DNA of 64,000 nt from Paenibacillus herberti (GTDB lineage: Bacteria; Bacillota; Bacilli; Paenibacillales; Paenibacillaceae). The notes under the pieces were generated by a model, which was not told the origin of the DNA, did not search any database, and saw nothing but the letters and a program-made list of their open reading frames with translations. This document shows, piece by piece, positions 1 to 64,000 of this stretch. Both the position numbers and the translations under genes were made by a program. The stretch covers positions 62,001 to 126,000 of the forward strand of contig NZ_NMUQ01000004.1 in assembly GCF_002233675.1 (NCBI RefSeq). Reading direction: 5' to 3'. Position 1 is the first letter of the stretch. Each line of letters begins with the position of its first letter.

Positions 1-73
1 TCGCGCCGAAATGCCATCTGCAGTCTCCCAGTTCCCGCGGAGAATTTTGGCGCCGATGACAATTACATTGTCT

Positions 74-736
74 TCAGCTCTTCACCCAACCTTTACGATG
101 CGCAAGCACAGCCAGTTGGGTCCGATCCTCCATCTCGCATTTCATAAGCAGGTTGCTTACATGGGTTTTAACCGTTTTGATGCTAATATGAAGCTCTTCC
201 GCGATTTCTTTATTTGCTCGGCCTTCTGCGATGAGCAGCAATACTTCCTTCTCACGCTCCGTAAGTCCTTCATCGACTCCTTGAGCAGAGCGTTGACGCA
301 GTCCGCGAGTCAGCGCTTGGGAAACGTCAGTTGTCATGACCGGCATGCCGCGAAGTGCGCCCGTAAGTGAATATACCAGTTCCTCGGAACTGACCGTCTT
401 AAGTACATAACTTATAGCGCCAGCCTCCATGGCGGCGACTACCTTTTCATCCTCCAAAAAGCTTGTCAGAAGCACAATTCGGATCGAAGGGAACAGCTCC
501 ATTACCCGACGAGTTGTCTCAACGCCGTCGATGCCGGTCATGATCAAATCCATAAGCATCAGATCGGGCAGACCACCGTCCAGCCCCTTCTCCAGTACAC
601 GAAGTGCTTCCTCGCCGCTGCCAGCTTCCGCTACAACCTGGAATTTCGGCTCCAGCATTAAGTATGTTTTGAGTCCCATGCGCACCATGTCATGGTCATC
701 CACGATCATTACGCGATAAACATCCGTCCCTGTCAT
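74..736 (-). CDS. liaR: LiaR/VraR-type response regulator
   Basis: This is a 220-residue NarL/FixJ-class response regulator. The receiver domain covers about residues 8-125, with the acidic DDH pair near residue 13 and the phospho-acceptor Asp at about 63 in LMDL. A LuxR-type helix-turn-helix follows at about 155-215 (LTEREKEVLLLIAEG). It overlaps the kinase gene upstream by 4 bases (ATGA), so the two are translationally coupled. Its place behind liaF and liaS homologues supports assignment to the cell-envelope stress system that responds to lipid II-binding antibiotics. That role is known for the family; target genes such as liaIH are not in the window. Confidence 0.9.
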   Translation of the reverse strand: MTGTDVYRVMIVDDHDMVRMGLKTYLMLEPKFQVVAEAGSGEEALRVLEKGLDGGLPDLMLMDLIMTGIDGVETTRRVMELFPSIRIVLLTSFLEDEKVVAAMEAGAISYVLKTVSSEELVYSLTGALRGMPVMTTDVSQALTRGLRQRSAQGVDEGLTEREKEVLLLIAEGRANKEIAEELHISIKTVKTHVSNLLMKCEMEDRTQLAVLAHRKGWVKS

Positions 737-1770
737 GAATCCGAACGCTCCTCTACCCCATAATTGGGAAGCGACACCCGGATGCGGGTGCCTCCTCCCG
801 GCTTGCTCAAGATTGCAGCTTCTCCGCCGAGCTGCATCGCCCTCTCCTGCATCGTCGACAATCCGTATGAACCCGGCCGCACCTGATCGGCGCGGAAGCC
901 GATTCCATCATCTTGCAGCAGCAACATCAGGCTCGAGCGAGATTCGGAGAGCGTTAGCGTTACGCTGCTCGCCTGTGCATGTTTGACCACATTGGCCATG
1001 GCCTCCTGCACGATCAGAAACAGCTGATGCTCCTTCGCCTCGGATATCGATCCCTTCACTCTCCAGTCCAGCTCTCCCTGCAGCCCGTTCTGACGGCAAT
1101 AATCAGGGAACCAGCGCCCTAGCGCATCCTCAAGCGATCTACCCTCCAGCTCCAAGGGGCGCAACTGAGCAATGAGACCACGCATTTGCTTTTGAGCGAG
1201 AGAACTCATCGTAATGAGCTGCTCCATCACTTCCCCTGCTCGATCCGGACTGATCTGCAGAAGCTTTGGCAGAGAGGAGGCTGACATGTGGAAGGCAAAA
1301 AGCTGTTGGCTGACCGTGTCATGCAAATCCCTTGCCAATCTTTTGCGCTCCTCAAGCACTGCTTCTTCATTAGAAGCCGCTTGCTGCAGCACATTCATTT
1401 CATTCTGACGCTGCATTACCTGCAGCCGGCGGTCCAGCTTGCCTGCCAGCTCATTGAACTCTGCATACACCGCAGCAAGCGCATACCCCTCTTGCTCCGG
1501 CAGTCGTACGGACAAGTCGCCCTGCGACGCCTGTTTGAGTGCCAGGTGTAAGGCATCAATGCGTGACTGCTGCCTGCGGCCGACACTGTATCCGAAAACT
1601 ACGCTCGTTAACAGAAATACCAACGTACCTACCGTCCACAACTGGAGCATGGATGCTCCCGGCATGATCCTATGTTTAATTCCGTATAATATGCTCCACG
1701 GCACAACGGAGCTGATGATGAAAAACATCACCAGCTCCAGTCTGCCGCTTCGCAGAAGCTTCACCATCAT
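733..1770 (-). CDS. liaS: LiaS/VraS-type sensor histidine kinase
   Basis: This is a 345-residue membrane histidine kinase with two N-terminal transmembrane segments (about 12-30 and 45-62) and almost no extracellular loop, as in intramembrane-sensing kinases. A HAMP-like linker leads to a HisKA_3 domain with the phospho-accepting His at about residue 150 (ARDLHDTVSQQ). The ATPase domain carries the DDGIGF box near 288. It sits 10 bases behind liaF and overlaps liaR by 4 bases. In the Lia family, LiaF holds this kinase in check and it phosphorylates LiaR; here that is inferred from homology and gene order. Confidence 0.9.
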   Translation of the reverse strand: MMVKLLRSGRLELVMFFIISSVVPWSILYGIKHRIMPGASMLQLWTVGTLVFLLTSVVFGYSVGRRQQSRIDALHLALKQASQGDLSVRLPEQEGYALAAVYAEFNELAGKLDRRLQVMQRQNEMNVLQQAASNEEAVLEERKRLARDLHDTVSQQLFAFHMSASSLPKLLQISPDRAGEVMEQLITMSSLAQKQMRGLIAQLRPLELEGRSLEDALGRWFPDYCRQNGLQGELDWRVKGSISEAKEHQLFLIVQEAMANVVKHAQASSVTLTLSESRSSLMLLLQDDGIGFRADQVRPGSYGLSTMQERAMQLGGEAAILSKPGGGTRIRVSLPNYGVEERSDS

Positions 1771-1780
1771 ATCCGCTGCA

Positions 1781-2860
1781 TCACCCGACCTTTGTCACGC
1801 GTACATCTCCGATAAATGTGCTGCATACAAGCTTTATTTTTCGCTCACTGTCACGATAACCCGGGCTCGTAGTGTCCATATGGCGAAACACACCGCCCTC
1901 CGTGCGTTCCAGAACCTTGGAGTCCCCGATGAAAGCACTCGATACAACCTGTACTCCAATGTCGAGGTCCGCAGGGAGGAATACTTTCACATCTCCGATG
2001 AAGGAGCTAATTGTAATGCGGGTTTCGCCATGGCTAATATTAGCCCGGGTAAGATCCACAACCGTATCACCGATAAAATGAGAGATGTTAAGCGGTACTA
2101 GATCCCAGTAATCATGTCCGAGATGGATATCGCCAATGAAGTTGGAACGATTTTGTACATTCGCACTAGTGTTCCACCATTCCGTTCTTCCTCGACCACC
2201 CTCATCACGATGGCTTTTCGAAGCATCCTTGAGCTCTTTCTTCATCTCCTTCATACCGTGTTTAAGATCTCGCTTCATATGCTTGAGTTCTTCTTTCCAA
2301 TCCCCTGTGCCAGATGGAGAAGTGGACTCGTAAGGCTCTCTGTTGTGGTTGTGTTGTTGGGACGAATGCTCCGCATGATCCTTATCTACCGATTCGTAAT
2401 CCAGACCCTTATTTCCTGCTTCGCCCTTCTTAAGTGGATCAGGATGTAGAGGCGGTGCATGCGGCACATCCGGATCAGAGTTGTAGGAAGTCCACTCTTC
2501 ATGATTACCTCGGCGGCGATTTCGCTCACCACGAGAGAAGATCATACGAAGTCCGAACAGAATGATGACAATGGGCAGCAAATACCGGATGACGTCTCCA
2601 AAGGATAGATCTGTATAGCCTGTATTACGGGCCAGCATCACGATGGCGAACAGCGTCACTATGCCACCTGGAATTAGGCCACCGTTAAGCAACATGGACA
2701 ATCCGACGAATAGCGGCGCCAGCGGCCAGTAGTGCTGGATGAAGCCCCCAATATCGAGAGGTTCGAATCCGAATATACCTGCCATATGGAAGAGGAATAA
2801 CGCTCCTGCCCCCACCACTGCCAGCCCGAAAAGCACCTGGTTCAGTCTGCCTTGATTCAT
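1781..2860 (-). CDS. liaF: LiaF-like inhibitor of the Lia two-component system, with a long charged linker
   Basis: This is a 359-residue membrane protein. Four hydrophobic segments lie within about residues 8-108. A very charged linker (about 110-225) rich in Lys, Glu, His and Asp follows, then a C-terminal LiaF-type domain in which the motif FIGD recurs five times (FIGDIHLG, FIGDTVVD, FIGDVKVF, FIGDSKVL, FIGDVRV). It is first in the operon with liaS and liaR. LiaF homologues are usually nearer 240 residues; the extra length is the linker, which looks helical (repeated KHMKRDLKHGMKEMKKELKD-like heptads). LiaF is known as a negative regulator of LiaS. Confidence 0.85.
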   Translation of the reverse strand: MNQGRLNQVLFGLAVVGAGALFLFHMAGIFGFEPLDIGGFIQHYWPLAPLFVGLSMLLNGGLIPGGIVTLFAIVMLARNTGYTDLSFGDVIRYLLPIVIILFGLRMIFSRGERNRRRGNHEEWTSYNSDPDVPHAPPLHPDPLKKGEAGNKGLDYESVDKDHAEHSSQQHNHNREPYESTSPSGTGDWKEELKHMKRDLKHGMKEMKKELKDASKSHRDEGGRGRTEWWNTSANVQNRSNFIGDIHLGHDYWDLVPLNISHFIGDTVVDLTRANISHGETRITISSFIGDVKVFLPADLDIGVQVVSSAFIGDSKVLERTEGGVFRHMDTTSPGYRDSERKIKLVCSTFIGDVRVTKVG

Positions 2861-2894
2861 CTATGCTCACTCCTTGAACTCTCCTTGTGACTTG

Positions 2895-2926
2895 ATTATA
2901 GCGCATGCGCCATGCCTGCTCTAGGG
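2895..2926 (-). promoter_or_regulatory. Probable promoter of the liaFSR operon
   Basis: On the minus strand a perfect TATAAT -10 box (plus-strand positions 2895-2900) lies 35 bases upstream of liaF. It is immediately preceded by the palindrome GCGCATGCGC (2901-2910). The -35 region (TAGAGC at 17-base spacing) is poor, which fits an activator-dependent promoter, but no clear LiaR box was recognised. Confidence 0.5.
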
Positions 2927-3316
2927 GCTGACGGTTGATCCTGTTCTCCGCCTGCAGACCGAGTGCGTGTCTCTATATAAGTTGAGCTTAGAAATGTAAA
3001 GCGATACTCGCTGCGCGAACCGGTCCTTCTTCCGATCGCTCTTGTAGTGGGATTCCTTGATTTCTTCCTGATAAGGGGGAATCCGCCTACAAAGGCGAAC
3101 GTGTTGCTTCTCCTACTAGAATGGATAGCCTTAACGGCCTAACTCTCGTAGTTCCATCGCATACCGAACCGTCCAAAAGGACGGTAATGCCGTATTGCTC
3201 GTACAGAAGGATCGGCTCTCTCCGCCTTCCCGTTCGTTTCTTTTGTTTATCTTATATAGAAATGAAAAATCCCGTGTAAAGGCCGTTGCCCTTCACGGTA
3301 TAGTATCGATGCGGTT
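2927..3316. other. Non-coding stretch between liaF and the CRISPR array
   Basis: No credible gene was found in this stretch. It contains a 57-base segment (3001-3057) that is repeated in diverged form at 49461-49517. It also contains a short perfect hairpin, ACCGTCC-AAAA-GGACGGT (3168-3185). Apparent open frames here run into the CRISPR repeats and are not genes. Confidence 0.6.
3001..3057. repeat. Diverged intergenic repeat, copy 1
   Basis: The 57 bases align without gaps to 49461-49517 with 12 differences by eye (about 79% identity). Shared blocks include ACTCGCT, TCCTTCTTCC, ATCGCT and TTGTAGT. Both copies are intergenic. Function is unknown. Confidence 0.55.
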
Positions 3317-5079
<1,763 letters not shown>

Positions 5080-5262
5080 AGCATGCCCTGAGAGCCCTTG
5101 TCCTGCCTAGGTTTTTTACCCCAAAAGTGCGAACCTCTACAAAACCGCTCTTATTAACAAGATCAAAAAGCTTGAAATGCCCAAAATCCCTTATCCCGCT
5201 TGAAGTGCGAACCTCCCGGGGTTTTCATGTGAGCTTGGGGTTCGCACTCTACTTCGACATGA
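5080..5262 (-). promoter_or_regulatory. CRISPR leader
   Basis: This AT-richer segment adjoins the intact end of the array, opposite the degenerate repeat. It carries the motif AAGTGCGAACCTC twice (near 5126 and 5200) and an inverted copy, GGTTCGCAC (near 5239). The two latter copies enclose a spacer with CATGTGAGCTTGG and form a GTGCGAACC/GGTTCGCAC inverted repeat. From memory, similar GTGCGAACC blocks occur in I-C leaders. It should hold the array promoter and the integration signals. Confidence 0.75.
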
Positions 5263-5797
5263 CCTACTTCTAATTCCTTCCGATCCGCAATAAATAGGCC
5301 AGTTCTCTGACGCCGAGCGTGGTCGTAGACGCATCCAGCTACCAGAGCATTTCCGCTTCGCGCTATAACCCCTCGCTCCCTCGAAATGATTCGATTTTCC
5401 CATTCAAACTCATGAAATCACAAGTTTTCACCTTTAGCTGAGCGTGACATAAGAAGGGTGCGGGATCAGGTTTTATAACGAATCGTGGTGACGTTAGAAT
5501 TAAAAAACAGCACCAAATTAGCAGGAAATCGATATAAATTGAGATGCGTTTTATATACATTTAAATATAACATATATGTCACATAAAAAAGGGCATATTA
5601 AGCCCACTCATCGGCTTTAATTGGAAATAAATAGGGCGATCGTCTGACAATCCCCTTGTTTAATTACGCAAAGAGTTAAATCCATGAGAGTCTGTTGCTC
5701 TTCGAAATCAGAAACCACTATTCAACATCGCTTCTATATGTTATGTTTGTTTACATGTGAAACCAAAAGCTTGATACATGAAAGGAGTTCGGCCAAA
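5263..5797. other. Non-coding stretch beyond the CRISPR leader
   Basis: No cas2 or other cas remnant could be recognised here, although cas2 would normally sit at this position. On the minus strand near 5280-5340 a short open stretch ends in a protein-like tail (LGVRELAYLLRIGRN then stop), which might be a scrap of a lost gene. The remainder is AT-rich and holds the upstream region of the Lrp-type gene. Confidence 0.5.
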
Positions 5798-6256
5798 ATG
5801 AAGCTTCCCCATCTGGACGAGATCGATCAGGGGATCGTACAGCTGCTTCTCGAAAACGGACGGATGCCTTACGCCAGAATCGGAGAAACACTGAGCCTGT
5901 CGCGAGTAGCTATCCAGAAACGAGTGGAATCTCTGCTGGAGTGCGGCGTGCTTGAGCATTTTACAGTTCGCGTCAATGTCGCCAAGCTTGGTCGAACCAT
6001 CTCCGCCTTTTTCGAGATCCAGGTCGAGCCCCGTTTTGTTGATACAGTAGGCCAACAGCTGTCTCAGGAAGAGCAGGTAACGAATATTTATCAGATGACC
6101 GGATCAAGCACCCTTCATGTCCATACGCTCTTGCGCGATGAAGAGGAACTCGAGATGTTTCTGTACGATAAGCTCTATGTGCTGCAGGGCGTGGTCAACG
6201 TCCAGACCCAGCTCATGATCAAGAAATACAAATCGGCCAGCGGCCTGGATGTCTAG
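5798..6256 (+). CDS. Lrp/AsnC-family transcriptional regulator
   Basis: This is a 152-residue one-domain-pair regulator. An N-terminal winged helix-turn-helix (about 5-60: LDEIDQGIVQLLLENGR, then LSRVAIQKRVESLLE) is followed by an AsnC-type effector/oligomerisation domain (about 70-145). The ATG at 5798 follows an AAAGGAG site by about 10 bases. Longer in-frame starts upstream lack a ribosome site and encode unlike sequence. The effector and targets cannot be told. No amino-acid transport gene is adjacent. Confidence 0.85.
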   Translation: MKLPHLDEIDQGIVQLLLENGRMPYARIGETLSLSRVAIQKRVESLLECGVLEHFTVRVNVAKLGRTISAFFEIQVEPRFVDTVGQQLSQEEQVTNIYQMTGSSTLHVHTLLRDEEELEMFLYDKLYVLQGVVNVQTQLMIKKYKSASGLDV

Positions 6257-6351
6257 AGAGCAATTGTAGATAGCTGCGATATGACCTATACTGGGCAAGA
6301 TACCAAAGAAGCGGATGCCTAAGTCCGACCCGATTGGAGATTTTGCCTACG

Positions 6352-6693
6352 ATGTCCACCTTGCCCAATTGCCCCAAATGCAGCTCCCAATACACGTATC
6401 CGGACGGCGATCTGCTCATCTGCCCGGAATGCGCCCATGAATGGAACGAGGCTGCCTCTGCTCCAAGTGAAGAAGAGTCTCGCGTCGTAAAGGATTCCAA
6501 TGGAAACATACTTAGCGATGGAGATTCCATTACGGTTATTAAGGACCTCAAGGTCAAGGGAACATCCCTCGTCGTAAAAATCGGCACAAAAGTCAAAAAC
6601 ATCCGCCTGATCGAGGGCGATCATGACATCGACTGCAAAATCGACGGTTTTGGCGCCATGAAACTGAAGTCAGAATTCGTCAAAAAGATCTAG
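6352..6693 (+). CDS. yjdM: YjdM/PhnA-family zinc-ribbon protein
   Basis: This is a 113-residue protein. It begins with a zinc ribbon of two CxxC pairs (CPKC at about 7-10 and CPEC at about 26-29) and continues with the PhnA domain ([42 protein letters not shown]). Length and order match the YjdM family, once named alkylphosphonate uptake protein although its biochemical role is unsettled. The ATG at 6352 is preceded by GGAGA with 11 bases between. It stands alone behind the Lrp gene on the same strand, 95 bases away. Confidence 0.9.
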
Positions 6694-6744
6694 CTCCTCA
6701 AGAATAGCAAAAAAAGAAACCTTATGATTCTCAGGTTTCTCGTG

Positions 6745-6780
6745 AAGCTGAAGCCCCTCTCGTGGAGCTTCAGCTTTTTG
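6745..6780 (+). terminator. Hairpin terminator of the yjdM-like gene
   Basis: The arms are AAGCTGAAGC (6745-6754) and GCTTCAGCTT (6767-6776), followed by a T run. It overlaps the stop codon of the convergent 3D-domain gene, so the two genes share this boundary. Confidence 0.75.
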
Positions 6781-7726
6781 TTTCCTCTAATAATATACCT
6801 TTGCCAGCTTTCATCGCTTGATTCAGCCGGTTCAGCGTTTTTTGATCGAGCTTGCCATTGCCGACTTTCAGAACCTGCACAGTCACCTGCTTTTTACCCC
6901 ATTGACTATAAACTTGCTTTGTCGTGTCAAAATACAAATCGATACGATGGCCTTTTATTTTGGAGCCTGTATCGGCGACCACACTATAGCCGTAACCCGG
7001 GACGTACAAAATCGTCCCGATAGGCAGCACTCTGGTATCAGCGGCAATCGTTGATACCTGACCGCGTCTGACTTTTACGCCTGAGCGGGTAATGCCGTAC
7101 AGCCGATGACCCGGCTTTTTGCCTGTGGATTCGATGCCAGCTGTATATCCTGTTGCGAGCACCGAAATGGACTTAACCGGCTTCGTTGCCGGCTTGCTCG
7201 CCGGAGCAGGCTTGCCATTCAACGACGGATCTTCATTCGCTAATCTCTTTTCGGGAATAAAAGGCTTATCCTTCACAGCTTTCCTCACTCGTGAGACTCG
7301 CTTCAACTTCTCTGTTCCCAGTCTAGGTGGGCCGAATGAGTTGGATGCCGATTGCAGCGGCAAAAATAGGAGCGCGCTAGGCCGCGCTGCCGTTGACGTC
7401 TGCCCAACCCGCTGAAGCTCTGTCGAGAACAGAGCGGAATCAAGCTGCGATGCAGCAGCAGTACCAAGCCTGTCTGCTACTCCCTGGCCCCTTCCTGCCG
7501 GCTCCTCACTGACAGCTGGCTTTGACGCCTGGCCCGTTTCAGCTCCGGCTCCAACCGTTAGCAGTCCTGCTTCCAGGCATAGAGCAACTACGACAACAAG
7601 AGCAAGGCCATGAATGAATTTCCGATAAATGAATGTTCCATCCTGCGACAATGTCCGTTTGCCACGATCAAGCCAATATTTCATATCCGATAGTCGTTTT
7701 TGTATGTTCAATAAGCCTTTCGGCAT
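6770..7726 (-). CDS. Secreted or membrane-anchored 3D-domain protein
   Basis: This is a 318-residue protein with one N-terminal hydrophobic segment (about 38-60, signal anchor or signal peptide), a long low-complexity Ala/Pro/Lys region (about 65-190) and a C-terminal 3D domain (about 190-290). The domain carries the three conserved Asp-containing motifs ([27 protein letters not shown]). 3D domains occur in MltA/RlpA-like double-psi barrels of peptidoglycan-active proteins such as YuiC, YorM and YocH. A wall-remodelling role is inferred. GGGGAG lies 8 bases before the ATG. Confidence 0.8.
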
Positions 7727-7837
7727 GAGTGCGATCTCCCCTTTTAACGGAGGTTACCCGTTGCCGGACAAACTTATTCAGTTTTTTGCAATATAAGCGA
7801 ATTCTCATTCAAGGTTTTTTTCCATAGAATAGGAGTA

Positions 7838-7872
7838 AAAAAAGCGCCCTCCTCAGCGGGAGAGCGCTTCAT
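7838..7872 (-). terminator. Terminator of thrS
   Basis: On the minus strand AAGCGCTCTCCCGC pairs with a near-complementary arm ending GGGCGCTT and is followed by seven T residues (plus-strand stem 7842-7869). It lies about 30 bases after the thrS stop. Confidence 0.8.
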
Positions 7873-7901
7873 GCCTAAACTATCTAGCCTTAACTAGTGT
7901 A

Positions 7902-9839
7902 TTAAATGGACTTGCTGCGAATCTCTTCAGCCAGCTGTTCAGCCAGCTCGGATACTGGACGAGCTCCGATGTCTCCCTCGCCGCGTTTGCGGACGGATAC
8001 GGTTCCGGCTCCCGCTTCGTTTTCGCCAACGATGAGCATATACGGAATTTTCTCGAGCTGCGCCTCGCGGATTTTGTAGCCGAGCTTCTCGTTGCGCAGA
8101 TCGACCTCAGCACGAACGCCTGCGGCGAGCAGTTGCTCTTCTACCTTACGGGCATAGTCCTCATATACTTGAGAAACTGGAATGACGCGAGCTTGCTGCG
8201 GACTCAGCCACAGTGGCAGTGCGCCAGCGAAGTTCTCCAGCAGGAACGCCGTCATGCGCTCCATCGTGCTGATGATGCCGCGGTGAATGACGACCGGACG
8301 ATGCTTTTTGCCGTCTTCGCCGACGTATTCAAGCTCAAAGCGCTCAGGCAGCAGGAAGTCCAGTTGAGCCGTTGAGAGTGTCTCTTCTTTGCCAAGCGCC
8401 GTTTTGATCTGTACGTCCAGCTTAGGGCCATAGAAGGCAGCTTCGCCTTCCGCTTCGAAGAATGGCAAGTCCAGCTCCTCGACTACTTCGCGCAGCATAC
8501 GCTGGCTCATCTCCCACATTTCGTCGTTCTGGAAGTATTTCTCCGTATCCTGTGGATCACGGTAGGACAAGCGGAAGCGATACTCCTTGATTCCAAAGTC
8601 TTCGTATACTTTGCGGATCAAGTTGACTACGCGCGCGAATTCTTCTTTGATTTGATCCGGACGGCAGAAAATATGCGCATCGTTCAGCGTCATCGCTCTT
8701 ACGCGATGCAGACCGGTCAGCGCGCCGGACATCTCGTAGCGATGCATCGTGCCAAGCTCGGCGACGCGGATCGGGAGATCACGGTAGCTGCGCATATCGC
8801 TTTTGAACACCATCATATGATGAGGGCAGTTCATCGGACGAAGTACAAGCTCCTCATTGTCCATCGTCATCTTAGGGAACATATCCTCGCTGTAGTGCTC
8901 CCAGTGGCCGCTCGTTTTGTAAAGCTCCACATTGGCAAGCACCGGCGTGTAAACATGCTGGTAGCCAAGCTGCTCTTCCAGGTCGACGATATAACGCTCC
9001 AGTGTGCGGCGTACACGTGCGCCGTTAGGCAGCCAGATCGGCAATCCCTGTCCAACTTCTTTGGAGAAGGTGAACATTTTGAGCTCCCGGCCAAGCTTGC
9101 GGTGGTCGCGCTTTTTCGCTTCCTCCAGAAAATGCAGATGCTCGTCAAGCTGAGCTTTTTTAGGGAAAGCCGTGCCGTAGATGCGTTGCAGCATCTTGTT
9201 TTTGGAATCTCCGCGCCAGTAAGCACCGGCTACGCTGAGCAGCTTAAACGCCTTGATGCGGCCAGTTGACGGTAGATGCGGGCCGCGGCACAGATCGAAA
9301 AATTCGCCTTGATCATAAATCGTGATAACGGACGACTCCGGCAGATCGCGGATCAGTTCCAGCTTGAGTGGATCTTCCAGCTCGCTGAAAATGTTGATCG
9401 CTTCTTCACGGCTCACTTCACGGCGACGAATCGGCAGATCTTGTTTGACGATGCGCTCCATTTCCTTCTCGATCTTTTCCAGATCCTCTGGTGTAAGCGA
9501 CTGCTCCATGTCCATATCATAGTAGAAGCCATCCTCAATTACCGGGCCGATGCCGAGCTTGACTGTTTTGTCGCCATAAATGCGCTTGATCGCTTGCGCC
9601 ATAAGATGAGCCGTGCTGTGGCGATACACCTCAAGACCGTCCGCAGAGTCAAGCGTAACGATTTCTACAATTGCACCTTCCGTAAGCGGCGTGTAAAGGT
9701 CAACGACTTTGCCGTCCAGCTTGCCAGCTACCGCATTTTTACGAAGACCGGAGCTGATCGAAGCGGCCACATCCTCTATAGTTGCGCCTGCTTCATAAGA
9801 ACGGGCCGCTCCGTCCGGGAGCTTAATTTCTACTGCCAT
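7902..9839 (-). CDS. thrS: Threonyl-tRNA synthetase
   Basis: This is a 645-residue class II aminoacyl-tRNA synthetase that charges tRNA-Thr. In order it has a TGS domain (about 1-63), the second additional editing-type domain, the class II catalytic core (motif 2 region with [10 protein letters not shown] and the zinc-binding Cys, then [16 protein letters not shown]) and the HGTP anticodon-binding domain at the C-terminus. The start is the ATG at 9839, preceded by GGAGGCGATT. An earlier in-frame ATG would place the ribosome site inside the gene. It is controlled by the T-box leader upstream. Confidence 0.97.
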
Positions 9840-9876
9840 AATCCAATCGCCTCCATGAGTATGATCACGAGGACGC

Positions 9877-10160
9877 AAAAAAGCACTGCGTCCCGCAAAG
9901 GGACGAGTGCTGTCGATTCAGACCCGTGGTTCCACCCTCATTCAACGTCCGTGGCCGAGTGAGCCAAAAGGGACGTTCTCCTGATGTCCGCTAACGAGGA
10001 CGACTCGTCAGAATATACTTGCGGTCCGATCAGAACCGTGTTCCATCCTGCAGCTTCAAAGGGGTACAGCTATTCGCGCACACATCAGGAACTTACAGCC
10101 AAGGTTCCTGTCTCTGAGAAGGGCTGTCGAATAACGCATGTCTTTGTCAACGCTTTGTGA
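9877..10160 (-). ncRNA. T-box leader of thrS
   Basis: The minus strand carries the invariant T-box core AGGGTGGAACCACGGG (plus-strand 9923-9938). It is followed by an intrinsic terminator with arms AGCACT..GTCCC and GGGAC..AGTGCT and a T run (plus-strand 9877-9911). Upstream sequence folds as a Stem I with an AGAGACAGGAACC element and paired TATTCG/CGAATA bases. Uncharged tRNA-Thr would stabilise the antiterminator. I could not assign the specifier triplet with certainty. Confidence 0.93.
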
Positions 10161-10164
10161 TGCC

Positions 10165-10194
10165 ATTATATAAAAGAAATAGCTGACGGGTCAA
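10165..10194 (-). promoter_or_regulatory. SigA-type promoter of the thrS leader
   Basis: On the minus strand TTGACC (10189-10194) and TATAAT (10165-10170) are separated by 18 bases. The -35 box overlaps the stop codon of ytxC, so thrS has its own promoter immediately behind that gene. Confidence 0.75.
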
Positions 10195-11138
10195 GACTCG
10201 CCGCTGCCTCCTAAAACTTCTCTGCGTGGCATTTGGCAGTCACTGCAGCCGCCACATATATCAATCCGACTGTCAAAAATGGCCTGAATGGTGCGAATGA
10301 CCTGATGCTCAGGCTCTGAGGTGTGGATAAGGATCGAAGCCGGAGCTGCTGTAATTAGGTTGCTCAGCACCATATCTTCCATATTAAGCTCGGCATCAAC
10401 GAGCTCTGCAAGAGCACGCTCCTCACCCTTCATATCCAGCGGCTCGAATTGCTCATCCAGCAGTTGGATCGAACGGTCCGCACCATGCAGCACATGGACT
10501 AGGCCACGCCGATTAGGCTGAGCCGCCACAAAATATTTGAGCAAGGAGATAAACTCCTGATATTGCTTATCCATCACATATTCTTCAACAGCATATTCAG
10601 CAGCCTCCCTCAGCTCCTGCCAGTAGCTATGGAGCCGGAAGGTAAGGAAACCCTGCAAATGGAGGTGAGTGTTCTCTGTCATATAGTCGAGCAACTCAGT
10701 AGCCACTTTGATGCTTCTGCGGCTGCCGCCCTGTTCATTCGAGTATGATTCCTCCTCGGCCAAGCCCCATTGCTCTCCAGACAGTACCATGCGGCAGCAA
10801 CGCTCTATCGCCGCTTCTTCTTCGCGAGAATAGCGGAACTGCTTGCGAATGATCTGGCGAATGATGTCTGGCTCATGCTTTTCTACAATATAATCCGCAA
10901 GAATACGCGCCGCGCCCCCGTATAGCTGCTCCCCGTGCTCCGCCAGACGGAATTGGGGCAAATGCGCCGTACAACGCAAACTTTCCTCATCCGAGGACAT
11001 CGTCCAGCTCCACAACGGCATTCGTTCCAGGCCATTCTTTTGGCCCGCATCAAAAGCGCCGATTTCATTGAGCCGGCTGCACAGCGCTGCTCCGCTGTTC
11101 TCCTCTTCGTTTATGAGATCCACGACAAGCAACTCCAT
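10191..11138 (-). CDS. ytxC: YtxC-family putative sporulation protein
   Basis: This 315-residue protein resembles the YtxC family of spore-formers. It is mostly helical and soluble, with no signal or membrane segment. The C-terminus has a small Cys cluster (ICGGCSDCQ). The phrase LADYIVEKHEPDIIRQIIRK in the first third is family-like. YtxC is found next to thrS in Bacillus, and the same neighbourhood is kept here. Its molecular function is not known. The start is supported by GGGAG 11 bases upstream. Confidence 0.8.
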   Translation of the reverse strand: MELLVVDLINEEENSGAALCSRLNEIGAFDAGQKNGLERMPLWSWTMSSDEESLRCTAHLPQFRLAEHGEQLYGGAARILADYIVEKHEPDIIRQIIRKQFRYSREEEAAIERCCRMVLSGEQWGLAEEESYSNEQGGSRRSIKVATELLDYMTENTHLHLQGFLTFRLHSYWQELREAAEYAVEEYVMDKQYQEFISLLKYFVAAQPNRRGLVHVLHGADRSIQLLDEQFEPLDMKGEERALAELVDAELNMEDMVLSNLITAAPASILIHTSEPEHQVIRTIQAIFDSRIDICGGCSDCQMPRREVLGGSGES

Positions 11139-11290
11139 CGCCTTCAGCTCCCTTCATTCCTTTAGTATATGGCTGGAGCATCCGGGATATGCGGCAACGC
11201 CAGATGGCTGCTTGCTGTAGTTCAGATAAGGAAAATCGTGGTTAAGCATGAAATATCTATCCATAGGAGGATTGGATTGAAGGTTTATTC

Positions 11291-12466
11291 ATGGTATATT
11301 ATTTTACGTGTGTACTAAGCTTTCTAGCTGGAGTGAACTTAACCTTGGATGATCAATTGCTAGATTTCACCCGAGCCCGTTGGAACCGGATGTTAATGAG
11401 AGGCTTCTGGAGCTTGCTGGTTTTGATGGTTATGTTGGAATGCCTTTACTTAATCTTTATCACTCCTCTTGCTCCCGAGGAATTTTTCAGGCACTACATG
11501 CTTATACCTACAGCACTTCACCTGAGTGTACTTGTGCTGTCGGAGTTATGCCTGCGCTTCCTGGAGGAGAGAATGCGAGACTATGCCCTTTTGGCTGCCT
11601 CGTCCGTGATTACGTTTATAATTGTAGATATTAATGTTGAGATCGGATATATAATCCCAGCCTTGTTCTTACCCGTGCTTGTTTCGATTTTTTATTTTTC
11701 GGCTCGCAAGCTGATTGCTGCATCACTTATGTCGCTCGTGACGCTGTACAGCCTGTATTTCTTTAATACAAGCATGGACATTTCAGTAGTCGGCATCGTT
11801 GCGCTGACCGCCATGCTGGGGGCCTTCTGCCTTATCGCTAGAGGTGTCATCTCACGCGGCAAGGAGATGCGGCAGTATTACATCCATGCAGCCAAGTCTA
11901 ATCAGGAGTTGCTCGTCAAAAATATTTTAATGGACAAGCTGGCCAAGACGGATGCCTTGACCGAGCTTTATAACCATATTACGTTCCATGAATACTTGGA
12001 CAAACTTATTGAGCATCATGACACGACCCATATGCCGCTTCAGTTGGCATTGATCGACATCGACAATTTCAAAACGGTCAACGACCAGTTCGGCCACCGC
12101 GCAGGTGATGCCGTCCTAAGACAGGTCGCTGATCTCGTCCGCTCGCAAGCGGGCATGAATGATTTTGTTGCGCGGTATGGTGGCGAGGAGCTTGCCGTCA
12201 TTTTCACGGACAAAAGCGCCGACAAGTCGTTGCAAATTCTGGAAACGATCCGTCAGAATATTGAACTGGCCGTTTACAAAGAGCTTGGCTCCCGCCAGAT
12301 CACGGTCAGCATCGGCTTCGCCGATTATGATCGCGAAGGCAAGGAGAAATTTTTTATCCGCACGGATCAGGCACTCTACAATGCCAAGTCCCAGGGAAAA
12401 AACCGGATCGTTCTGGCCGGAGAAGCTTCGGCAACCGGAGAGCAGTCTCGCTTCGCTTGGCAATAA
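11291..12466 (+). CDS. Membrane-bound diguanylate cyclase (GGDEF)
   Basis: This is a 391-residue protein with about six transmembrane segments in the first 200 residues and a C-terminal GGDEF domain (about 215-380). The catalytic loop is RYGGEELAVIF, an active-type GGEEL, so synthesis of cyclic di-GMP from two GTP is expected. The allosteric I-site RxxD is not intact: the sequence five residues ahead reads GMND, so product inhibition may be absent. The start is uncertain. GGAGG at 11266 lies 20 bases before the ATG at 11291 and only a non-standard ATT would fit better. It has no EAL partner nearby. Confidence 0.88.
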   Translation: MVYYFTCVLSFLAGVNLTLDDQLLDFTRARWNRMLMRGFWSLLVLMVMLECLYLIFITPLAPEEFFRHYMLIPTALHLSVLVLSELCLRFLEERMRDYALLAASSVITFIIVDINVEIGYIIPALFLPVLVSIFYFSARKLIAASLMSLVTLYSLYFFNTSMDISVVGIVALTAMLGAFCLIARGVISRGKEMRQYYIHAAKSNQELLVKNILMDKLAKTDALTELYNHITFHEYLDKLIEHHDTTHMPLQLALIDIDNFKTVNDQFGHRAGDAVLRQVADLVRSQAGMNDFVARYGGEELAVIFTDKSADKSLQILETIRQNIELAVYKELGSRQITVSIGFADYDREGKEKFFIRTDQALYNAKSQGKNRIVLAGEASATGEQSRFAWQ

Positions 12467-12490
12467 GCCCTGCAATGCGCAATGAATCCT

Positions 12491-12529
12491 AAAAAAGCAT
12501 GCCCCTCATAATGAGGAGCATGCTTTTTT
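12491..12529 (+). terminator. Terminator after the diguanylate cyclase gene
   Basis: The stem AAGCATGCCCCTC / GAGGAGCATGCTT has a short AT loop, with A residues before it and six T residues after it. It begins 25 bases after the stop codon and could work in both directions. Confidence 0.85.
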
Positions 12530-12575
12530 GGGGTTCTTGTAGTTTTTTGATGTAATCAGTAGAACAAGGGTGGAG

Positions 12576-12809
12576 TGGATGTGGTCATGCACTATTTGTA
12601 TGATTTTTCACTCAACATGCATTCGGGCCATGCTGATATTTTGGATATTGTACGATAAATCATTCAAAATGGCTGGGCATAGGCGACGAAAGCTGGGCTT
12701 TGTATGTTTTATCACACAAAGTGTTGAAAAGAGGCGGCTATAAACCGAATTTTATACGATAAATCGTACAAAAAAAGTTGCGTTGCCCACGGAAGCCGAG
12801 TTCAAACCC
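12576..12809. repeat. 234-bp dispersed repeat, copy 1, with four internal palindromes
   Basis: This segment aligns end to end and without gaps to 60599-60832, at roughly 90% identity by eye. It contains four imperfect palindromes of the form TTTGTAYGAT-WW-ATCRTACAAA at about 12595-12616, 12647-12670, 12698-12721 and 12751-12772. The spacer sequences between them are also conserved (for example GGCTGGG, GACGAAAGC, GTTGCGTTGCCCAC). It encodes no protein. It may be a mobile non-autonomous element, a structured RNA, or a protein-binding array. Confidence 0.85.
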
Positions 12810-12901
12810 CAATTTTGGAAAACGTCTCATCCTTATGCTGAGCATCTCAGTACTCTCTAGTACATGATAAAGAAGATACTCTCTCTTCCAGATGACAAAA
12901 A

Positions 12902-12952
12902 ACGCTTATTCATCATTAATCCCTCCAAATGGATTAATGATGAATAAGCGTG
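12902..12952 (-). terminator. Terminator of mqnC
   Basis: This hairpin has perfect 21-bp arms (12902-12922 and 12931-12951) and an 8-base loop. On the minus strand it is followed by six T residues. It ends mqnC, whose stop is about 10 bases upstream. Confidence 0.9.
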
Positions 12953-12961
12953 TAAATCCAC

Positions 12962-14095
12962 CTAGTTCTGCATCACAAAATCGCGTTCCGCATGCTCGCC
13001 TTCATTGAACACACGAAGGATACTGTACTTCGTATTGCGCTGAGCAGGAACTTTGCCTACATCACGGATGTATTGCAAAATCAGCTCGATATTAACTTTA
13101 TGCGTCGTGCCAGCGGCGGATACAACATTCTCCTCCAGCATCGTGCTGCCGAAGTCATTAACGCCGTAGGACAGCGACTGCTTGCCAATATCCGGTCCCA
13201 TCGTTACCCAGCTGGCCTGCATGTTCGGGATGTTGTCCAGCATGATGCGATTGATGGCAACCATCTTCAAATACTCCTCCGGCTTGGATTTCTCACGCTT
13301 GAGGTTCGTATTATCGGGCTGGAACGGCCAGGTAATGAACGCCAGGAAACCTGGCGAAGGATAACCGAGCTCCTTGCACTCGTCTTGCGCTTCGCGAACG
13401 CGAAGCATATGCAGTGCGCGCTCTTCCATCGATTCACCGAATCCGTACACCATCGTTGCGGTTGTGTTCATGCCGTTGCGCCATGCCGACTTCATTGTAT
13501 CCATCCAGTCGGTCCAAGAACCTTTCAGCCGGCTGATCTTGCGGCGCGTCCGGTCGTCAAGAATTTCTCCGCCGCCGCCAGGCAGCGAGTCCAGTCCAGC
13601 TTCATGCAGCTGACGCAGCGTTTCGTCCAGAGTCAGGCCGGACAATACCTTCATCTTATGAATCTCTGCTGGAGAGAAGCTGTGCATCGTAATTCCTGGG
13701 AAACGATCCTTGATCTTGCGCAGAAGATCCAGGTAGTATTCGAAAGGCAGATCCGGGTTAACACCGCCCTGCATCAGAATCTCGTCGCCGCCTACATCAA
13801 CCGTCTCCTGAATCTTCTGCAGGATCGTATCATCCGATAGCACATACCCTTCTTTGGAGCCCGGCGGGCGATAAAAGGCACAGAACCGGCAGTAAACATC
13901 GCATACATTCGTGTAATTGATGTTGCGGCCGATATTGAATGTTACGATCGGCTCGGGATGCCGGCGCCTCATCAGCTCATCGGCAACCCGCCCCATTTTC
14001 TCAATTTCATCCGACTCCAAAAGCACGATGCAGTCCTCAAGGCTAATTCGCTCTCCTCGCAGTGCCTTGTCCAGCACGTGGTCCACTTGTTGCAT
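12962..14095 (-). CDS. mqnC: Cyclic dehypoxanthinyl futalosine synthase
   Basis: This is a 377-residue radical SAM enzyme. The [4Fe-4S]-binding motif is C65-DVY-C69-RF-C72, after which residues of the TIM barrel (GGDEILMQGGVNPDLP, MHSFSPAEI, GLDSLPGGGGEI) match MqnC. It cyclises dehypoxanthinyl futalosine in the futalosine route to menaquinone in the cytoplasm. No other mqn gene is in the window. The ATG at 14095 is preceded by GGGAGG. A menaquinone route fits the quinone-linked sdh and ndh genes elsewhere in the window. Confidence 0.94.
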   Translation of the reverse strand: MQQVDHVLDKALRGERISLEDCIVLLESDEIEKMGRVADELMRRRHPEPIVTFNIGRNINYTNVCDVYCRFCAFYRPPGSKEGYVLSDDTILQKIQETVDVGGDEILMQGGVNPDLPFEYYLDLLRKIKDRFPGITMHSFSPAEIHKMKVLSGLTLDETLRQLHEAGLDSLPGGGGEILDDRTRRKISRLKGSWTDWMDTMKSAWRNGMNTTATMVYGFGESMEERALHMLRVREAQDECKELGYPSPGFLAFITWPFQPDNTNLKREKSKPEEYLKMVAINRIMLDNIPNMQASWVTMGPDIGKQSLSYGVNDFGSTMLEENVVSAAGTTHKVNIELILQYIRDVGKVPAQRNTKYSILRVFNEGEHAERDFVMQN

Positions 14096-14412
14096 CCTGC
14101 CAGCCTCCCTTCTATAGCGAGGCGACGCGCCGTTCTATGTACCCTGCGCCGCCGCTTCCTGAGTAGTACGTTCATTATTTCACAGCCTATCGTACCATGA
14201 ACGGAGTCCCATCGTCACGTTGCAATACCATGTCCATTATGGAGCCCGGACGAGTGCGCCGCCGCAAGACCAGCGTAGATCGCCCATTGTGCTCTGTTAT
14301 GCGGATTTCCTTTTTTAATGCTGCCCCATCCCGCCAAAAGAGAAGCCCGGAGAGCAAAATGCCATCCGGGCTTCAATGATAAAAGTCACAGGTTGCTGGA
14401 AGCTCAGAAGTC
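14096..14412. other. Intergenic stretch between mqnC and metC
   Basis: The stretch holds a hairpin near 14343-14373 (GCCCGGA / TCCGGGC around GCCATTTTGCTC on the minus strand, then TTCTCTTTT), probably the met operon terminator. A minus-strand open stretch of about 60 codons ending at 14187 (tail GTPFMVR) overlaps it. It has no ribosome site or clear start, so I do not call it a gene. Confidence 0.5.
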
Positions 14413-15585
14413 CTATCGCAGCGCTTGATCCAGATCCTCCAACAAGTCGTCGATATGCTCTAGGCCGACCGAATAACGCAGTAGGCCGTCACCGATGCCA
14501 CGCTGCGCACGAACTTCCGGCGGCATTGCGGCATGCGACATCATCGCCGGATAGGAGAGGATGCTTTCGACGGCGCCAAGACTGACCGCTACGAGCGGAA
14601 TCTGCACGCGACTGAGCACTTCTTTGGCACGCTCAGCGTTGCCGACATCAAAGGAAACAACAGCGCCATAACCGAGCGACTGGCGCTCATGAATTTCCCG
14701 GCCGGGATGCTCCGGCAGACCGGGATAATACACACGCGCCACATCGCTGCGAGCGGCGAGCCATTCCGCCAGTCGGCGGGCGCTGCGCTCGCTCTGCTCC
14801 ATGCGCGCCTGGAGTGTTTTCATGCCGCGCATGAGCAGCCAGCATTCCTGCGGCGCGAGCACAGAGCCGAGTCCGTTCTGCAGGGTATAAAGTCGTTTGC
14901 CGAGTTCTTCATCATTCGTTACAGCAAGTCCTGCAAGCACATCACTGTGGCCGCCAAGGAACTTGGTCGCGCTATGCAGCACGATGTCAACACCGAACTC
15001 AAAAGGACGCTGATGGTATGGCGTCATGAACGTATTATCGAGCATCGTTAACAGCCCATTCTCCTTGGCCCAGGCGGTAACGGCTGCGATGTCCGTAATT
15101 TTGAGCGTCGGATTGGATGGTGTCTCCATGAAAACCGCCGCCGTATTGGGCTTGATTGCGGCCTTGACCGCATCTATATCGGTCATGTCCACAAACGTCG
15201 TCTCGATGTTCATCCGAGTCAGAATTGTCGTTAGTAGGCGATAAGTACCACCGTATACATCTTCCGTCACGATGACATGATCGCCAGCTGACAACAAAAG
15301 GAAAGTACTGGAGATGGCCGCCATGCCGGACGCAAAGGCGAAGCCGCGAGTGCCGCCTTCCAGCAGCGCGATTGCGCTCTCGACCGCAGCCCGAGTCGGG
15401 TTGCCGGAACGGCTGTAATCAAACTGCGGCGGGCTGAATATATCATGGTGATGGAACGTCGAGGCTTGCACAATTGGCACGCTGGACGCTCCTGTATGAG
15501 GATCGATCTCGGAGCCAAAATGCAGCAGCTTCGTCGCAAAGCGGCGCTCCGAAGCGCCTTTTCCATCTTTGCCTAGTCCGCTCAT
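14413..15585 (-). CDS. metC: Cystathionine beta-lyase (PLP-dependent)
   Basis: This 390-residue Cys/Met-metabolism PLP enzyme has the family core. It contains the SGMAAIS cofactor loop, VYGGTYRL, ETPSNPTLKITDI, VDNTFMTPYHQRP and the PLP-binding lysine in HSATKFLGGHSD. In Bacillus the metI-metC pair makes homocysteine, MetC cleaving cystathionine. Here it is the last gene of metA-metI-metC and overlaps metI by 4 bases (ATGA). Distinguishing it from a gamma-lyase rests on gene order. The operon is under the SAM-I riboswitch. Confidence 0.88.
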   Translation of the reverse strand: MSGLGKDGKGASERRFATKLLHFGSEIDPHTGASSVPIVQASTFHHHDIFSPPQFDYSRSGNPTRAAVESAIALLEGGTRGFAFASGMAAISSTFLLLSAGDHVIVTEDVYGGTYRLLTTILTRMNIETTFVDMTDIDAVKAAIKPNTAAVFMETPSNPTLKITDIAAVTAWAKENGLLTMLDNTFMTPYHQRPFEFGVDIVLHSATKFLGGHSDVLAGLAVTNDEELGKRLYTLQNGLGSVLAPQECWLLMRGMKTLQARMEQSERSARRLAEWLAARSDVARVYYPGLPEHPGREIHERQSLGYGAVVSFDVGNAERAKEVLSRVQIPLVAVSLGAVESILSYPAMMSHAAMPPEVRAQRGIGDGLLRYSVGLEHIDDLLEDLDQALR

Positions 15586-16751
15586 ACGCGCACCTCGCCT
15601 GCGATCTCGGCGCGGGCAGCTTCCAGTGCCTGCCCCAGATCGGCAATCAAATCATCAGTATGCTCGATACCTACCGAGAAACGCAGCAGCCGGTCGTCGA
15701 CGCCGACGGCATTGCGGATCTCAACCGGAATATCGGCATGTGTCTGCACCGCTGGATACGTCATCAGTGATTCAACGCCGCCGAGGCTTTCGGCGAAGGC
15801 AATCAATTGGATATGACGCAAAATCGGCTCGACATAACGGGCGTCTTTGACCTTGAAGGAGAAAATGCCCGTATTGCCGGATGATTGCCGATTCTGAATC
15901 TCATGGCCCGGATGATCCTTCAGCGCCGGATAGTAAACTTCGGCGATGGCCGGATGGCCGAGCAAATATTCCGCCAGGCAAGTGGCGTTATGCTGATGGC
16001 GTTCCATGCGCAGCGCCAGCGTTTTCATGCCGCGCATAAGCAGCCAGGAATCCTGAGGCCCAAGTACCGCTCCGATGGAGTTGTGCAGGATCGCCATTTC
16101 GGCGGATAGCTCCTTACCTTTCGTCACAATCAACCCGGCCAACACGTCGTTATGACCACCGAGATATTTGGTCGCGCTATGAATGACGATATCCGCACCA
16201 AGCTCAATCGGCCGCTGGAAAAACGGGGTCAGCAGCGTATTGTCCACGATCGTCAGCAGATTTTTGGACTTAGCCCACGTACAGACAGCTTCTACATCCG
16301 TAATCATCATGAGTGGATTCGTCGGCGTCTCGATGATAACGGCTTTTGTGCCCTGCTGAACCAACTTGTCCATCGCTTCAAGATCATTCGTATCTACATA
16401 AGAGGCGGTGATGCCAAAACGGGACATGATACGCTCCAGCAGACGGTATGTACCGCCGTAAAGATCAAGTGACACGATCAGATGATCACCCTGACTGAAC
16501 AGAGCGAAGATCGTCTGCAGAGCGGCCATGCCGGAGCTGCAGGCGAAGGCGGCATCGCCGGACTCCAGCTCCGCAGCCGCCTCCTCAAGGACGGCGCGGG
16601 TTGGATTTTTCGTCCGGGAATAGTCAAAACCAGTACTTTCTCCCAGGCGGGGATGGCGGAACGCCGTTGATTGGTACACCGGGAAGTTAACCGCTCCGGT
16701 TACAGGCTCATTGATGGATCCGATTTGGGCAAGACGGCTTTCAATCTTCAT
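15582..16751 (-). CDS. metI: Cystathionine gamma-synthase / O-acetylhomoserine thiolyase
   Basis: This is a 389-residue PLP enzyme of the trans-sulfuration family. The conserved blocks are SGMAALQTIF, LDLYGGTYRLLE, ETPTNPLMMITDV and the Schiff-base lysine in HSATKYLGGHNDVLAG. In Bacillus MetI condenses O-acetylhomoserine with cysteine or sulfide. The ATG at 16751 follows GGAAGGAG by 11 bases; a TTG 21 bases earlier lies on the ribosome site and is rejected. It sits between metA and metC and is probably co-transcribed with both. Confidence 0.9.
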   Translation of the reverse strand: MKIESRLAQIGSINEPVTGAVNFPVYQSTAFRHPRLGESTGFDYSRTKNPTRAVLEEAAAELESGDAAFACSSGMAALQTIFALFSQGDHLIVSLDLYGGTYRLLERIMSRFGITASYVDTNDLEAMDKLVQQGTKAVIIETPTNPLMMITDVEAVCTWAKSKNLLTIVDNTLLTPFFQRPIELGADIVIHSATKYLGGHNDVLAGLIVTKGKELSAEMAILHNSIGAVLGPQDSWLLMRGMKTLALRMERHQHNATCLAEYLLGHPAIAEVYYPALKDHPGHEIQNRQSSGNTGIFSFKVKDARYVEPILRHIQLIAFAESLGGVESLMTYPAVQTHADIPVEIRNAVGVDDRLLRFSVGIEHTDDLIADLGQALEAARAEIAGEVRV

Positions 16752-16774
16752 GGGCAGGCGCGCTCCTTCCAAAT

Positions 16775-17701
16775 TTAGATATTTGCTCCGAGATCAAACG
16801 GTGTTTGTTGGTAAACATAATAGTTAAGCCAGTTGCTGTACAGCAGATTGGCATGAGCTCTCCACGTGGACAGCGGCTGACGGGACGGATCATTACCCGG
16901 GTAATAGTTGGCCGGTAGAGCGATTTCCATGCCCTTGGCGATGTCGCGGTCATACTCATACTTGAGCGTCTCGGGATCGTATTCGGAATGTCCCGTGACA
17001 AAAATCTGCCGACCATCCCTAGAGGCGACCAGATAAACGCCAGCATCCGACGATTCCGAAAGGATCTCAAGATCAGAAATGCCTTCGATATCCTCGCGGC
17101 GCACTTCCGTGTGGCGGGACTGCGGCACGAAGAACTGTTCGTCGAAGCCGCGCAGCAAGCTGACATTGCGTTTGCTGATCGTGTGCGGATATACGCCGAA
17201 AATCTTTTGATCCAAATCGTACTTAGGCACGCCGTAATGATGATAGAGCCCTGCCTGTGAGGCCCAACAAATATGGAATGTCGAGGTGACGTGGCTGCGG
17301 CTCCAGTCCATGATGTCTTTGAGCTCTTCCCAGTAATTAACCTCTTCGAATGGCATATGCTCTACCGGTGCACCGGTGATAAGCAGACCGTCAAAATACA
17401 GATGGGCGATTTCCTCAAACGTCTTGTAGAACGACTGTAGATGCTGCGACGAGGTGTTTTTGGATGTGTGCGACTTAGGATGCAGCAGTACGGCCTCTAC
17501 TTGCAGCGGCGTATTACCGATCAGGCGGAGCAGTTGTGTCTCGGTCGTCTCCTTGGTAGGCATCAGGTTCAGAATCGCGATTCTAAGCGGCCGGATGTCC
17601 TGGTGGTAGGCAATGCTTTCGTCCATGACGAAAATATTTTCTTCAGCCAGCACTTCTTTTGCCGGCAGATTGTCGGGAACTTTGATGGGCATGTTCGTCA
17701 C
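16775..17701 (-). CDS. metA: Homoserine O-acyltransferase (probably acetyl)
   Basis: This 308-residue MetA-type glutamine-amidotransferase-fold enzyme activates homoserine for methionine synthesis. The catalytic Cys lies in HICWASQAG (about residue 143), and the His/Glu pair in [10 protein letters not shown] (about 235). Most Firmicute MetA enzymes use acetyl-CoA although the family was first named for succinyl transfer; the acyl donor here is inferred. It is the first gene of the operon, 24 bases ahead of metI and directly behind the SAM-I riboswitch. Confidence 0.93.
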
Positions 17702-17764
17702 TCCTTCGGTTTGTATTCAAAACGCGGAACGAGAACCGTCAGGGGATGCGACAAAACGCATACA

Positions 17765-17930
17765 AAAAGACCCCTAGCGCAACAGAGAGGGGTCGTGTAT
17801 AAAAACACATGCACCTCTCTCATCTCTCAGACATATCCATTACGGCTGTCCGCAAGAATTAGCACCGTGCGTTAATACGCCGGTTGCCGGGCTTCATCGG
17901 GCTGGTCCCTCCGCCTACTCTTGATAAGAA
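17765..17930 (-). ncRNA. SAM-I (S-box) riboswitch
   Basis: On the minus strand the aptamer runs from CTTATCAAGAG through GGAGGGAC, GATGAAGCCCGGCAACC and GGTGCTAATTC to CTGAGAGATGAGAGAG (plus-strand about 17812-17929). An intrinsic terminator follows, with GACCCCT and AGGGGTC arms and a T run (17765-17795). Binding of S-adenosylmethionine should end transcription before metA. Confidence 0.96.
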
Positions 17931-17972
17931 AGTTACGTATTCAGTTAACGTTTCGGGTGTTGCTCCCTTCCT

Positions 17973-18001
17973 ACAATAATAGATCGCCCTGCCGCCGTCA
18001 A
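17973..18001 (-). promoter_or_regulatory. SigA-type promoter of the met operon
   Basis: TTGACG (17996-18001) and TATTGT (17973-17978) are 17 bases apart on the minus strand, about 45 bases before the SAM-I aptamer. Confidence 0.65.
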
Positions 18002-18044
18002 GAACGGGTTGCAGGAAATGATCGGTTCCACTCCAGAATAATCA

Positions 18045-18073
18045 TTGTCAAATGCCTGACGAGCCTGTAGAAT
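18045..18073 (+). promoter_or_regulatory. SigA-type promoter of the uracil permease gene
   Basis: TTGTCA (18045-18050) and TAGAAT (18068-18073) are separated by 17 bases, about 90 bases ahead of the gene. No PyrR-type antiterminator was recognised between them. Confidence 0.55.
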
Positions 18074-18163
18074 AAACACGTTTGTGCCTGCACTCAACTG
18101 ACTCATTAACACGGCGAATTGTGAGTTCGAGAACTAATCAATCCCTATAAAGGAGCGTCATCT

Positions 18164-19462
18164 ATGAAAAGAGAAATCGGAGTGTTGGAAAGACCGCCTA
18201 CCGTTCTCGGCTTGCTGCTCAGCCTGCAGCATCTATTCGCCATGTTCGGCGCCACCGTGCTCGTGCCGAATCTGCTCGGCGTAGACCCTGCGGTCTGCCT
18301 GCTGATGAACGGCATCGGCACTCTGCTGTACATCCTCATCACCAAGGGCAAAATCCCGGCTTACCTTGGATCAAGCTTTGCTTTCATCGTACCGGCAACA
18401 GCGGTAATCACTACCCAAACAACAGGCGGCGGTTATGCGGCCGCACTCGGCGGTTTCATCGCAGCCGGGGTCATCTTCACTTTAGTAGCGATTATCATTC
18501 AATTTGCCGGCATTGGCTGGATTAATGTTATTTTCCCGCCAGCTGCCATGGGAGCAATCGTCTTAGTCATCGGCTTGGAGCTCATTCCGGTCGCAGCACG
18601 TATGGCTGGCTGGATCAGTCCCGATACATCCAAACCTTGGACGCCTGATCCCGACTTAATCCTGTTGTCCATCACTACGCTGCTCATCACGGTGCTTGGT
18701 TCGGTGCTGCTGCGCGGCTTTCTCAAGATTATCCCAATTTTAATTGGCATCGTCGGCGGTTATGCCATGGCGTGGTTAATGGGCTTGGACGGCTCGACTG
18801 GCGAAGCTTTGAGCAAAGCTTCCTGGCTTCAATTGCCAGTGTTCACCACACCAGTGTTCGAATGGAGCGCCATTCTAATTATTATACCGGCAGCCTTCGT
18901 TGTCATTGCGGAGCATGTCGGCCACCTGAACGTTACGAGCAATATTGTCAAAAGGGATCTGTCCAAAGACCCCGGCCTGCATCGCTCCATGCTCGGCAAC
19001 GGCGTCAGCACGATTCTCTCCGGCTTCACCGGCGCTACGCCGAATACGACCTACGGCGAAAATATCGGCGTACTTGCCATCACGAAGGTGTACTCCACCT
19101 ATGTCATCGGCGGCGCCGCAGTCATCGCCATTGTGTTATCCTTCATGGGCAAGTTTTCGGCGCTGGTCGCCAATATTCCGCTTCCTGTCATGGGTGGAGT
19201 ATCGCTGTTGTTGTTCGGAGTCATTGCCGCCTCCGGCCTGCGCATGCTTGTTGAATCGGGCGTCGACTATAGCCGTCCAATCAATCTGTACCTGACGACG
19301 ATCGTGCTGGTAACTGGCCTGAGCGGCGCCAAAATCGTCATCGGCGACTTCTCCCTGTCAGGCATGGGCCTCGCGACAGTCGCCGCCATCGTGTTCAGCT
19401 TGCTGTTCAAGATTTTTGAAGTGACCGGCTTGTCCAACGAAAAAGAAGAATCCGGACACTAG
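18164..19462 (+). CDS. uraA: Uracil:proton symporter (UraA/PyrP family)
   Basis: This 432-residue permease of the nucleobase-cation symporter-2 family has about 14 membrane segments. Family motifs include LLLSLQHLFAMFGATVLVP near the start, IPAYLGSSFAFI, the substrate-site region VVIAEHVGHL and the loop GFTGATPNTTYGENIGVLAITKV. It should import uracil with protons. It stands alone, not inside a pyr operon. An AAAGGAG site precedes the ATG. The substrate is inferred from family resemblance to UraA rather than to xanthine permeases. Confidence 0.92.
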   Translation: MKREIGVLERPPTVLGLLLSLQHLFAMFGATVLVPNLLGVDPAVCLLMNGIGTLLYILITKGKIPAYLGSSFAFIVPATAVITTQTTGGGYAAALGGFIAAGVIFTLVAIIIQFAGIGWINVIFPPAAMGAIVLVIGLELIPVAARMAGWISPDTSKPWTPDPDLILLSITTLLITVLGSVLLRGFLKIIPILIGIVGGYAMAWLMGLDGSTGEALSKASWLQLPVFTTPVFEWSAILIIIPAAFVVIAEHVGHLNVTSNIVKRDLSKDPGLHRSMLGNGVSTILSGFTGATPNTTYGENIGVLAITKVYSTYVIGGAAVIAIVLSFMGKFSALVANIPLPVMGGVSLLLFGVIAASGLRMLVESGVDYSRPINLYLTTIVLVTGLSGAKIVIGDFSLSGMGLATVAAIVFSLLFKIFEVTGLSNEKEESGH

Positions 19463-19587
19463 GCTGCGAAGCCCACTGGTCCGCAGCGTTTCTTTTTTAC
19501 CGCAACCTGGTCGAAGTGCTTGAATATGCTGTACATAAGCCGGGAACAATGACCTACAACCCCCATTTCCGGAGCCAATTTTCCCGC

Positions 19588-19616
19588 TTGAGTGTAGCTG
19601 AACGGAAGAGTATACT
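19588..19616 (+). promoter_or_regulatory. SigA-type promoter of the small-peptide/corA transcript
   Basis: TTGAGT (19588-19593) and TATACT (19611-19616) are exactly 17 bases apart. The predicted start lies about 35 bases before the 31-residue reading frame at 19658. Confidence 0.7.
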
Positions 19617-19657
19617 AGACAAGACTTTTATCCCCGTTCGCAAAGGAGTGAAACGCC

Positions 19658-19753
19658 ATGGAAGGCGATAGGCCGAAGCCTGCACCCAAATCTGTACCCG
19701 CAAGCCATCACCAAGAAGACGACAAGCCGGATCCCGCCTTGCATGGCTGTTAA
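19658..19753 (+). CDS. 31-residue Pro/acidic peptide, possible magnesium-sensing leader peptide of corA
   Basis: A short reading frame begins at an ATG preceded by AAAGGAGTGAAACGCC, a strong ribosome site, and lies behind a good promoter. The peptide starts MEGDRPKPAP and later has QEDDKPDPALHGC. The N-terminal pattern of acidic residues alternating with prolines resembles the E. coli MgtL leader, which starts MEPDPTPLP and causes ribosome instability at low magnesium. The next gene downstream is a CorA-type transporter 136 bases away. Expression and function are inferred. It has no membrane segment or signal peptide. Confidence 0.6.
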   Translation: MEGDRPKPAPKSVPASHHQEDDKPDPALHGC

Positions 19754-19813
19754 TCTCTGTCTGCTGAATCACGGGGCGCGCGCCCTCCCGCTGATCTAAG
19801 ATAGGCGCATTCT

Positions 19814-19841
19814 CCGCCGACCGGCGGGCCGCCCAGGCCCG
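19814..19841 (+). other. Two mutually exclusive GC hairpins between the leader peptide and corA
   Basis: CCGCC-GACC-GGCGG (19814-19827) and CGGGCC-GCCCA-GGCCCG (19825-19841) share bases 19825-19827, so only one can form fully. A perfect palindrome GGGCGCGCGCCC lies slightly upstream. Alternative hairpins of this kind are typical of leader-peptide attenuators. No T run follows, so control could be through Rho or translation. Confidence 0.45.
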
Positions 19842-19889
19842 GGCATCCGGCTTCTCTTTCGTCTTCTAGACCGAGAGGAGATATGGACC

Positions 19890-20825
19890 ATGAAAATCCG
19901 GATGGTCAACAACGGCGTATTCACGCCGGTAGATCAATTGGAAGCAACTCTTTCCCCTCCATTGGAGGGATTTTATTGGATCGACGCGGATGTCGAGGAT
20001 CTCGCCTATTTGCAGCCGCTTTTCGGCCTGCATGATCTGGCCGTGGAGGACTGCCTCAGCGATGAGGAGCAACGTCCGAAGATCGAGCTCTATGAAGGTC
20101 ATTATTTTATCGTAATTAGCAGCATTCGGTTTGACGACGAGGAAATATTCCTCCGTGCGCTGAACATTTTTCTTGGACGGCATTATATCATTACTGTCAC
20201 TAAGCAGAAGATCAACGAGCTGCGCTCGCTGAAGCCTATTTTATGGGAACAAGAGATCGGCCGGCCGGACCGCTTCCTGTATCACCTAGTCGACCTTGTT
20301 GTGGATAATTACTTTATCGTCGGCGACCGGATCGAAGCCCGTATTGAGAGCCTCGAAGAGGATATTCTGATGCATACCAAGAAATCTCATCTGAATGAGA
20401 TTATCGGGCTGCGCAGTGAAATTCTCTGGCTCAAAAAAATGCTCGGACCTCAACGCGAAGTTATCGCCACGCTCAATAAGAAGGATTTGCGGCTGATCGA
20501 CGACCAGCTCCAGAAGTACTTCAGCGATATTTTGGAGAACGCTGTGAAGATTACGGAGACATTTGACACGTACCGCGACCTGATGGGCAACTTACGCGAG
20601 GCTTATCAGTCCAGCCTTTCCAATCGAGCGAATGAGATCATGCGCGTGTTCACGGCGCTTACGACGATCTTCATGCCGCTAACTTTCATTACCGGTATCT
20701 ATGGAATGAACTTCTCCCATATGCCAGGTGCGAACTTCTATTATGGCTTCTATTTCCTGCTGGGTTTCATGTTTCTGCTCGGCGGCGGCATGTTGTTCTT
20801 CTTCCGCAAAAAGGATTGGTTATGA
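19890..20825 (+). CDS. corA: CorA-family magnesium/divalent-cation transporter
   Basis: This 311-residue CorA/MIT-family channel has a large cytoplasmic N-terminal domain, a long stalk helix (about 150-245) and two C-terminal membrane helices. The selectivity signature YGMNF ends the first helix, and the tail after the second helix is basic (FFRKKDWL). Such proteins work as pentamers moving magnesium, or sometimes cobalt or nickel. The start has GAGAGGAGAT 10 bases before it. The gene probably shares a transcript with the 31-residue peptide upstream. Confidence 0.93.
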   Translation: MKIRMVNNGVFTPVDQLEATLSPPLEGFYWIDADVEDLAYLQPLFGLHDLAVEDCLSDEEQRPKIELYEGHYFIVISSIRFDDEEIFLRALNIFLGRHYIITVTKQKINELRSLKPILWEQEIGRPDRFLYHLVDLVVDNYFIVGDRIEARIESLEEDILMHTKKSHLNEIIGLRSEILWLKKMLGPQREVIATLNKKDLRLIDDQLQKYFSDILENAVKITETFDTYRDLMGNLREAYQSSLSNRANEIMRVFTALTTIFMPLTFITGIYGMNFSHMPGANFYYGFYFLLGFMFLLGGGMLFFFRKKDWL

Positions 20826-20860
20826 ACGGCCCGCGATGTTGTGACGCTACGCTTGCAGAA

Positions 20861-20952
20861 CCTCCAAGCATGGGCAAAGCCCCTTGTACCTGACGCGCTA
20901 AAACGCGTCGGCGGCAAGGGGCTTTGCGATTTTATGCTGCTATGCTTGGAGG
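20861..20952. terminator. Bidirectional terminator with nested inverted repeats
   Basis: The inner stem GCAAAGCCCCTTG / CAAGGGGCTTTGC spans 20874-20927 with a second CGCG-containing hairpin at its tip. An outer pair, CCTCCAAGCAT (20861-20871) and ATGCTTGGAGG (20942-20952), extends it into the 3' end of the convergent MFS gene. It separates corA from that gene. Confidence 0.75.
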
Positions 20953-22271
20953 CCTCCTCCTCCGCCATCGGCCCCAGTGCCACTGCCCGCATCTGGCACA
21001 ACAAGCGCCGCCTGCTCAGCCCCCCTCTGGAAGTTGACCAGTTGCAGTAGCGCGAAGCCAATTACAAAAAATGCTGCGACCGACAGAATTGCTGCCCGGC
21101 TGGAGCCGGTCAGCGTGCCGGTGATGGAAAACACGAGCGGTCCCAGCACGGAGGTAAACTTGCTGCTGAGCGCCAGGAAGCCGAACCATTCGCCCGAGCG
21201 GTCGATTGGAACAAGCCTGGCGTACAGCGAGCGCGCCGACGCCTGGCTGCCACCCTGTACGAGGCCGACAAGGAAAGCCAGCGCGAAAAAGTGGGCAGAG
21301 CTAGTCATAAAGTAACCAAGCACAACGATGCCCAGATAAACGAGCAGTGAGCCGCTCAGCATCCGCTTCGCTCCGTATCGAGCTACCATTCGTCCGAACA
21401 ACAGCGTAGCCGGTAGTCCTGTGAACTGCGTCAGCAGCAGCGCCAGGATCAAGTCATCCGAATTAATGCCGATGCCGGCCCCGTAAATGGTGGCCATGAC
21501 GATGACGGTGCTTATGCCATCGTTGAAAAACCAAAATGCCGCCATATACTTGAGCAGCTCAGGATAATGACGCAGGCTGCGCAGCGATTGCCCCAGCCTG
21601 CCGAAGGAAGCTCCCGCCGCGCTAAGCACGGACATGGAACCTCCCTTCTCCTCGGTAGGGCGCGGCTCCTTCCACCGGGTGAACAGAGGCAGCGCGAACA
21701 GCAGCCACCAGACGCCGACCGTAGCGAACACGAGCTGAGTTGCCGCTGTTTTACTCGGGAAGCCGAGCCGCTCCCACTGCAAAATCATGAGCAGATTAAT
21801 CGCTAGCAGCACGCCGCCGCCAGCATAACCATAGGCGTACCCCCGAGCGCTGACGGCATGCCGCTGCTCCTCCGGCACTCCGTCCCGCAGCAGGGCGTCA
21901 TAAAATGTATTGCCCGTCGAGAAGCCAACGATGCCGAGTACGAGCAAAGAGGAGGCAAATAGCCAATCTCCTTCTCCGGCGAACGCCATCAGCGAGCTTG
22001 ATACCGCACCAAGAATTGTGAAAGCGACCAGGAAGCGCAGCTTGGAGCGAGACAAATCCGCAGCCGCTCCAGCTAGCGGCGACAGGACGGCGACAAGCAG
22101 CATCGCGATGCTCTGCGTGTTAGCCCAGTAGGTTTGGGCGAGGTTTCCTGCGAGGCCGCTGCCGGCAACCGATTCATAATAAACCGGCATGACGGCGGCC
22201 AGCATCGTGGTAGCAAAAGCGGAGTTCGCCCAATCGTACCAAACCCAGCCGCGGACCGCTTTTTTGTCCAT
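20940..22271 (-). CDS. UMF1-family MFS permease
   Basis: This 443-residue permease has about 12 membrane segments. The opening WYDWANSAFATTMLAAVMPVYY and the phrase GFSTGNTFYDALLRDGV are hallmarks of the UMF1/Atg22-like branch of the major facilitator superfamily. The substrate is unknown. Of two close ATG codons the second (22271) is chosen because AGGGGG lies 7 bases before it and abuts the first. The C-terminus is unusually rich in glycine (GTGADGGGGGLQA). It is transcribed divergently from the LysR gene next door. Confidence 0.82.
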   Translation of the reverse strand: MDKKAVRGWVWYDWANSAFATTMLAAVMPVYYESVAGSGLAGNLAQTYWANTQSIAMLLVAVLSPLAGAAADLSRSKLRFLVAFTILGAVSSSLMAFAGEGDWLFASSLLVLGIVGFSTGNTFYDALLRDGVPEEQRHAVSARGYAYGYAGGGVLLAINLLMILQWERLGFPSKTAATQLVFATVGVWWLLFALPLFTRWKEPRPTEEKGGSMSVLSAAGASFGRLGQSLRSLRHYPELLKYMAAFWFFNDGISTVIVMATIYGAGIGINSDDLILALLLTQFTGLPATLLFGRMVARYGAKRMLSGSLLVYLGIVVLGYFMTSSAHFFALAFLVGLVQGGSQASARSLYARLVPIDRSGEWFGFLALSSKFTSVLGPLVFSITGTLTGSSRAAILSVAAFFVIGFALLQLVNFQRGAEQAALVVPDAGSGTGADGGGGGLQA

Positions 22272-22399
22272 GGTCATTCCCCCTTTTCCTGTGCGGGCAA
22301 GGCAAACTTCCCCATCGTGTAAGGCTTCGCCGCCATATTGCGGATTCCTCCGGCAAGCGGAATCGCTTCTATTATAAATTAAGGTAAAGATATGCTCCC

Positions 22400-22428
22400 T
22401 TTACCCTCGTCATTCACTTGGCTATACT
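22400..22428 (+). promoter_or_regulatory. SigA-type promoter of the CTG-initiated LysR gene
   Basis: TTTACC (22400-22405) and TATACT (22423-22428) are 17 bases apart, about 65 bases ahead of the proposed CTG start. Confidence 0.6.
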
Positions 22429-22494
22429 AGAGGGATAGTGATAAAAAAGTCTTATCATCCGAACCTAATCTAATAGGAGCGAGGAGGTACGCCA

Positions 22495-23397
22495 CTGAAT
22501 ATCAGCCAGCTGGAAACCCTACTTATGATCTCCAAAACGATGAGCTTCCGCAAAGCCGGAGAGCTGCTTAATCTGACTCAGCCTGCCGTATCCGCCCAGA
22601 TCAAAAGTCTGGAAGAGGAGTTTAAAACGGTGCTGGTTGACCGCAATCAGCCGGTCACGCTGACCGATCGCGGCCAGGTGTTTCTGGAGCATTCCACCCG
22701 CATATTGGACATAGTCGAGGAGCTGAAGCAGAAGCTGTCCGACCTGAATCATACACCGCAGGGCCATATCGTGCTCGGCACGACGAGCTCCATTGCGATT
22801 CAGATCCTGCCTCGCGTGCTGTCCTATTTTCAGGACCAGTTCCCACTGATCAAAACAACCATTCACACCATGCCCTCCGCTCAGGTCATGACAAGCGTGG
22901 AGAACGGAAGCGTTGATCTCGGATTGACGTATCTGATCGAAAATAATCCCAATGTGCAGATGTCGACGCTGTATTACGACAACTTCGAGCTTGTCGTTTC
23001 TCCAGGCCATCCACTGGCACATCTTAAACATGCCTCGCTGGACAAATTAAGGGAAACTCCGCTCATCATGCTGTCCCCGGATACGCTTGGGCGCCGCTTT
23101 GTCGATCGGGTATTCGCCGCGCATGGCATTACGCCGAACATCGTCATGGAGCTGTCCAGCAGCGAAGAGGTCAAACGGATGGTCGAAATCAATCTCGGAG
23201 CCGCCGTCGTTTCCAAACAATCGATTGCCAATGAGCTTAGGCTCGGCACACTGCGCATGATCAAGGTAAGTGAGCTTGAGGTTAGCCACCCGGTTGGCGT
23301 CGTTTATAAGTCCGGACGTTATGTGAACTCGGCCATGCAGCAGTTTTTGAGCGATCTCAAGGGCATGCCGGAGGCTCAGTTCATCAGCAGCGAGTAG
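22495..23397 (+). CDS. LysR-family regulator with a probable CTG start
   Basis: This is a LysR-type regulator of 300 residues if translation begins at CTG 22495. That start gives the usual LysR opening (M)NISQLETLLMISKTMSF and places GAGGAGG 7 bases upstream. The first ATG (22525) has no ribosome site and removes half of the first helix of the winged HTH (about 1-60: FRKAGELLNLTQPAVSAQIKSLEEE). A substrate-binding domain follows (about 90-295). The target is unknown. The next gene, 39 bases on, is a histidinol-phosphatase-like PHP protein. Confidence 0.85.
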   Translation: MNISQLETLLMISKTMSFRKAGELLNLTQPAVSAQIKSLEEEFKTVLVDRNQPVTLTDRGQVFLEHSTRILDIVEELKQKLSDLNHTPQGHIVLGTTSSIAIQILPRVLSYFQDQFPLIKTTIHTMPSAQVMTSVENGSVDLGLTYLIENNPNVQMSTLYYDNFELVVSPGHPLAHLKHASLDKLRETPLIMLSPDTLGRRFVDRVFAAHGITPNIVMELSSSEEVKRMVEINLGAAVVSKQSIANELRLGTLRMIKVSELEVSHPVGVVYKSGRYVNSAMQQFLSDLKGMPEAQFISSE

Positions 23398-23436
23398 CAG
23401 CCACACAAGTGAAATCAAGGGAGGATGCTTGTTCGT

Positions 23437-24246
23437 ATGAAATTTGATTTGCATACTCACCATACCCGCTGTGGCCATGCGGAAGGAAGTATCGAGGATT
23501 ATATTGTTGCCGGCATCAACGCTGGGCTTGATGTCATTGGCATATCAGATCATTCGCCTTACTTTGGCAGTGAGGACGACCATCCCAATCCAGGAATCAC
23601 AATGGCACGGAGCTGGCTGCCGAGTTATGTAGATGAGGTGCTGACGCTCAAAAAGAAGTACGAGGGGCGAATCGAAGTCCTACTTGGCATGGAATCGGAC
23701 TATTTCCCCGAGCATGCTGAGGCGTATCGTACCGCTTACGAGTTATACCCGTTTGACTACTTGATCGGTTCCGTCCATTTTTCGGGTGGCAAGAGCATTT
23801 TTAATCGCAATCGCTGGGAAGGATTATCCGATGTGGTGCAAGCGGAGCAAAAAAGGGAATACTACGAGCTGATCCGCCAATCTGCCCTCTGCGGCATGTT
23901 CCAGATTCTCGGGCATATCGATGCAATGAAGGGTTATTACCCGGCCTTCTCCGACATCTCGGCTTCCGAAAGCATCGACCTTACGCTGCAGGCTATTGCA
24001 GGCAGTCAATCCGCCATCGAAATTAACACCTCGGGCAAAACCAAAACCGTCGGCGGTTGGTACCCTTCAGAAGCGATTTTGGAGCGCGCTCTGCACTACG
24101 GCGTGAAGGTCAGCTTCGGTTCCGACTCTCATGTGCCGGCAAGAGTTGGCGATGATTGGGAAGAGGTGCGCAGCACACTGAGGGCAATCGGCTTTAAGGA
24201 ATGGTTTTTCTATCGGCAGAAACAGCCGGTTTCCGTCCCGCTCTAA
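23437..24246 (+). CDS. hisJ: Histidinol-phosphatase (PHP family)
   Basis: This 269-residue PHP-domain phosphoesterase resembles HisJ (HisK/YtvP) of Bacillus. Metal ligands are visible as DLHTHHTRCGHAEG (about 3-16), ISDHSPYF, a Glu in MESDYFPEH, IGSVHF, GHIDAMKGY and the terminal SDSHVP. It would remove phosphate from L-histidinol phosphate in histidine synthesis; a different sugar-phosphate substrate is possible because no his genes are adjacent. The ATG at 23437 is preferred over the one at 23425, which touches the GGGAGG ribosome site. Confidence 0.87.
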   Translation: MKFDLHTHHTRCGHAEGSIEDYIVAGINAGLDVIGISDHSPYFGSEDDHPNPGITMARSWLPSYVDEVLTLKKKYEGRIEVLLGMESDYFPEHAEAYRTAYELYPFDYLIGSVHFSGGKSIFNRNRWEGLSDVVQAEQKREYYELIRQSALCGMFQILGHIDAMKGYYPAFSDISASESIDLTLQAIAGSQSAIEINTSGKTKTVGGWYPSEAILERALHYGVKVSFGSDSHVPARVGDDWEEVRSTLRAIGFKEWFFYRQKQPVSVPL

Positions 24247-24273
24247 GGCAGACCGAACAGAGCAGCTCAGGTT

Positions 24274-24360
24274 CAAGCAGGCGGAGGTATGGCTTAGAGC
24301 CAGCCTGCCGCTTTTTCTTTTTTGGGCAAAAAAAGGGGACCTTCCAGTTGGAAGGTCCCA
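24274..24360. terminator. Tandem hairpins after hisJ
   Basis: The first stem, GCAGGC..GGCT / AGCC..GCCTGC (24277-24308), is followed by a T-rich run and suits the plus-strand hisJ gene. The second, GGGACCTTCCA / TGGAAGGTCCC (24336-24359), is preceded by seven A residues, so it would terminate minus-strand transcription. No minus-strand gene is seen beside it. Confidence 0.65.
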
Positions 24361-24496
24361 AAAATATTTATTAAAAGGGGGTCATGCAACTATCATAACC
24401 GTTCTTTGTAATAAGGACGTGACAGAAATATTTCATTTGTGTAACAAAGCATTCCTCCGTTACTCGTATTGAACTAGTCCTTCGAAAGGAGAACCT

Positions 24497-25381
24497 ATGC
24501 TGACCGAAACTACCTGGCTGCTCATTGCAATCGGCAGCGCCCTCATCTTCGGCTTCGCCGGCTGGTGGATGAAGGTGTCGCAAATGAAAGGCGGCGACAA
24601 CAACTTCCTGTTGCTTGGCCTGTACATAACTGGTACAGCCGGATTTCTCGTTCAATCTCTGCTGGACGGCGGCTGGAGTTCTTTGGGCAGTTGGCGTTTA
24701 TGGCTGTTCGGCGCCGTGATCGGAGCTGGCTCGGCTTGGGGCAATATCGTGTTTATGAAGGCTCTGCAGCATGGGCCCGCAAGTCTGACCTCCCCAATTA
24801 CCAACCTGAACATAATTTTTGTCATTGGCCTGTCGGTATTCCTGTACAGGGAGCCCCTCGGCCTTTGGGAAGCAGCTGGGGTCGGCCTACTGCTTGCGGC
24901 AGCAGTGTTAATCGCTATTCGCCCAGCGGAGAAGCTTATGCTCGTCAGCCGGATGTGGTTCTTCTACACGGGAGCGGCAGTGCTCCTGTTCACCTTCCGT
25001 AACGGCGGACTCAAGGTTACTGGAGAACTCGGGTTTCCTGCTTCGGCCGTTCTGTTCACTGGATACCTGCTCTCGCTATTCTGGTTCGCCGGAAAAGTCT
25101 GGGTTGGACGGAGCCAACATGACACCAGCCGAACCGTCAGCGCCTCAAAAAACATCGGCCTGCAGCTCGGGTTGCTCGCTGGCCTGTTCTCCTACGGTGG
25201 CCTGCAGCTGTACGCGCTCGCTCTAGAGACGGGCAAGGCCAATCTTGCCGCTCCGATTTTCGCGACAAACAGCCTTGTCGTGGCGGCCGGCTCGATCTTG
25301 CTCTACCGGGAGCGCCTGACAAGACTGCAATGGCTGGCTTTCGTCAGCCTGATGGCCGGACTCATTATGGTGCGATTATAG
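24497..25381 (+). CDS. EamA/DMT-superfamily permease
   Basis: This 294-residue membrane protein has about ten hydrophobic segments arranged as two EamA repeats (about 5-140 and 150-290). Typical features are PITNLNIIFVIGLSVFLYREPL ending the first repeat and APIFATNSLVVAAGSILLYRERL ending the second. It belongs to the drug/metabolite exporter superfamily. The substrate is unknown. The ribosome site AAAGGAG precedes the ATG by 7 bases. It stands as a single gene between two terminators. Confidence 0.82.
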   Translation: MLTETTWLLIAIGSALIFGFAGWWMKVSQMKGGDNNFLLLGLYITGTAGFLVQSLLDGGWSSLGSWRLWLFGAVIGAGSAWGNIVFMKALQHGPASLTSPITNLNIIFVIGLSVFLYREPLGLWEAAGVGLLLAAAVLIAIRPAEKLMLVSRMWFFYTGAAVLLFTFRNGGLKVTGELGFPASAVLFTGYLLSLFWFAGKVWVGRSQHDTSRTVSASKNIGLQLGLLAGLFSYGGLQLYALALETGKANLAAPIFATNSLVVAAGSILLYRERLTRLQWLAFVSLMAGLIMVRL

Positions 25382-25413
25382 GCTTTAGAGCCGGCTAAGG
25401 TTTTACCTGGACC

Positions 25414-26235
25414 TTATACCTTGTGGCGTCCGGAAAGGCTCAGCGTGCACAATCGTTTTTTGAGCCATAGCCGGAGCCGGTAAATCGCCGGCTGTTTCAT
25501 GACGGAGCCCCATCCGTCATACTTGCCGCCGTTGCCTCCCAGCATGCGGTACAACTCGTCAACTCGGCCGTTGACCGTTTCCAGCCGCACATCTTCAAAC
25601 CGGCTAATGACGAGCGGATAGGGATATTCCGGCTCAGGCTCGCCGCTTTTGCCCTCCTCGATCCGGTAGCCCATCCCTTCCAGCTTCATCCTCATCATCT
25701 TGCGTTCATCCGAATCCCGGAACAATAGCCAGTGATACACATTGCGGGGCTGGCGAATGTCATCACCGCGATTGAGCAGTGCATACACCATTTGGGCGTT
25801 ATGAATTAACAGCTCCTCCAGTGCGTCCGGCAGCATATAGCGGTAAAAGGACCAGTCTGGGTCGGGCTTAGCGTAATAATGAAGGCGATATTCTTGATGT
25901 TGGCCAAGCATGGCTTTTAAAGAATTCAGCAAAGCATTGTCGCTAATATAATAATAATATTCCAGCCTTTTCGGCGTGTTAATCCGTCCGATGTAGTTGG
26001 CTTCTCCTTCTGCCGATACAGCATCCTCAAGCCGCTGCTCGAGCTTCTCCAGCTCGGCAATCATGCCAACCTTGCTCTTCTGCTGGCTGCGAACTGAGTA
26101 CAGGTTGATCGTAATCGACAGAAGCTGGCCGAGCCCGGACGGAGGAGCATCTTTTTTCCAGGCGCAATTGACCAGGATCCGCATCTGTTCTTTGGATTCC
26201 GACACGCGTTCAAAAAATCCCCAATCATCCGGCAT
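25414..26235 (-). CDS. DUF695 plus RraB-like domain protein
   Basis: This 273-residue soluble protein looks like two domains. The N-terminal half (about 1-145) resembles DUF695 (DWGFFERV, INLYSV, RLEYYYYISD). The C-terminal part (about 165-255) resembles the RraB fold (LLFRDSDERKMMRMKLEGMGY, YPLVISRFEDV, then GGKYDGWGSVM). RraB inhibits RNase E in gamma-proteobacteria. Firmicutes of this type do not normally use RNase E, so the partner here is unknown. The last 25 residues are basic and amphipathic. It is a lone gene. Confidence 0.75.
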   Translation of the reverse strand: MPDDWGFFERVSESKEQMRILVNCAWKKDAPPSGLGQLLSITINLYSVRSQQKSKVGMIAELEKLEQRLEDAVSAEGEANYIGRINTPKRLEYYYYISDNALLNSLKAMLGQHQEYRLHYYAKPDPDWSFYRYMLPDALEELLIHNAQMVYALLNRGDDIRQPRNVYHWLLFRDSDERKMMRMKLEGMGYRIEEGKSGEPEPEYPYPLVISRFEDVRLETVNGRVDELYRMLGGNGGKYDGWGSVMKQPAIYRLRLWLKKRLCTLSLSGRHKV

Positions 26236-26394
26236 GGAGACACCTCTCTTCCTGGTCTATCGTCGTCGTTTTTCTATTATAGCGAAACCGTCTCGCCATC
26301 TCATCCTTTTTTGCCAAGCTTCTTAGTCAAAAGACGAATTTCAACGCAAAAAGTTGCGCCTCCTGCGAATATCCCCTTATTTAAACGAGAAAAA

Positions 26395-26421
26395 AGGCCC
26401 CTCTTGGAAAGGAACCTTAAC
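26395..26421 (-). terminator. Probable terminator of the doxX gene
   Basis: On the minus strand AAGGTTCCT and AGGGGCCTT form an imperfect stem followed by six T residues, about 15 bases after the DoxX stop. Confidence 0.5.
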
Positions 26422-26435
26422 ATCTTCTGCTAGTC

Positions 26436-26831
26436 TTATAACAAAGCGTCGATTGAATAGTTACCTGCACCGATCAAAGCAATAGCTAGAGCTGCCGCGA
26501 TCAGAACCAAGTTATACTCGTATCCGTTGGAAGTTACCCACAAGCCATTCGTACCGTGAACCTTGAAGATCGCGACCAGCATCGGCACAATAAGAAGTAC
26601 CGCCGCAACCCATACCCACAAGCCGAGTGCTAAGAGCACACCGCCAAGCAGCTCTGCAAGTCCTGCAAGAACCGCCATTAGAACTCCAGGCTTAGCGCCT
26701 ATCGACTCCAGCCAGCCCGCCGTACCCTTAATGCCGTATCCTCCGAACCAACCGAACAGTTTTTGCGCGCCATGGCCGATAAAAAGTAGTCCGATAACAA
26801 CCCTCAAGATCAATAAACCAACGTCCATCAT
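26436..26831 (-). CDS. DoxX-family membrane protein
   Basis: This 131-residue protein has four membrane segments. It has the DoxX family opening (LLILRVVIGLLFIGHGAQKLFGWFGG in parts) and a glycine-rich second segment (AGLAELLGGVLLALG). Members are linked to thiol or oxidative stress, but the biochemical role is unsettled. It is divergent from an HxlR-family gene across a 177-base AT-rich gap, an arrangement that usually means the regulator controls the DoxX gene. AAAAGGGGAG precedes the ATG. Confidence 0.87.
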   Translation of the reverse strand: MMDVGLLILRVVIGLLFIGHGAQKLFGWFGGYGIKGTAGWLESIGAKPGVLMAVLAGLAELLGGVLLALGLWVWVAAVLLIVPMLVAIFKVHGTNGLWVTSNGYEYNLVLIAAALAIALIGAGNYSIDALL

Positions 26832-26885
26832 AACAATTAACTCCCCTTTTATATGACTGAATTGCTTTGCTGCGCTTATCTTATC

Positions 26886-26915
26886 GTATGTTACTTACAT
26901 ATGTCAAGTACATAT
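26886..26915 (-). promoter_or_regulatory. doxX promoter overlapping a YodB-like operator
   Basis: On the minus strand TTGACA and a GATAAG-like -10 lie 16-17 bases apart. They overlap the inverted repeat TACTT-GACATATGT-AAGTA (plus-strand 26892-26910). It contains the GTAAGTA half-site known from the YodB/CatR boxes of HxlR-family redox regulators. The divergent HxlR gene is the natural candidate binder. Confidence 0.6.
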
Positions 26916-27008
26916 TTAAAAGTAATTTAATTGATCAAATAGATCAGCTTCACTTACAATTGAATAGTCATATGTGATACAATAATTGCAACAGAAGGAG
27001 TGATACGA

Positions 27009-27317
27009 ATGGACTACTCCACAATGTGCCCCAAATACGAAGCAGCCATCGAGTTGCTCGGCAAGAAGTGGACGGGCTTGATTATCCGAGTATTGCTTGG
27101 GGGACCCAAGCGTTTCAAGGAAATTAAGGAACAGATCCCGGAGATGAGTGACAAGATGCTCACCGACCGAATGAAAGAACTGGAATTTTGCGAGATTGTA
27201 ACGCGCAATGTTTACCCAGAAATGCCGGTCCGCATCGAATACGAGCTGACCGAAAAAGGGCGACATATGGAACCAGTTATTGAATCGATTCAAAGCTGGG
27301 GAGAAAATTGGATGTAA
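27009..27317 (+). CDS. HxlR-family redox/stress regulator
   Basis: This is a 102-residue winged-helix regulator. It starts MDYSTMCPKYEAAIELLGKK with the conserved N-terminal Cys (about residue 7), the residue that senses electrophiles in YodB and HypR. The HTH covers about 15-85 (RFKEIKEQIPEMSDKMLTDRMKEL), followed by VRIEYELTEKG. AGAAGGAG sits 9 bases before the ATG; a GTG 9 bases earlier abuts the ribosome site. It faces the DoxX gene and a YodB-like inverted repeat. Redox control is inferred from family and Cys. Confidence 0.88.
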   Translation: MDYSTMCPKYEAAIELLGKKWTGLIIRVLLGGPKRFKEIKEQIPEMSDKMLTDRMKELEFCEIVTRNVYPEMPVRIEYELTEKGRHMEPVIESIQSWGENWM

Positions 27318-27330
27318 CCCGCAAACTGCA

Positions 27331-27356
27331 GCTGCCCTCCGGGCAGCTTTTTTTTT
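27331..27356 (+). terminator. Terminator of the hxlR-type gene
   Basis: The stem GCTGCCC-TCC-GGGCAGC is followed by nine T residues, 14 bases after the stop codon. Confidence 0.92.
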
Positions 27357-27609
27357 GTTTTATGCAAGGATTTGGCCTAATAGTCCGTGTTCAAAAAGGT
27401 CGCCATTCAGCATCGAGAAGGTTGTATGGTGAACACAAGATTCGATGTGGAGTTCGCTTCCTGGTTTACTTCGTGATCAATGGTGGTTTTTTTGAACAAC
27501 CTCTAATAGGACAACAGTCGAACCATCATCCAGAGTGGAAAAAGACTTGGCTCGGGGCTTATACTAGAAGAGACACTTATACGCGGACAGTGAGGATGAG
27601 GGGTGAAGT

Positions 27610-28542
27610 ATGGAGAACGATAAAATCAAACAAGCCTATGCAGAATTGGAACTGAATGAAAACGCCTCCAAGGAAGAAGTCGAGAAAAAATACGACTTGC
27701 TGCTTCGAAGGGCGCGCACTCGCCAGCAATCGAGCGGCTCGGCCCAAGAAGGACAAGTCATTCTAGAACGCATCAACGCCGCTTATCGAATCATTCAGGA
27801 GCAGGATACCGCTCAGTCTAAGGAAGCTTTTAATGAGCAGGCTTACGGCAAGTACAAGGGCATGGCTGGAACGGCAGAGAAGGTCGACCATTTCTTCAGC
27901 TATTATAAATTCCATCTACTCGGCGTCATCGTGCTGATCGCAGCCATCATTTACGGCATCAATACTTATGTGGACAACAAGCGGGAACAAGCTGAGCTCG
28001 CGAAGCTCCCTCCTTCGGCGCTGGCTGTTTCGTTTTTCGGAGAGTTTTTCGGCGCAGACGGCAGCAGCCCGGTAGGCGGCGGTATGGATTTGAAGCCTAT
28101 CGAGGAGAAGCTCGTGAAACGTTTCCCTGAATGGAAACGCACCACGGTCCATATAACTTACATCCCAGGCGACCCTAAGTCGGGCCAGGATATGGCGCTT
28201 CTTCAGAAGAGCCTCATCGATTTGATTTCTAATAAGGACGATGTTTATATTCTTGACCGACCGAATTTTGAAAAGCTTGCTCGCGACAACACCTTAATCG
28301 ATCTCGGCGCACATACAGGTAAGCTCGGCATCACGGCTGAAGACAGCAGAGCCGTCCTATTCCCTACTACCGAAGATCCAACCGAGAAGATGTTCGGCGT
28401 CGATGTATCAAACAGCCCGCTCATCAAGAGCTTAGGCGTCGCAGGGCGTACTTATATCGCCGCCATCCGCAGCGACTCAAAAAAGCTGGACAACTCTCTC
28501 CAGCTGATCCAAGCCGCTGTTAGCGACACCTCCGCACCTTGA
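27610..28542 (+). CDS. Unrecognised single-span membrane protein with a J-domain-like N-terminus
   Basis: This is a 310-residue protein. Residues about 1-70 read like a J-domain (IKQAYAELELNENASKEEVEKKYDLLLRRAR, later INAAYRII) but lack the HPD tripeptide needed to stimulate Hsp70. One membrane span (about 100-118) follows, then a roughly 190-residue outer domain with no motif I recognise, containing PGDPKSGQDMALLQKSLIDL and DVYILDRPNFEKLA. The start has GAGGGGTG upstream. It is a single gene between terminators. An extracytoplasmic binding or assembly role is only a guess. Confidence 0.7.
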   Translation: MENDKIKQAYAELELNENASKEEVEKKYDLLLRRARTRQQSSGSAQEGQVILERINAAYRIIQEQDTAQSKEAFNEQAYGKYKGMAGTAEKVDHFFSYYKFHLLGVIVLIAAIIYGINTYVDNKREQAELAKLPPSALAVSFFGEFFGADGSSPVGGGMDLKPIEEKLVKRFPEWKRTTVHITYIPGDPKSGQDMALLQKSLIDLISNKDDVYILDRPNFEKLARDNTLIDLGAHTGKLGITAEDSRAVLFPTTEDPTEKMFGVDVSNSPLIKSLGVAGRTYIAAIRSDSKKLDNSLQLIQAAVSDTSAP

Positions 28543-28572
28543 TGACTCCAACGGCTCTGCTATAGAGGGTAC

Positions 28573-28623
28573 AAAAAAGCCCACCTGAACGCCGCTTGAG
28601 CAAGCGGTGTTCGGGTGGGCTTA
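28573..28623 (-). terminator. Terminator of sdhCAB
   Basis: The arms AGCCCACCTGAAC and GTTCGGGTGGGCT enclose an inner hairpin CCGCTTG-AG-CAAGCGG. On the minus strand it is followed by six T residues. It lies just after the sdhB stop. Confidence 0.85.
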
Positions 28624-28633
28624 ATATGTTGGT

Positions 28634-29404
28634 TTAGAAGCTCAGCCAGTTCTTGAACAGCTGTGCTGTTGTATCGCGGTTGATTGCAGCGATGGAAGTC
28701 GTGAGCGGAATGCCTTTCGGGCAGGAACGCACACAGTTCTGCGAGTTGCCACAGCCTTCGATGCCGCCATCCTCCATAAGCGTCTCCAGGCGCTCGGCCT
28801 TGTTCATTTCGCCCGTTGGATGGGCGTTGAACAGGCGAACCTGGGAAACGGCTGCCGGACCGATGAAGCTAGAACGATCATTGACGTTCGGGCATGCCTC
28901 GAGGCAAACGCCGCAAGTCATACACTTGGACAGCTCGTACGCCCATTGACGCTTCGTCTCTGCCATACGCGGGCCAGGTCCGAGATCATACGTGCCGTCG
29001 ATCGGAATCCACGCCTTAACGCGTTTGAGCGCGTTGAACATCCGCTCGCGGTTAATAACGAGGTCGCGCACAATCGGGAACGTGCTCATCGGAGCGACGC
29101 GTACCGGCTGTTCGAGCTTGTCGACCAGCGAGCTGCACGCTTGACGCGGCTTGCCGTTGATAACCATGGAGCAGGCTCCGCATACTTCCTCAAGGCAGTT
29201 GGACTCCCAGCACACCGGAGTTGTCGACTTGCCGTCGGTCTTCACCGGATTACGCTGGATTTCCATAAGCGCTGAGATGACGTTCATATTGGAACGGTAC
29301 GGAATCTCGAACTCCTCGGTATAAGGAGCCGCTTCCGGCGAATCCTGACGGGTAATGATGAACTTAACCATTTTGCCCGCTTTGGTAGGTGTCTCTGTTG
29401 CCAT
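28634..29404 (-). CDS. sdhB: Succinate dehydrogenase iron-sulfur subunit
   Basis: This 256-residue subunit carries three Fe-S clusters between the flavin and the membrane heme. The plant-type ferredoxin domain has CWESNCLEEVCGACSM. The C-terminal ferredoxin domain has CMTCGVCLEACP and CGNSQNCVRSCPKG. It is the last gene of sdhC-sdhA-sdhB, 18 bases behind sdhA, with GAGGAGGGAG before the ATG. The subunit works on the inner face of the membrane and feeds electrons to menaquinone. Confidence 0.96.
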   Translation of the reverse strand: MATETPTKAGKMVKFIITRQDSPEAAPYTEEFEIPYRSNMNVISALMEIQRNPVKTDGKSTTPVCWESNCLEEVCGACSMVINGKPRQACSSLVDKLEQPVRVAPMSTFPIVRDLVINRERMFNALKRVKAWIPIDGTYDLGPGPRMAETKRQWAYELSKCMTCGVCLEACPNVNDRSSFIGPAAVSQVRLFNAHPTGEMNKAERLETLMEDGGIEGCGNSQNCVRSCPKGIPLTTSIAAINRDTTAQLFKNWLSF

Positions 29405-29422
29405 TGTCGTTCTCCCTCCTCA

Positions 29423-31171
29423 TTAGGATTTATTGCTCGAGTAGTCGCGTTTACGCGGTTTGATGAGTGACGTATCGATTTCCTCGTAGGAAATTTCCGG
29501 ACCTTCCGGCGTAAACTTGGCAATCGTCGTTTTGAGGAAATTATCGTCGTCGCGTTCCGGGAAGTCCGGCTTGTAGTGAGCGCCACGGCTCTCGTCGCGT
29601 AGCAGAGCTCCCTTGGTCATCGCTTCGGCCAGTTCAAACATATTCCACAGCTGACGAGTGAAAGCTACGCCAGCGTTGTTCCAGCGAGCCGTATCGTTGA
29701 TGTTGATGTTGTTGAAGCGCTGTTTGAGCTCTTTGATTTTGTGGATTGTTTTTTCCAAACGGTTGTTGTAACGCACAACGGTCATGTTGTTAGTCATCCA
29801 CTCGCCAAGCTCTTTGGCCAGTACATAAGCGTTCTCCGTGCCATTCATCTTGAGGATGGACTCATAATTGTCCGTACGCAGCGTAACCTCGCGGTCAAAT
29901 ATGCTGGCCGAAGCATCCTCTGCTGAAGACTTGAGACCTTTGATGTACTCAACCGCTTTTGGTCCGGTAACCATGCCGCCAAAGATGGCGGACAGCAGCG
30001 AGTTCGCGCCGAGACGGTTCGCGCCATGGTATTGGTATTCACATTCGCCGCAAGCGAACAGGCCTGGAATATTCGTCATCTGGTTGTAGTCAACCCACAT
30101 GCCGCCCATTGAATAGTGAACCGCTGGGAAAATTTTCATCGGCAGCTTACGTGGATCGTCGCCGACGAATTTCTCGTAGATCTCAATGATGCCGCCGAGC
30201 TTAACATCAAGCTCCTTCGGATCTTTGTGGGAAAGATCAAGGTAAACCATATTCTCGCCGTTGATGCCGAGATTCTGGTCCACGCAGACGGAGAAAATCT
30301 CGCGCGTCGCAATATCACGAGGTACGAGGTTGCCGTAGGCCGGATACTTCTCTTCGAGGAAGTACCAAGGCTTGCCGTCTTTGTAGGTCCAGATGCGTCC
30401 GCCTTCACCGCGTGCCGATTCCGACATCAGACGGTTTTTGTCATCGCCGGGAATGGCCGTTGGGTGGATCTGAATCATCTCGCCGTTGGCATAGTTAACG
30501 CCCTGTTGGTACACCGCGCTCGCCGCTGTGCCCGTATTGATGACCGAGTTGGTCGTTTTGCCGAAAATGATACCAGGACCACCAGTCGCCAGGATGACCG
30601 CATCGGCACGGAAGGAATGGACTTCCATCGTGCGCAGGTCCTGACCGGTGATACCGCGGCAGACGCCATCGTCATCCAAAACAGCGCCCATGAACTCAAA
30701 GTGCTCATGCTTGCTTACGAGGCCAGCAGCTTCCCAGCGACGCACCTGCTCGTCCAAAGCGTACAGCAACTGCTGGCCGGTTGTTGCGCCGGCAAATGCC
30801 GTGCGGTGATACTGCGTTCCGCCGAAACGGCGGAAGTCCAGCAAGCCCTCTGGTGTACGGCTGAACATAACGCCCATGCGGTCCATCAGATGGATGATGC
30901 CGGGAGCTGCTTCGCACATCGCTTTGACCGGCGGTTGGTTCGCGAGGAAGTCGCCACCGTAAACGGTGTCATCAAAATGCTCCCAAGGGGAATCTCCTTC
31001 ACCCTTCGTATTTACGGCGCCGTTGATGCCGCCCTGCGCGCATACGGAGTGGGAGCGCTTTACCGGAACGAGCGAGAAAAGATTAACATGCACGCCCGCC
31101 TCGGCTGCTTTAATTGTTGCCATCAAGCCGGCAAGTCCGCCGCCGACGACGATAATATTATTTTTGGCCAT
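29423..31171 (-). CDS. sdhA: Succinate dehydrogenase flavoprotein subunit
   Basis: This is a 582-residue flavoprotein that oxidises succinate to fumarate. The FAD-binding GGGLAGLMATIKAAEAG lies at the N-terminus, and the covalent-FAD histidine is in the YHRTAFAG block. Active-site residues are visible in SESARGEGG and HYSMGGMW, and NRLGANSLLSAIFGG closes the FAD domain. Length is as expected for the Bacillus-type three-subunit enzyme. AAGGAGG precedes the ATG. It is co-transcribed with sdhC 29 bases upstream and sdhB downstream. Confidence 0.97.
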   Translation of the reverse strand: MAKNNIIVVGGGLAGLMATIKAAEAGVHVNLFSLVPVKRSHSVCAQGGINGAVNTKGEGDSPWEHFDDTVYGGDFLANQPPVKAMCEAAPGIIHLMDRMGVMFSRTPEGLLDFRRFGGTQYHRTAFAGATTGQQLLYALDEQVRRWEAAGLVSKHEHFEFMGAVLDDDGVCRGITGQDLRTMEVHSFRADAVILATGGPGIIFGKTTNSVINTGTAASAVYQQGVNYANGEMIQIHPTAIPGDDKNRLMSESARGEGGRIWTYKDGKPWYFLEEKYPAYGNLVPRDIATREIFSVCVDQNLGINGENMVYLDLSHKDPKELDVKLGGIIEIYEKFVGDDPRKLPMKIFPAVHYSMGGMWVDYNQMTNIPGLFACGECEYQYHGANRLGANSLLSAIFGGMVTGPKAVEYIKGLKSSAEDASASIFDREVTLRTDNYESILKMNGTENAYVLAKELGEWMTNNMTVVRYNNRLEKTIHKIKELKQRFNNININDTARWNNAGVAFTRQLWNMFELAEAMTKGALLRDESRGAHYKPDFPERDDDNFLKTTIAKFTPEGPEISYEEIDTSLIKPRKRDYSSNKS

Positions 31172-31200
31172 GAGTGTATAGGTCCTCCTTGTCTAACGTG

Positions 31201-31866
31201 TTAACCGATCCAGGTCCTTACTGCTGAAGCTGTTTCCGCGAATTCTTCGCTTCTGAACGCCACAATGGAGAGCAGGAACAGTGTCGATACGATTACGAAC
31301 ACCCCAATCCAGATATAGGAGGAGATGCGCTGAGCGCGCGGTCCGACCGTAATACCCCAGCTCACGAGGAATGACCACATGCCGTTGGCGAAATGGAATA
31401 CCGCAGCGAGAACGCCGATCGTGTAGAGAACAACGCTAACTGGATTTGTGAATATTTCGTACATTTGATTGCCGAGCTGCTCGTGGGTCAGATTGCCGAC
31501 CAGTACCTGGTAGCGGGTCTGATAAACATGCCACACGATGAAGATAAACGTAATGACACCCGAAATACGCTGCAGCGTAAAGGCCCAGTTCCGGCCATAT
31601 TGGAAACGGGAGTTATTCCAGTTCGACTGGTAAGCGACGTAAAGTCCATATACGCCGTGGAAGAAGAGTGGCAAGAAAATGCCAAAAATCTCCAAGAAGT
31701 AGATCAATGGCAGGCCGTTGAGCAATGCTACGCTCTTATTGAACCCCTCCAGACCTCCCTCAAACGCCGAATAGTTGGTGATGGCGTGATTGACGAGGAA
31801 TAATGCAAGCGGAATCACCCCGAGCAAGGAGTGAATCTTGCGCGTCAAATAGGAATTTCCTTTCAT
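31201..31866 (-). CDS. sdhC: Succinate dehydrogenase cytochrome b558 subunit
   Basis: This 221-residue membrane anchor has five transmembrane helices and binds two b hemes as in Bacillus. Likely axial histidines are in KIHSLLGVIPL, FLVNHAITN, FFHGVYGLY, IVWHVYQTRY and VFHFANGMW. It is the first gene of the operon, preceded by AAAGGAGATCG. It tethers SdhA and SdhB and passes electrons to menaquinone. Confidence 0.95.
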   Translation of the reverse strand: MKGNSYLTRKIHSLLGVIPLALFLVNHAITNYSAFEGGLEGFNKSVALLNGLPLIYFLEIFGIFLPLFFHGVYGLYVAYQSNWNNSRFQYGRNWAFTLQRISGVITFIFIVWHVYQTRYQVLVGNLTHEQLGNQMYEIFTNPVSVVLYTIGVLAAVFHFANGMWSFLVSWGITVGPRAQRISSYIWIGVFVIVSTLFLLSIVAFRSEEFAETASAVRTWIG

Positions 31867-32107
31867 AAATAATACGATCTCCTTTCCAGCCGTTTGAATG
31901 CGTAATCATCATTGAAGAAACCTCATTTATTTTACATCCCGTGTCAGACAGCGTCAACAAAACACGACAGCTTTCGACCTCGACATGACACAGATTAGCC
32001 ACAGTTTCCATCCTACTCCCTTTTCACTTATAAAGATATTGTTTATTTTTTATACAATGTTATAACATAAACGCATAAGTAAAGGTTTAAAAACAGGAGG
32101 AATCCAT

Positions 32108-33034
32108 ATGCAGGAGGATTTGCAGCTGTTCGCTGCTATTGTTGAGCAATCCAGCATGAATAAAGCATCGGCACTACTCAATTTGTCACAGCCTGCGCTC
32201 TCTCGCAAAATCGCCAAGCTAGAAAGCGAGCTTGGTGTGCCCTTGTTCCGCCGCGTAGGACGCCGCCTTGAACTGACCCGCATCGGCGAATTGACTTACG
32301 ATTACGCCGTGCAGCTGCGTCAGATGCACCGGCAATATTTGCTTACACTTGCGGAATTTAAGCAGTCGCATCGCTTCACCTTGACGATCGGCGCCAGCCT
32401 GACAACGCTGCAGACGACGCTGCCGGATCTCATCCAGGCGTTGACCGGAAGTCATCCGGAGATCGACATTAAGGTCGTCACCGGCAAAACGCATGAGATC
32501 GTCTCGCTTGTCCGTGAAAAGAAAATTGAGCTCGGACTTGTGGCATCCCTCATTGACGCCCCTCAACTGCATAGTGTACGCCTGTTCGATGATCATCTTG
32601 AACTCGTGCTGCCACGCGGGCGCATGCTGGGAGACAAAATCGGCATCAAGGACCTAGACGGCCTTCCGATGATCCTCTTCTCAAAGGGCACCTGGTTCCG
32701 CAACTTTACCGATGAGCTGTTCGATACGTACAGCCTGCATCCCGATGTGCGTATGGAGATCGACTCCTTCGAGGCCATCCTTCGGCTGCTGCATACATGC
32801 AGCGCCGCAACGCTGCTCCCTCGCTCCTATATCCGGACGCAAATGCTGGAAGACAACGATCTGCTTGTCTCACCAATTCCTGAGCTCAAAGGGATGCGTC
32901 GCACAACCTCGCTCATTCATGGCGATCCTTCCTTGCTAGAGCCGATCGTTCGCCAATGGATTACGGAGGCAGCAGCAAGTTTTGCGGCCCGCTCGCGTTC
33001 AGCGCTGAATGCCAAAGGCGGACTTCCAGGTTGA
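32108..33034 (+). CDS. LysR-family regulator divergent from sdhCAB
   Basis: This is a 308-residue regulator with an N-terminal winged HTH (about 1-60: MNKASALLNLSQPALSRKIAKLESELG) and a substrate-binding domain (about 90-295). The ATG follows AGGAGG by 7 bases. The 240-base gap to sdhC contains a perfect palindrome ATGTTATAACAT (32057-32068), a possible binding site. Control of sdh or a carbon-metabolism gene is inferred from position only. The stop codon lies at the edge of a short tandem repeat. Confidence 0.85.
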   Translation: MQEDLQLFAAIVEQSSMNKASALLNLSQPALSRKIAKLESELGVPLFRRVGRRLELTRIGELTYDYAVQLRQMHRQYLLTLAEFKQSHRFTLTIGASLTTLQTTLPDLIQALTGSHPEIDIKVVTGKTHEIVSLVREKKIELGLVASLIDAPQLHSVRLFDDHLELVLPRGRMLGDKIGIKDLDGLPMILFSKGTWFRNFTDELFDTYSLHPDVRMEIDSFEAILRLLHTCSAATLLPRSYIRTQMLEDNDLLVSPIPELKGMRRTTSLIHGDPSLLEPIVRQWITEAAASFAARSRSALNAKGGLPG

Positions 33035-33036
33035 AT

Positions 33037-33080
33037 CGGTTGAGACGGTTGAGACGGTTGAGACGATTTAGTCGGTTCAG
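33037..33080. repeat. Short tandem repeat of CGGTTGAGA
   Basis: The unit CGGTTGAGA is repeated three times in tandem (33037-33063), followed by two decayed units (CGATTTAG, TCGGTTCAG). It lies immediately after the LysR stop codon, outside coding sequence. Confidence 0.75.
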
Positions 33081-33099
33081 CCTCGGAGGCTGAGTTCAG

Positions 33100-33783
33100 T
33101 TAGCGCTCGCTAACATCTTTCTCGAAGCTCTCGATTCCATCATTAGTACCAATGATAACCATAATGTCTTTTTCCTCCAACACCTGCTCGGCCTTAGGCG
33201 CGATAATGACACCATTCGGCTTATTAACGGCGACGATGCTGCAACCATACCTTTTGCGCGGGTCGATATCGGCCAGCGTTTTGCCGGACAGGCATTGCGG
33301 AACAGAAAGCTCTGCCACGGAATAATCCGAGGACAGCTCGATGTAGTCCAGCAGATTGGGCGACACGAGCTGATGCGCAACGCGAATGCCCATATCCCGC
33401 TCCGGGTAGATGACCCTGTCTGCGCCAAGCTTCTCAAGCACCCTACCGTGCAGCTCAGTCACTGCTTTGACGACGACCTTTTTGACGCCACAATCCTTCA
33501 CCAGAATTGCCGTCATGATGCTTGCCTGAATATCACCGCCAATCGCTACGATGCAGCAGTCAAAATTGCGAATGCCAAGCGAACGCAGCGCTTCCTCATC
33601 GGTAGAGTCGGCGCATACCGTGTGCGTCAGTAAGCTGCTCATATCGTCGACCAGTTCTTCACTGCGATCGATGCCAAGCACCTCATGTCCAAGATGTACA
33701 AGCTCCTTAGCCAAGCTGGACCCGAAGCGGCCCAATCCGATCACGCAAAACTGACTTCCTTTTCCTTTTGTCCCCTTGCCCAT
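33100..33783 (-). CDS. ktrA: Ktr potassium-channel regulatory subunit (RCK/TrkA-N)
   Basis: This 227-residue cytoplasmic gating-ring subunit has an N-terminal Rossmann RCK domain (about 10-135, GLGRFGSSLAKELVHLGHEVLGID, with DSTDEEALRSLGI) and a C-terminal TrkA-C domain (about 145-220). In the Ktr system it binds ATP/ADP at the Rossmann site and c-di-AMP at TrkA-C. It is 21 bases behind ktrB in one operon. KtrA and KtrC paralogues cannot be told apart here. Gene order (B before A) is reversed relative to B. subtilis ktrAB. Confidence 0.88.
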   Translation of the reverse strand: MGKGTKGKGSQFCVIGLGRFGSSLAKELVHLGHEVLGIDRSEELVDDMSSLLTHTVCADSTDEEALRSLGIRNFDCCIVAIGGDIQASIMTAILVKDCGVKKVVVKAVTELHGRVLEKLGADRVIYPERDMGIRVAHQLVSPNLLDYIELSSDYSVAELSVPQCLSGKTLADIDPRKRYGCSIVAVNKPNGVIIAPKAEQVLEEKDIMVIIGTNDGIESFEKDVSER

Positions 33784-33804
33784 TGTTTCTCTTTATTTCC
33801 CTTC

Positions 33805-35157
33805 TTATCCGATAATAATCTTGCCTTCTGGATGTTTGTACACTTCTTTGCTTTGTTTCGGTCGCAGTGCAAAAGCCATCGTGAGCGGGCCGAGCCGGCC
33901 AGCGAACATGACCAAGCTAAGGACTACCTTGCTAACGTCCTGCAATCCCGGTGTAATGCCTGTGCTCAAGCCAACTGTGCCGAACGCCGAAACGGTCTCG
34001 AATAAAATACGCAGGAAATCTCGATCCTCGAGTGTACATAAAATCATCGTTGATGCCAGGACAATTGCAATCGAAAGCATCGTAATGGTTAATGCCTTCA
34101 TAATTCGCTCCTTGGCCAGCCGACTACGGAACAGCACGATGTCTTCCTTGCCTCTGAGCATCGCCCACATCGCCGCAACGAGCGTCATAAACGTTGTCGT
34201 TTTGATACCGCCCCCGGTGGAACCAGGAGAGGCTCCAATAAACATGAGTATGATCATGAAAAATAGACTGGCTTGTGTCATAGCCCCAATATCGATCGAG
34301 TTCGGTCCGGCGGTACGGGTCGATACCGACTGGAACAACGAGGCTAACAGCTTGCCGCCGAAATCAAGTGGCCCCATCGTTTTGGCATTGCTGAATTCAA
34401 ATAAGAAAATAACAATTGTTCCGATTACGATCAGCCCGCCCGATGTTAACAGCACGACTTTTGAATGAAGCGTCAATCGGCGTTTCCGCCGAAAATCCAT
34501 CAAATCCGAAAGCACGATGAATCCTAGTCCTCCTAGTATGATCAGGGCGACAGTAACCAGATTCACGAGCGGATCGGCTACATAGCTGGTCATACTACTG
34601 TAATTACCCATAATGTCGAATCCGGCGTTGTTGAACATCGATATCGCATGGAAAATGCCAAAGTATAACGCTCGTCCCGGCGGCATATCGTACATGAAAC
34701 GGATCGTATACAACAGCGCGCCACAAGCTTCGATGACAAAAGAGTAAAGCAATACTCTTCGAATGAGGCGGACAATGCCTTCCATCGAGCCCTGGTTCAT
34801 CGCTTCCTGCAGCAGCAGCCGCTCCTTAAGCGAAATCCGCTTGCGCAACATAATTGCGAACAAAGTCGCCATCGTCATGAAGCCGAGCCCGCCGACCTGG
34901 ATCAGGATCAGGATGATCGCCTGTCCAGCCGTAGAGTAATGCGTACCGGTGTCAACAACGACAAGCCCGGTCACACAAGCTGCCGAGGTCGCAGTAAACA
35001 GCGCGTCGATCCAGCGCGTACCAGCGCCGTCCGCCGTGGCGAAGGGCTGCATGAGTAGCAGGGAGCCGATCAAAATAATCAGCGCAAAACCGGCAATCAG
35101 GATGCGCGGCGGCGAAGGGATGAGGAGTTGCCGCAGCTGCGGCTTCCAAGCGGACAT
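33805..35157 (-). CDS. ktrB: Ktr potassium transporter membrane subunit (TrkH/KtrB family)
   Basis: This 450-residue protein has four M1-P-M2 repeats of the TrkH/KtrB superfamily. The selectivity-loop glycines appear in TSAACVTGLVVVDTG, NNAGFDIMG, IGASPGSTGGGIKTTT and AFGTVGLSTG. It forms the dimeric potassium (often sodium-coupled) uptake pore with the RCK protein encoded next. AAAAGGAG precedes the ATG. The c-di-AMP riboswitch just upstream ties its expression to that second messenger. Confidence 0.93.
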   Translation of the reverse strand: MSAWKPQLRQLLIPSPPRILIAGFALIILIGSLLLMQPFATADGAGTRWIDALFTATSAACVTGLVVVDTGTHYSTAGQAIILILIQVGGLGFMTMATLFAIMLRKRISLKERLLLQEAMNQGSMEGIVRLIRRVLLYSFVIEACGALLYTIRFMYDMPPGRALYFGIFHAISMFNNAGFDIMGNYSSMTSYVADPLVNLVTVALIILGGLGFIVLSDLMDFRRKRRLTLHSKVVLLTSGGLIVIGTIVIFLFEFSNAKTMGPLDFGGKLLASLFQSVSTRTAGPNSIDIGAMTQASLFFMIILMFIGASPGSTGGGIKTTTFMTLVAAMWAMLRGKEDIVLFRSRLAKERIMKALTITMLSIAIVLASTMILCTLEDRDFLRILFETVSAFGTVGLSTGITPGLQDVSKVVLSLVMFAGRLGPLTMAFALRPKQSKEVYKHPEGKIIIG

Positions 35158-35184
35158 GTGTATTCGTTCTCCTTTTCAGCACGA

Positions 35185-35368
35185 CAAAAAGCACCGGAAA
35201 CACCCGGTGCTTAGCGCCTGTGAGTCCTGTCATGCAGCCTCCGAGGTTAGCTGACGGATTCGGGCGTGACGGACGCCCTATCTGGTCGGAGTATATTACC
35301 TCCGACCAGAATTCACCCCTTGCGGCCGTTGTTACCCGCTACGGCGCGCGTTGGTTCCCCCGTTTCCA
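35185..35368 (-). ncRNA. c-di-AMP (ydaO/yuaA) riboswitch
   Basis: On the minus strand the conserved blocks appear in order: CGGGGGAACCAA, GGGGTGAAT, then CCGAATCCGTCAGCTAACCTC and GGAGGC (plus-strand about 35236-35366). A terminator hairpin, GCACCGGG-TGTTT-CCGGTGC with a T run, follows (35185-35211). c-di-AMP binding should shut off the ktr genes, a well-known arrangement for potassium importers. Confidence 0.92.
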
Positions 35369-35639
35369 ATATAATAAGTGGAATTCGGCTGTTCTACATG
35401 GTCGGATTTGATTATATAGGATAGAGGACAGCTTACCAAATGCGCCTGCATGGCATTGAAGGCGATTTGGCCCCTTGTGAAGGGCTGGCGTCATTGAAAC
35501 ATGCCGGTATCCCCGCCGTGCTCATTCTTTTGAACTCTGGCTCACTCAGGCGGGGAAACAACATGGATAAAAAGAAAGCAGCTGTGGTAAGGTTATAACA
35601 GTATCTTGTGCGGAAGCATCATCGACAAGGAGGACATGT

Positions 35640-37265
35640 ATGTTATCATCCCGTCAGGATAAGGCAACGCGTAGGTATTTCTGGTTTGGCATAATCGGCG
35701 CTGCCTTATTCATTATTTTGCAAATTCTCCCCTCTGCTTCAGGCATATTCGGCCAAACGGAGCAGGGACAGCCTGTTAGCCGGGAGCAGGCACTGGAGTC
35801 AGCATCGACCTTTGCTCAGCAACGCTTCCATGCTCTGCCTCAAAATTCCCGAGCTGTGCATCAGGCCGATCGCCAAATGACCGGTTATCTGGCCAAGGAA
35901 AAGCTGATCAAAACGTTCGATAGCGGCGCCGGCCGGAAAGTTCCGGTGGACCTGTGGCAGGTGACCCAAAACTTTGAAGATGGGCGCAGAGTCATCGTCG
36001 ACATCGGCATGACGACTGGCCGCGTTGTCGGTTGGCAGCAACTGCTGGGACCCGCCGGCGGCGAGATGCAGACCATGGAGCTGCAGGGGCCCGATCTTGA
36101 CAAAGCCGTACAGCAAGAGGCTGATTCGCTCGGTCTCGGCTTGCTGAAACGCATTGACGGAGATGAGAATACAGGGAGCTCCGTCCGATATGAAGCAACG
36201 GCTATCACAATCAGCGAGGCACGCCTGCTCGTGACGGCCGCGGGCGAGAGCTCGGCAGCCGGCAGCTTGCTGACCGGCTTCCAGCCGCAGTACGAAGCGC
36301 CTGCAGCCTACAATGCGTATACGGAGGAGCAAGATCGCATCGGAGCGAGTCTGTCACTGTTTGGCAACCTGCTGCCATCCGGCATCCTGCTTATACTGGC
36401 GGTCATTTACGCTATCGTCATGCGCCGCTACACTTCTTTCCGACGCGGCTGGGCGCTGTCTCTCGTTTTCCTTACTTTTTACGCCATCAACAATTTCAAT
36501 ATGCTGGATGGTCTGAGGGCACTGTACGGCCATGAGGTCAATTCCGAGTTGGTGGTAACGGCCCAATTGGTGTTCATGATGATTATGACGGTCATAATGG
36601 CGCTATCCGCATACTTCTCACTCGTTGCTGGGGATGGTCTGTGGAGAGCTCAAGGCCGGATACTCTGGACAGCCGGCTCCGAGCCGAGCTACGGCTCGGA
36701 AGCTTGGAGCAGCATGAAGCTCGCGTATGTGTTCACATTCATTATACTTGGACTGCAAACGATCATCCTCGGCGGACTGTCTGTGGCTACCGGAGCATGG
36801 TCAACGACCGATGTGACTCAGTCCCCCTATAATACCGCGGCCATGTGGCTGATTCCGCTACTGGCGTGGTGCGCAGCTATCCAGGAGGAGGCCGTTTACC
36901 GGCTGTTCGGTACCGGGCTGCTTATGAAATGGTTGAAAAACCCATTCATTGCCGCGCTCATTCCGAACATCATTTGGGCGCTTGGCCATGTGACCTACCC
37001 GATCTATCCTTCAACAACGAGATTGATTGAGCTGACGATTATCGGCATGCTCTTCAGCTTCATTTTCCTGCGATATGGATTCTTCACAGCCGTGTTCACC
37101 CATGCCATCATGAACACCGTGCTTATGTCTGTATCGCTCTTCTTAAGCGGCCAGCCGCTGGAGCTGCTGGCCGGAGTTGTGTACATCTTTGCGCCAGTGG
37201 CGGTTGCTTGGCTAATGCGGCGATACGGCGCGAAGCGCAGCGCTCAGCCTTACGCTCCCGTCTAG
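35640..37265 (+). CDS. CPBP-family intramembrane protease homologue
   Basis: This 541-residue membrane protein has one N-terminal span, an exposed domain (about 45-235) and about eight C-terminal spans. The CPBP (Abi/CaaX-protease-like) motifs are all present: EEAVYRLFG for the EExxxR motif, GHVTYP for the FxxxH-type histidine, and HAIMNTVL for the HxxxN motif. The exposed domain contains GRRVIVDIGMTTGRVVGWQQ, reminiscent of PepSY-like sequence. The substrate is unknown. AAGGAGG lies 6 bases before the ATG. It is a lone gene ended by a terminator. Confidence 0.83.
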   Translation: MLSSRQDKATRRYFWFGIIGAALFIILQILPSASGIFGQTEQGQPVSREQALESASTFAQQRFHALPQNSRAVHQADRQMTGYLAKEKLIKTFDSGAGRKVPVDLWQVTQNFEDGRRVIVDIGMTTGRVVGWQQLLGPAGGEMQTMELQGPDLDKAVQQEADSLGLGLLKRIDGDENTGSSVRYEATAITISEARLLVTAAGESSAAGSLLTGFQPQYEAPAAYNAYTEEQDRIGASLSLFGNLLPSGILLILAVIYAIVMRRYTSFRRGWALSLVFLTFYAINNFNMLDGLRALYGHEVNSELVVTAQLVFMMIMTVIMALSAYFSLVAGDGLWRAQGRILWTAGSEPSYGSEAWSSMKLAYVFTFIILGLQTIILGGLSVATGAWSTTDVTQSPYNTAAMWLIPLLAWCAAIQEEAVYRLFGTGLLMKWLKNPFIAALIPNIIWALGHVTYPIYPSTTRLIELTIIGMLFSFIFLRYGFFTAVFTHAIMNTVLMSVSLFLSGQPLELLAGVVYIFAPVAVAWLMRRYGAKRSAQPYAPV

Positions 37266-37301
37266 GTGAAAGTTTTAACGGACGGTACGCTATTGTAATG
37301 C

Positions 37302-37357
37302 TAAAAGGGGCTGTACCTGAGTCATCTAACGATGACTTTGGTACAGCCCCATCTTTT
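37302..37357 (+). terminator. Terminator of the CPBP gene
   Basis: The stem GGGGCTGTACC / GGTACAGCCCC (37307-37350) has an inner AGTCAT/ATGACT pair and is followed by TCTTTTT. Directly after it comes GAAAGTTCCTATCGC, a sequence also found after the hairpin at 47493. Confidence 0.9.
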
Positions 37358-37430
37358 TATGAAAGTTCCTATCGCTTCGCTTCAACATAGCGTCTCTCCG
37401 TTCCTTTACTCTGGGAAAACCCTCCATTTT

Positions 37431-37462
37431 GCTGAAATAAGACTTCTCAGGTCCGTTACGCG
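37431..37462 (-). repeat. Dispersed AGCGTAACGGAACTGAG-type repeat
   Basis: On the minus strand it reads GCGTAACGGACCTGAGAAG then TCTTATTTCAGC. Related copies occur at 47594-47622 and four times in 63002-63185. It lies in the short gap between the CPBP terminator and the uvrC stop. Confidence 0.6.
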
Positions 37463-37469
37463 TGAACGG

Positions 37470-39530
37470 CTACTCCTGGCGCAACTCATCGACAATTCGC
37501 TGGGCGAGTTTGTCACCAATTCCAAGCGGACGAAAATCATCTACCGATGCCTCGCGAATTTTCTTCAGCGAACCGAAGTGCTTGAGCAACTGTTGGCGCC
37601 GCTTCTCGCCGATGCCGGAAATGGAGTCCAAGCGTGACTCCACCATCGACTTGCCGCGCTGCTCGCGATGGAAGGTGATCGCAAAGCGATGCACCTCCTC
37701 CTGGATGCGCTGCAGCAAATAGAATTCCTGGCTGTCGCGCGGAAGCACGATCGGCTCCGGCGGATCGCCTACCATGAGCTGCGCCGTTTTATGCTTGGCA
37801 TCCTTGACAAGACCGCAAACCGGCACATGCAAGCCCAGCTCATTTTCGAGAATGTCGACCGCGGCGCTGATCTGTCCTTTGCCGCCGTCCACAACAATGA
37901 GATCCGGCAGCGGCAGCCCTTCCTTGAGCACCCGCTCGTACCGGCGGCGAATGACCTCGCGCATCGTCTCATAATCATCCGGCCCTTGCACGGTCCGCAC
38001 CTTATATTTGCGATACTCTTTTTTGTCCGGCTTGCCCTCCGTGAACACGACCATCGCCGAGACGGGATTTGTCCCTTGAATATTGGAGTTGTCAAAAGCC
38101 TCAATACGGCGAATATCTGTCATACCCAAATAGGCAGCCAGACCAGAGGAAGCCTTGACGCTGCGCTCTTCGTCGCGCTCGATAAGCTTGAACTTTTCGA
38201 CCAGCGTCACTTTGGCGTTGCCCTCCGCCATAGCGACGACATCGCGCTTGCGGCCGCGCTGCGGCATAAACACTTTGACCTTCAGCCAGCTCTGCAATGC
38301 GGTGCGCACATCCTCGGCCGCGGAACTAGGAGCCGGTTCCGGCTCAGAAGGTTCCGCCACATCGGAGGCGTCTATGCCGCCGAAGAGCTTGAAGGTTTGG
38401 CGCAAGGTTATAGCCGGAAGGCTTGCTCCTTCTTCAGAGTTGAGCGCTGCTGCGGTCGGAATGCCAGCTTCCTCTTCAGAGCTGGCTCCTGCTGCCGCTG
38501 GAACGCTAGCTCCTTCTTCAGAGGAGCTGACCACTGCTGCAGCCGGCATGCCTGCTTCAGCTGCGGCTTTGGCCGCTTCTACTTGAACCACCTGAATCGC
38601 TTCCGGCAGCGGCAGTAGAATTTCTTTGGGCAGCGCCGGATTGTCACTGTAGTACTGGGTGACGAACGTCATGAAGTCGTCATAGGCCTCCCCATAATAC
38701 GGGAAGGAGGACGTCCGTCGCTCAATGAGCTTGCCGCTGCGCATATACAAAATCTGCACACACATCCAGCCCTTGTCGGTGGCGTAACCGAACACGTCGC
38801 GATCCAGCGCGTCGGACAGCGTGATCTTCTGTTTCTCCATCACCGCGTCGATGGCTAGAATCTGGTCACGGTATTCCTTGGCGCGCTCGAACTCCATCGC
38901 TTCTGCCGCCACGCCCATTTTGCGCTGAAGCTCAGCCTTCACCTCATCCTGCCCACCGTTCAGGAAACGGGTAATCTCCTGCACCATCGCTTCATACGTG
39001 CCTGGCTCGATCTCGAACTCGCAAGGCGCAATGCACTGGCCGAGATGATAATACAGGCATACTTTGTCGGGAAGCGTGTTGCATTTGCGCAGTGGGTAAA
39101 GTCGATCTAGCAGCTTTTTTGTCTGCTGTGCCGCGTAGGCGTTCGGGTAAGGGCCAAAATACTTGCCCTTATCCTTAATAATCCTCCGCGTAACCTCAAG
39201 CTTGGGATGCTTCTCGTTCGTTATTTTGATATAAGGGAACGTCTTGTCATCCTTGAGCAATACGTTGTAGCGCGGATGATACTGCTTGATCAAGTTGCAC
39301 TCCAGGATGAGCGCTTCCATGTTGCTTGCGGTAACAATATATTCAAAGTCCCGAATTTCCGAGACAAGACGCTGCGTTTTGCCGTTATGCGTACCGTTAA
39401 AATAAGAGCGAACCCGGTTTTTGAGCACCTTGGCCTTGCCTACGTAAATGATGGTGCCTTCGCCGTTTTTCATCAGATAACAGCCCGGCAGATCGGGCAA
39501 TAACGCTAGCTTGTCCTTGATGTGATCCAT
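37470..39530 (-). CDS. uvrC: UvrABC excinuclease subunit C with a repeat-bearing insertion
   Basis: This 686-residue nuclease makes both incisions in nucleotide excision repair. It has a GIY-YIG domain (about 10-95), a UVR helix pair ([26 protein letters not shown] in parts), an RNase H-like domain ([28 protein letters not shown]) and terminal helix-hairpin-helix motifs. Most UvrC proteins are about 590-620 residues. The excess is an Ala/Ser/Glu insert (DNA about 38320-38590) made of three near-identical 14-15-residue units just before [16 protein letters not shown]. The ATG at 39530 follows GGAGGGGAGG; an earlier start adds unlike sequence. Confidence 0.95.
38425..38553 (-). repeat. Intragenic tandem repeat in uvrC
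   Basis: Three units of 42, 42 and 45 bases (38425-38466, 38467-38508, 38509-38553) each begin GCTCCTTCTTCAGAG or GCTTCCTCTTCAGAG on the plus strand. In protein they give units such as [13 protein letters not shown] and [11 protein letters not shown]. They keep the uvrC frame. Confidence 0.8.
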
Positions 39531-39755
39531 CGCTTGAGAAGCCTCCCCTCCGCGGCAGGCGGAGTAATTCCGCTGACTAGCCGTATCGTCTATTGTACCA
39601 CAGCAAGGCAAGATCTAAGGCAAAATTCGCCTTTACATAAGTTCCGAACTCTGGGTATACTAATAAAAGTTGTCACGATAGCGGCTGATCCCGTGGAACT
39701 GTACATAAGCGCCGTGAGGGCTGGGACAGCGATATTGAAGCGAGGAGGACGCACA

Positions 39756-39911
39756 ATGGAGAACGTCAACGTCAGAGATCCGCGCGAGCATGTTAATGAG
39801 GAACCGCGCGACGATCTGAAGGATCTCATGTTCGGATTCGGCGGCATGCTCGGATTCATGACCGTAGCTTATATTATTATGGTCATCGTCAAATATATGA
39901 TCGGCGACTAG
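39756..39911 (+). CDS. Small single-span membrane protein (possibly YqzM-like)
   Basis: This is a 51-residue protein with a charged N-terminal half (NVRDPREHVNEEPRDDLKDL) and one transmembrane helix at the C-terminus (about 25-48). GAGGAGG lies 9 bases before the ATG and a terminator begins 28 bases after the stop, so the gene looks real. The size and layout recall YqzM-type small membrane proteins of Bacillales, but I cannot confirm that. It faces away from uvrC across about 225 bases. Confidence 0.75.
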   Translation: MENVNVRDPREHVNEEPRDDLKDLMFGFGGMLGFMTVAYIIMVIVKYMIGD

Positions 39912-39938
39912 TTATCGCTCTTTTAAACAAATGCAATG

Positions 39939-39969
39939 AACCCCTCGGATCTCGGTCCGAGGGGTTTTT
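39939..39969 (+). terminator. Terminator of the 51-residue gene
   Basis: AACCCCTCGGA and TCCGAGGGGTT flank a short loop and are followed by a T run. Confidence 0.88.
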
Positions 39970-40031
39970 AGATATTACAGAATATAAAGGGAGAAACCGC
40001 ATAAGCCTTTACCTTTAAGCTGACTGGCCCA

Positions 40032-40226
40032 TTAAGACTGGCTGGCCGCAGGCGTTATCGTCTGCTGCCGGCTCAACGTCGGATCAAACCGCTTGCGTTC
40101 CGTGCGGTCTATTTGTACGATGCGGCCGTCATGCACCGTAATGAGCACGGAGCCGTACTCCAAACCATTGACCTGATCCGCAATGCGGTCCAGCCACGCT
40201 TCGTCCAATTCCACAGGTTTAGCCAT
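40032..40226 (-). CDS. yezD: YezD-like (DUF2292) small protein
   Basis: This is a 64-residue soluble protein. The core, LEYGSVLITVHDGRIVQIDR then TERKRF, matches the DUF2292/YezD pattern of small proteins that accompany sulfur-assimilation genes. It is 3 bases behind cysW and is thus the last gene of the sulfate-uptake operon. GGAGGGG precedes the ATG. Its molecular role is unknown. Confidence 0.82.
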   Translation of the reverse strand: MAKPVELDEAWLDRIADQVNGLEYGSVLITVHDGRIVQIDRTERKRFDPTLSRQQTITPAASQS

Positions 40227-40229
40227 GTT

Positions 40230-41120
40230 TTACCCCTCCAAATCTTGATTCCGCTGAGCGGTTTTCCATTCCACCAGACTTTTGGCTCCCAGTGTCAGTA
40301 GCGCGAGCAACATAAGCAGCGATGCAGCTGCGAAGGAAGCCGAAAACTGATATTCGTTGTACAAAATTTCTACATGCAGCGGCAGCGTATTTGTCTCACC
40401 GCGGATATGGCCGGATACAACCGAGACAGCGCCGAACTCGCCCATCGCCCGTGCATTACAAAGCACGAGTCCATAAAGCAGCGCCCACTTGATGTTAGGC
40501 AAAGTTACACTCCAGAAGATGCGGAAGCCCTTCGCTCCAAGCGTTGCGGCCGCCTCTTCCTCCTGGGTCCCCTGGGCTTGCATAAGCGGGATCAGCTCCC
40601 GGGCAACAAAAGGAAACGTGACAAACATCGTCGCCAAAATAATGCCCGGCGGAGCAAATACAATCTGCAATCCACGCTCGTCAAACCACGGGCCGAGATA
40701 ACCTTGTGCGCCGAAGAGCAGCAAAAACATGAAGCCAGCAATAACCGGAGATACAGAGAAAGGTAGATCAATCAGGGTGAGCAGCAGATTTTTACCCCTG
40801 AAGGAGAACTTGGCGATCAGCCATGAAGCAGCGATGCCGAAAATCGTGTTGAGCGGCACGGCGATAACGGCGACGAGCAGCGTGAGCTTGAGTGCCGACA
40901 CCGCGTCGGGATCGGTCATCGCACTGATATAAACATTCCAGCCGCGTTTCAGACCTTCCACGAATACGGTAATGAGCGGCAGCAGCACAACAGCGGCGAG
41001 GAAAATGACAGCGATGGTGATGAGCAGCCATTTGACGGCAGGCGACTCCGATGTCGGCCTTCCCCGCTCCGCAGTTGGAGCGCCATGTGCGGGACGAGAG
41101 GTTGCGATTCCACCAGCCAT
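40230..41120 (-). CDS. cysW: Sulfate/thiosulfate ABC permease CysW
   Basis: This 296-residue inner-membrane permease has six spans in the ABC-type permease domain. The cytoplasmic EAA loop reads [22 protein letters not shown]. The ATG at 41120 follows GGAGGAGGTCCCAC; an earlier in-frame start overlaps cysT and adds unlike sequence. With CysT it forms the membrane channel of the sulfate importer. It lies between cysT and the YezD-like gene, all in one tight operon. Confidence 0.93.
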
Positions 41121-41133
41121 GTGGGACCTCCTC

Positions 41134-41967
41134 CTATTCCGCCAGAGCGCGCTTGCCGGCACGCCACTGGATGTAGTTGATGAGAAGCAACATGGCAAAA
41201 GATATTAACAACAGCACAACCGCTATCGCCGTCGCCTGCTCGAGCTCGAAAGACTCCAACCGGGTCATAATGAGCAGCGGAGCGATCTCCGTTTTCATCG
41301 GCATATTGCCGGAAATGAACACGACCGAGCCATACTCACCGATTCCTCGCGCAAAAGCAAGAGCGAAACCGGTCAGCAGCGCTGGAGTCAGCTCCGGCAG
41401 CACAACGCGAAGCACCGTGCGCCAGCGGCCCGCGCCAAGCATGGCGGCTGCCTCCTCCATTTCTTTGTCCAGATCCTGCAGCACCGGCTGCACCGTCCGA
41501 ACGATGAAGGGAAGACCGATAAATATAAGCGCGATTGTAATCCCTAGCGGCGTGAACGCCACCTTGATGCCGAGCGGCTCCAGCCACTGGCCGATCCAGC
41601 CGTTCGGCGCGTAGATCGCCGTCAGGGCAATGCCCGCAACTGCTGTCGGCAACGCGAAGGGCAGATCAACCAAGCTGTCGAGAAATCGCCTGCCAGGGAA
41701 GTTGTACCGCACCAGCACCCAGGCAACAATGAGGCCGAATACGACATTGACCAGCGCAGCGGCAAGCGAGGTCAGCAGACTGATCCGATAAGAAGCCACA
41801 ACCCGGGGAGCCGTCACGGTTGACCAGAACTCCGCCCAGCTGAGCTCCATCGTTTTCAGGATGACGCAGGATAGCGGGATAAGCACGATAATGCCAAGGT
41901 AGAACACTGTGATGCCCATTGTGAGGCCGAAGCCAGGCAAAACACTGCGCGTCCGGGAACCTTTCAT
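41134..41967 (-). CDS. cysT: Sulfate/thiosulfate ABC permease CysT
   Basis: This is a 277-residue permease with six spans. The EAA loop [24 protein letters not shown] couples it to the ATPase. The segment [16 protein letters not shown] and [22 protein letters not shown] are typical of CysT/CysU. It follows sbp by 48 bases and precedes cysW by 13. AGGAGCTGAC lies before the ATG. Together with CysW and Sbp it imports sulfate. The partner ATPase CysA is not encoded in this window. Confidence 0.93.
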
Positions 41968-42015
41968 GTGAAGTCAGCTCCTGTACAGAATGAATGATTC
42001 GGGCAGTTCAAAGGT

Positions 42016-43158
42016 TTATTTAGAACCCGGCTTATAAATTTCATCAAACGTTCCGCCCTCGGCAAAGTGTTTCTTCTGTGCTTCCGCCCAGCCGCCAAAA
42101 TCCTTATCGATCTGCAGCAGCTCTAGCTCTTTGAATTTATCCTTGTACTGAGCAGCGATGTCCGGGTTTATCGGGCGATAAAAATGATCAGCGGCAATCC
42201 TCTGCCCTTCCTCGGTATACAGATACTTCAGATACGCCTCGGCTACCTCGCGAGTGCCCCTGTCATCCACAACTTTGTCCACAATCGCTACCGGTGGCTC
42301 CGCCAAAATACTCAGCGATGGATAGACGATCTCGAATTTATCTCCAAGCTCTTTCTGAGATAGGAACGCCTCGTTCTCCCAAGCCAGAAGCACGTCGCCG
42401 ATGCCCCGCTCGGTGAACGTCGTTGTTGATCCACGGGCTCCGGAATCAAGCACTGGTACGTTTTGGAATAGTTGTTTCATGAATTCCTTCGTTTTGGTCT
42501 CGTCTCCGCCATCCTGCTTCTGTGCATATCCCCATGCCGCCAAGTAGTTCCAGCGTGCGCCGCCGGATGTTGCCGGGTTCGGCGTAATAACCTCGACGTC
42601 AGGTTTTACGAGATCGTTCCAATCCTTAATGCCTTTTGGATTGCCTTTGCGGACGAGGAATACGATCGTAGACGTGTAAGGAGCGCTATTGGACTGGAAC
42701 TTGGACTTCCAGTCCTTGTTTATCAGCCCACGCTCGGCTATCGCATCGATGTCGTACCCAAGAGCCAGCGTTACTACGTCGGCCTTCAGGCCGCTGATAA
42801 CAGATAGAGACTGTTTGCCGGAACCGCCATGCGACTGTTTGATTGTCACTTCCTGACCGGTTTTTTTCTTCCAGTACTTCGCAAAGGCAGCATTAAAGGA
42901 AACGTACAGTTCGCGTGTCGGGTCATAGGATACGTTAAGCAATTCGACTGGCTCTTTGGGTGTCGTGTTGGCTTCAGTGCCTGTGTTGGCATTGTTGGCC
43001 GCGTTAACCCCTGTATTTCCTGCCGGAGTACCCGCACCGCCAGATCCACCATTGTTTGAGTTGCTGTTTCCGGAGCCGCAGGCTGCCAGACCAAGAACGA
43101 GCGAAGTGGTGAGAAGCAGAACGGGCAGCTTCAGAAAGCTGTTTTTTTTCTGTGTCAT
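42016..43158 (-). CDS. sbp: Sulfate-binding lipoprotein
   Basis: This 380-residue solute-binding protein starts with a lipoprotein signal ([11 protein letters not shown], lipobox Cys at about 27), then an Asn/Gly-rich tether (about 28-70) and a sulfate-binding domain. Binding-site blocks include [49 protein letters not shown] and [10 protein letters not shown]. It captures sulfate or thiosulfate outside the membrane for CysT/CysW. AAGGGGTG precedes the ATG and a strong promoter lies about 95 bases upstream. Confidence 0.94.
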
Positions 43159-43252
43159 TGAAATACACCCCTTGGTTTAGTTGGTCCGCTCATACCGGTG
43201 ATCCGGAAACAAGCCGTTAATTCCTAGCTGTTTAGTTGGATTATGGATCAAA

Positions 43253-43281
43253 TCATACCAGTCTATTCCTATTGGTGTCAA
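43253..43281 (-). promoter_or_regulatory. Promoter of the sulfate operon with a CymR-like site
   Basis: On the minus strand TTGACA (43276-43281) and TATGAT (43253-43258) are 17 bases apart. Between them, the reverse-strand sequence TATTCCTATTGG resembles half of the CymR box of Bacillus, which represses sulfur-uptake genes. CymR control is inferred. Confidence 0.65.
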
Positions 43282-43463
43282 CGGATTTTTTCAGCAGATG
43301 TTATCGAAGTTATAAGAGCAGCTTATAGCGGCTGCAAGGTTTCATCGTCCCTCAGAAAATAAAAAAGGAGATGCTGTCCTCCCCTGTTCGCTGGGCCAAC
43401 CTTCGGCTTGCGTGTGGGAAAAACATACATCTCCTATTAGGAATGGGCGATACAACGAAACAT

Positions 43464-44441
43464 TTAACCTGCTCCGCCGCCCTCTTCTTTACGTCCGCGC
43501 TTATTGGTACCTTTGACCAGGATGACATCGACGAATGGGCGAATCCGATCCATGATCCGGCGGCCCTTATGGTACTCCTCGCCGTCTTTGCTCGTGAAGC
43601 TAAAATGCTGCTCCAGATCATCCAGCGCATGGTTAGACGTGTAAAACGTCGGCTTGCGCTCCATCCGATAGTTGAGAATCGCGCCCATCACATGGTCGCG
43701 CACCCAGGGGCTCAAATTCTCGGCGCCGATGTCGTCGAAAATCAAAATGTCGGCCTCTTTCATGAGGTCGATCGTTTCCTTCAGGCGCGCCGGCTCACCG
43801 AACATCGCCTTGAGATCTTCCACGAAGTCCGGCATGTACACGATGACGCCGGAATAACCGATCTTCGCGAGTTCACCGAGCATGTAGCCCATAAGGAAGG
43901 TTTTGCCGGTTCCGAAGGAGCCGGTCAAATACAGTCCCTCCGTCTGCAAGCCCTGCTCCTTAGTCCGGCGGATGTATTCAAGCAGCTTCATGACAGCCTG
44001 CGAGCGGGCGCGATCCTTCATTAAAATCTCGTCTGCCGAATAGGAGTCCGCAAGCGTCCGCTCGCTGACATAAAAGCTACGAATCCGCGAGCGAATCTGC
44101 TCCTCATTGCGGCGGGCAATGAACTTGCGGCATGCCGTCTTCCGATCGATCAGCCGTAGCTCTCCGGCCGAGGAATCCGCTGACAACAGCGTATAATGCC
44201 CCTGATAATCATTCGGGCACTGATCCAGTCCCGGGCATTCGGTACAGTTGCGATGCTCTCGGACATACTGGTAGACCGAATTGGAATTCCGGCGCAGCAC
44301 ATCTTCATTCAGCTCCGGAAATTGCTCCTGCAGCTTGCGGACTTTAGGATCGTTCATCAGCTCGCTCAGTTGCTCGGATGCCTTGGCACGGATCTTATTC
44401 CCGCCGGGCATCGAATTCAACAGATCCTTCAACGACTCCAT
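43464..44441 (-). CDS. dnaI: Primosomal protein DnaI (helicase loader)
   Basis: This 325-residue AAA+ ATPase loads the replicative helicase. An N-terminal zinc-binding region (CTECPGLDQCPNDYQGH, about 83-100) precedes the ATPase domain, with Walker A GSFGTGKT (about 180) and Walker B ILIFDDIG. Of two close ATG codons the second is chosen because GGAGG is 9 bases from it but only 3 from the first. It follows dnaB by 37 bases, the conserved Bacillales pair, and works with DnaB and DnaD at restart and origin sites. Confidence 0.94.
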   Translation of the reverse strand: MESLKDLLNSMPGGNKIRAKASEQLSELMNDPKVRKLQEQFPELNEDVLRRNSNSVYQYVREHRNCTECPGLDQCPNDYQGHYTLLSADSSAGELRLIDRKTACRKFIARRNEEQIRSRIRSFYVSERTLADSYSADEILMKDRARSQAVMKLLEYIRRTKEQGLQTEGLYLTGSFGTGKTFLMGYMLGELAKIGYSGVIVYMPDFVEDLKAMFGEPARLKETIDLMKEADILIFDDIGAENLSPWVRDHVMGAILNYRMERKPTFYTSNHALDDLEQHFSFTSKDGEEYHKGRRIMDRIRPFVDVILVKGTNKRGRKEEGGGAG

Positions 44442-44478
44442 TTGCATCCGCCTCCTTTCTCTTGAGCTCTATCAAAAA

Positions 44479-46002
44479 CTAACGGCCGTCCAGCTTGCGC
44501 GCTAACTTGCGCATCTCTTCCAGCTCCTCGTCGGAAATATCCTGATCCGACGAAACATCCTCGCCCGCCACCGGCAGCACCGGTTTACGGGGAATGCCGG
44601 CTGCTCCGCGCCGGTAGCCGCCTCCGGAACGGGCTCCGCCAGCGGCGGCGGCAGTACGGCCGCCAGTGCGCGCGCCGCCCTCGCTTTGCGCCTCTTTGCC
44701 GCGTTCCAGCTCCTGCTGGCTGCGCACGTAGAGCACAGCTTTCTCGAACTCGTCCACTTGCTGCACAAGCATGTTGGAGGCAACAGCTTCAATGAACGTT
44801 TTGGTCACGCGGGAAGTACCCTTCATGCCGAATACGTAATGGACCAGCACATTAATGACTGGAGCCGGCAGCCGATAATGGATATCGATCCGCTCGAATT
44901 GCCGCTCGATCCAATCGGGCACCGCTCCTGGGAAAAAGCGCCGCAAGAAACGAGTATGCGGCTCATTGCGCATCAGCATATTGTACTGCTGGATGTCGCA
45001 GCGACCGGTGAGCTGGGCTGGCACTGGCAAATAATGCTCCGCCTGCACGCCTTGCTCCGGCACATCCTGCTCGCTTTCCTCCTGTTGCAGCGCGGCGCTA
45101 TTCGCGCGTCGCTCGCCTTCGCGTTTGCGATCCAGCCGGTAAATCTGAGCCGCCTTCAACTGTAGCTCGTCGGTCAATAGGCTGCCGCTGCTATCGAAGG
45201 CGTAGTCCTCGTCCAACAGCCGACATAAATCGGCTGCGCCAATCTCGTATTTGTAGGCGATATAATTAAGCTGAGCCAGCGCATCCTTGTCGCCTCGCAG
45301 CCGCTCCACATAAGGTCGGTTGAGCGACCCGCGCGGGAAGCGGTAAAGAATGTCTCCATACTCGATGCCCGCACTCGGCTGCTGTGCTGGCGCGGGAGTT
45401 TTGCGCACGGGCGCCGTCTCCTCAAGCGCCTGCTCCAGCTCTGCATCCACTGCGGCGCTGAGGCGGAACAGTTCGTAGAACGGCATCGTAATGTTCTCCC
45501 GCTGCAGCTCATGCTGCGCAAGCTCATCCGGCTCACGCTGGAACAGAGAATCCTGGAGCGCCACAACGCCGTACTTGCCCACCTTGTCACGCAGCAGCAT
45601 GCTCAGATGCTGATTGCGGAAAAACTCCGAAGGCGATTGCGGAGCAAGCAGCTCGTACTCATATGCAACCTCCTCCTGCCCCGGCAAATACAGGCGGCAC
45701 GTAGTCAGAAGGCCTAACGCTTCCAGCACAGAAGTGCAGCGCACAAGCTCCGTTCGTCCCGTTTCGCTCAAGTCGAGGCCAAGACCTAAAAACAGACGTC
45801 GCTGCGTATCAAGCGGTGAATAACCGCTGAAACCCTCCGCCACCTGGTAATAAAGAAGTTGATAGAGAGAGGAGGCAGATGCACCGCTCATCGGCTGATA
45901 AATCAGCGTCAGCATCCGCTGGTCAAGCGGGCTGAGCGAGAAATTGCGGTATACGCAAAATCGATGATGCTCCGTAAAATTCAGCTTGCTTCCTATACGC
46001 AT
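44479..46002 (-). CDS. dnaB: Replication initiation and membrane attachment protein DnaB (DnaB/DnaD-domain)
   Basis: This 507-residue protein has two winged/DDBH2-like regions. The N-terminal half opens FCVYRNFSLSPLDQRMLTLIYQPMSG, and the C-terminal DnaB_2 domain (about 330-430) contains WIERQFERIDIHYRLPAPVINVLVHYVFGM. An acidic and Arg/Gly-rich tail ends the protein. It is the Firmicute initiation protein that helps DnaI load the helicase, not the helicase itself. GGGAGGGGAGG precedes the ATG. It is co-transcribed with dnaI. Confidence 0.92.
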   Translation of the reverse strand: MRIGSKLNFTEHHRFCVYRNFSLSPLDQRMLTLIYQPMSGASASSLYQLLYYQVAEGFSGYSPLDTQRRLFLGLGLDLSETGRTELVRCTSVLEALGLLTTCRLYLPGQEEVAYEYELLAPQSPSEFFRNQHLSMLLRDKVGKYGVVALQDSLFQREPDELAQHELQRENITMPFYELFRLSAAVDAELEQALEETAPVRKTPAPAQQPSAGIEYGDILYRFPRGSLNRPYVERLRGDKDALAQLNYIAYKYEIGAADLCRLLDEDYAFDSSGSLLTDELQLKAAQIYRLDRKREGERRANSAALQQEESEQDVPEQGVQAEHYLPVPAQLTGRCDIQQYNMLMRNEPHTRFLRRFFPGAVPDWIERQFERIDIHYRLPAPVINVLVHYVFGMKGTSRVTKTFIEAVASNMLVQQVDEFEKAVLYVRSQQELERGKEAQSEGGARTGGRTAAAAGGARSGGGYRRGAAGIPRKPVLPVAGEDVSSDQDISDEELEEMRKLARKLDGR

Positions 46003-46223
46003 AAGCGTTCCTCCCCTCCCTATTTCCGTTCAATCCGTCCTATCAGTGTACCATAGAGAGGCTTCATCCGACAGCATTCGCCAAGAAAAGCAAAGCGGAA
46101 CTGACTTCCAATTTCCCAGCGTGAAACGGTCGCCGCGACAGCTGAAAAAAACATGCGACGCGCTCCGCAGCAGGGCTCGTCTGAGCTCTTAAGCGAAAGC
46201 ACGCCGCATGTACGGACGTTGCT

Positions 46224-46523
46224 TTAGAACATTTTGTAACCGCCGATCCGTAAAGCACGAATCGCATAACCGCTCACATAAGCACCAACAAGAGCGGCAA
46301 CGACGGGCAGCCAGTCCACAAAGGTGAACTCGGAGAAATTGGCAGTGAAGCTCAAGCCCCGATCCCAGGTGGACCATATGTAAAGCGGAACGAGCACAAT
46401 AACAAACAGGTAGATGGGGAACCAGGTCGTTTTCATCAACATGTTAAGAATGAAGCCGATTCCAAACATCATCACAAAAAAGAGCACCATCGCAATCGCG
46501 ATTTGAAGCATGCGGCCGATCAT
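46224..46523 (-). CDS. Small YuiB-like membrane protein
   Basis: This is a 99-residue protein with three membrane segments (about 5-25, 35-55 and 70-92). The motif FGIGFILNMLMKTTWFPIYLF recalls YuiB of Bacillus, which is found near the NADH dehydrogenase gene yumB; a type II NADH dehydrogenase gene lies 1.7 kb away here. GAAGGG touches the first ATG, so translation may begin at the second ATG (46511), giving 95 residues. Function is unknown. Confidence 0.68.
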   Translation of the reverse strand: MIGRMLQIAIAMVLFFVMMFGIGFILNMLMKTTWFPIYLFVIVLVPLYIWSTWDRGLSFTANFSEFTFVDWLPVVAALVGAYVSGYAIRALRIGGYKMF

Positions 46524-46708
46524 CCCTTCGGATAGCGTTGCTTCTAAGTTTATGCCAAGCCTTCTAGCAAGTCAATTTGTGAATAGGTCATTGGTTGAAG
46601 TACGGAAGCGGGTTGGGATACAATGGGTGTTAGTTATGCCCATATGTCCAGAGAATACGGGTCAGCTGTTAAGAGCCGTCTTTTATTATGGAAGGAGAAG
46701 TTAATACG

Positions 46709-47455
46709 ATGAGTGACGCTGCACAAACGCTGGAGGGCTGGTACGTCCTCCATGATTTCCGTACAATCGACTGGCAAGCCTGGAAACAAGCCGGAGCTGA
46801 CAATCGCGCCGCTGCTCTGGATTCCATTCAATCCATGCTCGCTTCCTGGTCTGCTGAGGAGCAAGAGCGCAAGGGAAGCACCGCTTTTTATTCCATTGTT
46901 GGTCAAAAGGCTGACTTCGTCATCATGCATCTCCGGGAAACGCTGGAGGAGCTGAATGAGCTGGAAACCAGCTTCAATAAAAGCCCGCTGGCTGATTATA
47001 CAAAAGCTGCTTACTCCTATGTTAGCATCGTGGAGCTGAGCAACTATATGAGCAAACCCGGCGAAGATCCGCTGATGAATCCGGATATTATCGCGCGCCT
47101 CAAGCCAACGTTGCCTAAGGCCCGCCATATTTGCTTCTATCCGATGAACAAACGCCGTGACGGCGGCGACAACTGGTACATGCTGAGCATGGACGATCGT
47201 CGCACGATGATGCGCAGCCATGGCATGATCGGCCGCCAATACGCTGGCAAAGTGAAACAGATCATTAGCGGCTCGGTCGGCTTCGACAACTGGGAGTGGG
47301 GCGTGACTTTGTTCGCCGAGGACGCTCTACAGTTCAAAAAGCTGATCTATGAAATGCGCTTCGACGAAGTAAGCGCCCGCTATGGCGACTTCGGCGATTT
47401 CTATGTCGGTAACCTGCTGGATGCTGGCAAGCTGGAGCAACTGTTGAGCGTATAA
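46709..47455 (+). CDS. hemQ: Coproheme decarboxylase HemQ (chlorite dismutase fold)
   Basis: This 248-residue enzyme catalyses the last step of the coproporphyrin-dependent heme pathway of Gram-positive bacteria, peroxide-driven decarboxylation of coproheme to heme b. Two ferredoxin-like halves are seen. The catalytic Tyr is in [10 protein letters not shown] (about 145-150), and the proximal His in [14 protein letters not shown] (about 172). The ATG at 46709 is chosen because GGAAGGAG lies 11 bases upstream and overlaps an earlier ATG. No other heme gene is nearby. Confidence 0.94.
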
Positions 47456-47492
47456 AGAAACAAACCAAAAAAGGGAACTATCCCAAAAGTAG

Positions 47493-47538
47493 GACGGGAA
47501 GAGACTGAGCCAAGCTCAGCTTCTTCCCGTCTTTTTTT
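47493..47538 (+). terminator. Terminator of hemQ
   Basis: GACGGGAAG and CTTCCCGTC (47493-47531) enclose CTGAGC-CAA-GCTCAG and are followed by seven T residues. The CTGAGCCAAGCTCAG core recurs in the hairpin at 63214. Confidence 0.9.
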
Positions 47539-47593
47539 GAAAGTTCCTAGCGCCTCGCTTCAACACTAGCGTAACTCAGCGCGCCTATGCTCA

Positions 47594-47622
47594 TAGCAAC
47601 GGAAGTGATAGATCATATTCCC
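47594..47622 (+). repeat. Dispersed AGCGTAACGGAACTGAG-type repeat, diverged copy
   Basis: TAGCAACGGAAGTGATAGATC then ATATTCCCC matches the family seen at 37431 and 63002-63185. It lies between the hemQ terminator and the IS3 remnant. Confidence 0.5.
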
Positions 47623-47637
47623 CACAAACTAGAATAG

Positions 47638-47835
47638 ATGCCTGAAGAGAACGAACTCCTTGCGCTGCGCAAAGAAGTTCAGCGGCTCAAGATGGAAAAA
47701 GACATTTTAAAGCAAGCCGCGCTGATCATGGAACAAAAGTAAATGTGATTCGCAACAAAGCGCACAAATAGTCGGTCTCAGCAATGTGTGCCGTCCTGTA
47801 ACTCGGCGGGGCCGCTTCCGGCGCGTTTCAATTAA
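47638..47835 (+). pseudogene. Remnant of an IS3-family transposase (end of OrfA, start of OrfB)
   Basis: From 47638 a 34-codon frame reads MPEENELLALRKEVQRL, then KMEKDILKQAALIMEQK and stop. That is the leucine-zipper end of an IS3-family OrfA. Overlapping this end, a second frame reads NVIRNKAHK, stop, SVSAMCAVL, stop, which is the N-terminus of OrfB (normally AHKYSVSAMC) with TAT changed to TAG. Nothing further of the transposase or of terminal inverted repeats is evident, so this is a decayed fragment. It lies between hemQ and the 95-residue gene. Confidence 0.85.
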
Positions 47836-47935
47836 CTTCGACTACTTGCTTGGCTCGTCAGGCCGATGTTCACATAACGATGATTTTTGGGCAGCCCAGG
47901 CTCCAATAAGATAAAAAGAGAGCTCCAGCCTGCGG

Positions 47936-48223
47936 CTAGAGCTCATCGTCATCCTCTTCGTCATCAGCATCAGCATCGTTGCTGTTTGATGTTTCCCTTT
48001 TGCTGCTGAGGTATAACTCCGTATCCCGGTCCCGTTGCCGGCCCTTTTCCTTAAGGCGCTCGATCCCAGGAATAATGAGTAAATCTACTTCCTTCTGAAT
48101 CGTGTAGGCCAGATCGTAGCGATTCTGTGATTCCAGGTAAGAACCGATCTCCATAAGCGCATTGTAACGGTCCAGCTCATCCCTCGTCAGCAAACCACGT
48201 ACTTGCACGCTACAGTGCCGCAT
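47936..48223 (-). CDS. Unrecognised acidic-tailed small protein coupled to ndh
   Basis: This is a 95-residue soluble protein. It is helical in the first 65 residues (LTRDELDRYNALMEIGSYLE, then YDLAYTIQKEVDLLIIPGIERL) and ends in a run of Asp and Glu (DADADDEEDDDEL). Its ATG overlaps the ndh stop by one base (TAATG), so the two are translationally coupled. I do not recognise the family. A role with the NADH dehydrogenase is suggested only by the coupling. Confidence 0.7.
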   Translation of the reverse strand: MRHCSVQVRGLLTRDELDRYNALMEIGSYLESQNRYDLAYTIQKEVDLLIIPGIERLKEKGRQRDRDTELYLSSKRETSNSNDADADDEEDDDEL

Positions 48224-49416
48224 TAGAGGAACTTCCCTTTACGCAGCACGAGCGGAATACCGCCGATGATGAATAGATAGCGGAGGTCGATCAGCTTTTT
48301 GAGCCAAGCGGCTTTGCGCCCCTGGTATTTTTTGCCCATTGCAACCCCGATGCCCTCGCCTTTGCCGAGCGAAGCGACCGTACCCTTGTTGCTAAAAGCA
48401 AATGTCTTCAGCGGTTGGTTGCGAATGGCTGCGACTAGATTATGAGCACTTGCTACGCCTTGTTGCATCGCGATTTGGGCGGTTGGCGGATAAGGCCGGC
48501 CCTCTTCATTGAACATGAGCGAGTTGTCGCCGATGATATATATATTCTCGTGTCCGGGAGCCCGCAAAAATTCATCCACCTTGACTCTGCCACGCATCGT
48601 CTCAAATCCAGCTTCCTCAATGAGTCGATTGCCGCGGATGCCGCCGGTCCAGATGACGGTTTTGGAGCGAATCTCTTCACCGTCGCCGACGATGACGCCG
48701 TCAGGTGAGCATTCCTTAATTGCCGTGCCGATGCGGAAAATAACCCCTTTTTTCGTCAGCACATCCATGCCGTACTCCACCAGCTCAGGATCAAAGCCCG
48801 GCAGCGCTGAAGGAGCTGCCTCGATGTTATACAGCTTCACCAGTGAGCGGTCCACGTCGAACTCGCGGCATAACTGCGGTATGCGGTCGGCCAGCTCACC
48901 AACAAATTCGATGCCGGTAAAACCAGCGCCGCCAACGATGAACGTCAGGTAGTCGGTGCGATGCGGCTCGCGCTTATAACGTGCGAACTGATACTCGATA
49001 TGCTCGCGGATCAAACGCACCGAGTTGATGCTGCGAATGCTCATCGCATGCTCGGCAAGACCCGGGATGCCGAATGTCTCCGGCTCGCCGCCCATACCGA
49101 TAACTAAATAGTCATAAGAGAGCGTTCCGTCCTCCAGAATGACTTTTTTGTCCTGCGTGCGAATTTGCACAACGGTAGACTTCACAAAATCGATTTTGAA
49201 CTCGTCGATCAGCTTGGAAATATTCACGCGGGCATTTTCCGGATTGTCCGTTCCAGCCGCAGGCATATGCAAATGAGTCGTAATATAATGATAATCATGT
49301 TTGTTAACCAGGGTAACGTCAGCTTCGTTGTAGTTAAGCTGCTTTTGAAGCTTGAGAGCGGTCAAAATACCGCCGTATCCAGCTCCTAATATGACGATCT
49401 TTGGTATATTGCTCAT
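48223..49416 (-). CDS. ndh: Type II NADH dehydrogenase (YumB/Ndh-like)
   Basis: This 397-residue FAD enzyme oxidises NADH and reduces quinone without proton pumping. The FAD Rossmann motif is at the start (KIVILGAGYGGILTALKL), and the NAD-binding motif about 160 residues on (FIVGGAGFTGIEFVGEL). Later come the FAD-contact IYIIGD and the quinone-site AQIAMQQG. The ATG at 49416 is chosen because GGAAGGG lies 7 bases upstream. Its C-terminal segment is a membrane-associating amphipathic helix. It is coupled to the acidic 95-residue gene. Confidence 0.92.
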   Translation of the reverse strand: MSNIPKIVILGAGYGGILTALKLQKQLNYNEADVTLVNKHDYHYITTHLHMPAAGTDNPENARVNISKLIDEFKIDFVKSTVVQIRTQDKKVILEDGTLSYDYLVIGMGGEPETFGIPGLAEHAMSIRSINSVRLIREHIEYQFARYKREPHRTDYLTFIVGGAGFTGIEFVGELADRIPQLCREFDVDRSLVKLYNIEAAPSALPGFDPELVEYGMDVLTKKGVIFRIGTAIKECSPDGVIVGDGEEIRSKTVIWTGGIRGNRLIEEAGFETMRGRVKVDEFLRAPGHENIYIIGDNSLMFNEEGRPYPPTAQIAMQQGVASAHNLVAAIRNQPLKTFAFSNKGTVASLGKGEGIGVAMGKKYQGRKAAWLKKLIDLRYLFIIGGIPLVLRKGKFL

Positions 49417-49460
49417 ATGGTGTCCCTTCCAATCCATCTCTAATGCTTTTATTTTTAACA

Positions 49461-49517
49461 ACGAAACTCGCTAAACGAGCCAATCCTTCTTCCCATCGCT
49501 GTTGTAGTCAGATTCCT
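49461..49517. repeat. Diverged intergenic repeat, copy 2
   Basis: This is the partner of 3001-3057, with the same length and order of blocks and no gaps. It lies in the divergent gap between ndh and the ferredoxin-NADP reductase gene. Confidence 0.55.
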
Positions 49518-49690
49518 AAAGGGCGATACTCTCAGACATGATAACAAAAGTTCGAACGGCACTTCAAGGTCAATTCCTACGAAATTAATTAGAAGAACAT
49601 ACAAAACAGCTCGCATCAGCCGCGCTTTCAAGTGCCGTGCAAGGAGCGTATAATTGGAAATGTAAGGCTAAAGATCTGGAGGTGCGACAG

Positions 49691-50692
49691 ATGACGAAGG
49701 TCGATCTGAATGTGGAACCGGCAGATATTGCAATTATCGGTGGAGGACCTGCTGGAATGTTCGCAGCATTCTACGGGGGCATGCGTCAAGCCTCGGTGAA
49801 GCTGATTGAAAGTATGCCCCAGTTGGGCGGACAGCTTGCAGCGTTGTACCCCGAGAAATACATCTATGACGTAGCCGGATTTCCGAAAGTAACCGCTCAG
49901 GAGCTGGTCGACTCCCTGCGGCGACAGATGGAGCATTTCACCCAAGAAATTTGCCTGGATGAAAAGGTAACCGGGCTTATCAAGCATGATGAACGCCATT
50001 TTGAAATCCAAACCGACAAGGGCTCGCATCTCGCCCGAGCGGTCATCATTACTGCAGGTGTCGGCGCGTTCGAGCCTCGCCGCCTGGAGCTGCCGGAAGC
50101 TGCGCTGTATGAGAAGCGCAACCTGTATTATTTTGTGAGCGACCTGCTGCAGTTCAAAGGCCAAAAGGTGCTAATCAGCGGCGGTGGAGACTCCGCCGTA
50201 GACTGGGCACTCATGCTGGAGCCGATCGCCGAGAGTGTAACGCTTATCCATCGCCGGGATAAATTCCGTGCTCATGAGCATAGCGTTGAGAAGCTGAATG
50301 CCTCATCCGTAAAAGTTCTCGTGCCGATGGAGATCGTTCGCATGGAGGGCGAGGTGTACATCGAACAAGTGACGCTTGCCCATGTCAAAACCGGCGAGCA
50401 GCAAAAGCTTGATGTTGATGCCGTCATCGTAAACTTTGGTTTTGTCTCCTCGCTCGGCCCAATCGCCGAATGGGGACTCGACATAGAAGGCGGCAGCATC
50501 GTCGTCGACACTCGCATGGAAACTTCGATCCCCGGCATTTTCGCGGCGGGTGACATTACAACCTATCCTGGCAAGCTGAAGCTAATCGCCGTCGGTTTTG
50601 GCGAAGCGCCAACCGCGATCAACAATGCCAAGGTATATATCGACCCGACAGCCAAGCTGTCTCCCGGTCATAGCAGCAACCTCAAGCTATAA
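49691..50692 (+). CDS. yumC: Ferredoxin/flavodoxin-NADP(+) reductase, thioredoxin-reductase type
   Basis: This 333-residue homodimeric FAD enzyme resembles YumC of Bacillus. The FAD-binding [17 protein letters not shown] is near the N-terminus, and the NADPH-binding [13 protein letters not shown] near residue 155, with [10 protein letters not shown] following. It lacks the CxxC of thioredoxin reductase, which points to ferredoxin or flavodoxin as partner. The ATG at 49691 has GGAGGTG 9 bases upstream. It ends with [22 protein letters not shown], the second FAD contact. Confidence 0.92.
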
Positions 50693-50713
50693 TTAGATTA
50701 ATCCCAAAACAGC

Positions 50714-50760
50714 AAGGGTATCCTACTCCTCATCTGATAACAGAGAGGAAGGATACCCTT
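50714..50760 (+). terminator. Hairpin after yumC that also covers the next ribosome site
   Basis: AAGGGTATCC (50714-50723) pairs with GGATACCCTT (50751-50760). TCTT follows rather than a strong T run. The 3' arm and the bases before it include AGGAAGGA, the likely ribosome site of the gene at 50764. Confidence 0.7.
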
Positions 50761-50763
50761 CTT

Positions 50764-51009
50764 ATGTTGTGTCCCGTATGCAATGGCATTCGACCTCTTG
50801 AGCTGGCCTGTTGCTACTGCCTGGAGCCGTTTGTCGATTGCGGCCCCGAGCAGGATTTAGCAGATCCGTATTCACCATACGGACCGGCGGCGTCCGTATT
50901 CACGGACACTCCTGAAGGAGAGCGGCAAGTGGAACCAGTTTGCATTCATAGGCTGTATTGTACCGTCTGTTCGCGCAGCAGCAAAGCCAGTATTCCATTA
51001 GAGCGTTAA
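50764..51009 (+). CDS. Small Cys-rich protein, probably zinc-binding
   Basis: This is an 81-residue protein with four Cys groups: CPVC (3-6), CCYC (16-19), an isolated Cys in DCGPEQD, then C-x-H and YCTVC near the end. The middle carries DPYSPYGP. From memory, hypothetical proteins of this pattern occur in Paenibacillus. The pattern suggests one or two zinc knuckles. The start is just after a hairpin whose 3' arm contains the ribosome site, so its translation may be controlled. It follows yumC by 71 bases. Confidence 0.65.
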   Translation: MLCPVCNGIRPLELACCYCLEPFVDCGPEQDLADPYSPYGPAASVFTDTPEGERQVEPVCIHRLYCTVCSRSSKASIPLER

Positions 51010-51080
51010 ACCTCCGCTCCCGGTTCATTCCGGCTGGCCGGACTGTCTGTTCGGCCTACTTCTCAGGCGTCACTTCGGGT

Positions 51081-51224
51081 TCAGGCTCCTAGTCGAATCA
51101 TCTCCGGGTTCAGTTGTCTGCGCTTGATCTCGCCTGCAAGCAGCTTAATGAATTCTTTGTCCAGATTGAACTGGACGGCACTGAAGTAAGTCTCGATCAG
51201 CAGTTCGTCAGACAACAGCTCCAT
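51081..51224 (-). CDS. sda: Sporulation checkpoint inhibitor Sda
   Basis: This 47-residue helical-hairpin protein is recognisable as Sda from [18 protein letters not shown] and [15 protein letters not shown], close to B. subtilis Sda. In Bacillus it binds the sporulation kinase KinA and blocks Spo0A activation when replication is disturbed. The ATG at 51224 is preceded by GAGGAGG; a longer in-frame start would add 61 unlike residues. The upstream region holds a cluster of DnaA boxes, as expected for a DnaA-controlled sda. Confidence 0.92.
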
Positions 51225-51303
51225 CTTACCAGCCTCCTCTCCGATCAGGGTGAGTGTGCTTCCCAATCTTAGCATGGCAGCTTTTCGAGGAACAAGCGTT
51301 CTG

Positions 51304-51402
51304 TTATCCACATGAACTAGTGGACAAGATGTGTACAAATTGTGGGTACAGGTGAAATTCAGAGGAAATACCTGGGGGATGATGTGGATATAGTTATACA
51401 CA
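51304..51402 (-). promoter_or_regulatory. DnaA-box cluster upstream of sda
   Basis: Five DnaA-box-like 9-mers occur within 99 bases: TTATCCACA (51304-51312, perfect), TTGTACACA (51330-51338, reverse), GTACCCACA (51341-51349, reverse), ATATCCACA (51383-51391, reverse) and TTATACACA (51394-51402). The last two are 8/9 matches. They end about 80 bases before sda. In B. subtilis DnaA controls sda directly. Confidence 0.82.
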
Positions 51403-51513
51403 AGCAAATTTGAAAAACTAGCGATAAATAAGTTTTATGGATATTTCTTCCTTGATTAGCTTTCTTTCAATAGTATTTCGTTTCAAGCTATTCGTTTCCG
51501 GGTAATCTTTTTC
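51403..51513. other. AT-rich gap between sda control region and yheC-like gene
   Basis: This is an AT-rich spacer of about 110 bases with no reading frame or hairpin that I can support. It separates the DnaA-box cluster from the end of the ATP-grasp gene. Confidence 0.4.
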
Positions 51514-52488
51514 TTATTTCGGCCTTGTATTAACCTCAAAAATCCATATCTTCCCGCTCTTGTCCAGACCATAATCAAAGCCAAGCTGCCCGATGCCGGG
51601 AAAGTGGGTTTCCAACAAGGAAACGGACAGATTGGTCAAGTTGCGCATTTCCTGCTTTTTAGCGGCGACCGAGACATTGGGCAGTGAGCGGCCGATTCCT
51701 TGAGCTGAAGTCACCTGCCTGCCGCCACGGCATAGATTGGTGACGAATAGTCCTGCGCGGGCCACGCGGCCGACCATCGCGCGGAATTCCCATTTGTCGC
51801 CGTTTTTTACAATCTTCACGCGGTAATCTATAGGACGCCCCGCTATCGTTGCAAGATGAATGCCCTTCTGGATCATATAGGGACGGCCCTTCTGCAGCGG
51901 CTTGACCGCATGATGCAAGGCCCCGATCGAAGAAACTCTGCGTGTACTTGAGCTGACGGTATAGCTGTACCCGCTGTCAACTCGGCTGATTTTAATGAGC
52001 CCAATGCCTCCCGTTCCGCGCACAGGCTTGATGACGACCATACTATGCTGATCAAGCATCGTTTTGAGATTTGCCTCCGAGTACAGACGGGTTGGTGGAA
52101 TATGCGGAGCAATCGACGGATGAGACAGCAGTACCGCGGTTTTGGCCCATTTACTGGACAGCATGCGCCCAGTTCCAGCCGCTCCTTTGGGAAATGGATT
52201 CATCAGCGCCCTTTGCACATGAACCATCTCCTCGTCGAACTCCGGGATAGGGGGAACCGCTTCTGGCTGCGGGGGCGGGAACCCATTAGGTGTCACCGCT
52301 ACAGGCGCTAGAGCTTCAGGTGTTGCAACTGCTTCAGGCACAGCAAATGCTGTTGCCGGATCATAGATCGGTGCAGGCTCAACTGCTATTGGAACTGGGA
52401 CTGGAGCAACTGGTGCTTCATATGCAGGCACCATCTCCATTGTAGTTGCAGGTACAACAGCCGTTGTATCTATCCGATTATCTTCCAT
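51514..52488 (-). CDS. YheC/YheD-family ATP-grasp protein with a Pro/Ala-rich N-terminus
   Basis: This is a 324-residue protein. Residues about 1-90 are a Pro/Ala/Val-rich tail, and the rest is a YheC/D ATP-grasp domain (SKWAKTAVLLSHPSIAPHIPPTRLY, MVVIKPVRGTGGIGLIKI, IQKGIHLATIAGRPIDYRVKIVKN, then GFDYGLDKSGKIWIFEVNTRPK at the end). In Bacillus these proteins are associated with the spore coat. The acceptor substrate is unknown. TTAGGAG precedes the ATG. The tail is not part of the enzyme fold and may be a linker or attachment arm. Confidence 0.8.
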   Translation of the reverse strand: MEDNRIDTTAVVPATTMEMVPAYEAPVAPVPVPIAVEPAPIYDPATAFAVPEAVATPEALAPVAVTPNGFPPPQPEAVPPIPEFDEEMVHVQRALMNPFPKGAAGTGRMLSSKWAKTAVLLSHPSIAPHIPPTRLYSEANLKTMLDQHSMVVIKPVRGTGGIGLIKISRVDSGYSYTVSSSTRRVSSIGALHHAVKPLQKGRPYMIQKGIHLATIAGRPIDYRVKIVKNGDKWEFRAMVGRVARAGLFVTNLCRGGRQVTSAQGIGRSLPNVSVAAKKQEMRNLTNLSVSLLETHFPGIGQLGFDYGLDKSGKIWIFEVNTRPK

Positions 52489-52788
52489 GTTTCTCCTAAT
52501 CTCCTTTCCTCTACTATTCTATTCTATGCCTCCAGGCACTCGTGCTCTTGGATGACTGTCCAAGGCGCAAACGCCTGAATTGTCGTCTTCGGACCGCTAG
52601 ACTGCTGCTAGCTTAAGGCTTAAGCCCTGTTCTGCGCCATGTTCAAGCCCGGCTATACATCATGCTGAAGCCTCATCGTTCAGACCAGAGGTCTGATTCC
52701 TCTCCGTCTCGGGGAGGAGGACAATTGGGCTTAGCACTGGTAGAGTAAAGGAAAATCGGATCGGAACGTGAAAGGTGGATTATATATT
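52489..52788. other. Intergenic gap between yheC-like gene and the next membrane-protein gene
   Basis: No gene was found in this gap. Two short inverted repeats are present: CAGACC-AGA-GGTCTG (near 52680) and CCTCTCC/GGGGAGG (near 52699). No riboswitch or recognised promoter was found. Confidence 0.5.
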
Positions 52789-53301
52789 ATGAACCGTCAA
52801 GCGAAAGCCGTTGTTGGAACGGCGCTAGTGTTGCTCGGAGCTTATCTGATGCTCCAGCAAGGAACAAAGATCGGCCCCGGCGATATCTTTGGTCATTTCT
52901 GGCCAAGTCTGTTCGTCATTCCGCTCGGGATTTTCTTTCACTGGATGTACTTCTCCATGCTGCAGCGCAGGGCTCCCGGCCTGCTCATACCCGGCGGCAT
53001 TTTACTCGTAAACGGCCTCCTCTTCCAGATCGCTATGCTGCTGGATAACTGGGAATATATTTGGCCTGGCTTCATCTTCGCCGTTGCCTTCGGCCTGTGG
53101 GAGTTTTATTGGTTCGGCACTCGCAACCGCTGGTTGCTTATCCCGATCAACATTTTGCTCGTGCTCAGCTTGCTGTTCGGCGCCGTTTTCTCCATCAGCG
53201 CTTTATCGAACGGGCTGGACTCACTCTTTCCTTATGCCGCTCTCGCCCTTATTGTTGGCGGCTCCTTCTTGCTGCTGTCGCGCAACCGTTCGGAGCATTA
53301 A
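52789..53301 (+). CDS. Membrane protein with LiaI/LiaF-like transmembrane region
   Basis: This is a 170-residue protein with about six hydrophobic segments and no large soluble domain. The N-terminal pattern (VVGTALVLLGAYLMLQQGTKI, then DIFGHFWPSLFVIPLGIF) resembles the four-helix segment of LiaF-like proteins, with which it also shares glycine and FWP positions. The start is the ATG with AAAGGTGG 10 bases upstream; a GTG 21 bases earlier abuts that site. Its function is not known. A second small membrane protein follows 87 bases downstream. Confidence 0.68.
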   Translation: MNRQAKAVVGTALVLLGAYLMLQQGTKIGPGDIFGHFWPSLFVIPLGIFFHWMYFSMLQRRAPGLLIPGGILLVNGLLFQIAMLLDNWEYIWPGFIFAVAFGLWEFYWFGTRNRWLLIPINILLVLSLLFGAVFSISALSNGLDSLFPYAALALIVGGSFLLLSRNRSEH

Positions 53302-53388
53302 GCGAATGCATATGGAACTTCTTCCGGAATGTGTCGTATCCTTTACTAAGGGTAATTTGTTAGAACCAACCTCAGGAGGTTATGTCCC

Positions 53389-53709
53389 ATGTCATTGGCC
53401 AAAGCATTACGTATTATTAGCGGCATTTGCGAAGGACTTCTCGCAATTCCGTTTCTAGGCGGCCTTTTCGTCATCTCGAGCGGTTACTCTGCTCTAGGCT
53501 TCATGTTTATTTTCCACCTTATCGTCCTGTTTATCTCCCGCTCACAGCGCGAGCCGATCTACGGCAGTGCCGCAGGTATCGCAGCCTCCTTACTTGGCTG
53601 GATTCCGTTCCTCGGCTTTATTTTGCACGCTGCTTCAGCGGCCCTTCTGCTGTTCTCGGCCTTTCAAGGCCCAAGAGTGAATCGCAGCGGTCCTCCACCA
53701 AGATATTAA
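53389..53709 (+). CDS. Small three-span membrane protein
   Basis: This is a 106-residue protein with three hydrophobic helices (about 18-38, 40-52 and 63-95), starting SLAKALRIISGICEGLLAIPFLG. It has a strong ribosome site (CAGGAGG) before the ATG and a terminator right after the stop. It probably belongs to the same transcript as the 170-residue membrane protein. I do not recognise its family. Confidence 0.7.
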   Translation: MSLAKALRIISGICEGLLAIPFLGGLFVISSGYSALGFMFIFHLIVLFISRSQREPIYGSAAGIAASLLGWIPFLGFILHAASAALLLFSAFQGPRVNRSGPPPRY

Positions 53710-53715
53710 ACTCGG

Positions 53716-53752
53716 AAGAAGCCTCCAATCCACCCGGATTGGGGGCTTTTTT
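53716..53752 (+). terminator. Terminator after the small membrane-protein pair
   Basis: AGCCTCCAATCC (53720-53731) pairs with GGATTGGGGGCT (53737-53748) and is followed by T residues. Confidence 0.9.
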
Positions 53753-53764
53753 ACATGCGACAGT

Positions 53765-53817
53765 TTGACTTAAACGGAGGAACGGAGTACACTATATAGA
53801 AATGACTGACGTTCATT
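53765..53817 (+). promoter_or_regulatory. SMR operon promoter with a TetR-type operator
   Basis: TTGACT (53765-53770) and TACACT (53788-53793) are 17 bases apart. Immediately downstream is the imperfect palindrome AATGACTGACGTTCATT (53801-53817), followed by CATGAAT. Its ATGA/TCAT arms and a central GAC resemble operators of TetR-family repressors of multidrug pumps. No TetR gene lies nearby. Confidence 0.62.
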
Positions 53818-53883
53818 CATGAATAATGAAGGGGCTTTATTGGCACAATTTCTATTATTTCCTCAACAAAAGGAGCATCCGTT

Positions 53884-54255
53884 ATGCAAAATCAAGCGAC
53901 TATAAACAATAAGCCTAGGGGCCTTAGCAAAGGCTGGCTTTTCGTCATTCTTACATGCACGGCTGAATTAGTATGGGTATACGGTTTCCTCACGGCCTCG
54001 CTGCCATGGCATTTCGTGCTGATTGCCGCCTTAATCGTTCTCGACTTCTACTTTTTGTTCAAGGCCTGTGAGCTGATCCCGACCGGAACCGTGTACGCAC
54101 TGTTCGCGGCATCCGGAACAGCCGGCACTGCGCTCATGGACTTGTTTTTGTTCAATGGCTCCTTCAGCTTCGCCAAAACCTTTTTCATGTCGCTGCTGCT
54201 CATCGGTGTGATCATGCTAAAGCTTGCTGACGGAAAAAGTTCTAGGAAATCTTAA
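53884..54255 (+). CDS. Small multidrug resistance (SMR) family transporter subunit 1
   Basis: This 123-residue protein has four membrane helices. The SMR proton/substrate glutamate is in the first helix (CTAELVWVYGF). A short basic N-terminal extension precedes it. SMR proteins are proton-coupled exporters of cationic compounds or guanidinium; paired subunits such as EbrAB or YkkCD work as heterodimers. It is 33 bases ahead of a second SMR gene, so it is probably one half of a heteromeric pump. AAAGGAG precedes the ATG. Confidence 0.88.
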   Translation: MQNQATINNKPRGLSKGWLFVILTCTAELVWVYGFLTASLPWHFVLIAALIVLDFYFLFKACELIPTGTVYALFAASGTAGTALMDLFLFNGSFSFAKTFFMSLLLIGVIMLKLADGKSSRKS

Positions 54256-54288
54256 TGGAATTTCATCACAACATGGAGGTAACTTAAC

Positions 54289-54603
54289 ATGGGTTGGATT
54301 TATGTCATTGCGGCGGCATGCTTCGAGATTGTCGGCGTCGTTGGATTGAGCCGCTTCAGCAAGCGCAAAACTTGGCTGAACGGGTTTTTGTTCGTAAGCG
54401 GATTCGCCGCTTCTTTTATCTTGCTATATGCTTCTCTTCAATATCTGCAGCTTAGCATCGCCTACACCGTATGGGTTGGCCTCGGCACCTCGCTAGCTGT
54501 TGTCATCAATATGCTCTTCTTCGGGGAGTCCAAAAGCGTTATGCGCATCGCCAGCCTAGTCCTAATTGTAGTAGGTGTGACTGGACTAAAGGCAGTGTCC
54601 TAA
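54289..54603 (+). CDS. Small multidrug resistance (SMR) family transporter subunit 2
   Basis: This is a 104-residue SMR protein with four helices. The essential Glu is in ACFEIVGVVGLSRF. LQYLQLSIAYTVWVGLGTSLAVVINMLFFGES in the third and fourth helices is strongly SMR-like. It pairs with the 123-residue subunit directly upstream. Substrates cannot be told. No guanidine riboswitch precedes the operon, so a QacC/Ebr-type drug role is more likely than guanidinium export. Confidence 0.9.
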   Translation: MGWIYVIAAACFEIVGVVGLSRFSKRKTWLNGFLFVSGFAASFILLYASLQYLQLSIAYTVWVGLGTSLAVVINMLFFGESKSVMRIASLVLIVVGVTGLKAVS

Positions 54604-54621
54604 TCGTGCTCATTAAAGCCA

Positions 54622-54657
54622 AAAAGCCCTGAACGAGACGCCTCGTTCAGGGCTTTT
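54622..54657. terminator. Bidirectional terminator between the SMR and beta-propeller operons
   Basis: AAAAGCCCTGAACGAG (54622-54637) and CTCGTTCAGGGCTTTT (54642-54657) form a perfect 16-bp stem with a 4-base loop. A-rich and T-rich flanks let it serve both converging operons. A similar hairpin lies upstream of the beta-propeller operon at 60345. Confidence 0.92.
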
Positions 54658-54661
54658 CACA

Positions 54662-55543
54662 TTAACTAGAAACTATTCCCCTAGGACCAGCCCCGACAGG
54701 AATCGTTTTGATTACGCTTAATGACTGCGCGTCGATAACGGAAACGGTGTTGCTGTCATAATTAGTCACGTACACCGTTTGCTTGTTAGGGGTGACCGTT
54801 ACTCCATATGGAATTGTGCCTACAGGTATCGTTTTTATTACGCGTTTACTAACCAAATCAATGACCGAAACGGATCGGCTTCTCGAATTCGCTACATATG
54901 CACGCAGCCCACTGCTTGAAATAGCAAGCCCCAGAGGAGCGAGGCCTACCGGTATTTGTGCAATAGGTTTATTGGTACTGGCCGAATAAATCGTGATTTG
55001 GTTTGTATCAAAATTAGTTACAATAAAGCTTTTTCCGCTTGGAGTAAAAACAAGCCCCCAGATTGGACCGGACGGTAGCGTTTGGACCACCTTATTTTGC
55101 GGGATATTAATGATAAAAATGTCTTGTGCCAATGTCGTCACATATAGCTGCTGTCCACTTGGAGCTGCTGTAATCGTTACTGGACCGTTCGCAACTTGAA
55201 ACCGCTCGATAACATGGAATGAACGCGCATTAATAACCGCTACCTCACCCGAGTACTGACCCGGAACATAAACCTTGTTTGACACTGCGGCGATCCCGAA
55301 TGGCTCCGGAAGTACATTTTGAATAGTCTGAATGACTGTATTCGTTTTTCTAGAGATAACTGATACTGATCTAGACCCTACATTTGACGTATATAATCGG
55401 GATTTATCTGGAGAAAAATTAATGGCGTTGGGGTTCTTGTTTACGGGAATCGTTTTGACCACTTTATTCGTGACCGTATCGATAACGGAGACGCTGCTGC
55501 CATTTTGATTGCTCACATAGGCCAAAGATCTCTTGCGATCCAT
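54662..55543 (-). CDS. YVTN-repeat seven-bladed beta-propeller protein, class A, copy 3
   Basis: This is a 293-residue protein made almost wholly of about seven repeats of roughly 42 residues with YVTN/YVAN strands (for example YVSNQNGSSVSVID, YVANSRSRSVSVID, YVTNYDSNTVSVID). No signal peptide or membrane segment is present. Class A marks are PEPFG after repeat 2, YVTTLAQDIFIIN and WGLVFTPSGKSF. It ends VGAGPRGIVSS. It is the last of six tandem paralogues, 28 bases behind the class B gene. YVTN propellers usually bind ligands or proteins; no function can be assigned. Confidence 0.85.
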   Translation of the reverse strand: MDRKRSLAYVSNQNGSSVSVIDTVTNKVVKTIPVNKNPNAINFSPDKSRLYTSNVGSRSVSVISRKTNTVIQTIQNVLPEPFGIAAVSNKVYVPGQYSGEVAVINARSFHVIERFQVANGPVTITAAPSGQQLYVTTLAQDIFIINIPQNKVVQTLPSGPIWGLVFTPSGKSFIVTNFDTNQITIYSASTNKPIAQIPVGLAPLGLAISSSGLRAYVANSRSRSVSVIDLVSKRVIKTIPVGTIPYGVTVTPNKQTVYVTNYDSNTVSVIDAQSLSVIKTIPVGAGPRGIVSS

Positions 55544-55571
55544 AGTTCATTTCCTCCCACATTAGAATGGA

Positions 55572-56483
55572 TTAAGAGGTAATCGCGATTCCACGAGGGT
55601 TATTCCCCGTCGGGATGGTTTCAATAACGCTATTCGTAGTTGTGTCGATGATAGAAATGGTATTGTCGCCAAAATTGGTGACATAAGCTCTGCGATTAAG
55701 TGGAGTTAGGGCAATTCCAAACGGCACGAATCCGACCGGAATCGTTTTAATTACTCCATTCGTAGAGGTATCGATGACCGATACCGAGCTGCCGCGAGAG
55801 TTGGTCACATAAACGCGTTGTCCATTTTTTGAGACTATAACTCCAAGCGGAGCCGCACCGACAGGTATTCGTTTAATCAAGGCATTGTTGCCGGCATTAT
55901 AAACAGATACCAGATTCGTCCCGTAGTTATTCACGTAGTACCTTGTTCCATTTGGTAAAAAGCGAACGCTCCAGCTGCCCGTTGCCGGGATTGTCTCAAT
56001 AACTTTATTCGTATTCGCGTCAATAATCGAAATGCCCGTCCCAAGAGAAGTGACATACACCTTGCTCTCGTCCGGGGAAACGGCAATTCCGACAAGCCCA
56101 TTGCCAATCGGTATTTCTTGCAAGACATTATTCGTAACCGAGTCCAGCACAAATACAGAACCTGTATACAATGTAGGAACATAAATCCGCCCTCTATTTG
56201 GAGCAAAAGCAGTAGCAAAAGGCTCTGAACCTACTCCGCGAACCGTTTGAATCAATGTATTCGTACTTGTTGAAATGACCGAAAGAGTATTGCTGCCCCG
56301 ATTCGTCGTATACACCCGTGCTCCGTCGGGAGAAATAACTGCTGAATTAGGAAGCTGGCCTACCCGGATTGTTTTTATCGTTCGATTGCTAGGAATTGCA
56401 AGGACCGATAGAGAGTCGTCATTTTGGTTGCTCACATAAGCAAACAGCGATTGTGTTGCTTGTGTACCGGTTGCTGTCCCCAT
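55572..56483 (-). CDS. YVTN-repeat seven-bladed beta-propeller protein, class B, copy 3
   Basis: This 303-residue propeller of about seven YVTN-type repeats has no signal peptide. Class B marks are VGQLPNSAVISPDG early on, GVGSEPFA, IPIGNGLVGIAVSPDESKVY, TSLGTGISIID, and SWSVRF followed by RYYVNN. The start MGTATGTQATQSLFAYVSNQ has a 10-15-residue polar lead before the first blade, which class A proteins mostly lack. It lies 35 bases behind the class A copy 2 gene and probably shares its transcript. Confidence 0.85.
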   Translation of the reverse strand: MGTATGTQATQSLFAYVSNQNDDSLSVLAIPSNRTIKTIRVGQLPNSAVISPDGARVYTTNRGSNTLSVISTSTNTLIQTVRGVGSEPFATAFAPNRGRIYVPTLYTGSVFVLDSVTNNVLQEIPIGNGLVGIAVSPDESKVYVTSLGTGISIIDANTNKVIETIPATGSWSVRFLPNGTRYYVNNYGTNLVSVYNAGNNALIKRIPVGAAPLGVIVSKNGQRVYVTNSRGSSVSVIDTSTNGVIKTIPVGFVPFGIALTPLNRRAYVTNFGDNTISIIDTTTNSVIETIPTGNNPRGIAITS

Positions 56484-56518
56484 TTTTCCACTCCTAAATT
56501 TAAATTAAAAAACCAAGT

Positions 56519-57388
56519 TCATATAATTGAGATCCCTCTTGGACCAGCCCCGACAGAAATCGTTGTAATGACTCTTAGCGACTTGGAGTCGATTACAGAA
56601 ACCGTTGTGCCTCCATAATTCGTTACATAGATTTTTCGATTGTCGGGAGATAGGGCTACTTCGTAGGGTACTCTGCCCACAGGGATCGTTTTGATGACAC
56701 GCTTGGCAGCAATCTCAATGACCGAAACAGAGCCGCTTCGAGAGTTGGTTACGTAGGCACGTTCCCCGTTACTTGATATTGCCACCCCGATGGGAGCAAT
56801 ACCGACCGGTATTTTACCGATCAGCCGATTGGTACAGGTTGAATAAATAGCAGCGAAGTTTGATAAATAATGATTGGCAATAAATCTTTTTCCGTCTGGC
56901 GTAAAAGCCAGCCCCCAAATTGCTTCCTTCGGAATCGATTGGATGAGTTGATTCGTTGTGACATCAATGATCCAGATATTGTGCACTAAAGAGGTCACGT
57001 ATAACTTCTGATTATTTGGGTGCAAAACGGCGGATAAAATTCGAGTCACGACCGGAATTCGCTTGATTAGCGTTCCACTCCCGGCATCCAGTACGGTAAC
57101 GTTTCCCGTGAACTGATCGGGAACAAACAGCTTTCCATCGGCATGGACGGCGCCAAACGGCTCTGGGGTTACATTGCGAATGATTTCGATGACTTGGTTC
57201 GTTCTCGTCGAGATGACCGAAATCGATCTTTCTCCTCCATTAGCCGTCAATACCTCCGTTCTGTCGAATGAGGTATCCACTTGGACTGGATTTCTGCCTA
57301 CAGGAATCGTCTTAACAATTTCATCCCCATCCGTATTAATGACGGTGAGCGTACTACTATTCTGGTTACCTACATACGCCAAGCCCAT
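56519..57388 (-). CDS. YVTN-repeat seven-bladed beta-propeller protein, class A, copy 2
   Basis: This is a 289-residue propeller. Repeats include YVGNQNSSTLTVIN, YVTSLVHNIWIID, YVTNSRSGSVSVIE and YVTNYGGTTVSVID. Class A marks are PEPFGAV and WGLAFTPDGKRF. One blade is eroded at the edge strand (ANHYLSNFAAIYSTCTN), and this copy has two Cys-containing or unusual positions compared with its paralogues. It begins directly with the first blade (MGLAYVGNQ). It lies 29 bases behind class B copy 2. No signal peptide. Confidence 0.85.
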   Translation of the reverse strand: MGLAYVGNQNSSTLTVINTDGDEIVKTIPVGRNPVQVDTSFDRTEVLTANGGERSISVISTRTNQVIEIIRNVTPEPFGAVHADGKLFVPDQFTGNVTVLDAGSGTLIKRIPVVTRILSAVLHPNNQKLYVTSLVHNIWIIDVTTNQLIQSIPKEAIWGLAFTPDGKRFIANHYLSNFAAIYSTCTNRLIGKIPVGIAPIGVAISSNGERAYVTNSRSGSVSVIEIAAKRVIKTIPVGRVPYEVALSPDNRKIYVTNYGGTTVSVIDSKSLRVITTISVGAGPRGISII

Positions 57389-57417
57389 CGCGATTTACTT
57401 CTCCTTTGTGATCCTAT

Positions 57418-58329
57418 TCATGGTGTAATTGTGATTCCACGCGGATTAGGTCCTGCCGGAATCGTTTGAATCACCTGATTGGTCCTTATATCAATAACCG
57501 AAACGGTGTCGCTGCCAAAATTGGTGACATACACCCTTTGATCTGTGTAATCGATGGAAAGTAAAAAAGGAGTATCACCAACAGCTATCGTTTGAATGAC
57601 CTCATTCGCTTCCATGTTTATGACGGAAACCGTATTGCTGACGGAGTTCGTAACATAAGCGAGCTTGCCATCCTTCGAGATGGCTGTTGCTAGAGGAGCA
57701 ATCCCAACGGGTATTCTTGCGAGCCGATTATTAGTGCGAGTCCCATAAACAGATAGTTGATTGCTCGCTTCATTAATGACGTAATACCGCCCTCCACTTG
57801 GCGAAAAAGTAAGGCTCCAGCTATCCGGTTCCGCTATAACTTTAATGACCTTATTGGTTGCTGCGTCAATAATTGAGATACCTTTTTCCAGGGAAGTAAT
57901 ATAGATTTTGCTTTCATCCGGTGTCACCGCTCCACCTGCAACACCGTTCCCGATCGGTATTTCCTTGATCAATCTGTAGGTGAGGGCATTCAATACCAAT
58001 ATCGTCCCCGTAAAAAGAGAAGGCACATACAAACGATTCCTGCTCGCAGAAAGGGCAATGCCAAACGGCTCTACACTTACGCCAGTTATCGTGTGGATCA
58101 CTTCATTCGTCTCTGTGGACACGATGGATATGGAATTATCTCCCCCATTAGGCACATACACGCGAGTTCCATCCGGGGAAATTGTAATGGCATTGGGAAG
58201 CTGACCCACCTGAATTGTTTTTATAATTCGATTGGTTGCAAGATCTATGACAGAAAGAGAAGCACCATCATGATTGCTCACGTAAACAAACCGAGGCTGT
58301 GTTGCTTGTTGTCGGATTGCTGTTTCCAT
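57418..58329 (-). CDS. YVTN-repeat seven-bladed beta-propeller protein, class B, copy 2
   Basis: This 303-residue propeller begins METAIRQQATQPRFVYVSNH. Class B marks are IQVGQLPNAITISPDG, GVSVEPFGIAL, IPIGNGVAGGAVTPDESKIY, TSLEKGISIID, and SWSLTF followed by RYYVINE. It ends with NPRGITITP as the other B copies do. The gap to class A copy 1 upstream is only 12 bases. No signal sequence is present, so a cytoplasmic or spore-compartment location is likelier than secretion. Confidence 0.85.
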   Translation of the reverse strand: METAIRQQATQPRFVYVSNHDGASLSVIDLATNRIIKTIQVGQLPNAITISPDGTRVYVPNGGDNSISIVSTETNEVIHTITGVSVEPFGIALSASRNRLYVPSLFTGTILVLNALTYRLIKEIPIGNGVAGGAVTPDESKIYITSLEKGISIIDAATNKVIKVIAEPDSWSLTFSPSGGRYYVINEASNQLSVYGTRTNNRLARIPVGIAPLATAISKDGKLAYVTNSVSNTVSVINMEANEVIQTIAVGDTPFLLSIDYTDQRVYVTNFGSDTVSVIDIRTNQVIQTIPAGPNPRGITITP

Positions 58330-58341
58330 TTGTCGCTCCTC

Positions 58342-59241
58342 TCACACAATTGCTACCCCTCTGGGGCCGAGTCCTACCGGTATTGTTAGGAGCACTTTAA
58401 GCGTTCCGGCATCAATGACGGAAACGGTATTGCTCCCATTATTGGTCACATAGATGCTCCGATCATCCGGGGTAATGGCAAGATTGTAAGGCACGTCGCC
58501 AACCTGAATCGTTTTGATGACGCGTTGTGATTTCAGATCGATTACCGATACGGACCGGCTCCGTGAGTTGGTAACATAAGCCCGCCTCCCATCACGAGAG
58601 ACATTGATGTCGATAGGAGCGACTCCTACCGGAATTGAATTTATGATCTTGTTCGTGCGCACGCAGTAAATCAACGTCTCATTCGTTCCAAAGCTGTTCA
58701 CGACAAATTTTTTGCCATCCGGAGTGAAGTCTAGCCCCCAGGTCGCTCCTGTAGGAATCGAATTCACGACCCTTTTCAGACGAGTATCAATGATCCATAT
58801 ATTGCGTGCTTGAGTCGTCACATATAACTTTTTGCCATCCGGCAATGAAGCGATTGCCAAGGGCAGATTGGCAACTGGAAAACGCGCGATTGATTCGTTC
58901 GTCAGCGCATTAAACACCGTCACTCCACCCGTATACAGGTCCGACACATAAAATCTGTTTCCAACCGATACCGCCGCAAAAGGCTCCGGGCTTACATTTC
59001 GAAGCGTTCTGGTCACTTGATTCGTTCGCGTGGAGAGAATGGAGATCGACCGATCACCGCTATTGATCGCGTAAATCTGCCTCCCATCGGGGGATGCGTT
59101 AACCTGACCGGGATTTTTGCCCACTGGAATCGTCTTGATGACCCGATTGGAAGCCGAATTAATGACCGATACGGTGCTGTTATTTTGATTGCCCACATAA
59201 ACCAGGACGCTTCTTTTGAGCAATCTTTTCGGTTCAGCCAT
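58342..59241 (-). CDS. YVTN-repeat seven-bladed beta-propeller protein, class A, copy 1
   Basis: This is a 299-residue propeller if it starts at the ATG at 59241, which follows GGAGGAGGGAGTCA. A longer in-frame start would lie inside the previous gene and adds unlike sequence. Repeats include YVGNQNNSTVSVIN, YVTNSRSRSVSVID and YVTNNGSNTVSVID. Class A marks are PEPFAAV, YVTTQARNIWIID and WGLDFTPDGKKF. The start overlaps the end of class B copy 1 by 8 bases, so translation is coupled. Confidence 0.85.
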   Translation of the reverse strand: MAEPKRLLKRSVLVYVGNQNNSTVSVINSASNRVIKTIPVGKNPGQVNASPDGRQIYAINSGDRSISILSTRTNQVTRTLRNVSPEPFAAVSVGNRFYVSDLYTGGVTVFNALTNESIARFPVANLPLAIASLPDGKKLYVTTQARNIWIIDTRLKRVVNSIPTGATWGLDFTPDGKKFVVNSFGTNETLIYCVRTNKIINSIPVGVAPIDINVSRDGRRAYVTNSRSRSVSVIDLKSQRVIKTIQVGDVPYNLAITPDDRSIYVTNNGSNTVSVIDAGTLKVLLTIPVGLGPRGVAIV

Positions 59242-60187
59242 TGACTCCCTCCTCCAGGCGCGGCGGTGTGATCGCGATTCCGCGCGGGTTGACTCCGGTC
59301 CTAATCGTATCGATGACCCGGTTCGCAGCCGTATCAATAACCGAGACTGTGTTGCTGCCAAAATTGGTCACGTATACCCTCCGATTGCCCGGCGTAATCG
59401 CGATCCCAAACGGAACGGAGCCGACGGCAATCGTATTCAGCACTCGAAAGCTTGCGGCGTCCAAAACCGAGACGGATTTGCTGCGCGAGTTGGCTACATA
59501 AACGCGCCGCCCGTCACCTGACGCAACAATTCCAAGAGGAGCCAGGCCGACCGCTGTTTTTTGGAGCAGCTTATTCGAGCTTGCATCGTAAACGGATACC
59601 GAATTTGATCCTGCATTATTGACATAATATCTGGCGCCGTCCGGTGAAAAGTCAATTCCCCAGCTGTCCAGATTAGGAATTGTCGCCATAACCTGATTGG
59701 TTTTGGGATTAATAATCGTGATGCCCGCTCCTACGGAGGTGACATAAACCTTGCTCTGGTCCGGGGAAACACCGACTCCGACTAGGCCGTTCCCAACCGG
59801 AATCTCGTCCAGCACTTTATTCGTATCGAGATCCAGCACAAACAAGGAGCCGCTGTAAAAAGAAGGAACATAGTAGCGGTTTCGACTTATGGAGAAGTCA
59901 GCTGCAAAAGGCTCCGTACCGACTCCTTTAACAGTCTCAATAACCCGGTTCGTTTGAGCCGAAATAACCGTTATGCTATTGCCCGCCCCGTTGGTCGTAT
60001 AAATTCTCTTCCCGTCGGGAGAGATGGCAGCCGAGTTGGGCAGCTGGCCTACGCGGATCGTCCCAATGATTCGGTTCGTCCCAATGTCCAGCACAGAAAG
60101 CGAATCATTATCTTGATTGGTGATATACGCAAACAGCCGTCGTTGCGCCAGCTCAGTCTGCTTATCCTGATTATCCTGCTTAAACAA
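59234..60187 (-). CDS. YVTN-repeat seven-bladed beta-propeller protein, class B, copy 1 (first gene of the operon)
   Basis: This 317-residue propeller is the longest of the six. A polar 17-residue lead (MFKQDNQDKQTELAQRR) precedes the first blade (LFAYITNQDNDSLSVLD). Class B marks are IRVGQLPNSAAISPDG, GVGTEPFAADF, IPVGNGLVGVGVSPDQSKVY, TSVGAGITIIN, and SWGIDF followed by RYYVNN. Its stop lies inside the start of class A copy 1. A palindrome and a possible late-sporulation-type promoter lie 65-100 bases upstream. Confidence 0.86.
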   Translation of the reverse strand: MFKQDNQDKQTELAQRRLFAYITNQDNDSLSVLDIGTNRIIGTIRVGQLPNSAAISPDGKRIYTTNGAGNSITVISAQTNRVIETVKGVGTEPFAADFSISRNRYYVPSFYSGSLFVLDLDTNKVLDEIPVGNGLVGVGVSPDQSKVYVTSVGAGITIINPKTNQVMATIPNLDSWGIDFSPDGARYYVNNAGSNSVSVYDASSNKLLQKTAVGLAPLGIVASGDGRRVYVANSRSKSVSVLDAASFRVLNTIAVGSVPFGIAITPGNRRVYVTNFGSNTVSVIDTAANRVIDTIRTGVNPRGIAITPPRLEEGVNG

Positions 60188-60251
60188 TGATCAATCCCCT
60201 CGCTCCTGCTCCGATCCTTCCTCTTATTGAGCCCAGACCGGCTCGAAGGTT

Positions 60252-60285
60252 CGTCATATTTTATGACGCTAATCTGTTTGTGGTG
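60252..60285 (-). promoter_or_regulatory. Palindrome and possible SigK-type promoter of the beta-propeller operon
   Basis: CGTCATA-TTT-TATGACG (60252-60268) is a perfect 7-bp inverted repeat. On the minus strand its CATAAAATA (60257-60265) fits the SigK -10 pattern CATAnnnTA, and CACC (60282-60285) lies 16 bases upstream, where SigK expects an AC-containing -35. A simple operator is an alternative explanation. Confidence 0.4.
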
Positions 60286-60344
60286 ACATTTGCCCAGTCG
60301 AATGTAATTACCGGCTCCACGGGCTCACATTAATGAAAAAAAAA

Positions 60345-60385
60345 GACAAAACCCTGGACGAGAATAGCTCGTTCATGGCTTTGTC
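60345..60385. other. Hairpin resembling the one at 54622, upstream of the beta-propeller operon
   Basis: GACAAA..CCTGGACGAG pairs with CTCGTTCATGG..TTTGTC. The inner part CCTG-ACGAG / CTCGTTCA is shared with the terminator at 54622-54657 beyond the other end of the operon. No gene that it could terminate is seen. Confidence 0.5.
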
Positions 60386-60598
60386 AAGCAAAGCGAGACT
60401 CGCGTTTGGTGTAGGGCACACAGAAGGTTTCCGAGAGTTTTCGAACGACGGGAGGAGCCCGGAAATTCGCTCGAAGCGCAGTGTTTGTTTCGACGATCAT
60501 GAAGCAGTAGCTGGAGCTGCTCCCTTCGCTTGTCTGGGCCTTGTCGGGGCAACTGCGGCTTAGACAGGCCTAAGTCGTACCACCAAATCAGTCTCGTA
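60386..60598. other. Non-coding stretch before repeat copy 2
   Basis: There is no gene I can support here. Open frames on both strands are Arg/Ser/Cys-rich and lack ribosome sites, so they look random. Confidence 0.4.
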
Positions 60599-60832
60599 TG
60601 GATGCCGTCATGCACAATTTGTATGATTTTCCACTCAAAGTGCCTTCGGGCCGTGCTGATATTGAGGACATTGTACGATAAATCATTCAAAATGGCTGGG
60701 TGTAGTCGACGAAAGCCGGGCTTTGTATGTTTTATCACACAAAGTGTTGAAAAGCGGCGGTTATAAACCGAATTTTATACGATAAATCGTATAAAAAAAG
60801 TTGCGTTGCCCACGAAAGCCGAGTTCAAACCC
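60599..60832. repeat. 234-bp dispersed repeat, copy 2, with four internal palindromes
   Basis: This copy is gap-free against 12576-12809 and in the same orientation. The four TTTGTAYGAT-like palindromes lie at about 60617-60638, 60669-60692, 60721-60744 and 60774-60795. One arm of the last palindrome has a C-to-T change (CGTATAAA instead of CGTACAAA). It lies in the intergenic region ahead of the GumN-family gene. Confidence 0.85.
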
Positions 60833-60972
60833 TATTCCATTGGATAAACCAATTTATTTAATCACTTTATCATTAAATGGGATTATAAATACATTATTGG
60901 TTATTGACCAACCACCATAGAACATCTAATATTACTGATGTTCCATATTATTCTATCTAGAGGGGTCGTCCT

Positions 60973-62367
60973 ATGGTATTCATGTTAAAAAAGAAGAACC
61001 TGCGCCTCACCGCAGGCGCATTGCTTGCAAGCTCGCTTTTGCTCGCCAACTTACCCGTTACCTATGCGAACGAGGCGACGCCGCCCCTCCCGGACATTAG
61101 CGCCTGGTCGATCCCCGCACTTCACGAAGGCGAAAAGTACGGCATCTATCCGCTTCAATGGTATTATGACGGCACCTTCCGCAAGCCGCTGCCCGCAGAT
61201 AAGTTCGCTTCGCTGATTGAGGCAACCGGCCAAAAGCTCGCCGGGCTCGGCTTTGCGAAAACTGGAACACTTGACGACGATGTCAGCTCCTCCAAAATCA
61301 CGAGAGGCCAAGTCGTTGAAGCGCTCTATAACGCTCTGACACAGTACGAGCTGCCTGCCGAGCTTAAATCTTCCTCCGCAAATGCAGCGTTATATTTTCA
61401 ACAAATCGGGGTGCTAAAAGGCAGCGATAAAGGCCTTGGCCTGGAGCAGCCGGCAACCGTTGAGCAGGCGGCCGTTCTGGCAAGCCGTCTTGTAGAGTAC
61501 GCCTTCGCGGCCGCCGATAAAGGCGCCAAAGGTTTGATGTGGAAAGTGACAAGCGGCGGCAATACGCTGTACCTGCTTGGATCGATTCATCTTGGCTCGC
61601 CGGTCATGTACCCGATGCACCCGAGCGTCAAGAAAGCATTCAACAGCTCCGATTCCTTGTGGGTTGAAGCCAATCTGCAGTCCGATCCTGCAGCTATGCA
61701 ATATTTTATTCAAAAAATGACCTTTAACGATAGCAGTACGATCAAGGATCACATTGCTCCAGGAACCTATAAGAAGCTGGTTGACGTTTACAAACAGATG
61801 AGTCTGCCTGAAGGCGCTTACGACAGCTACAGGCCATGGGCGGTAACGAATAATCTGTCGCTGGCTTCCATGGTGGAGTCTCCAGAACAGGCCGTTCAAG
61901 CTTCGGCGTCCGGTGTCGATCTGTATTTTACGACCAACGCCTTGCTCAAGGGGCTTCCGATCAAAGAGCTGGAAGGCATCAGATTCCAGGCGGATCTGCT
62001 TAGCCAGGCTCCGCCTGCCGACCAGGAGAAAGAGCTGAGCGGCCTGCTCGACGTGCTGCTATCCCCTGAAGCAATCAAGAAAAATGCGGAGCAGTTCAAG
62101 CTGATGCAGCAGCAATGGGCTGATGGGAACTTGACTAATTTTTCGGATATTTTCAACGGGACATCAGGCTCCAACTCTAGTGAGCAGTCCAGCCGTATAT
62201 TTGGCGAACGCGACAAAAAAATGGCTGCCAAGCTGGACGAGCTGTTGAAGCAACCGGGCCAATCCACATCATTTGTCGTTGTCGGTGCGGGACACTTCGC
62301 CCAAAAGGGCATGGTCATCGACTTGCTCAAGGAGAAAGGCTACAACGTAGAGTTTTTAGGCGAATAG
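60973..62367 (+). CDS. Secreted TraB/GumN-family protein
   Basis: This is a 464-residue protein with a signal peptide (basic start, hydrophobic stretch about 13-28, likely cut after TYA). The next 160 residues contain two segments like stalk or SLH-type repeats (LPDISAW.. and ITRGQVVEALYNALTQYELP). From about 190 on comes the TraB/GumN domain, with the opening GLMWKVTSGGNTLYLLGSIHLGSP in parts, the paired EANL, and a terminal VGAGHFAQKGMVIDLLKEKGY. The fold contains a conserved GxxH pair and may be a metalloprotease-like enzyme. GAGGGG lies 8 bases before the ATG. Confidence 0.85.
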   Translation: MVFMLKKKNLRLTAGALLASSLLLANLPVTYANEATPPLPDISAWSIPALHEGEKYGIYPLQWYYDGTFRKPLPADKFASLIEATGQKLAGLGFAKTGTLDDDVSSSKITRGQVVEALYNALTQYELPAELKSSSANAALYFQQIGVLKGSDKGLGLEQPATVEQAAVLASRLVEYAFAAADKGAKGLMWKVTSGGNTLYLLGSIHLGSPVMYPMHPSVKKAFNSSDSLWVEANLQSDPAAMQYFIQKMTFNDSSTIKDHIAPGTYKKLVDVYKQMSLPEGAYDSYRPWAVTNNLSLASMVESPEQAVQASASGVDLYFTTNALLKGLPIKELEGIRFQADLLSQAPPADQEKELSGLLDVLLSPEAIKKNAEQFKLMQQQWADGNLTNFSDIFNGTSGSNSSEQSSRIFGERDKKMAAKLDELLKQPGQSTSFVVVGAGHFAQKGMVIDLLKEKGYNVEFLGE

Positions 62368-62380
62368 TCTTATCAAACAC

Positions 62381-62419
62381 AAAAACCGCGAATCCGGCAG
62401 CCGGATTCGCGGTTTTTTT
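62381..62419 (+). terminator. Terminator of the GumN-family gene
   Basis: AACCGCGAATCCGG and CCGGATTCGCGGTT flank a 3-base loop, with a T run after. Confidence 0.93.
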
Positions 62420-62523
62420 GGCGAGCACTTCGTTGTCATACCTGCATAAATTCTTCTAAATTAACCACAACATTTTCCAACTGTTTACGTCTTATATATA
62501 AATTCAATCAAAAGGAGATAAAA

Positions 62524-62952
62524 TTGAAAAAGATTATAGCAACTCTCATACTTACTCTTTTATTGGTTCCCATTACCGTTGTTTATGGTGCACAGAAGCG
62601 TGTTGAGGGCATCATCGTGGTGAATGGAGTTACTCTAAAGGAGAAAGCTACCGTCATCAACGGAAATGCCATGATACCCTTCCGAGAATTGTTTGAAGTT
62701 CTTGGTATGACGGTAGAGTGGAATCAAAAAACAAAAACGGTTACCGCAAAAAACTCGGATATTGAAATCTATATGACAAATGCTGATTTATCGGCAACCA
62801 TAAATGATCAGTCGGTTCCGCTTACCCAAGCACCATTTCTCGAAGAAACAAATAACAAATTTTATATCAATACGCGCGTTGTTTCTGAAGCTGCAGGAGC
62901 TGTTGTGAATTGGGATAATAAAAATAAAATAGCGACAATTACTAAAAATTAA
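62524..62952 (+). CDS. Secreted copper-amine-oxidase-N-type (stalk) domain protein
   Basis: This is a 142-residue protein starting at TTG with AAAGGAG 7 bases upstream. A signal peptide (about 1-23, ending VYG-AQ) precedes a stalk domain with the two usual halves (GNAMIPFRELFEVLGMTVEWNQKTKTV, then FYINTRVVSEAAGAVVNWDN). These domains are common in cell-surface proteins of Paenibacillus and act as wall-associated spacers. The gene is markedly more AT-rich than its neighbours, which may mean recent acquisition. Confidence 0.83.
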   Translation: MKKIIATLILTLLLVPITVVYGAQKRVEGIIVVNGVTLKEKATVINGNAMIPFRELFEVLGMTVEWNQKTKTVTAKNSDIEIYMTNADLSATINDQSVPLTQAPFLEETNNKFYINTRVVSEAAGAVVNWDNKNKIATITKN

Positions 62953-63001
62953 TTGGCACCAAACAAAAAGAGGGGTCCCAAAAGTCCCCCCTTAAATCTA
63001 A

Positions 63002-63185
63002 GGGAACTCAGAGAGCTTATTTCCCATCAAACAAGGGTTCGAGGCAGCTAACAAAACTGAGAAGCGTTATTTGGGTCAGAAATGACGATAGCCCCAAGAT
63101 AATGCCGAAATAACTTCTCTCAGTTCCGTTACGCCTCGAAATCCTTCGGTTTTACCGGAATAGGGCTTCTCAGTTTCGTTACGCT
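63002..63185. repeat. Cluster of four dispersed AGCGTAACGGAACTGAG-type repeats
   Basis: Two copies lie in plus orientation: GGAACTCAGAGAGCTTATTTCCC (in part, 63003-63025) and AGCTAACAAAACTGAGAAG (63047-63076). Two are inverted (63107-63134 and 63157-63185), the reverse of the last reading AGCGTAACGAAACTGAGAAG then CCCTATTCCGG. Single copies occur at 37431 and 47594. All are intergenic. The facing copies could fold together. Confidence 0.65.
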
Positions 63186-63213
63186 ATTAAAACCGTTAAG
63201 GCAGATATAAACG

Positions 63214-63256
63214 AAGACAGGAGGAGACTGAGCTTGGCTCAGTCTCCTCCTGTCTT
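63214..63256. terminator. Perfect 20-bp hairpin between the stalk gene and the Fe-S carrier gene
   Basis: AAGACAGGAGGAGACTGAGC (63214-63233) pairs perfectly with 63237-63256 across a 3-base loop. Its CTGAGCCAAGCTCAG core on the minus strand is shared with the hairpin after hemQ. TTGCTGACG follows on the plus strand and no long T run is present. Confidence 0.6.
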
Positions 63257-63341
63257 GCTGACGCGCAGTATTCATTTGTGTTGTAGGAGCTTTTGAGACA
63301 GCCCCTTTTCTTATTATTCTCTAATTATTAACTACTGCTAC

Positions 63342-63701
63342 TCAGCACTCATCCGGCTTAGGCTTACCCGCATCGCTCGCCGTGCGGAAGCTCGATCCGC
63401 AGCCGCAAGTTACCGTTGCGTTCGGATTGTTAATGGTAAACCCGCCGCCCATGGCGCCTTCTTTCCAGTCAATCTCCAGGCCGCGGAGGTACTTGGAGCT
63501 CTCACTGTCGACGACAACCTTGACGCCGTTCACAGCCAGCTCCTGGTCGTCTTCCTTCTGCTCGTCGTCGAAGCCCATTCCGTAGGAGAAACCGCTGCAG
63601 CCGCCCTCTTTGACGCCTACGCGCAGGAATAAGCCCTGGCCTTCCTCCGCCGACAGCATTTCTCTTATTTTATCCGAGGCCGTTTCACTGATCTCGATCA
63701 T
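63342..63701 (-). CDS. erpA: A-type iron-sulfur carrier (IscA/ErpA/HesB family)
   Basis: This 119-residue carrier has the three conserved cysteines: one in KEGGCSGFSYGMGF (about residue 36) and the pair in TCGCGSSF (about 100-103). It hands Fe-S clusters to client enzymes. The ATG at 63701 is chosen because GGAGG is 9 bases upstream and abuts an earlier ATG. The acidic tail ends with an extra Cys (KPKPDEC). No suf operon is adjacent. Confidence 0.92.
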   Translation of the reverse strand: MIEISETASDKIREMLSAEEGQGLFLRVGVKEGGCSGFSYGMGFDDEQKEDDQELAVNGVKVVVDSESSKYLRGLEIDWKEGAMGGGFTINNPNATVTCGCGSSFRTASDAGKPKPDEC

Positions 63702-63755
63702 GAATTTCATCCTCCTGTTCAAAAGCGATAATCAACTACTTGCTTACATAATTCA

Positions 63756-63784
63756 AGTATACTCCTCTTCCTCCGCAGGCTCAA
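63756..63784 (-). promoter_or_regulatory. SigA-type promoter of the Fe-S carrier gene
   Basis: TTGAGC (63779-63784) and TATACT (63756-63761) are 17 bases apart on the minus strand, about 55 bases before the gene. Confidence 0.7.
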
Positions 63785-64000
63785 GGGATGAACGCGCAAC
63801 ATACCGGCAAGCGACAAATCGATGGCTTGCTCCCGGCAGCTTATTTTTGAGTTAGTTAATGCACGGTTAGCGCTGGCCGCATTCTTTCCGTCAAAGCAGC
63901 CACATCAGCCCCACAATCCGCTCCAGGCAAACAATCCACCTTCCAAGCACCGCTTTATCCCTTTCCCGCGTCCTCTTAGAGAGGACATCAAGGTACAATT
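63785..64000. other. Right edge of the window
   Basis: No complete gene was found here. The sequence may run into the control region or the end of a gene beyond the window. Confidence 0.3.

Follow-up and report, generated by a model that had tools for sequence, protein, structure and literature searches.

A 64-kb stretch of Paenibacillus herberti DNA (analysed as a whole and referred to here as the window) carries six adjacent minus-strand genes that encode YVTN beta-propellers, raising the question of what a bacterium does with such a set. YVTN propellers are common across bacteria, mostly without a known role, and the source bacterium probably forms spores. Judging from sequence, we lean toward a late mother-cell sigma-K operon for spore-envelope propellers, in which we infer that sigma-K is used, that the products are deposited on the spore, and that the propellers serve in binding or as structural parts. 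While the fold is common, the paired layout was found without a description in our searches: as the preliminary description of the locus had supposed, none is apparent in the titles and abstract openings retrieved on YVTN or beta-propellers together with spores, Paenibacillus, or tandem operons, or on YncE together with the exosporium. Among those on YVTN proteins and spores, no paper appears relevant to the array. In the excerpts available, one paper mentions YVTN merely as an example of a repeat (PMC1876623), and another reports a YncE-like Clostridioides difficile gene altered in biofilm and recurrence comparisons, with no spore location given there (PMC10399906).

Organization of the array

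The coordinates and open reading frames agree with the arrangement first described, six adjacent genes of 289-317 residues in the order B-A-B-A-B-A (Table 1). The short gaps or overlaps are also present: B1 and A1 overlap by 8 bases, with the ATG start of A1 lying over the B1 stop, and the remaining intergenic gaps are 12, 29, 35, and 28 bases. The hairpin 3′ of A3 has a folding energy of -28.9 kcal/mol (z -6.3), and B1-A1-B2-A2-B3-A3 apparently form one operon ending at this strong terminator. Scans of the region for sigma-70-type promoters and terminators returned 13 and 12 sites versus 10.5 and 7.1 in shuffled sequence, and therefore say little. The six genes have a GC content of 44-52%, and the two 2-kb windows holding most of them are at 46%, against 49-58% in most other windows of the stretch.

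Table 1. Features of the propeller array, in positions of the window
Feature	Position	Strand	Description
Leader shared with sister species G007	60188-60385	minus	similarity stops sharply at 60385
Sigma-K-type promoter	60257-60285	minus	CACC 60285-60282, 16 nt, CATAAAATA 60265-60257; 69 nt before B1 start
B1	59234-60187	minus	first gene, TTG start, 317 aa; seven-bladed YVTN propeller (TIGR02276 match, AlphaFold2 model)
A1	58342-59241	minus	ATG start, 299 aa; seven-bladed YVTN propeller (TIGR02276 match, AlphaFold2 model)
B2	57418-58329	minus	303 aa; YVTN propeller (TIGR02276 match)
A2	56519-57388	minus	289 aa; YVTN propeller (TIGR02276 match)
B3	55572-56483	minus	303 aa; YVTN propeller (TIGR02276 match)
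A3	54662-55543	minus	last gene, 293 aa; YVTN propeller (TIGR02276 match)
Intrinsic terminator 3′ of A3	54621-54658	minus	17-pair stem, 4-nt loop, five T ending the 3′ arm

Fold, conserved residues, and export

The proteins had been described as nothing but about seven YVTN repeats, and this holds. The YVTN repeat model TIGR02276 matches all six (E 1.9e-48 to 9.1e-70; 162-230 bits, cut-off 27.85), and AlphaFold2 models of two of them, B1 and A1 (pLDDT 91.7 and 92.4), each predict 28 strands, arranged as seven blades of four, with hardly anything beyond them. All six proteins also score above the cut-offs of the Pfam lactonase and YncE-like domain models, where the lactonase match shows the fold only. 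It and other partial model matches might suggest enzymes of a known propeller class, namely a lactonase, a lactonase-type nitrous-oxide reductase, or the beta subunit of hydrazine synthase. However, the equivalog models fall far short (81-89 bits versus 700 for clade III lactonase-type NosZ, NF052460; 92-147 versus 560 for hydrazine synthase beta, NF052340), and B1 and B3 contain neither His nor Cys while A1 has no His and one Cys, so a metal or heme site common to them is not evident. Membership of the clade III reductases also calls for copper-ligand residues. We rejected all three candidates on the sub-cut-off equivalogs and the missing His and Cys, and regard an enzymatic function of this kind as highly improbable. 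Domain-model searches found no known spore-coat domain in any of the six proteins, nor a match to a collagen-like repeat region such as that of BclA-like spore filaments.

Five residues, E92-P93-F94, W176, and R302, which lie at loops entering the inner strands, never vary among the 14 A and B proteins from three species. Of 294 loops in other YVTN proteins, only 3 have a tryptophan at the W176 position, and this rarity, together with the invariance, suggests a conserved pocket. Such a pocket would suit propellers that work in the cytoplasm of vegetative cells, as scaffolds or in ligand binding; A-B hetero-oligomers would then bind DNA, a peptide, or a small molecule, and the promoter match described below would be fortuitous. 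The lack of an export signal by inspection fits this alternative, as does the presence among the fold matches of E. coli YncE, for which a DNA-bound crystal form exists (3vh0). We nonetheless consider it unlikely, because the YncE equivalog NF052280 is not reached (80-103 bits versus 400) and the position, conservation pattern, and calibration of the promoter stand against it.

By inspection of the sequences, the B1 and A1 models, and the alignment, no signal peptide, anchor, or tail is recognisable in the six proteins; in A2 only two residues precede the aligned first strand region. The preliminary description called signal-less YVTN proteins unusual for the family, which is overstated for Bacillota, since other such proteins also lack a signal peptide by eye (L024, L027-L029, L098, L099, L100, L103, and a Priestia protein), while L093 and L102 have one.

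Two classes that turn over as pairs

Within this genome, B proteins share 51-61% identity and A proteins 52-53%, against 42-45% between the classes. When the 14 proteins of the three species are placed in a tree, A and B form two clean clades (support 100/100), and trees that make neighbours sisters are rejected (p-AU 4e-7, 4e-8, and 3e-8). The proposed class split is thus upheld, while the EPF motif and the tryptophan, offered as class marks, fail as such because they are invariant in 14/14. The only fixed columns that distinguish the classes (B1 numbering, B/A) are L49/N, F260/Y, and N289/L, plus a two-residue gap in A.

One related species carries B1-A1-B3-A3, where the junction shows recombination between the tails of A1 and A2, and another carries B2′-A2′-B1′-A1′. 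Pairs are therefore gained and lost as wholes across the three species, in line with the original proposal that the B-A pair is the amplified unit. Inside the genus, homologues do not occur only singly, A and B being paired in all three species. The Bacillota homologues found outside the genus are distant (28-47% identity) and are not A or B members; at the threshold used, each genome yielded a single one. The array is present in three of eight genus genomes and missing from five, and no other close homologue was found among 394 family genomes. A tree of 24 rows, the 14 A and B proteins plus 10 outgroup rows hand-picked from many matches, supports the A+B group at 85/84, B at 93/92, and A at 99/99. 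A caveat on this outgroup tree is that YVTN repeats may be aligned out of register, and the relatives from outside the genus do not root the A/B family firmly.

This patchy distribution, the varying copy number, and the array's GC content relative to the surrounding windows could point to a selfish or decaying tandem duplication with no maintained function. Such an origin is very improbable: dN/dS is 0.08-0.21 in seven of eight orthologue comparisons, those where it could be computed, so that A and B orthologues are under purifying selection wherever computable; none of the 14 reading frames contains a stop codon; and type identity is kept across species. An origin from phage (one of 50,697 records, at 32% identity), viral contigs (one relative, 25% identity), or plasmids is unsupported. 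Among 72,556 plasmid records, 418 match at E 1e-15, all of them below 60% identity, and two of these were inspected.

We read A and B as two ancient paralogous classes that are maintained as 1:1 pairs. A mirror-tree correlation is 0.93 over 21 pair comparisons, but shared pair history alone yields such a value and we set it aside as evidence for a complex. A direct A-B complex is speculative, the pairing being seen only at the level of genomes.

A candidate sigma-K promoter

The published sigma-K consensus is MWCM-16-CATANNNTD (PMC9562818), and the CACC-N16-CATAAAATA element before B1 agrees with it at every position. The strict pattern (spacer 15-18) matches only twice on both strands of the window, one match being this element. 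Over 130 nt before the start, G000 and G007 differ by five substitutions, four of which fall in the 16-nt spacer while both boxes are unchanged, a pattern with a chance of 0.001 under an even spread. In G005, an exact -10 (CATAAGATA) and an imperfect -35 (three of four positions) lie 42 nt before the first gene. The upstream end of the leader shared with G007 adjoins a stem-like repeat, then a T run (the stem judged by eye).

Across this genome, 13 of 26 pattern matches are promoter-placed, versus 3 of 30 reversed-pattern matches (Fisher p 0.0012; 0.0023 without the array itself). The control comprises the 30 of 35 reversed matches given as loci, and ORF coverage served as a crude stand-in for annotation in judging intergenic position; at four of the 26 matches (L125, L126, L128, and L134) the top downstream frame runs over the motif, with L134 still among the 13. 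The pattern is not enriched genome-wide (26 matches versus 35 reversed). gerE is a known sigma-K target. One pattern match in this genome precedes a protein matching GerE (PDB 1fse, 1.4e-30), and none of the ten genes downstream of other motif matches bears a coat family name. A looser two-box scan of 19 other Bacillota YVTN genes matched L092 alone, with a 17-nt spacer. The full -10 by itself occurs near two of the 19 (L094 and L097) and the reversed -10 near five, so that -10 matches alone are uninformative. Counting against the sigma-K reading, the motif was picked after looking, and sigma-E and sigma-K recognise almost the same -10 box (PMC9562818).

The earlier idea that the proteins act in the spore gains support from this promoter. 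Also counted in its favour were the absence of signal peptides by inspection, the terminator after A3, purifying selection, and the distant signal-less relatives L091 and L097, which carry collagen-like stalks. In the mechanism we favour, the six genes would form one operon that sigma-K RNA polymerase transcribes at a late stage of sporulation in the mother cell. Like coat and exosporium proteins, the propellers would be synthesized without a secretion signal in the cytoplasm of that cell and then added to the developing spore, where they would act as small, rigid units of seven blades for binding or building. The whole B-A pair, rather than the single gene, is multiplied or deleted, which at the one junction examined involved homologous recombination, and this turnover would yield a species-specific set of spore-surface propellers. 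A stronger version, a spore-surface layer or fibre coat of B-A heteromers that species would vary as recombination inserts or removes entire pairs, is doubtful; if true, it would constitute a modular, exchangeable spore-coat cassette with no described counterpart in the literature searched.

In essence, the apparent operon joins propeller-only genes to a sporulation-type promoter, was found in three related species only, and changes by A-B units. If the favoured mechanism is correct, the YVTN fold would gain a cell location, an expression time, and a testable partner, and the array would offer a naturally modular spore-surface protein set for studying spore-coat diversification.

Comparison with the closest known systems

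The best structural match of the B1 and A1 models is the archaeal surface-layer protein 1l0q (TM 0.88 and 0.92; 37 and 33% identity), which shares the YVTN repeat and fold. The 1l0q entry also has PKD domains, whereas each array protein consists of the propeller alone and the genes come in A/B pairs. Tandem YVTN genes also occur in Rhodococcus spongiicola (L010), with at least seven on the same strand in about 12 kb, although these proteins have signal-like N-termini and glycine-serine-rich tails, unlike the array. Both resemblances would suit adhesins or layer proteins on growing cells, reaching the surface by non-classical export. We judge this improbable, given that neither a signal peptide nor an anchor or tail can be recognised in the array proteins and that the propeller fills the B1 and A1 chains.

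E. coli YncE (3vgz, 3vh0) is a propeller of equal size and fold, but the array misses its equivalog cut-off, and YncE is mostly periplasmic (PMC10399906) while the array lacks a recognisable signal peptide. L091 and L097, from the same family and order, are likewise YVTN propellers without a recognisable signal peptide, with 34% identity to B1. They differ in having a collagen-like stalk (75 bits in L091, cut-off 27.2; 24.5 bits in L097, below it), which the array lacks. L092 and L094, from the same family, also lack a signal peptide by eye, and L092 is preceded by a sigma-K-like promoter as is B1; both carry an extra N-terminal domain of unknown type, with no second YVTN gene in the short flanks covered. 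The protein WP_013060454.1 on Priestia megaterium plasmid pBM600 (307 aa) is propeller only and has no recognisable signal peptide, but it is the sole annotated propeller gene within 9 kb on either side and has 37% identity to B1. It lies near a transposase and a methyltransferase, and the pBM600 record has five matching places.

The six-gene propeller array and its two classes

The array of six YVTN genes that the preliminary description had read from the minus strand is borne out, with all six proteins matching the YVTN repeat model strongly; these genes are members of the YVTN repeat family. The B1 and A1 genes share 8 bases, and gaps of 12, 29, 35 and 28 bases, in order, separate the genes that follow. 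Downstream of A3 lies a 17-pair stem with five T at the end of its 3′ arm (-28.9 kcal/mol, z -6.3; equal stability in 0/200 shuffles). Two of the six proteins were folded, and the predicted models of B1 and A1 (mean pLDDT 91.7 and 92.4) each contain 28 strands, forming seven blades with three-plus-one closure; the propeller takes up the whole chain apart from short ends of low confidence. Among solved structures, 1l0q, an archaeal surface-layer propeller, matches both models best (TM 0.88 for B1 and 0.92 for A1). No signal peptide is recognisable by eye in the six proteins, and in the alignment the start of A2 falls almost within the first aligned strand.

Coordinates of the array, its upstream region and related loci (window positions unless a locus is named; genes in transcription order)
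Feature	Position	Strand	Residues	Description
Array	54662-60187	minus		six genes
B1		minus	317	class B
A1		minus	299	class A
B2		minus	303	class B
A2		minus	289	class A
B3		minus	303	class B
A3		minus	293	class A
Promoter match	60285-60257			69 nt upstream of B1
Upstream region	60188-60970			between B1 and TraB/GumN gene
L092	1492-2799			N-terminal domain, then YVTN propeller
L094	1483-2922			N-terminal domain, then YVTN propeller
Rhodococcus spongiicola, L010	8462-20655			seven or more consecutive YVTN genes on one strand

A search of the P. herberti genome with B1 (E 0.001) returns no match beyond the array itself, within which identity is 51-61% among B proteins, 52-53% among A proteins and 42-45% between classes. 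When 14 proteins from the three array-bearing species are placed in a tree, a 100/100 branch divides seven A from seven B rows, so that the proteins form A and B clades and are not grouped by position. Forcing neighbouring genes to be sisters is rejected for all three pairs (p-AU 4.1e-7, 2.9e-8 and 3.7e-8 for pairs 1, 2 and 3). Because the classes also stay separate when 10 outgroup rows, chosen by hand, are added (support 99/99 for A, 93/92 for B, 85/84 for A+B), the simplest history, though an unproven one, is that A and B split once and the pair then multiplied. The earlier proposal that a B-A pair arose once and was then amplified gains support; each pair may, as also proposed there, form a heteromer. 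In 7/7 B-A pairs of the three genomes, the types of B and A agree by tree.

Gain, loss and rarity of the B-A pair

The array is present in 3/8 genomes of the genus. In the five without it, there is either no match at 1e-20 (G002, G003) or one partial match lying within a frame of roughly 1,600-1,700 residues (G001, G004, G006). The sister species, G007, has the order B1-A1-B3-A3 (L095), while G005 has B2'-A2'-B1'-A1' (L096) and one extra distant YVTN gene elsewhere (L090, 30% identity). At the A1/B3 junction of the sister species, the sequence switches from A1-like to A2-like over the final bases of the gene and then runs on as the A2-B3 spacer, the trace expected if homologous recombination between A1 and A2 had removed or added exactly one B-A unit. 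Judged by these sequence comparisons, the B-A pair is the unit of change. The three array species group together in an rpoB tree, with modest support (80/75), so their ancestor may have gained the array once. Among genus orthologues, dN/dS is 0.08-0.21 in 7/8 comparisons, the eighth (A2 vs Aa) being saturated.

Immediately upstream, the stretch separating B1 from the TraB/GumN gene departs from that of the sister species past 60385, and the TraB-like gene, which adjoins the array in P. herberti, lies about 8 kb from it in G007 and G005; the upstream neighbourhood has therefore been rearranged.

Beyond the genus, relatives are few. In overlapping samples with at most five candidates scored per genome, matches occur in 7/394 genomes of the family at 1e-30 (the three array species plus a further four, each with a single gene at 30-36% identity), in 7/392 of the order (the three and four at 34-47%) and in 7/398 of the phylum (P. 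herberti and six at 28-38%). No title among 72 distant loci from a genome-contig scan names a close relative, a scan from which near records may be missing. Among the loci compared, many with flanks too short to judge, Rhodococcus spongiicola alone has another tandem set that goes beyond two genes, and its genes differ in having signal-like N-termini and glycine-serine-rich tails.

Scores fall far below the curated cut-offs for YncE, lactonase-type nitrous-oxide reductase and hydrazine synthase beta, ruling out each as curated, and BclA-like filaments are ruled out since no collagen repeat was found in the six proteins. In the accessible portion of the open-licence literature on propellers, neither tandem YVTN genes in pairs nor spore proteins of the YVTN type under sigma-K control were found described.

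A sigma-K-type promoter and a likely place on the spore

PMC9562818 gives the Bacillus sigma-K consensus as MWCM-16-CATANNNTD, and CACC-16-CATAAAATA before B1 matches it in full. A stricter pattern (MACM, spacer 15-18, CATANNNTA) has only two matches on both strands of the window. In the sister species the boxes are identical and the 16-nt spacer holds 4/5 substitutions of the 130 nt before the start, a clustering with a chance of 0.001 if substitutions fall evenly; in G005, CATAAGATA lies 42 nt upstream of the first gene, with 3/4 of the -35 positions at the same spacing. For calibration, all 26 strict 16-nt matches in the P. herberti genome were compared with 30 of the 35 matches to the backwards pattern, relative to which the strict pattern is not over-represented. 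Of these matches, 15/26 vs 7/30 backwards lie clear of any ORF of at least 110 aa, and 13/26 vs 3/30 have, in addition, a start with a ribosome-binding site in the next 150 nt (Fisher p 0.0012; 0.0023 without the array itself). Given this calibration and the conservation in the sister species, the match is, at the level of sequence, position-specific and conserved, but it was chosen after the fact.

In B. subtilis, gerE is a sigma-K target. One of the 26 matches precedes a protein matching GerE (PDB 1fse, 1.4e-30), while none of ten other downstream genes scanned is named as a coat family. Two pairs of small proteins downstream of sigma-K-type promoters in the P. herberti genome (L115 and L116; L124 and L133) have no Pfam or NCBIfam match; the two members of a pair look similar by eye, and all are candidate new spore proteins.

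Based on the sigma-K-type promoter, the lack of an export signal and the presence of gerE in the genome, the array products are most likely mother-cell proteins laid on the spore: the propellers would be made in the mother cell and then deposited. A role in the spore, raised earlier from the missing signal peptides, is now backed by the promoter match. Related propellers from the same family or order lend indirect support. L091 has a collagen-like stalk, as more weakly does L097, neither with a recognisable signal peptide; L092 and L094, from two family genomes, place an uncharacterised N-terminal domain, similar between them by eye, before the propeller, again with no signal peptide recognisable by eye, and L092 has a sigma-K-like promoter. 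Counting against deposition on the spore, the two-box promoter occurs at 1/19 other Bacillota YVTN genes scanned, and -10 matches alone are no commoner than reversed ones (2/19 vs 5/19).

Five residues, E92, P93, F94, W176 and R302 (B1 numbering), are invariant in 14/14 proteins at loops into inner strands. Since tryptophan occupies the same loop position in 3/294 loops of other YVTN proteins and phenylalanine in 22/294, this suggests that the proteins share a putative pocket for a ligand at one end of the propeller. Elsewhere, four Desulfosporosinus YVTN proteins (L024, L027, L028, L029) start directly with the propeller, and the C-terminal part of L024, the only one of the four scanned, contains Cys and has no Pfam match. 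Another Bacillota family (f72) includes three genomes in which an RNase H domain is fused to a YVTN propeller, as identified by Pfam scan (L101, L104) or from the sequence by eye (L105).
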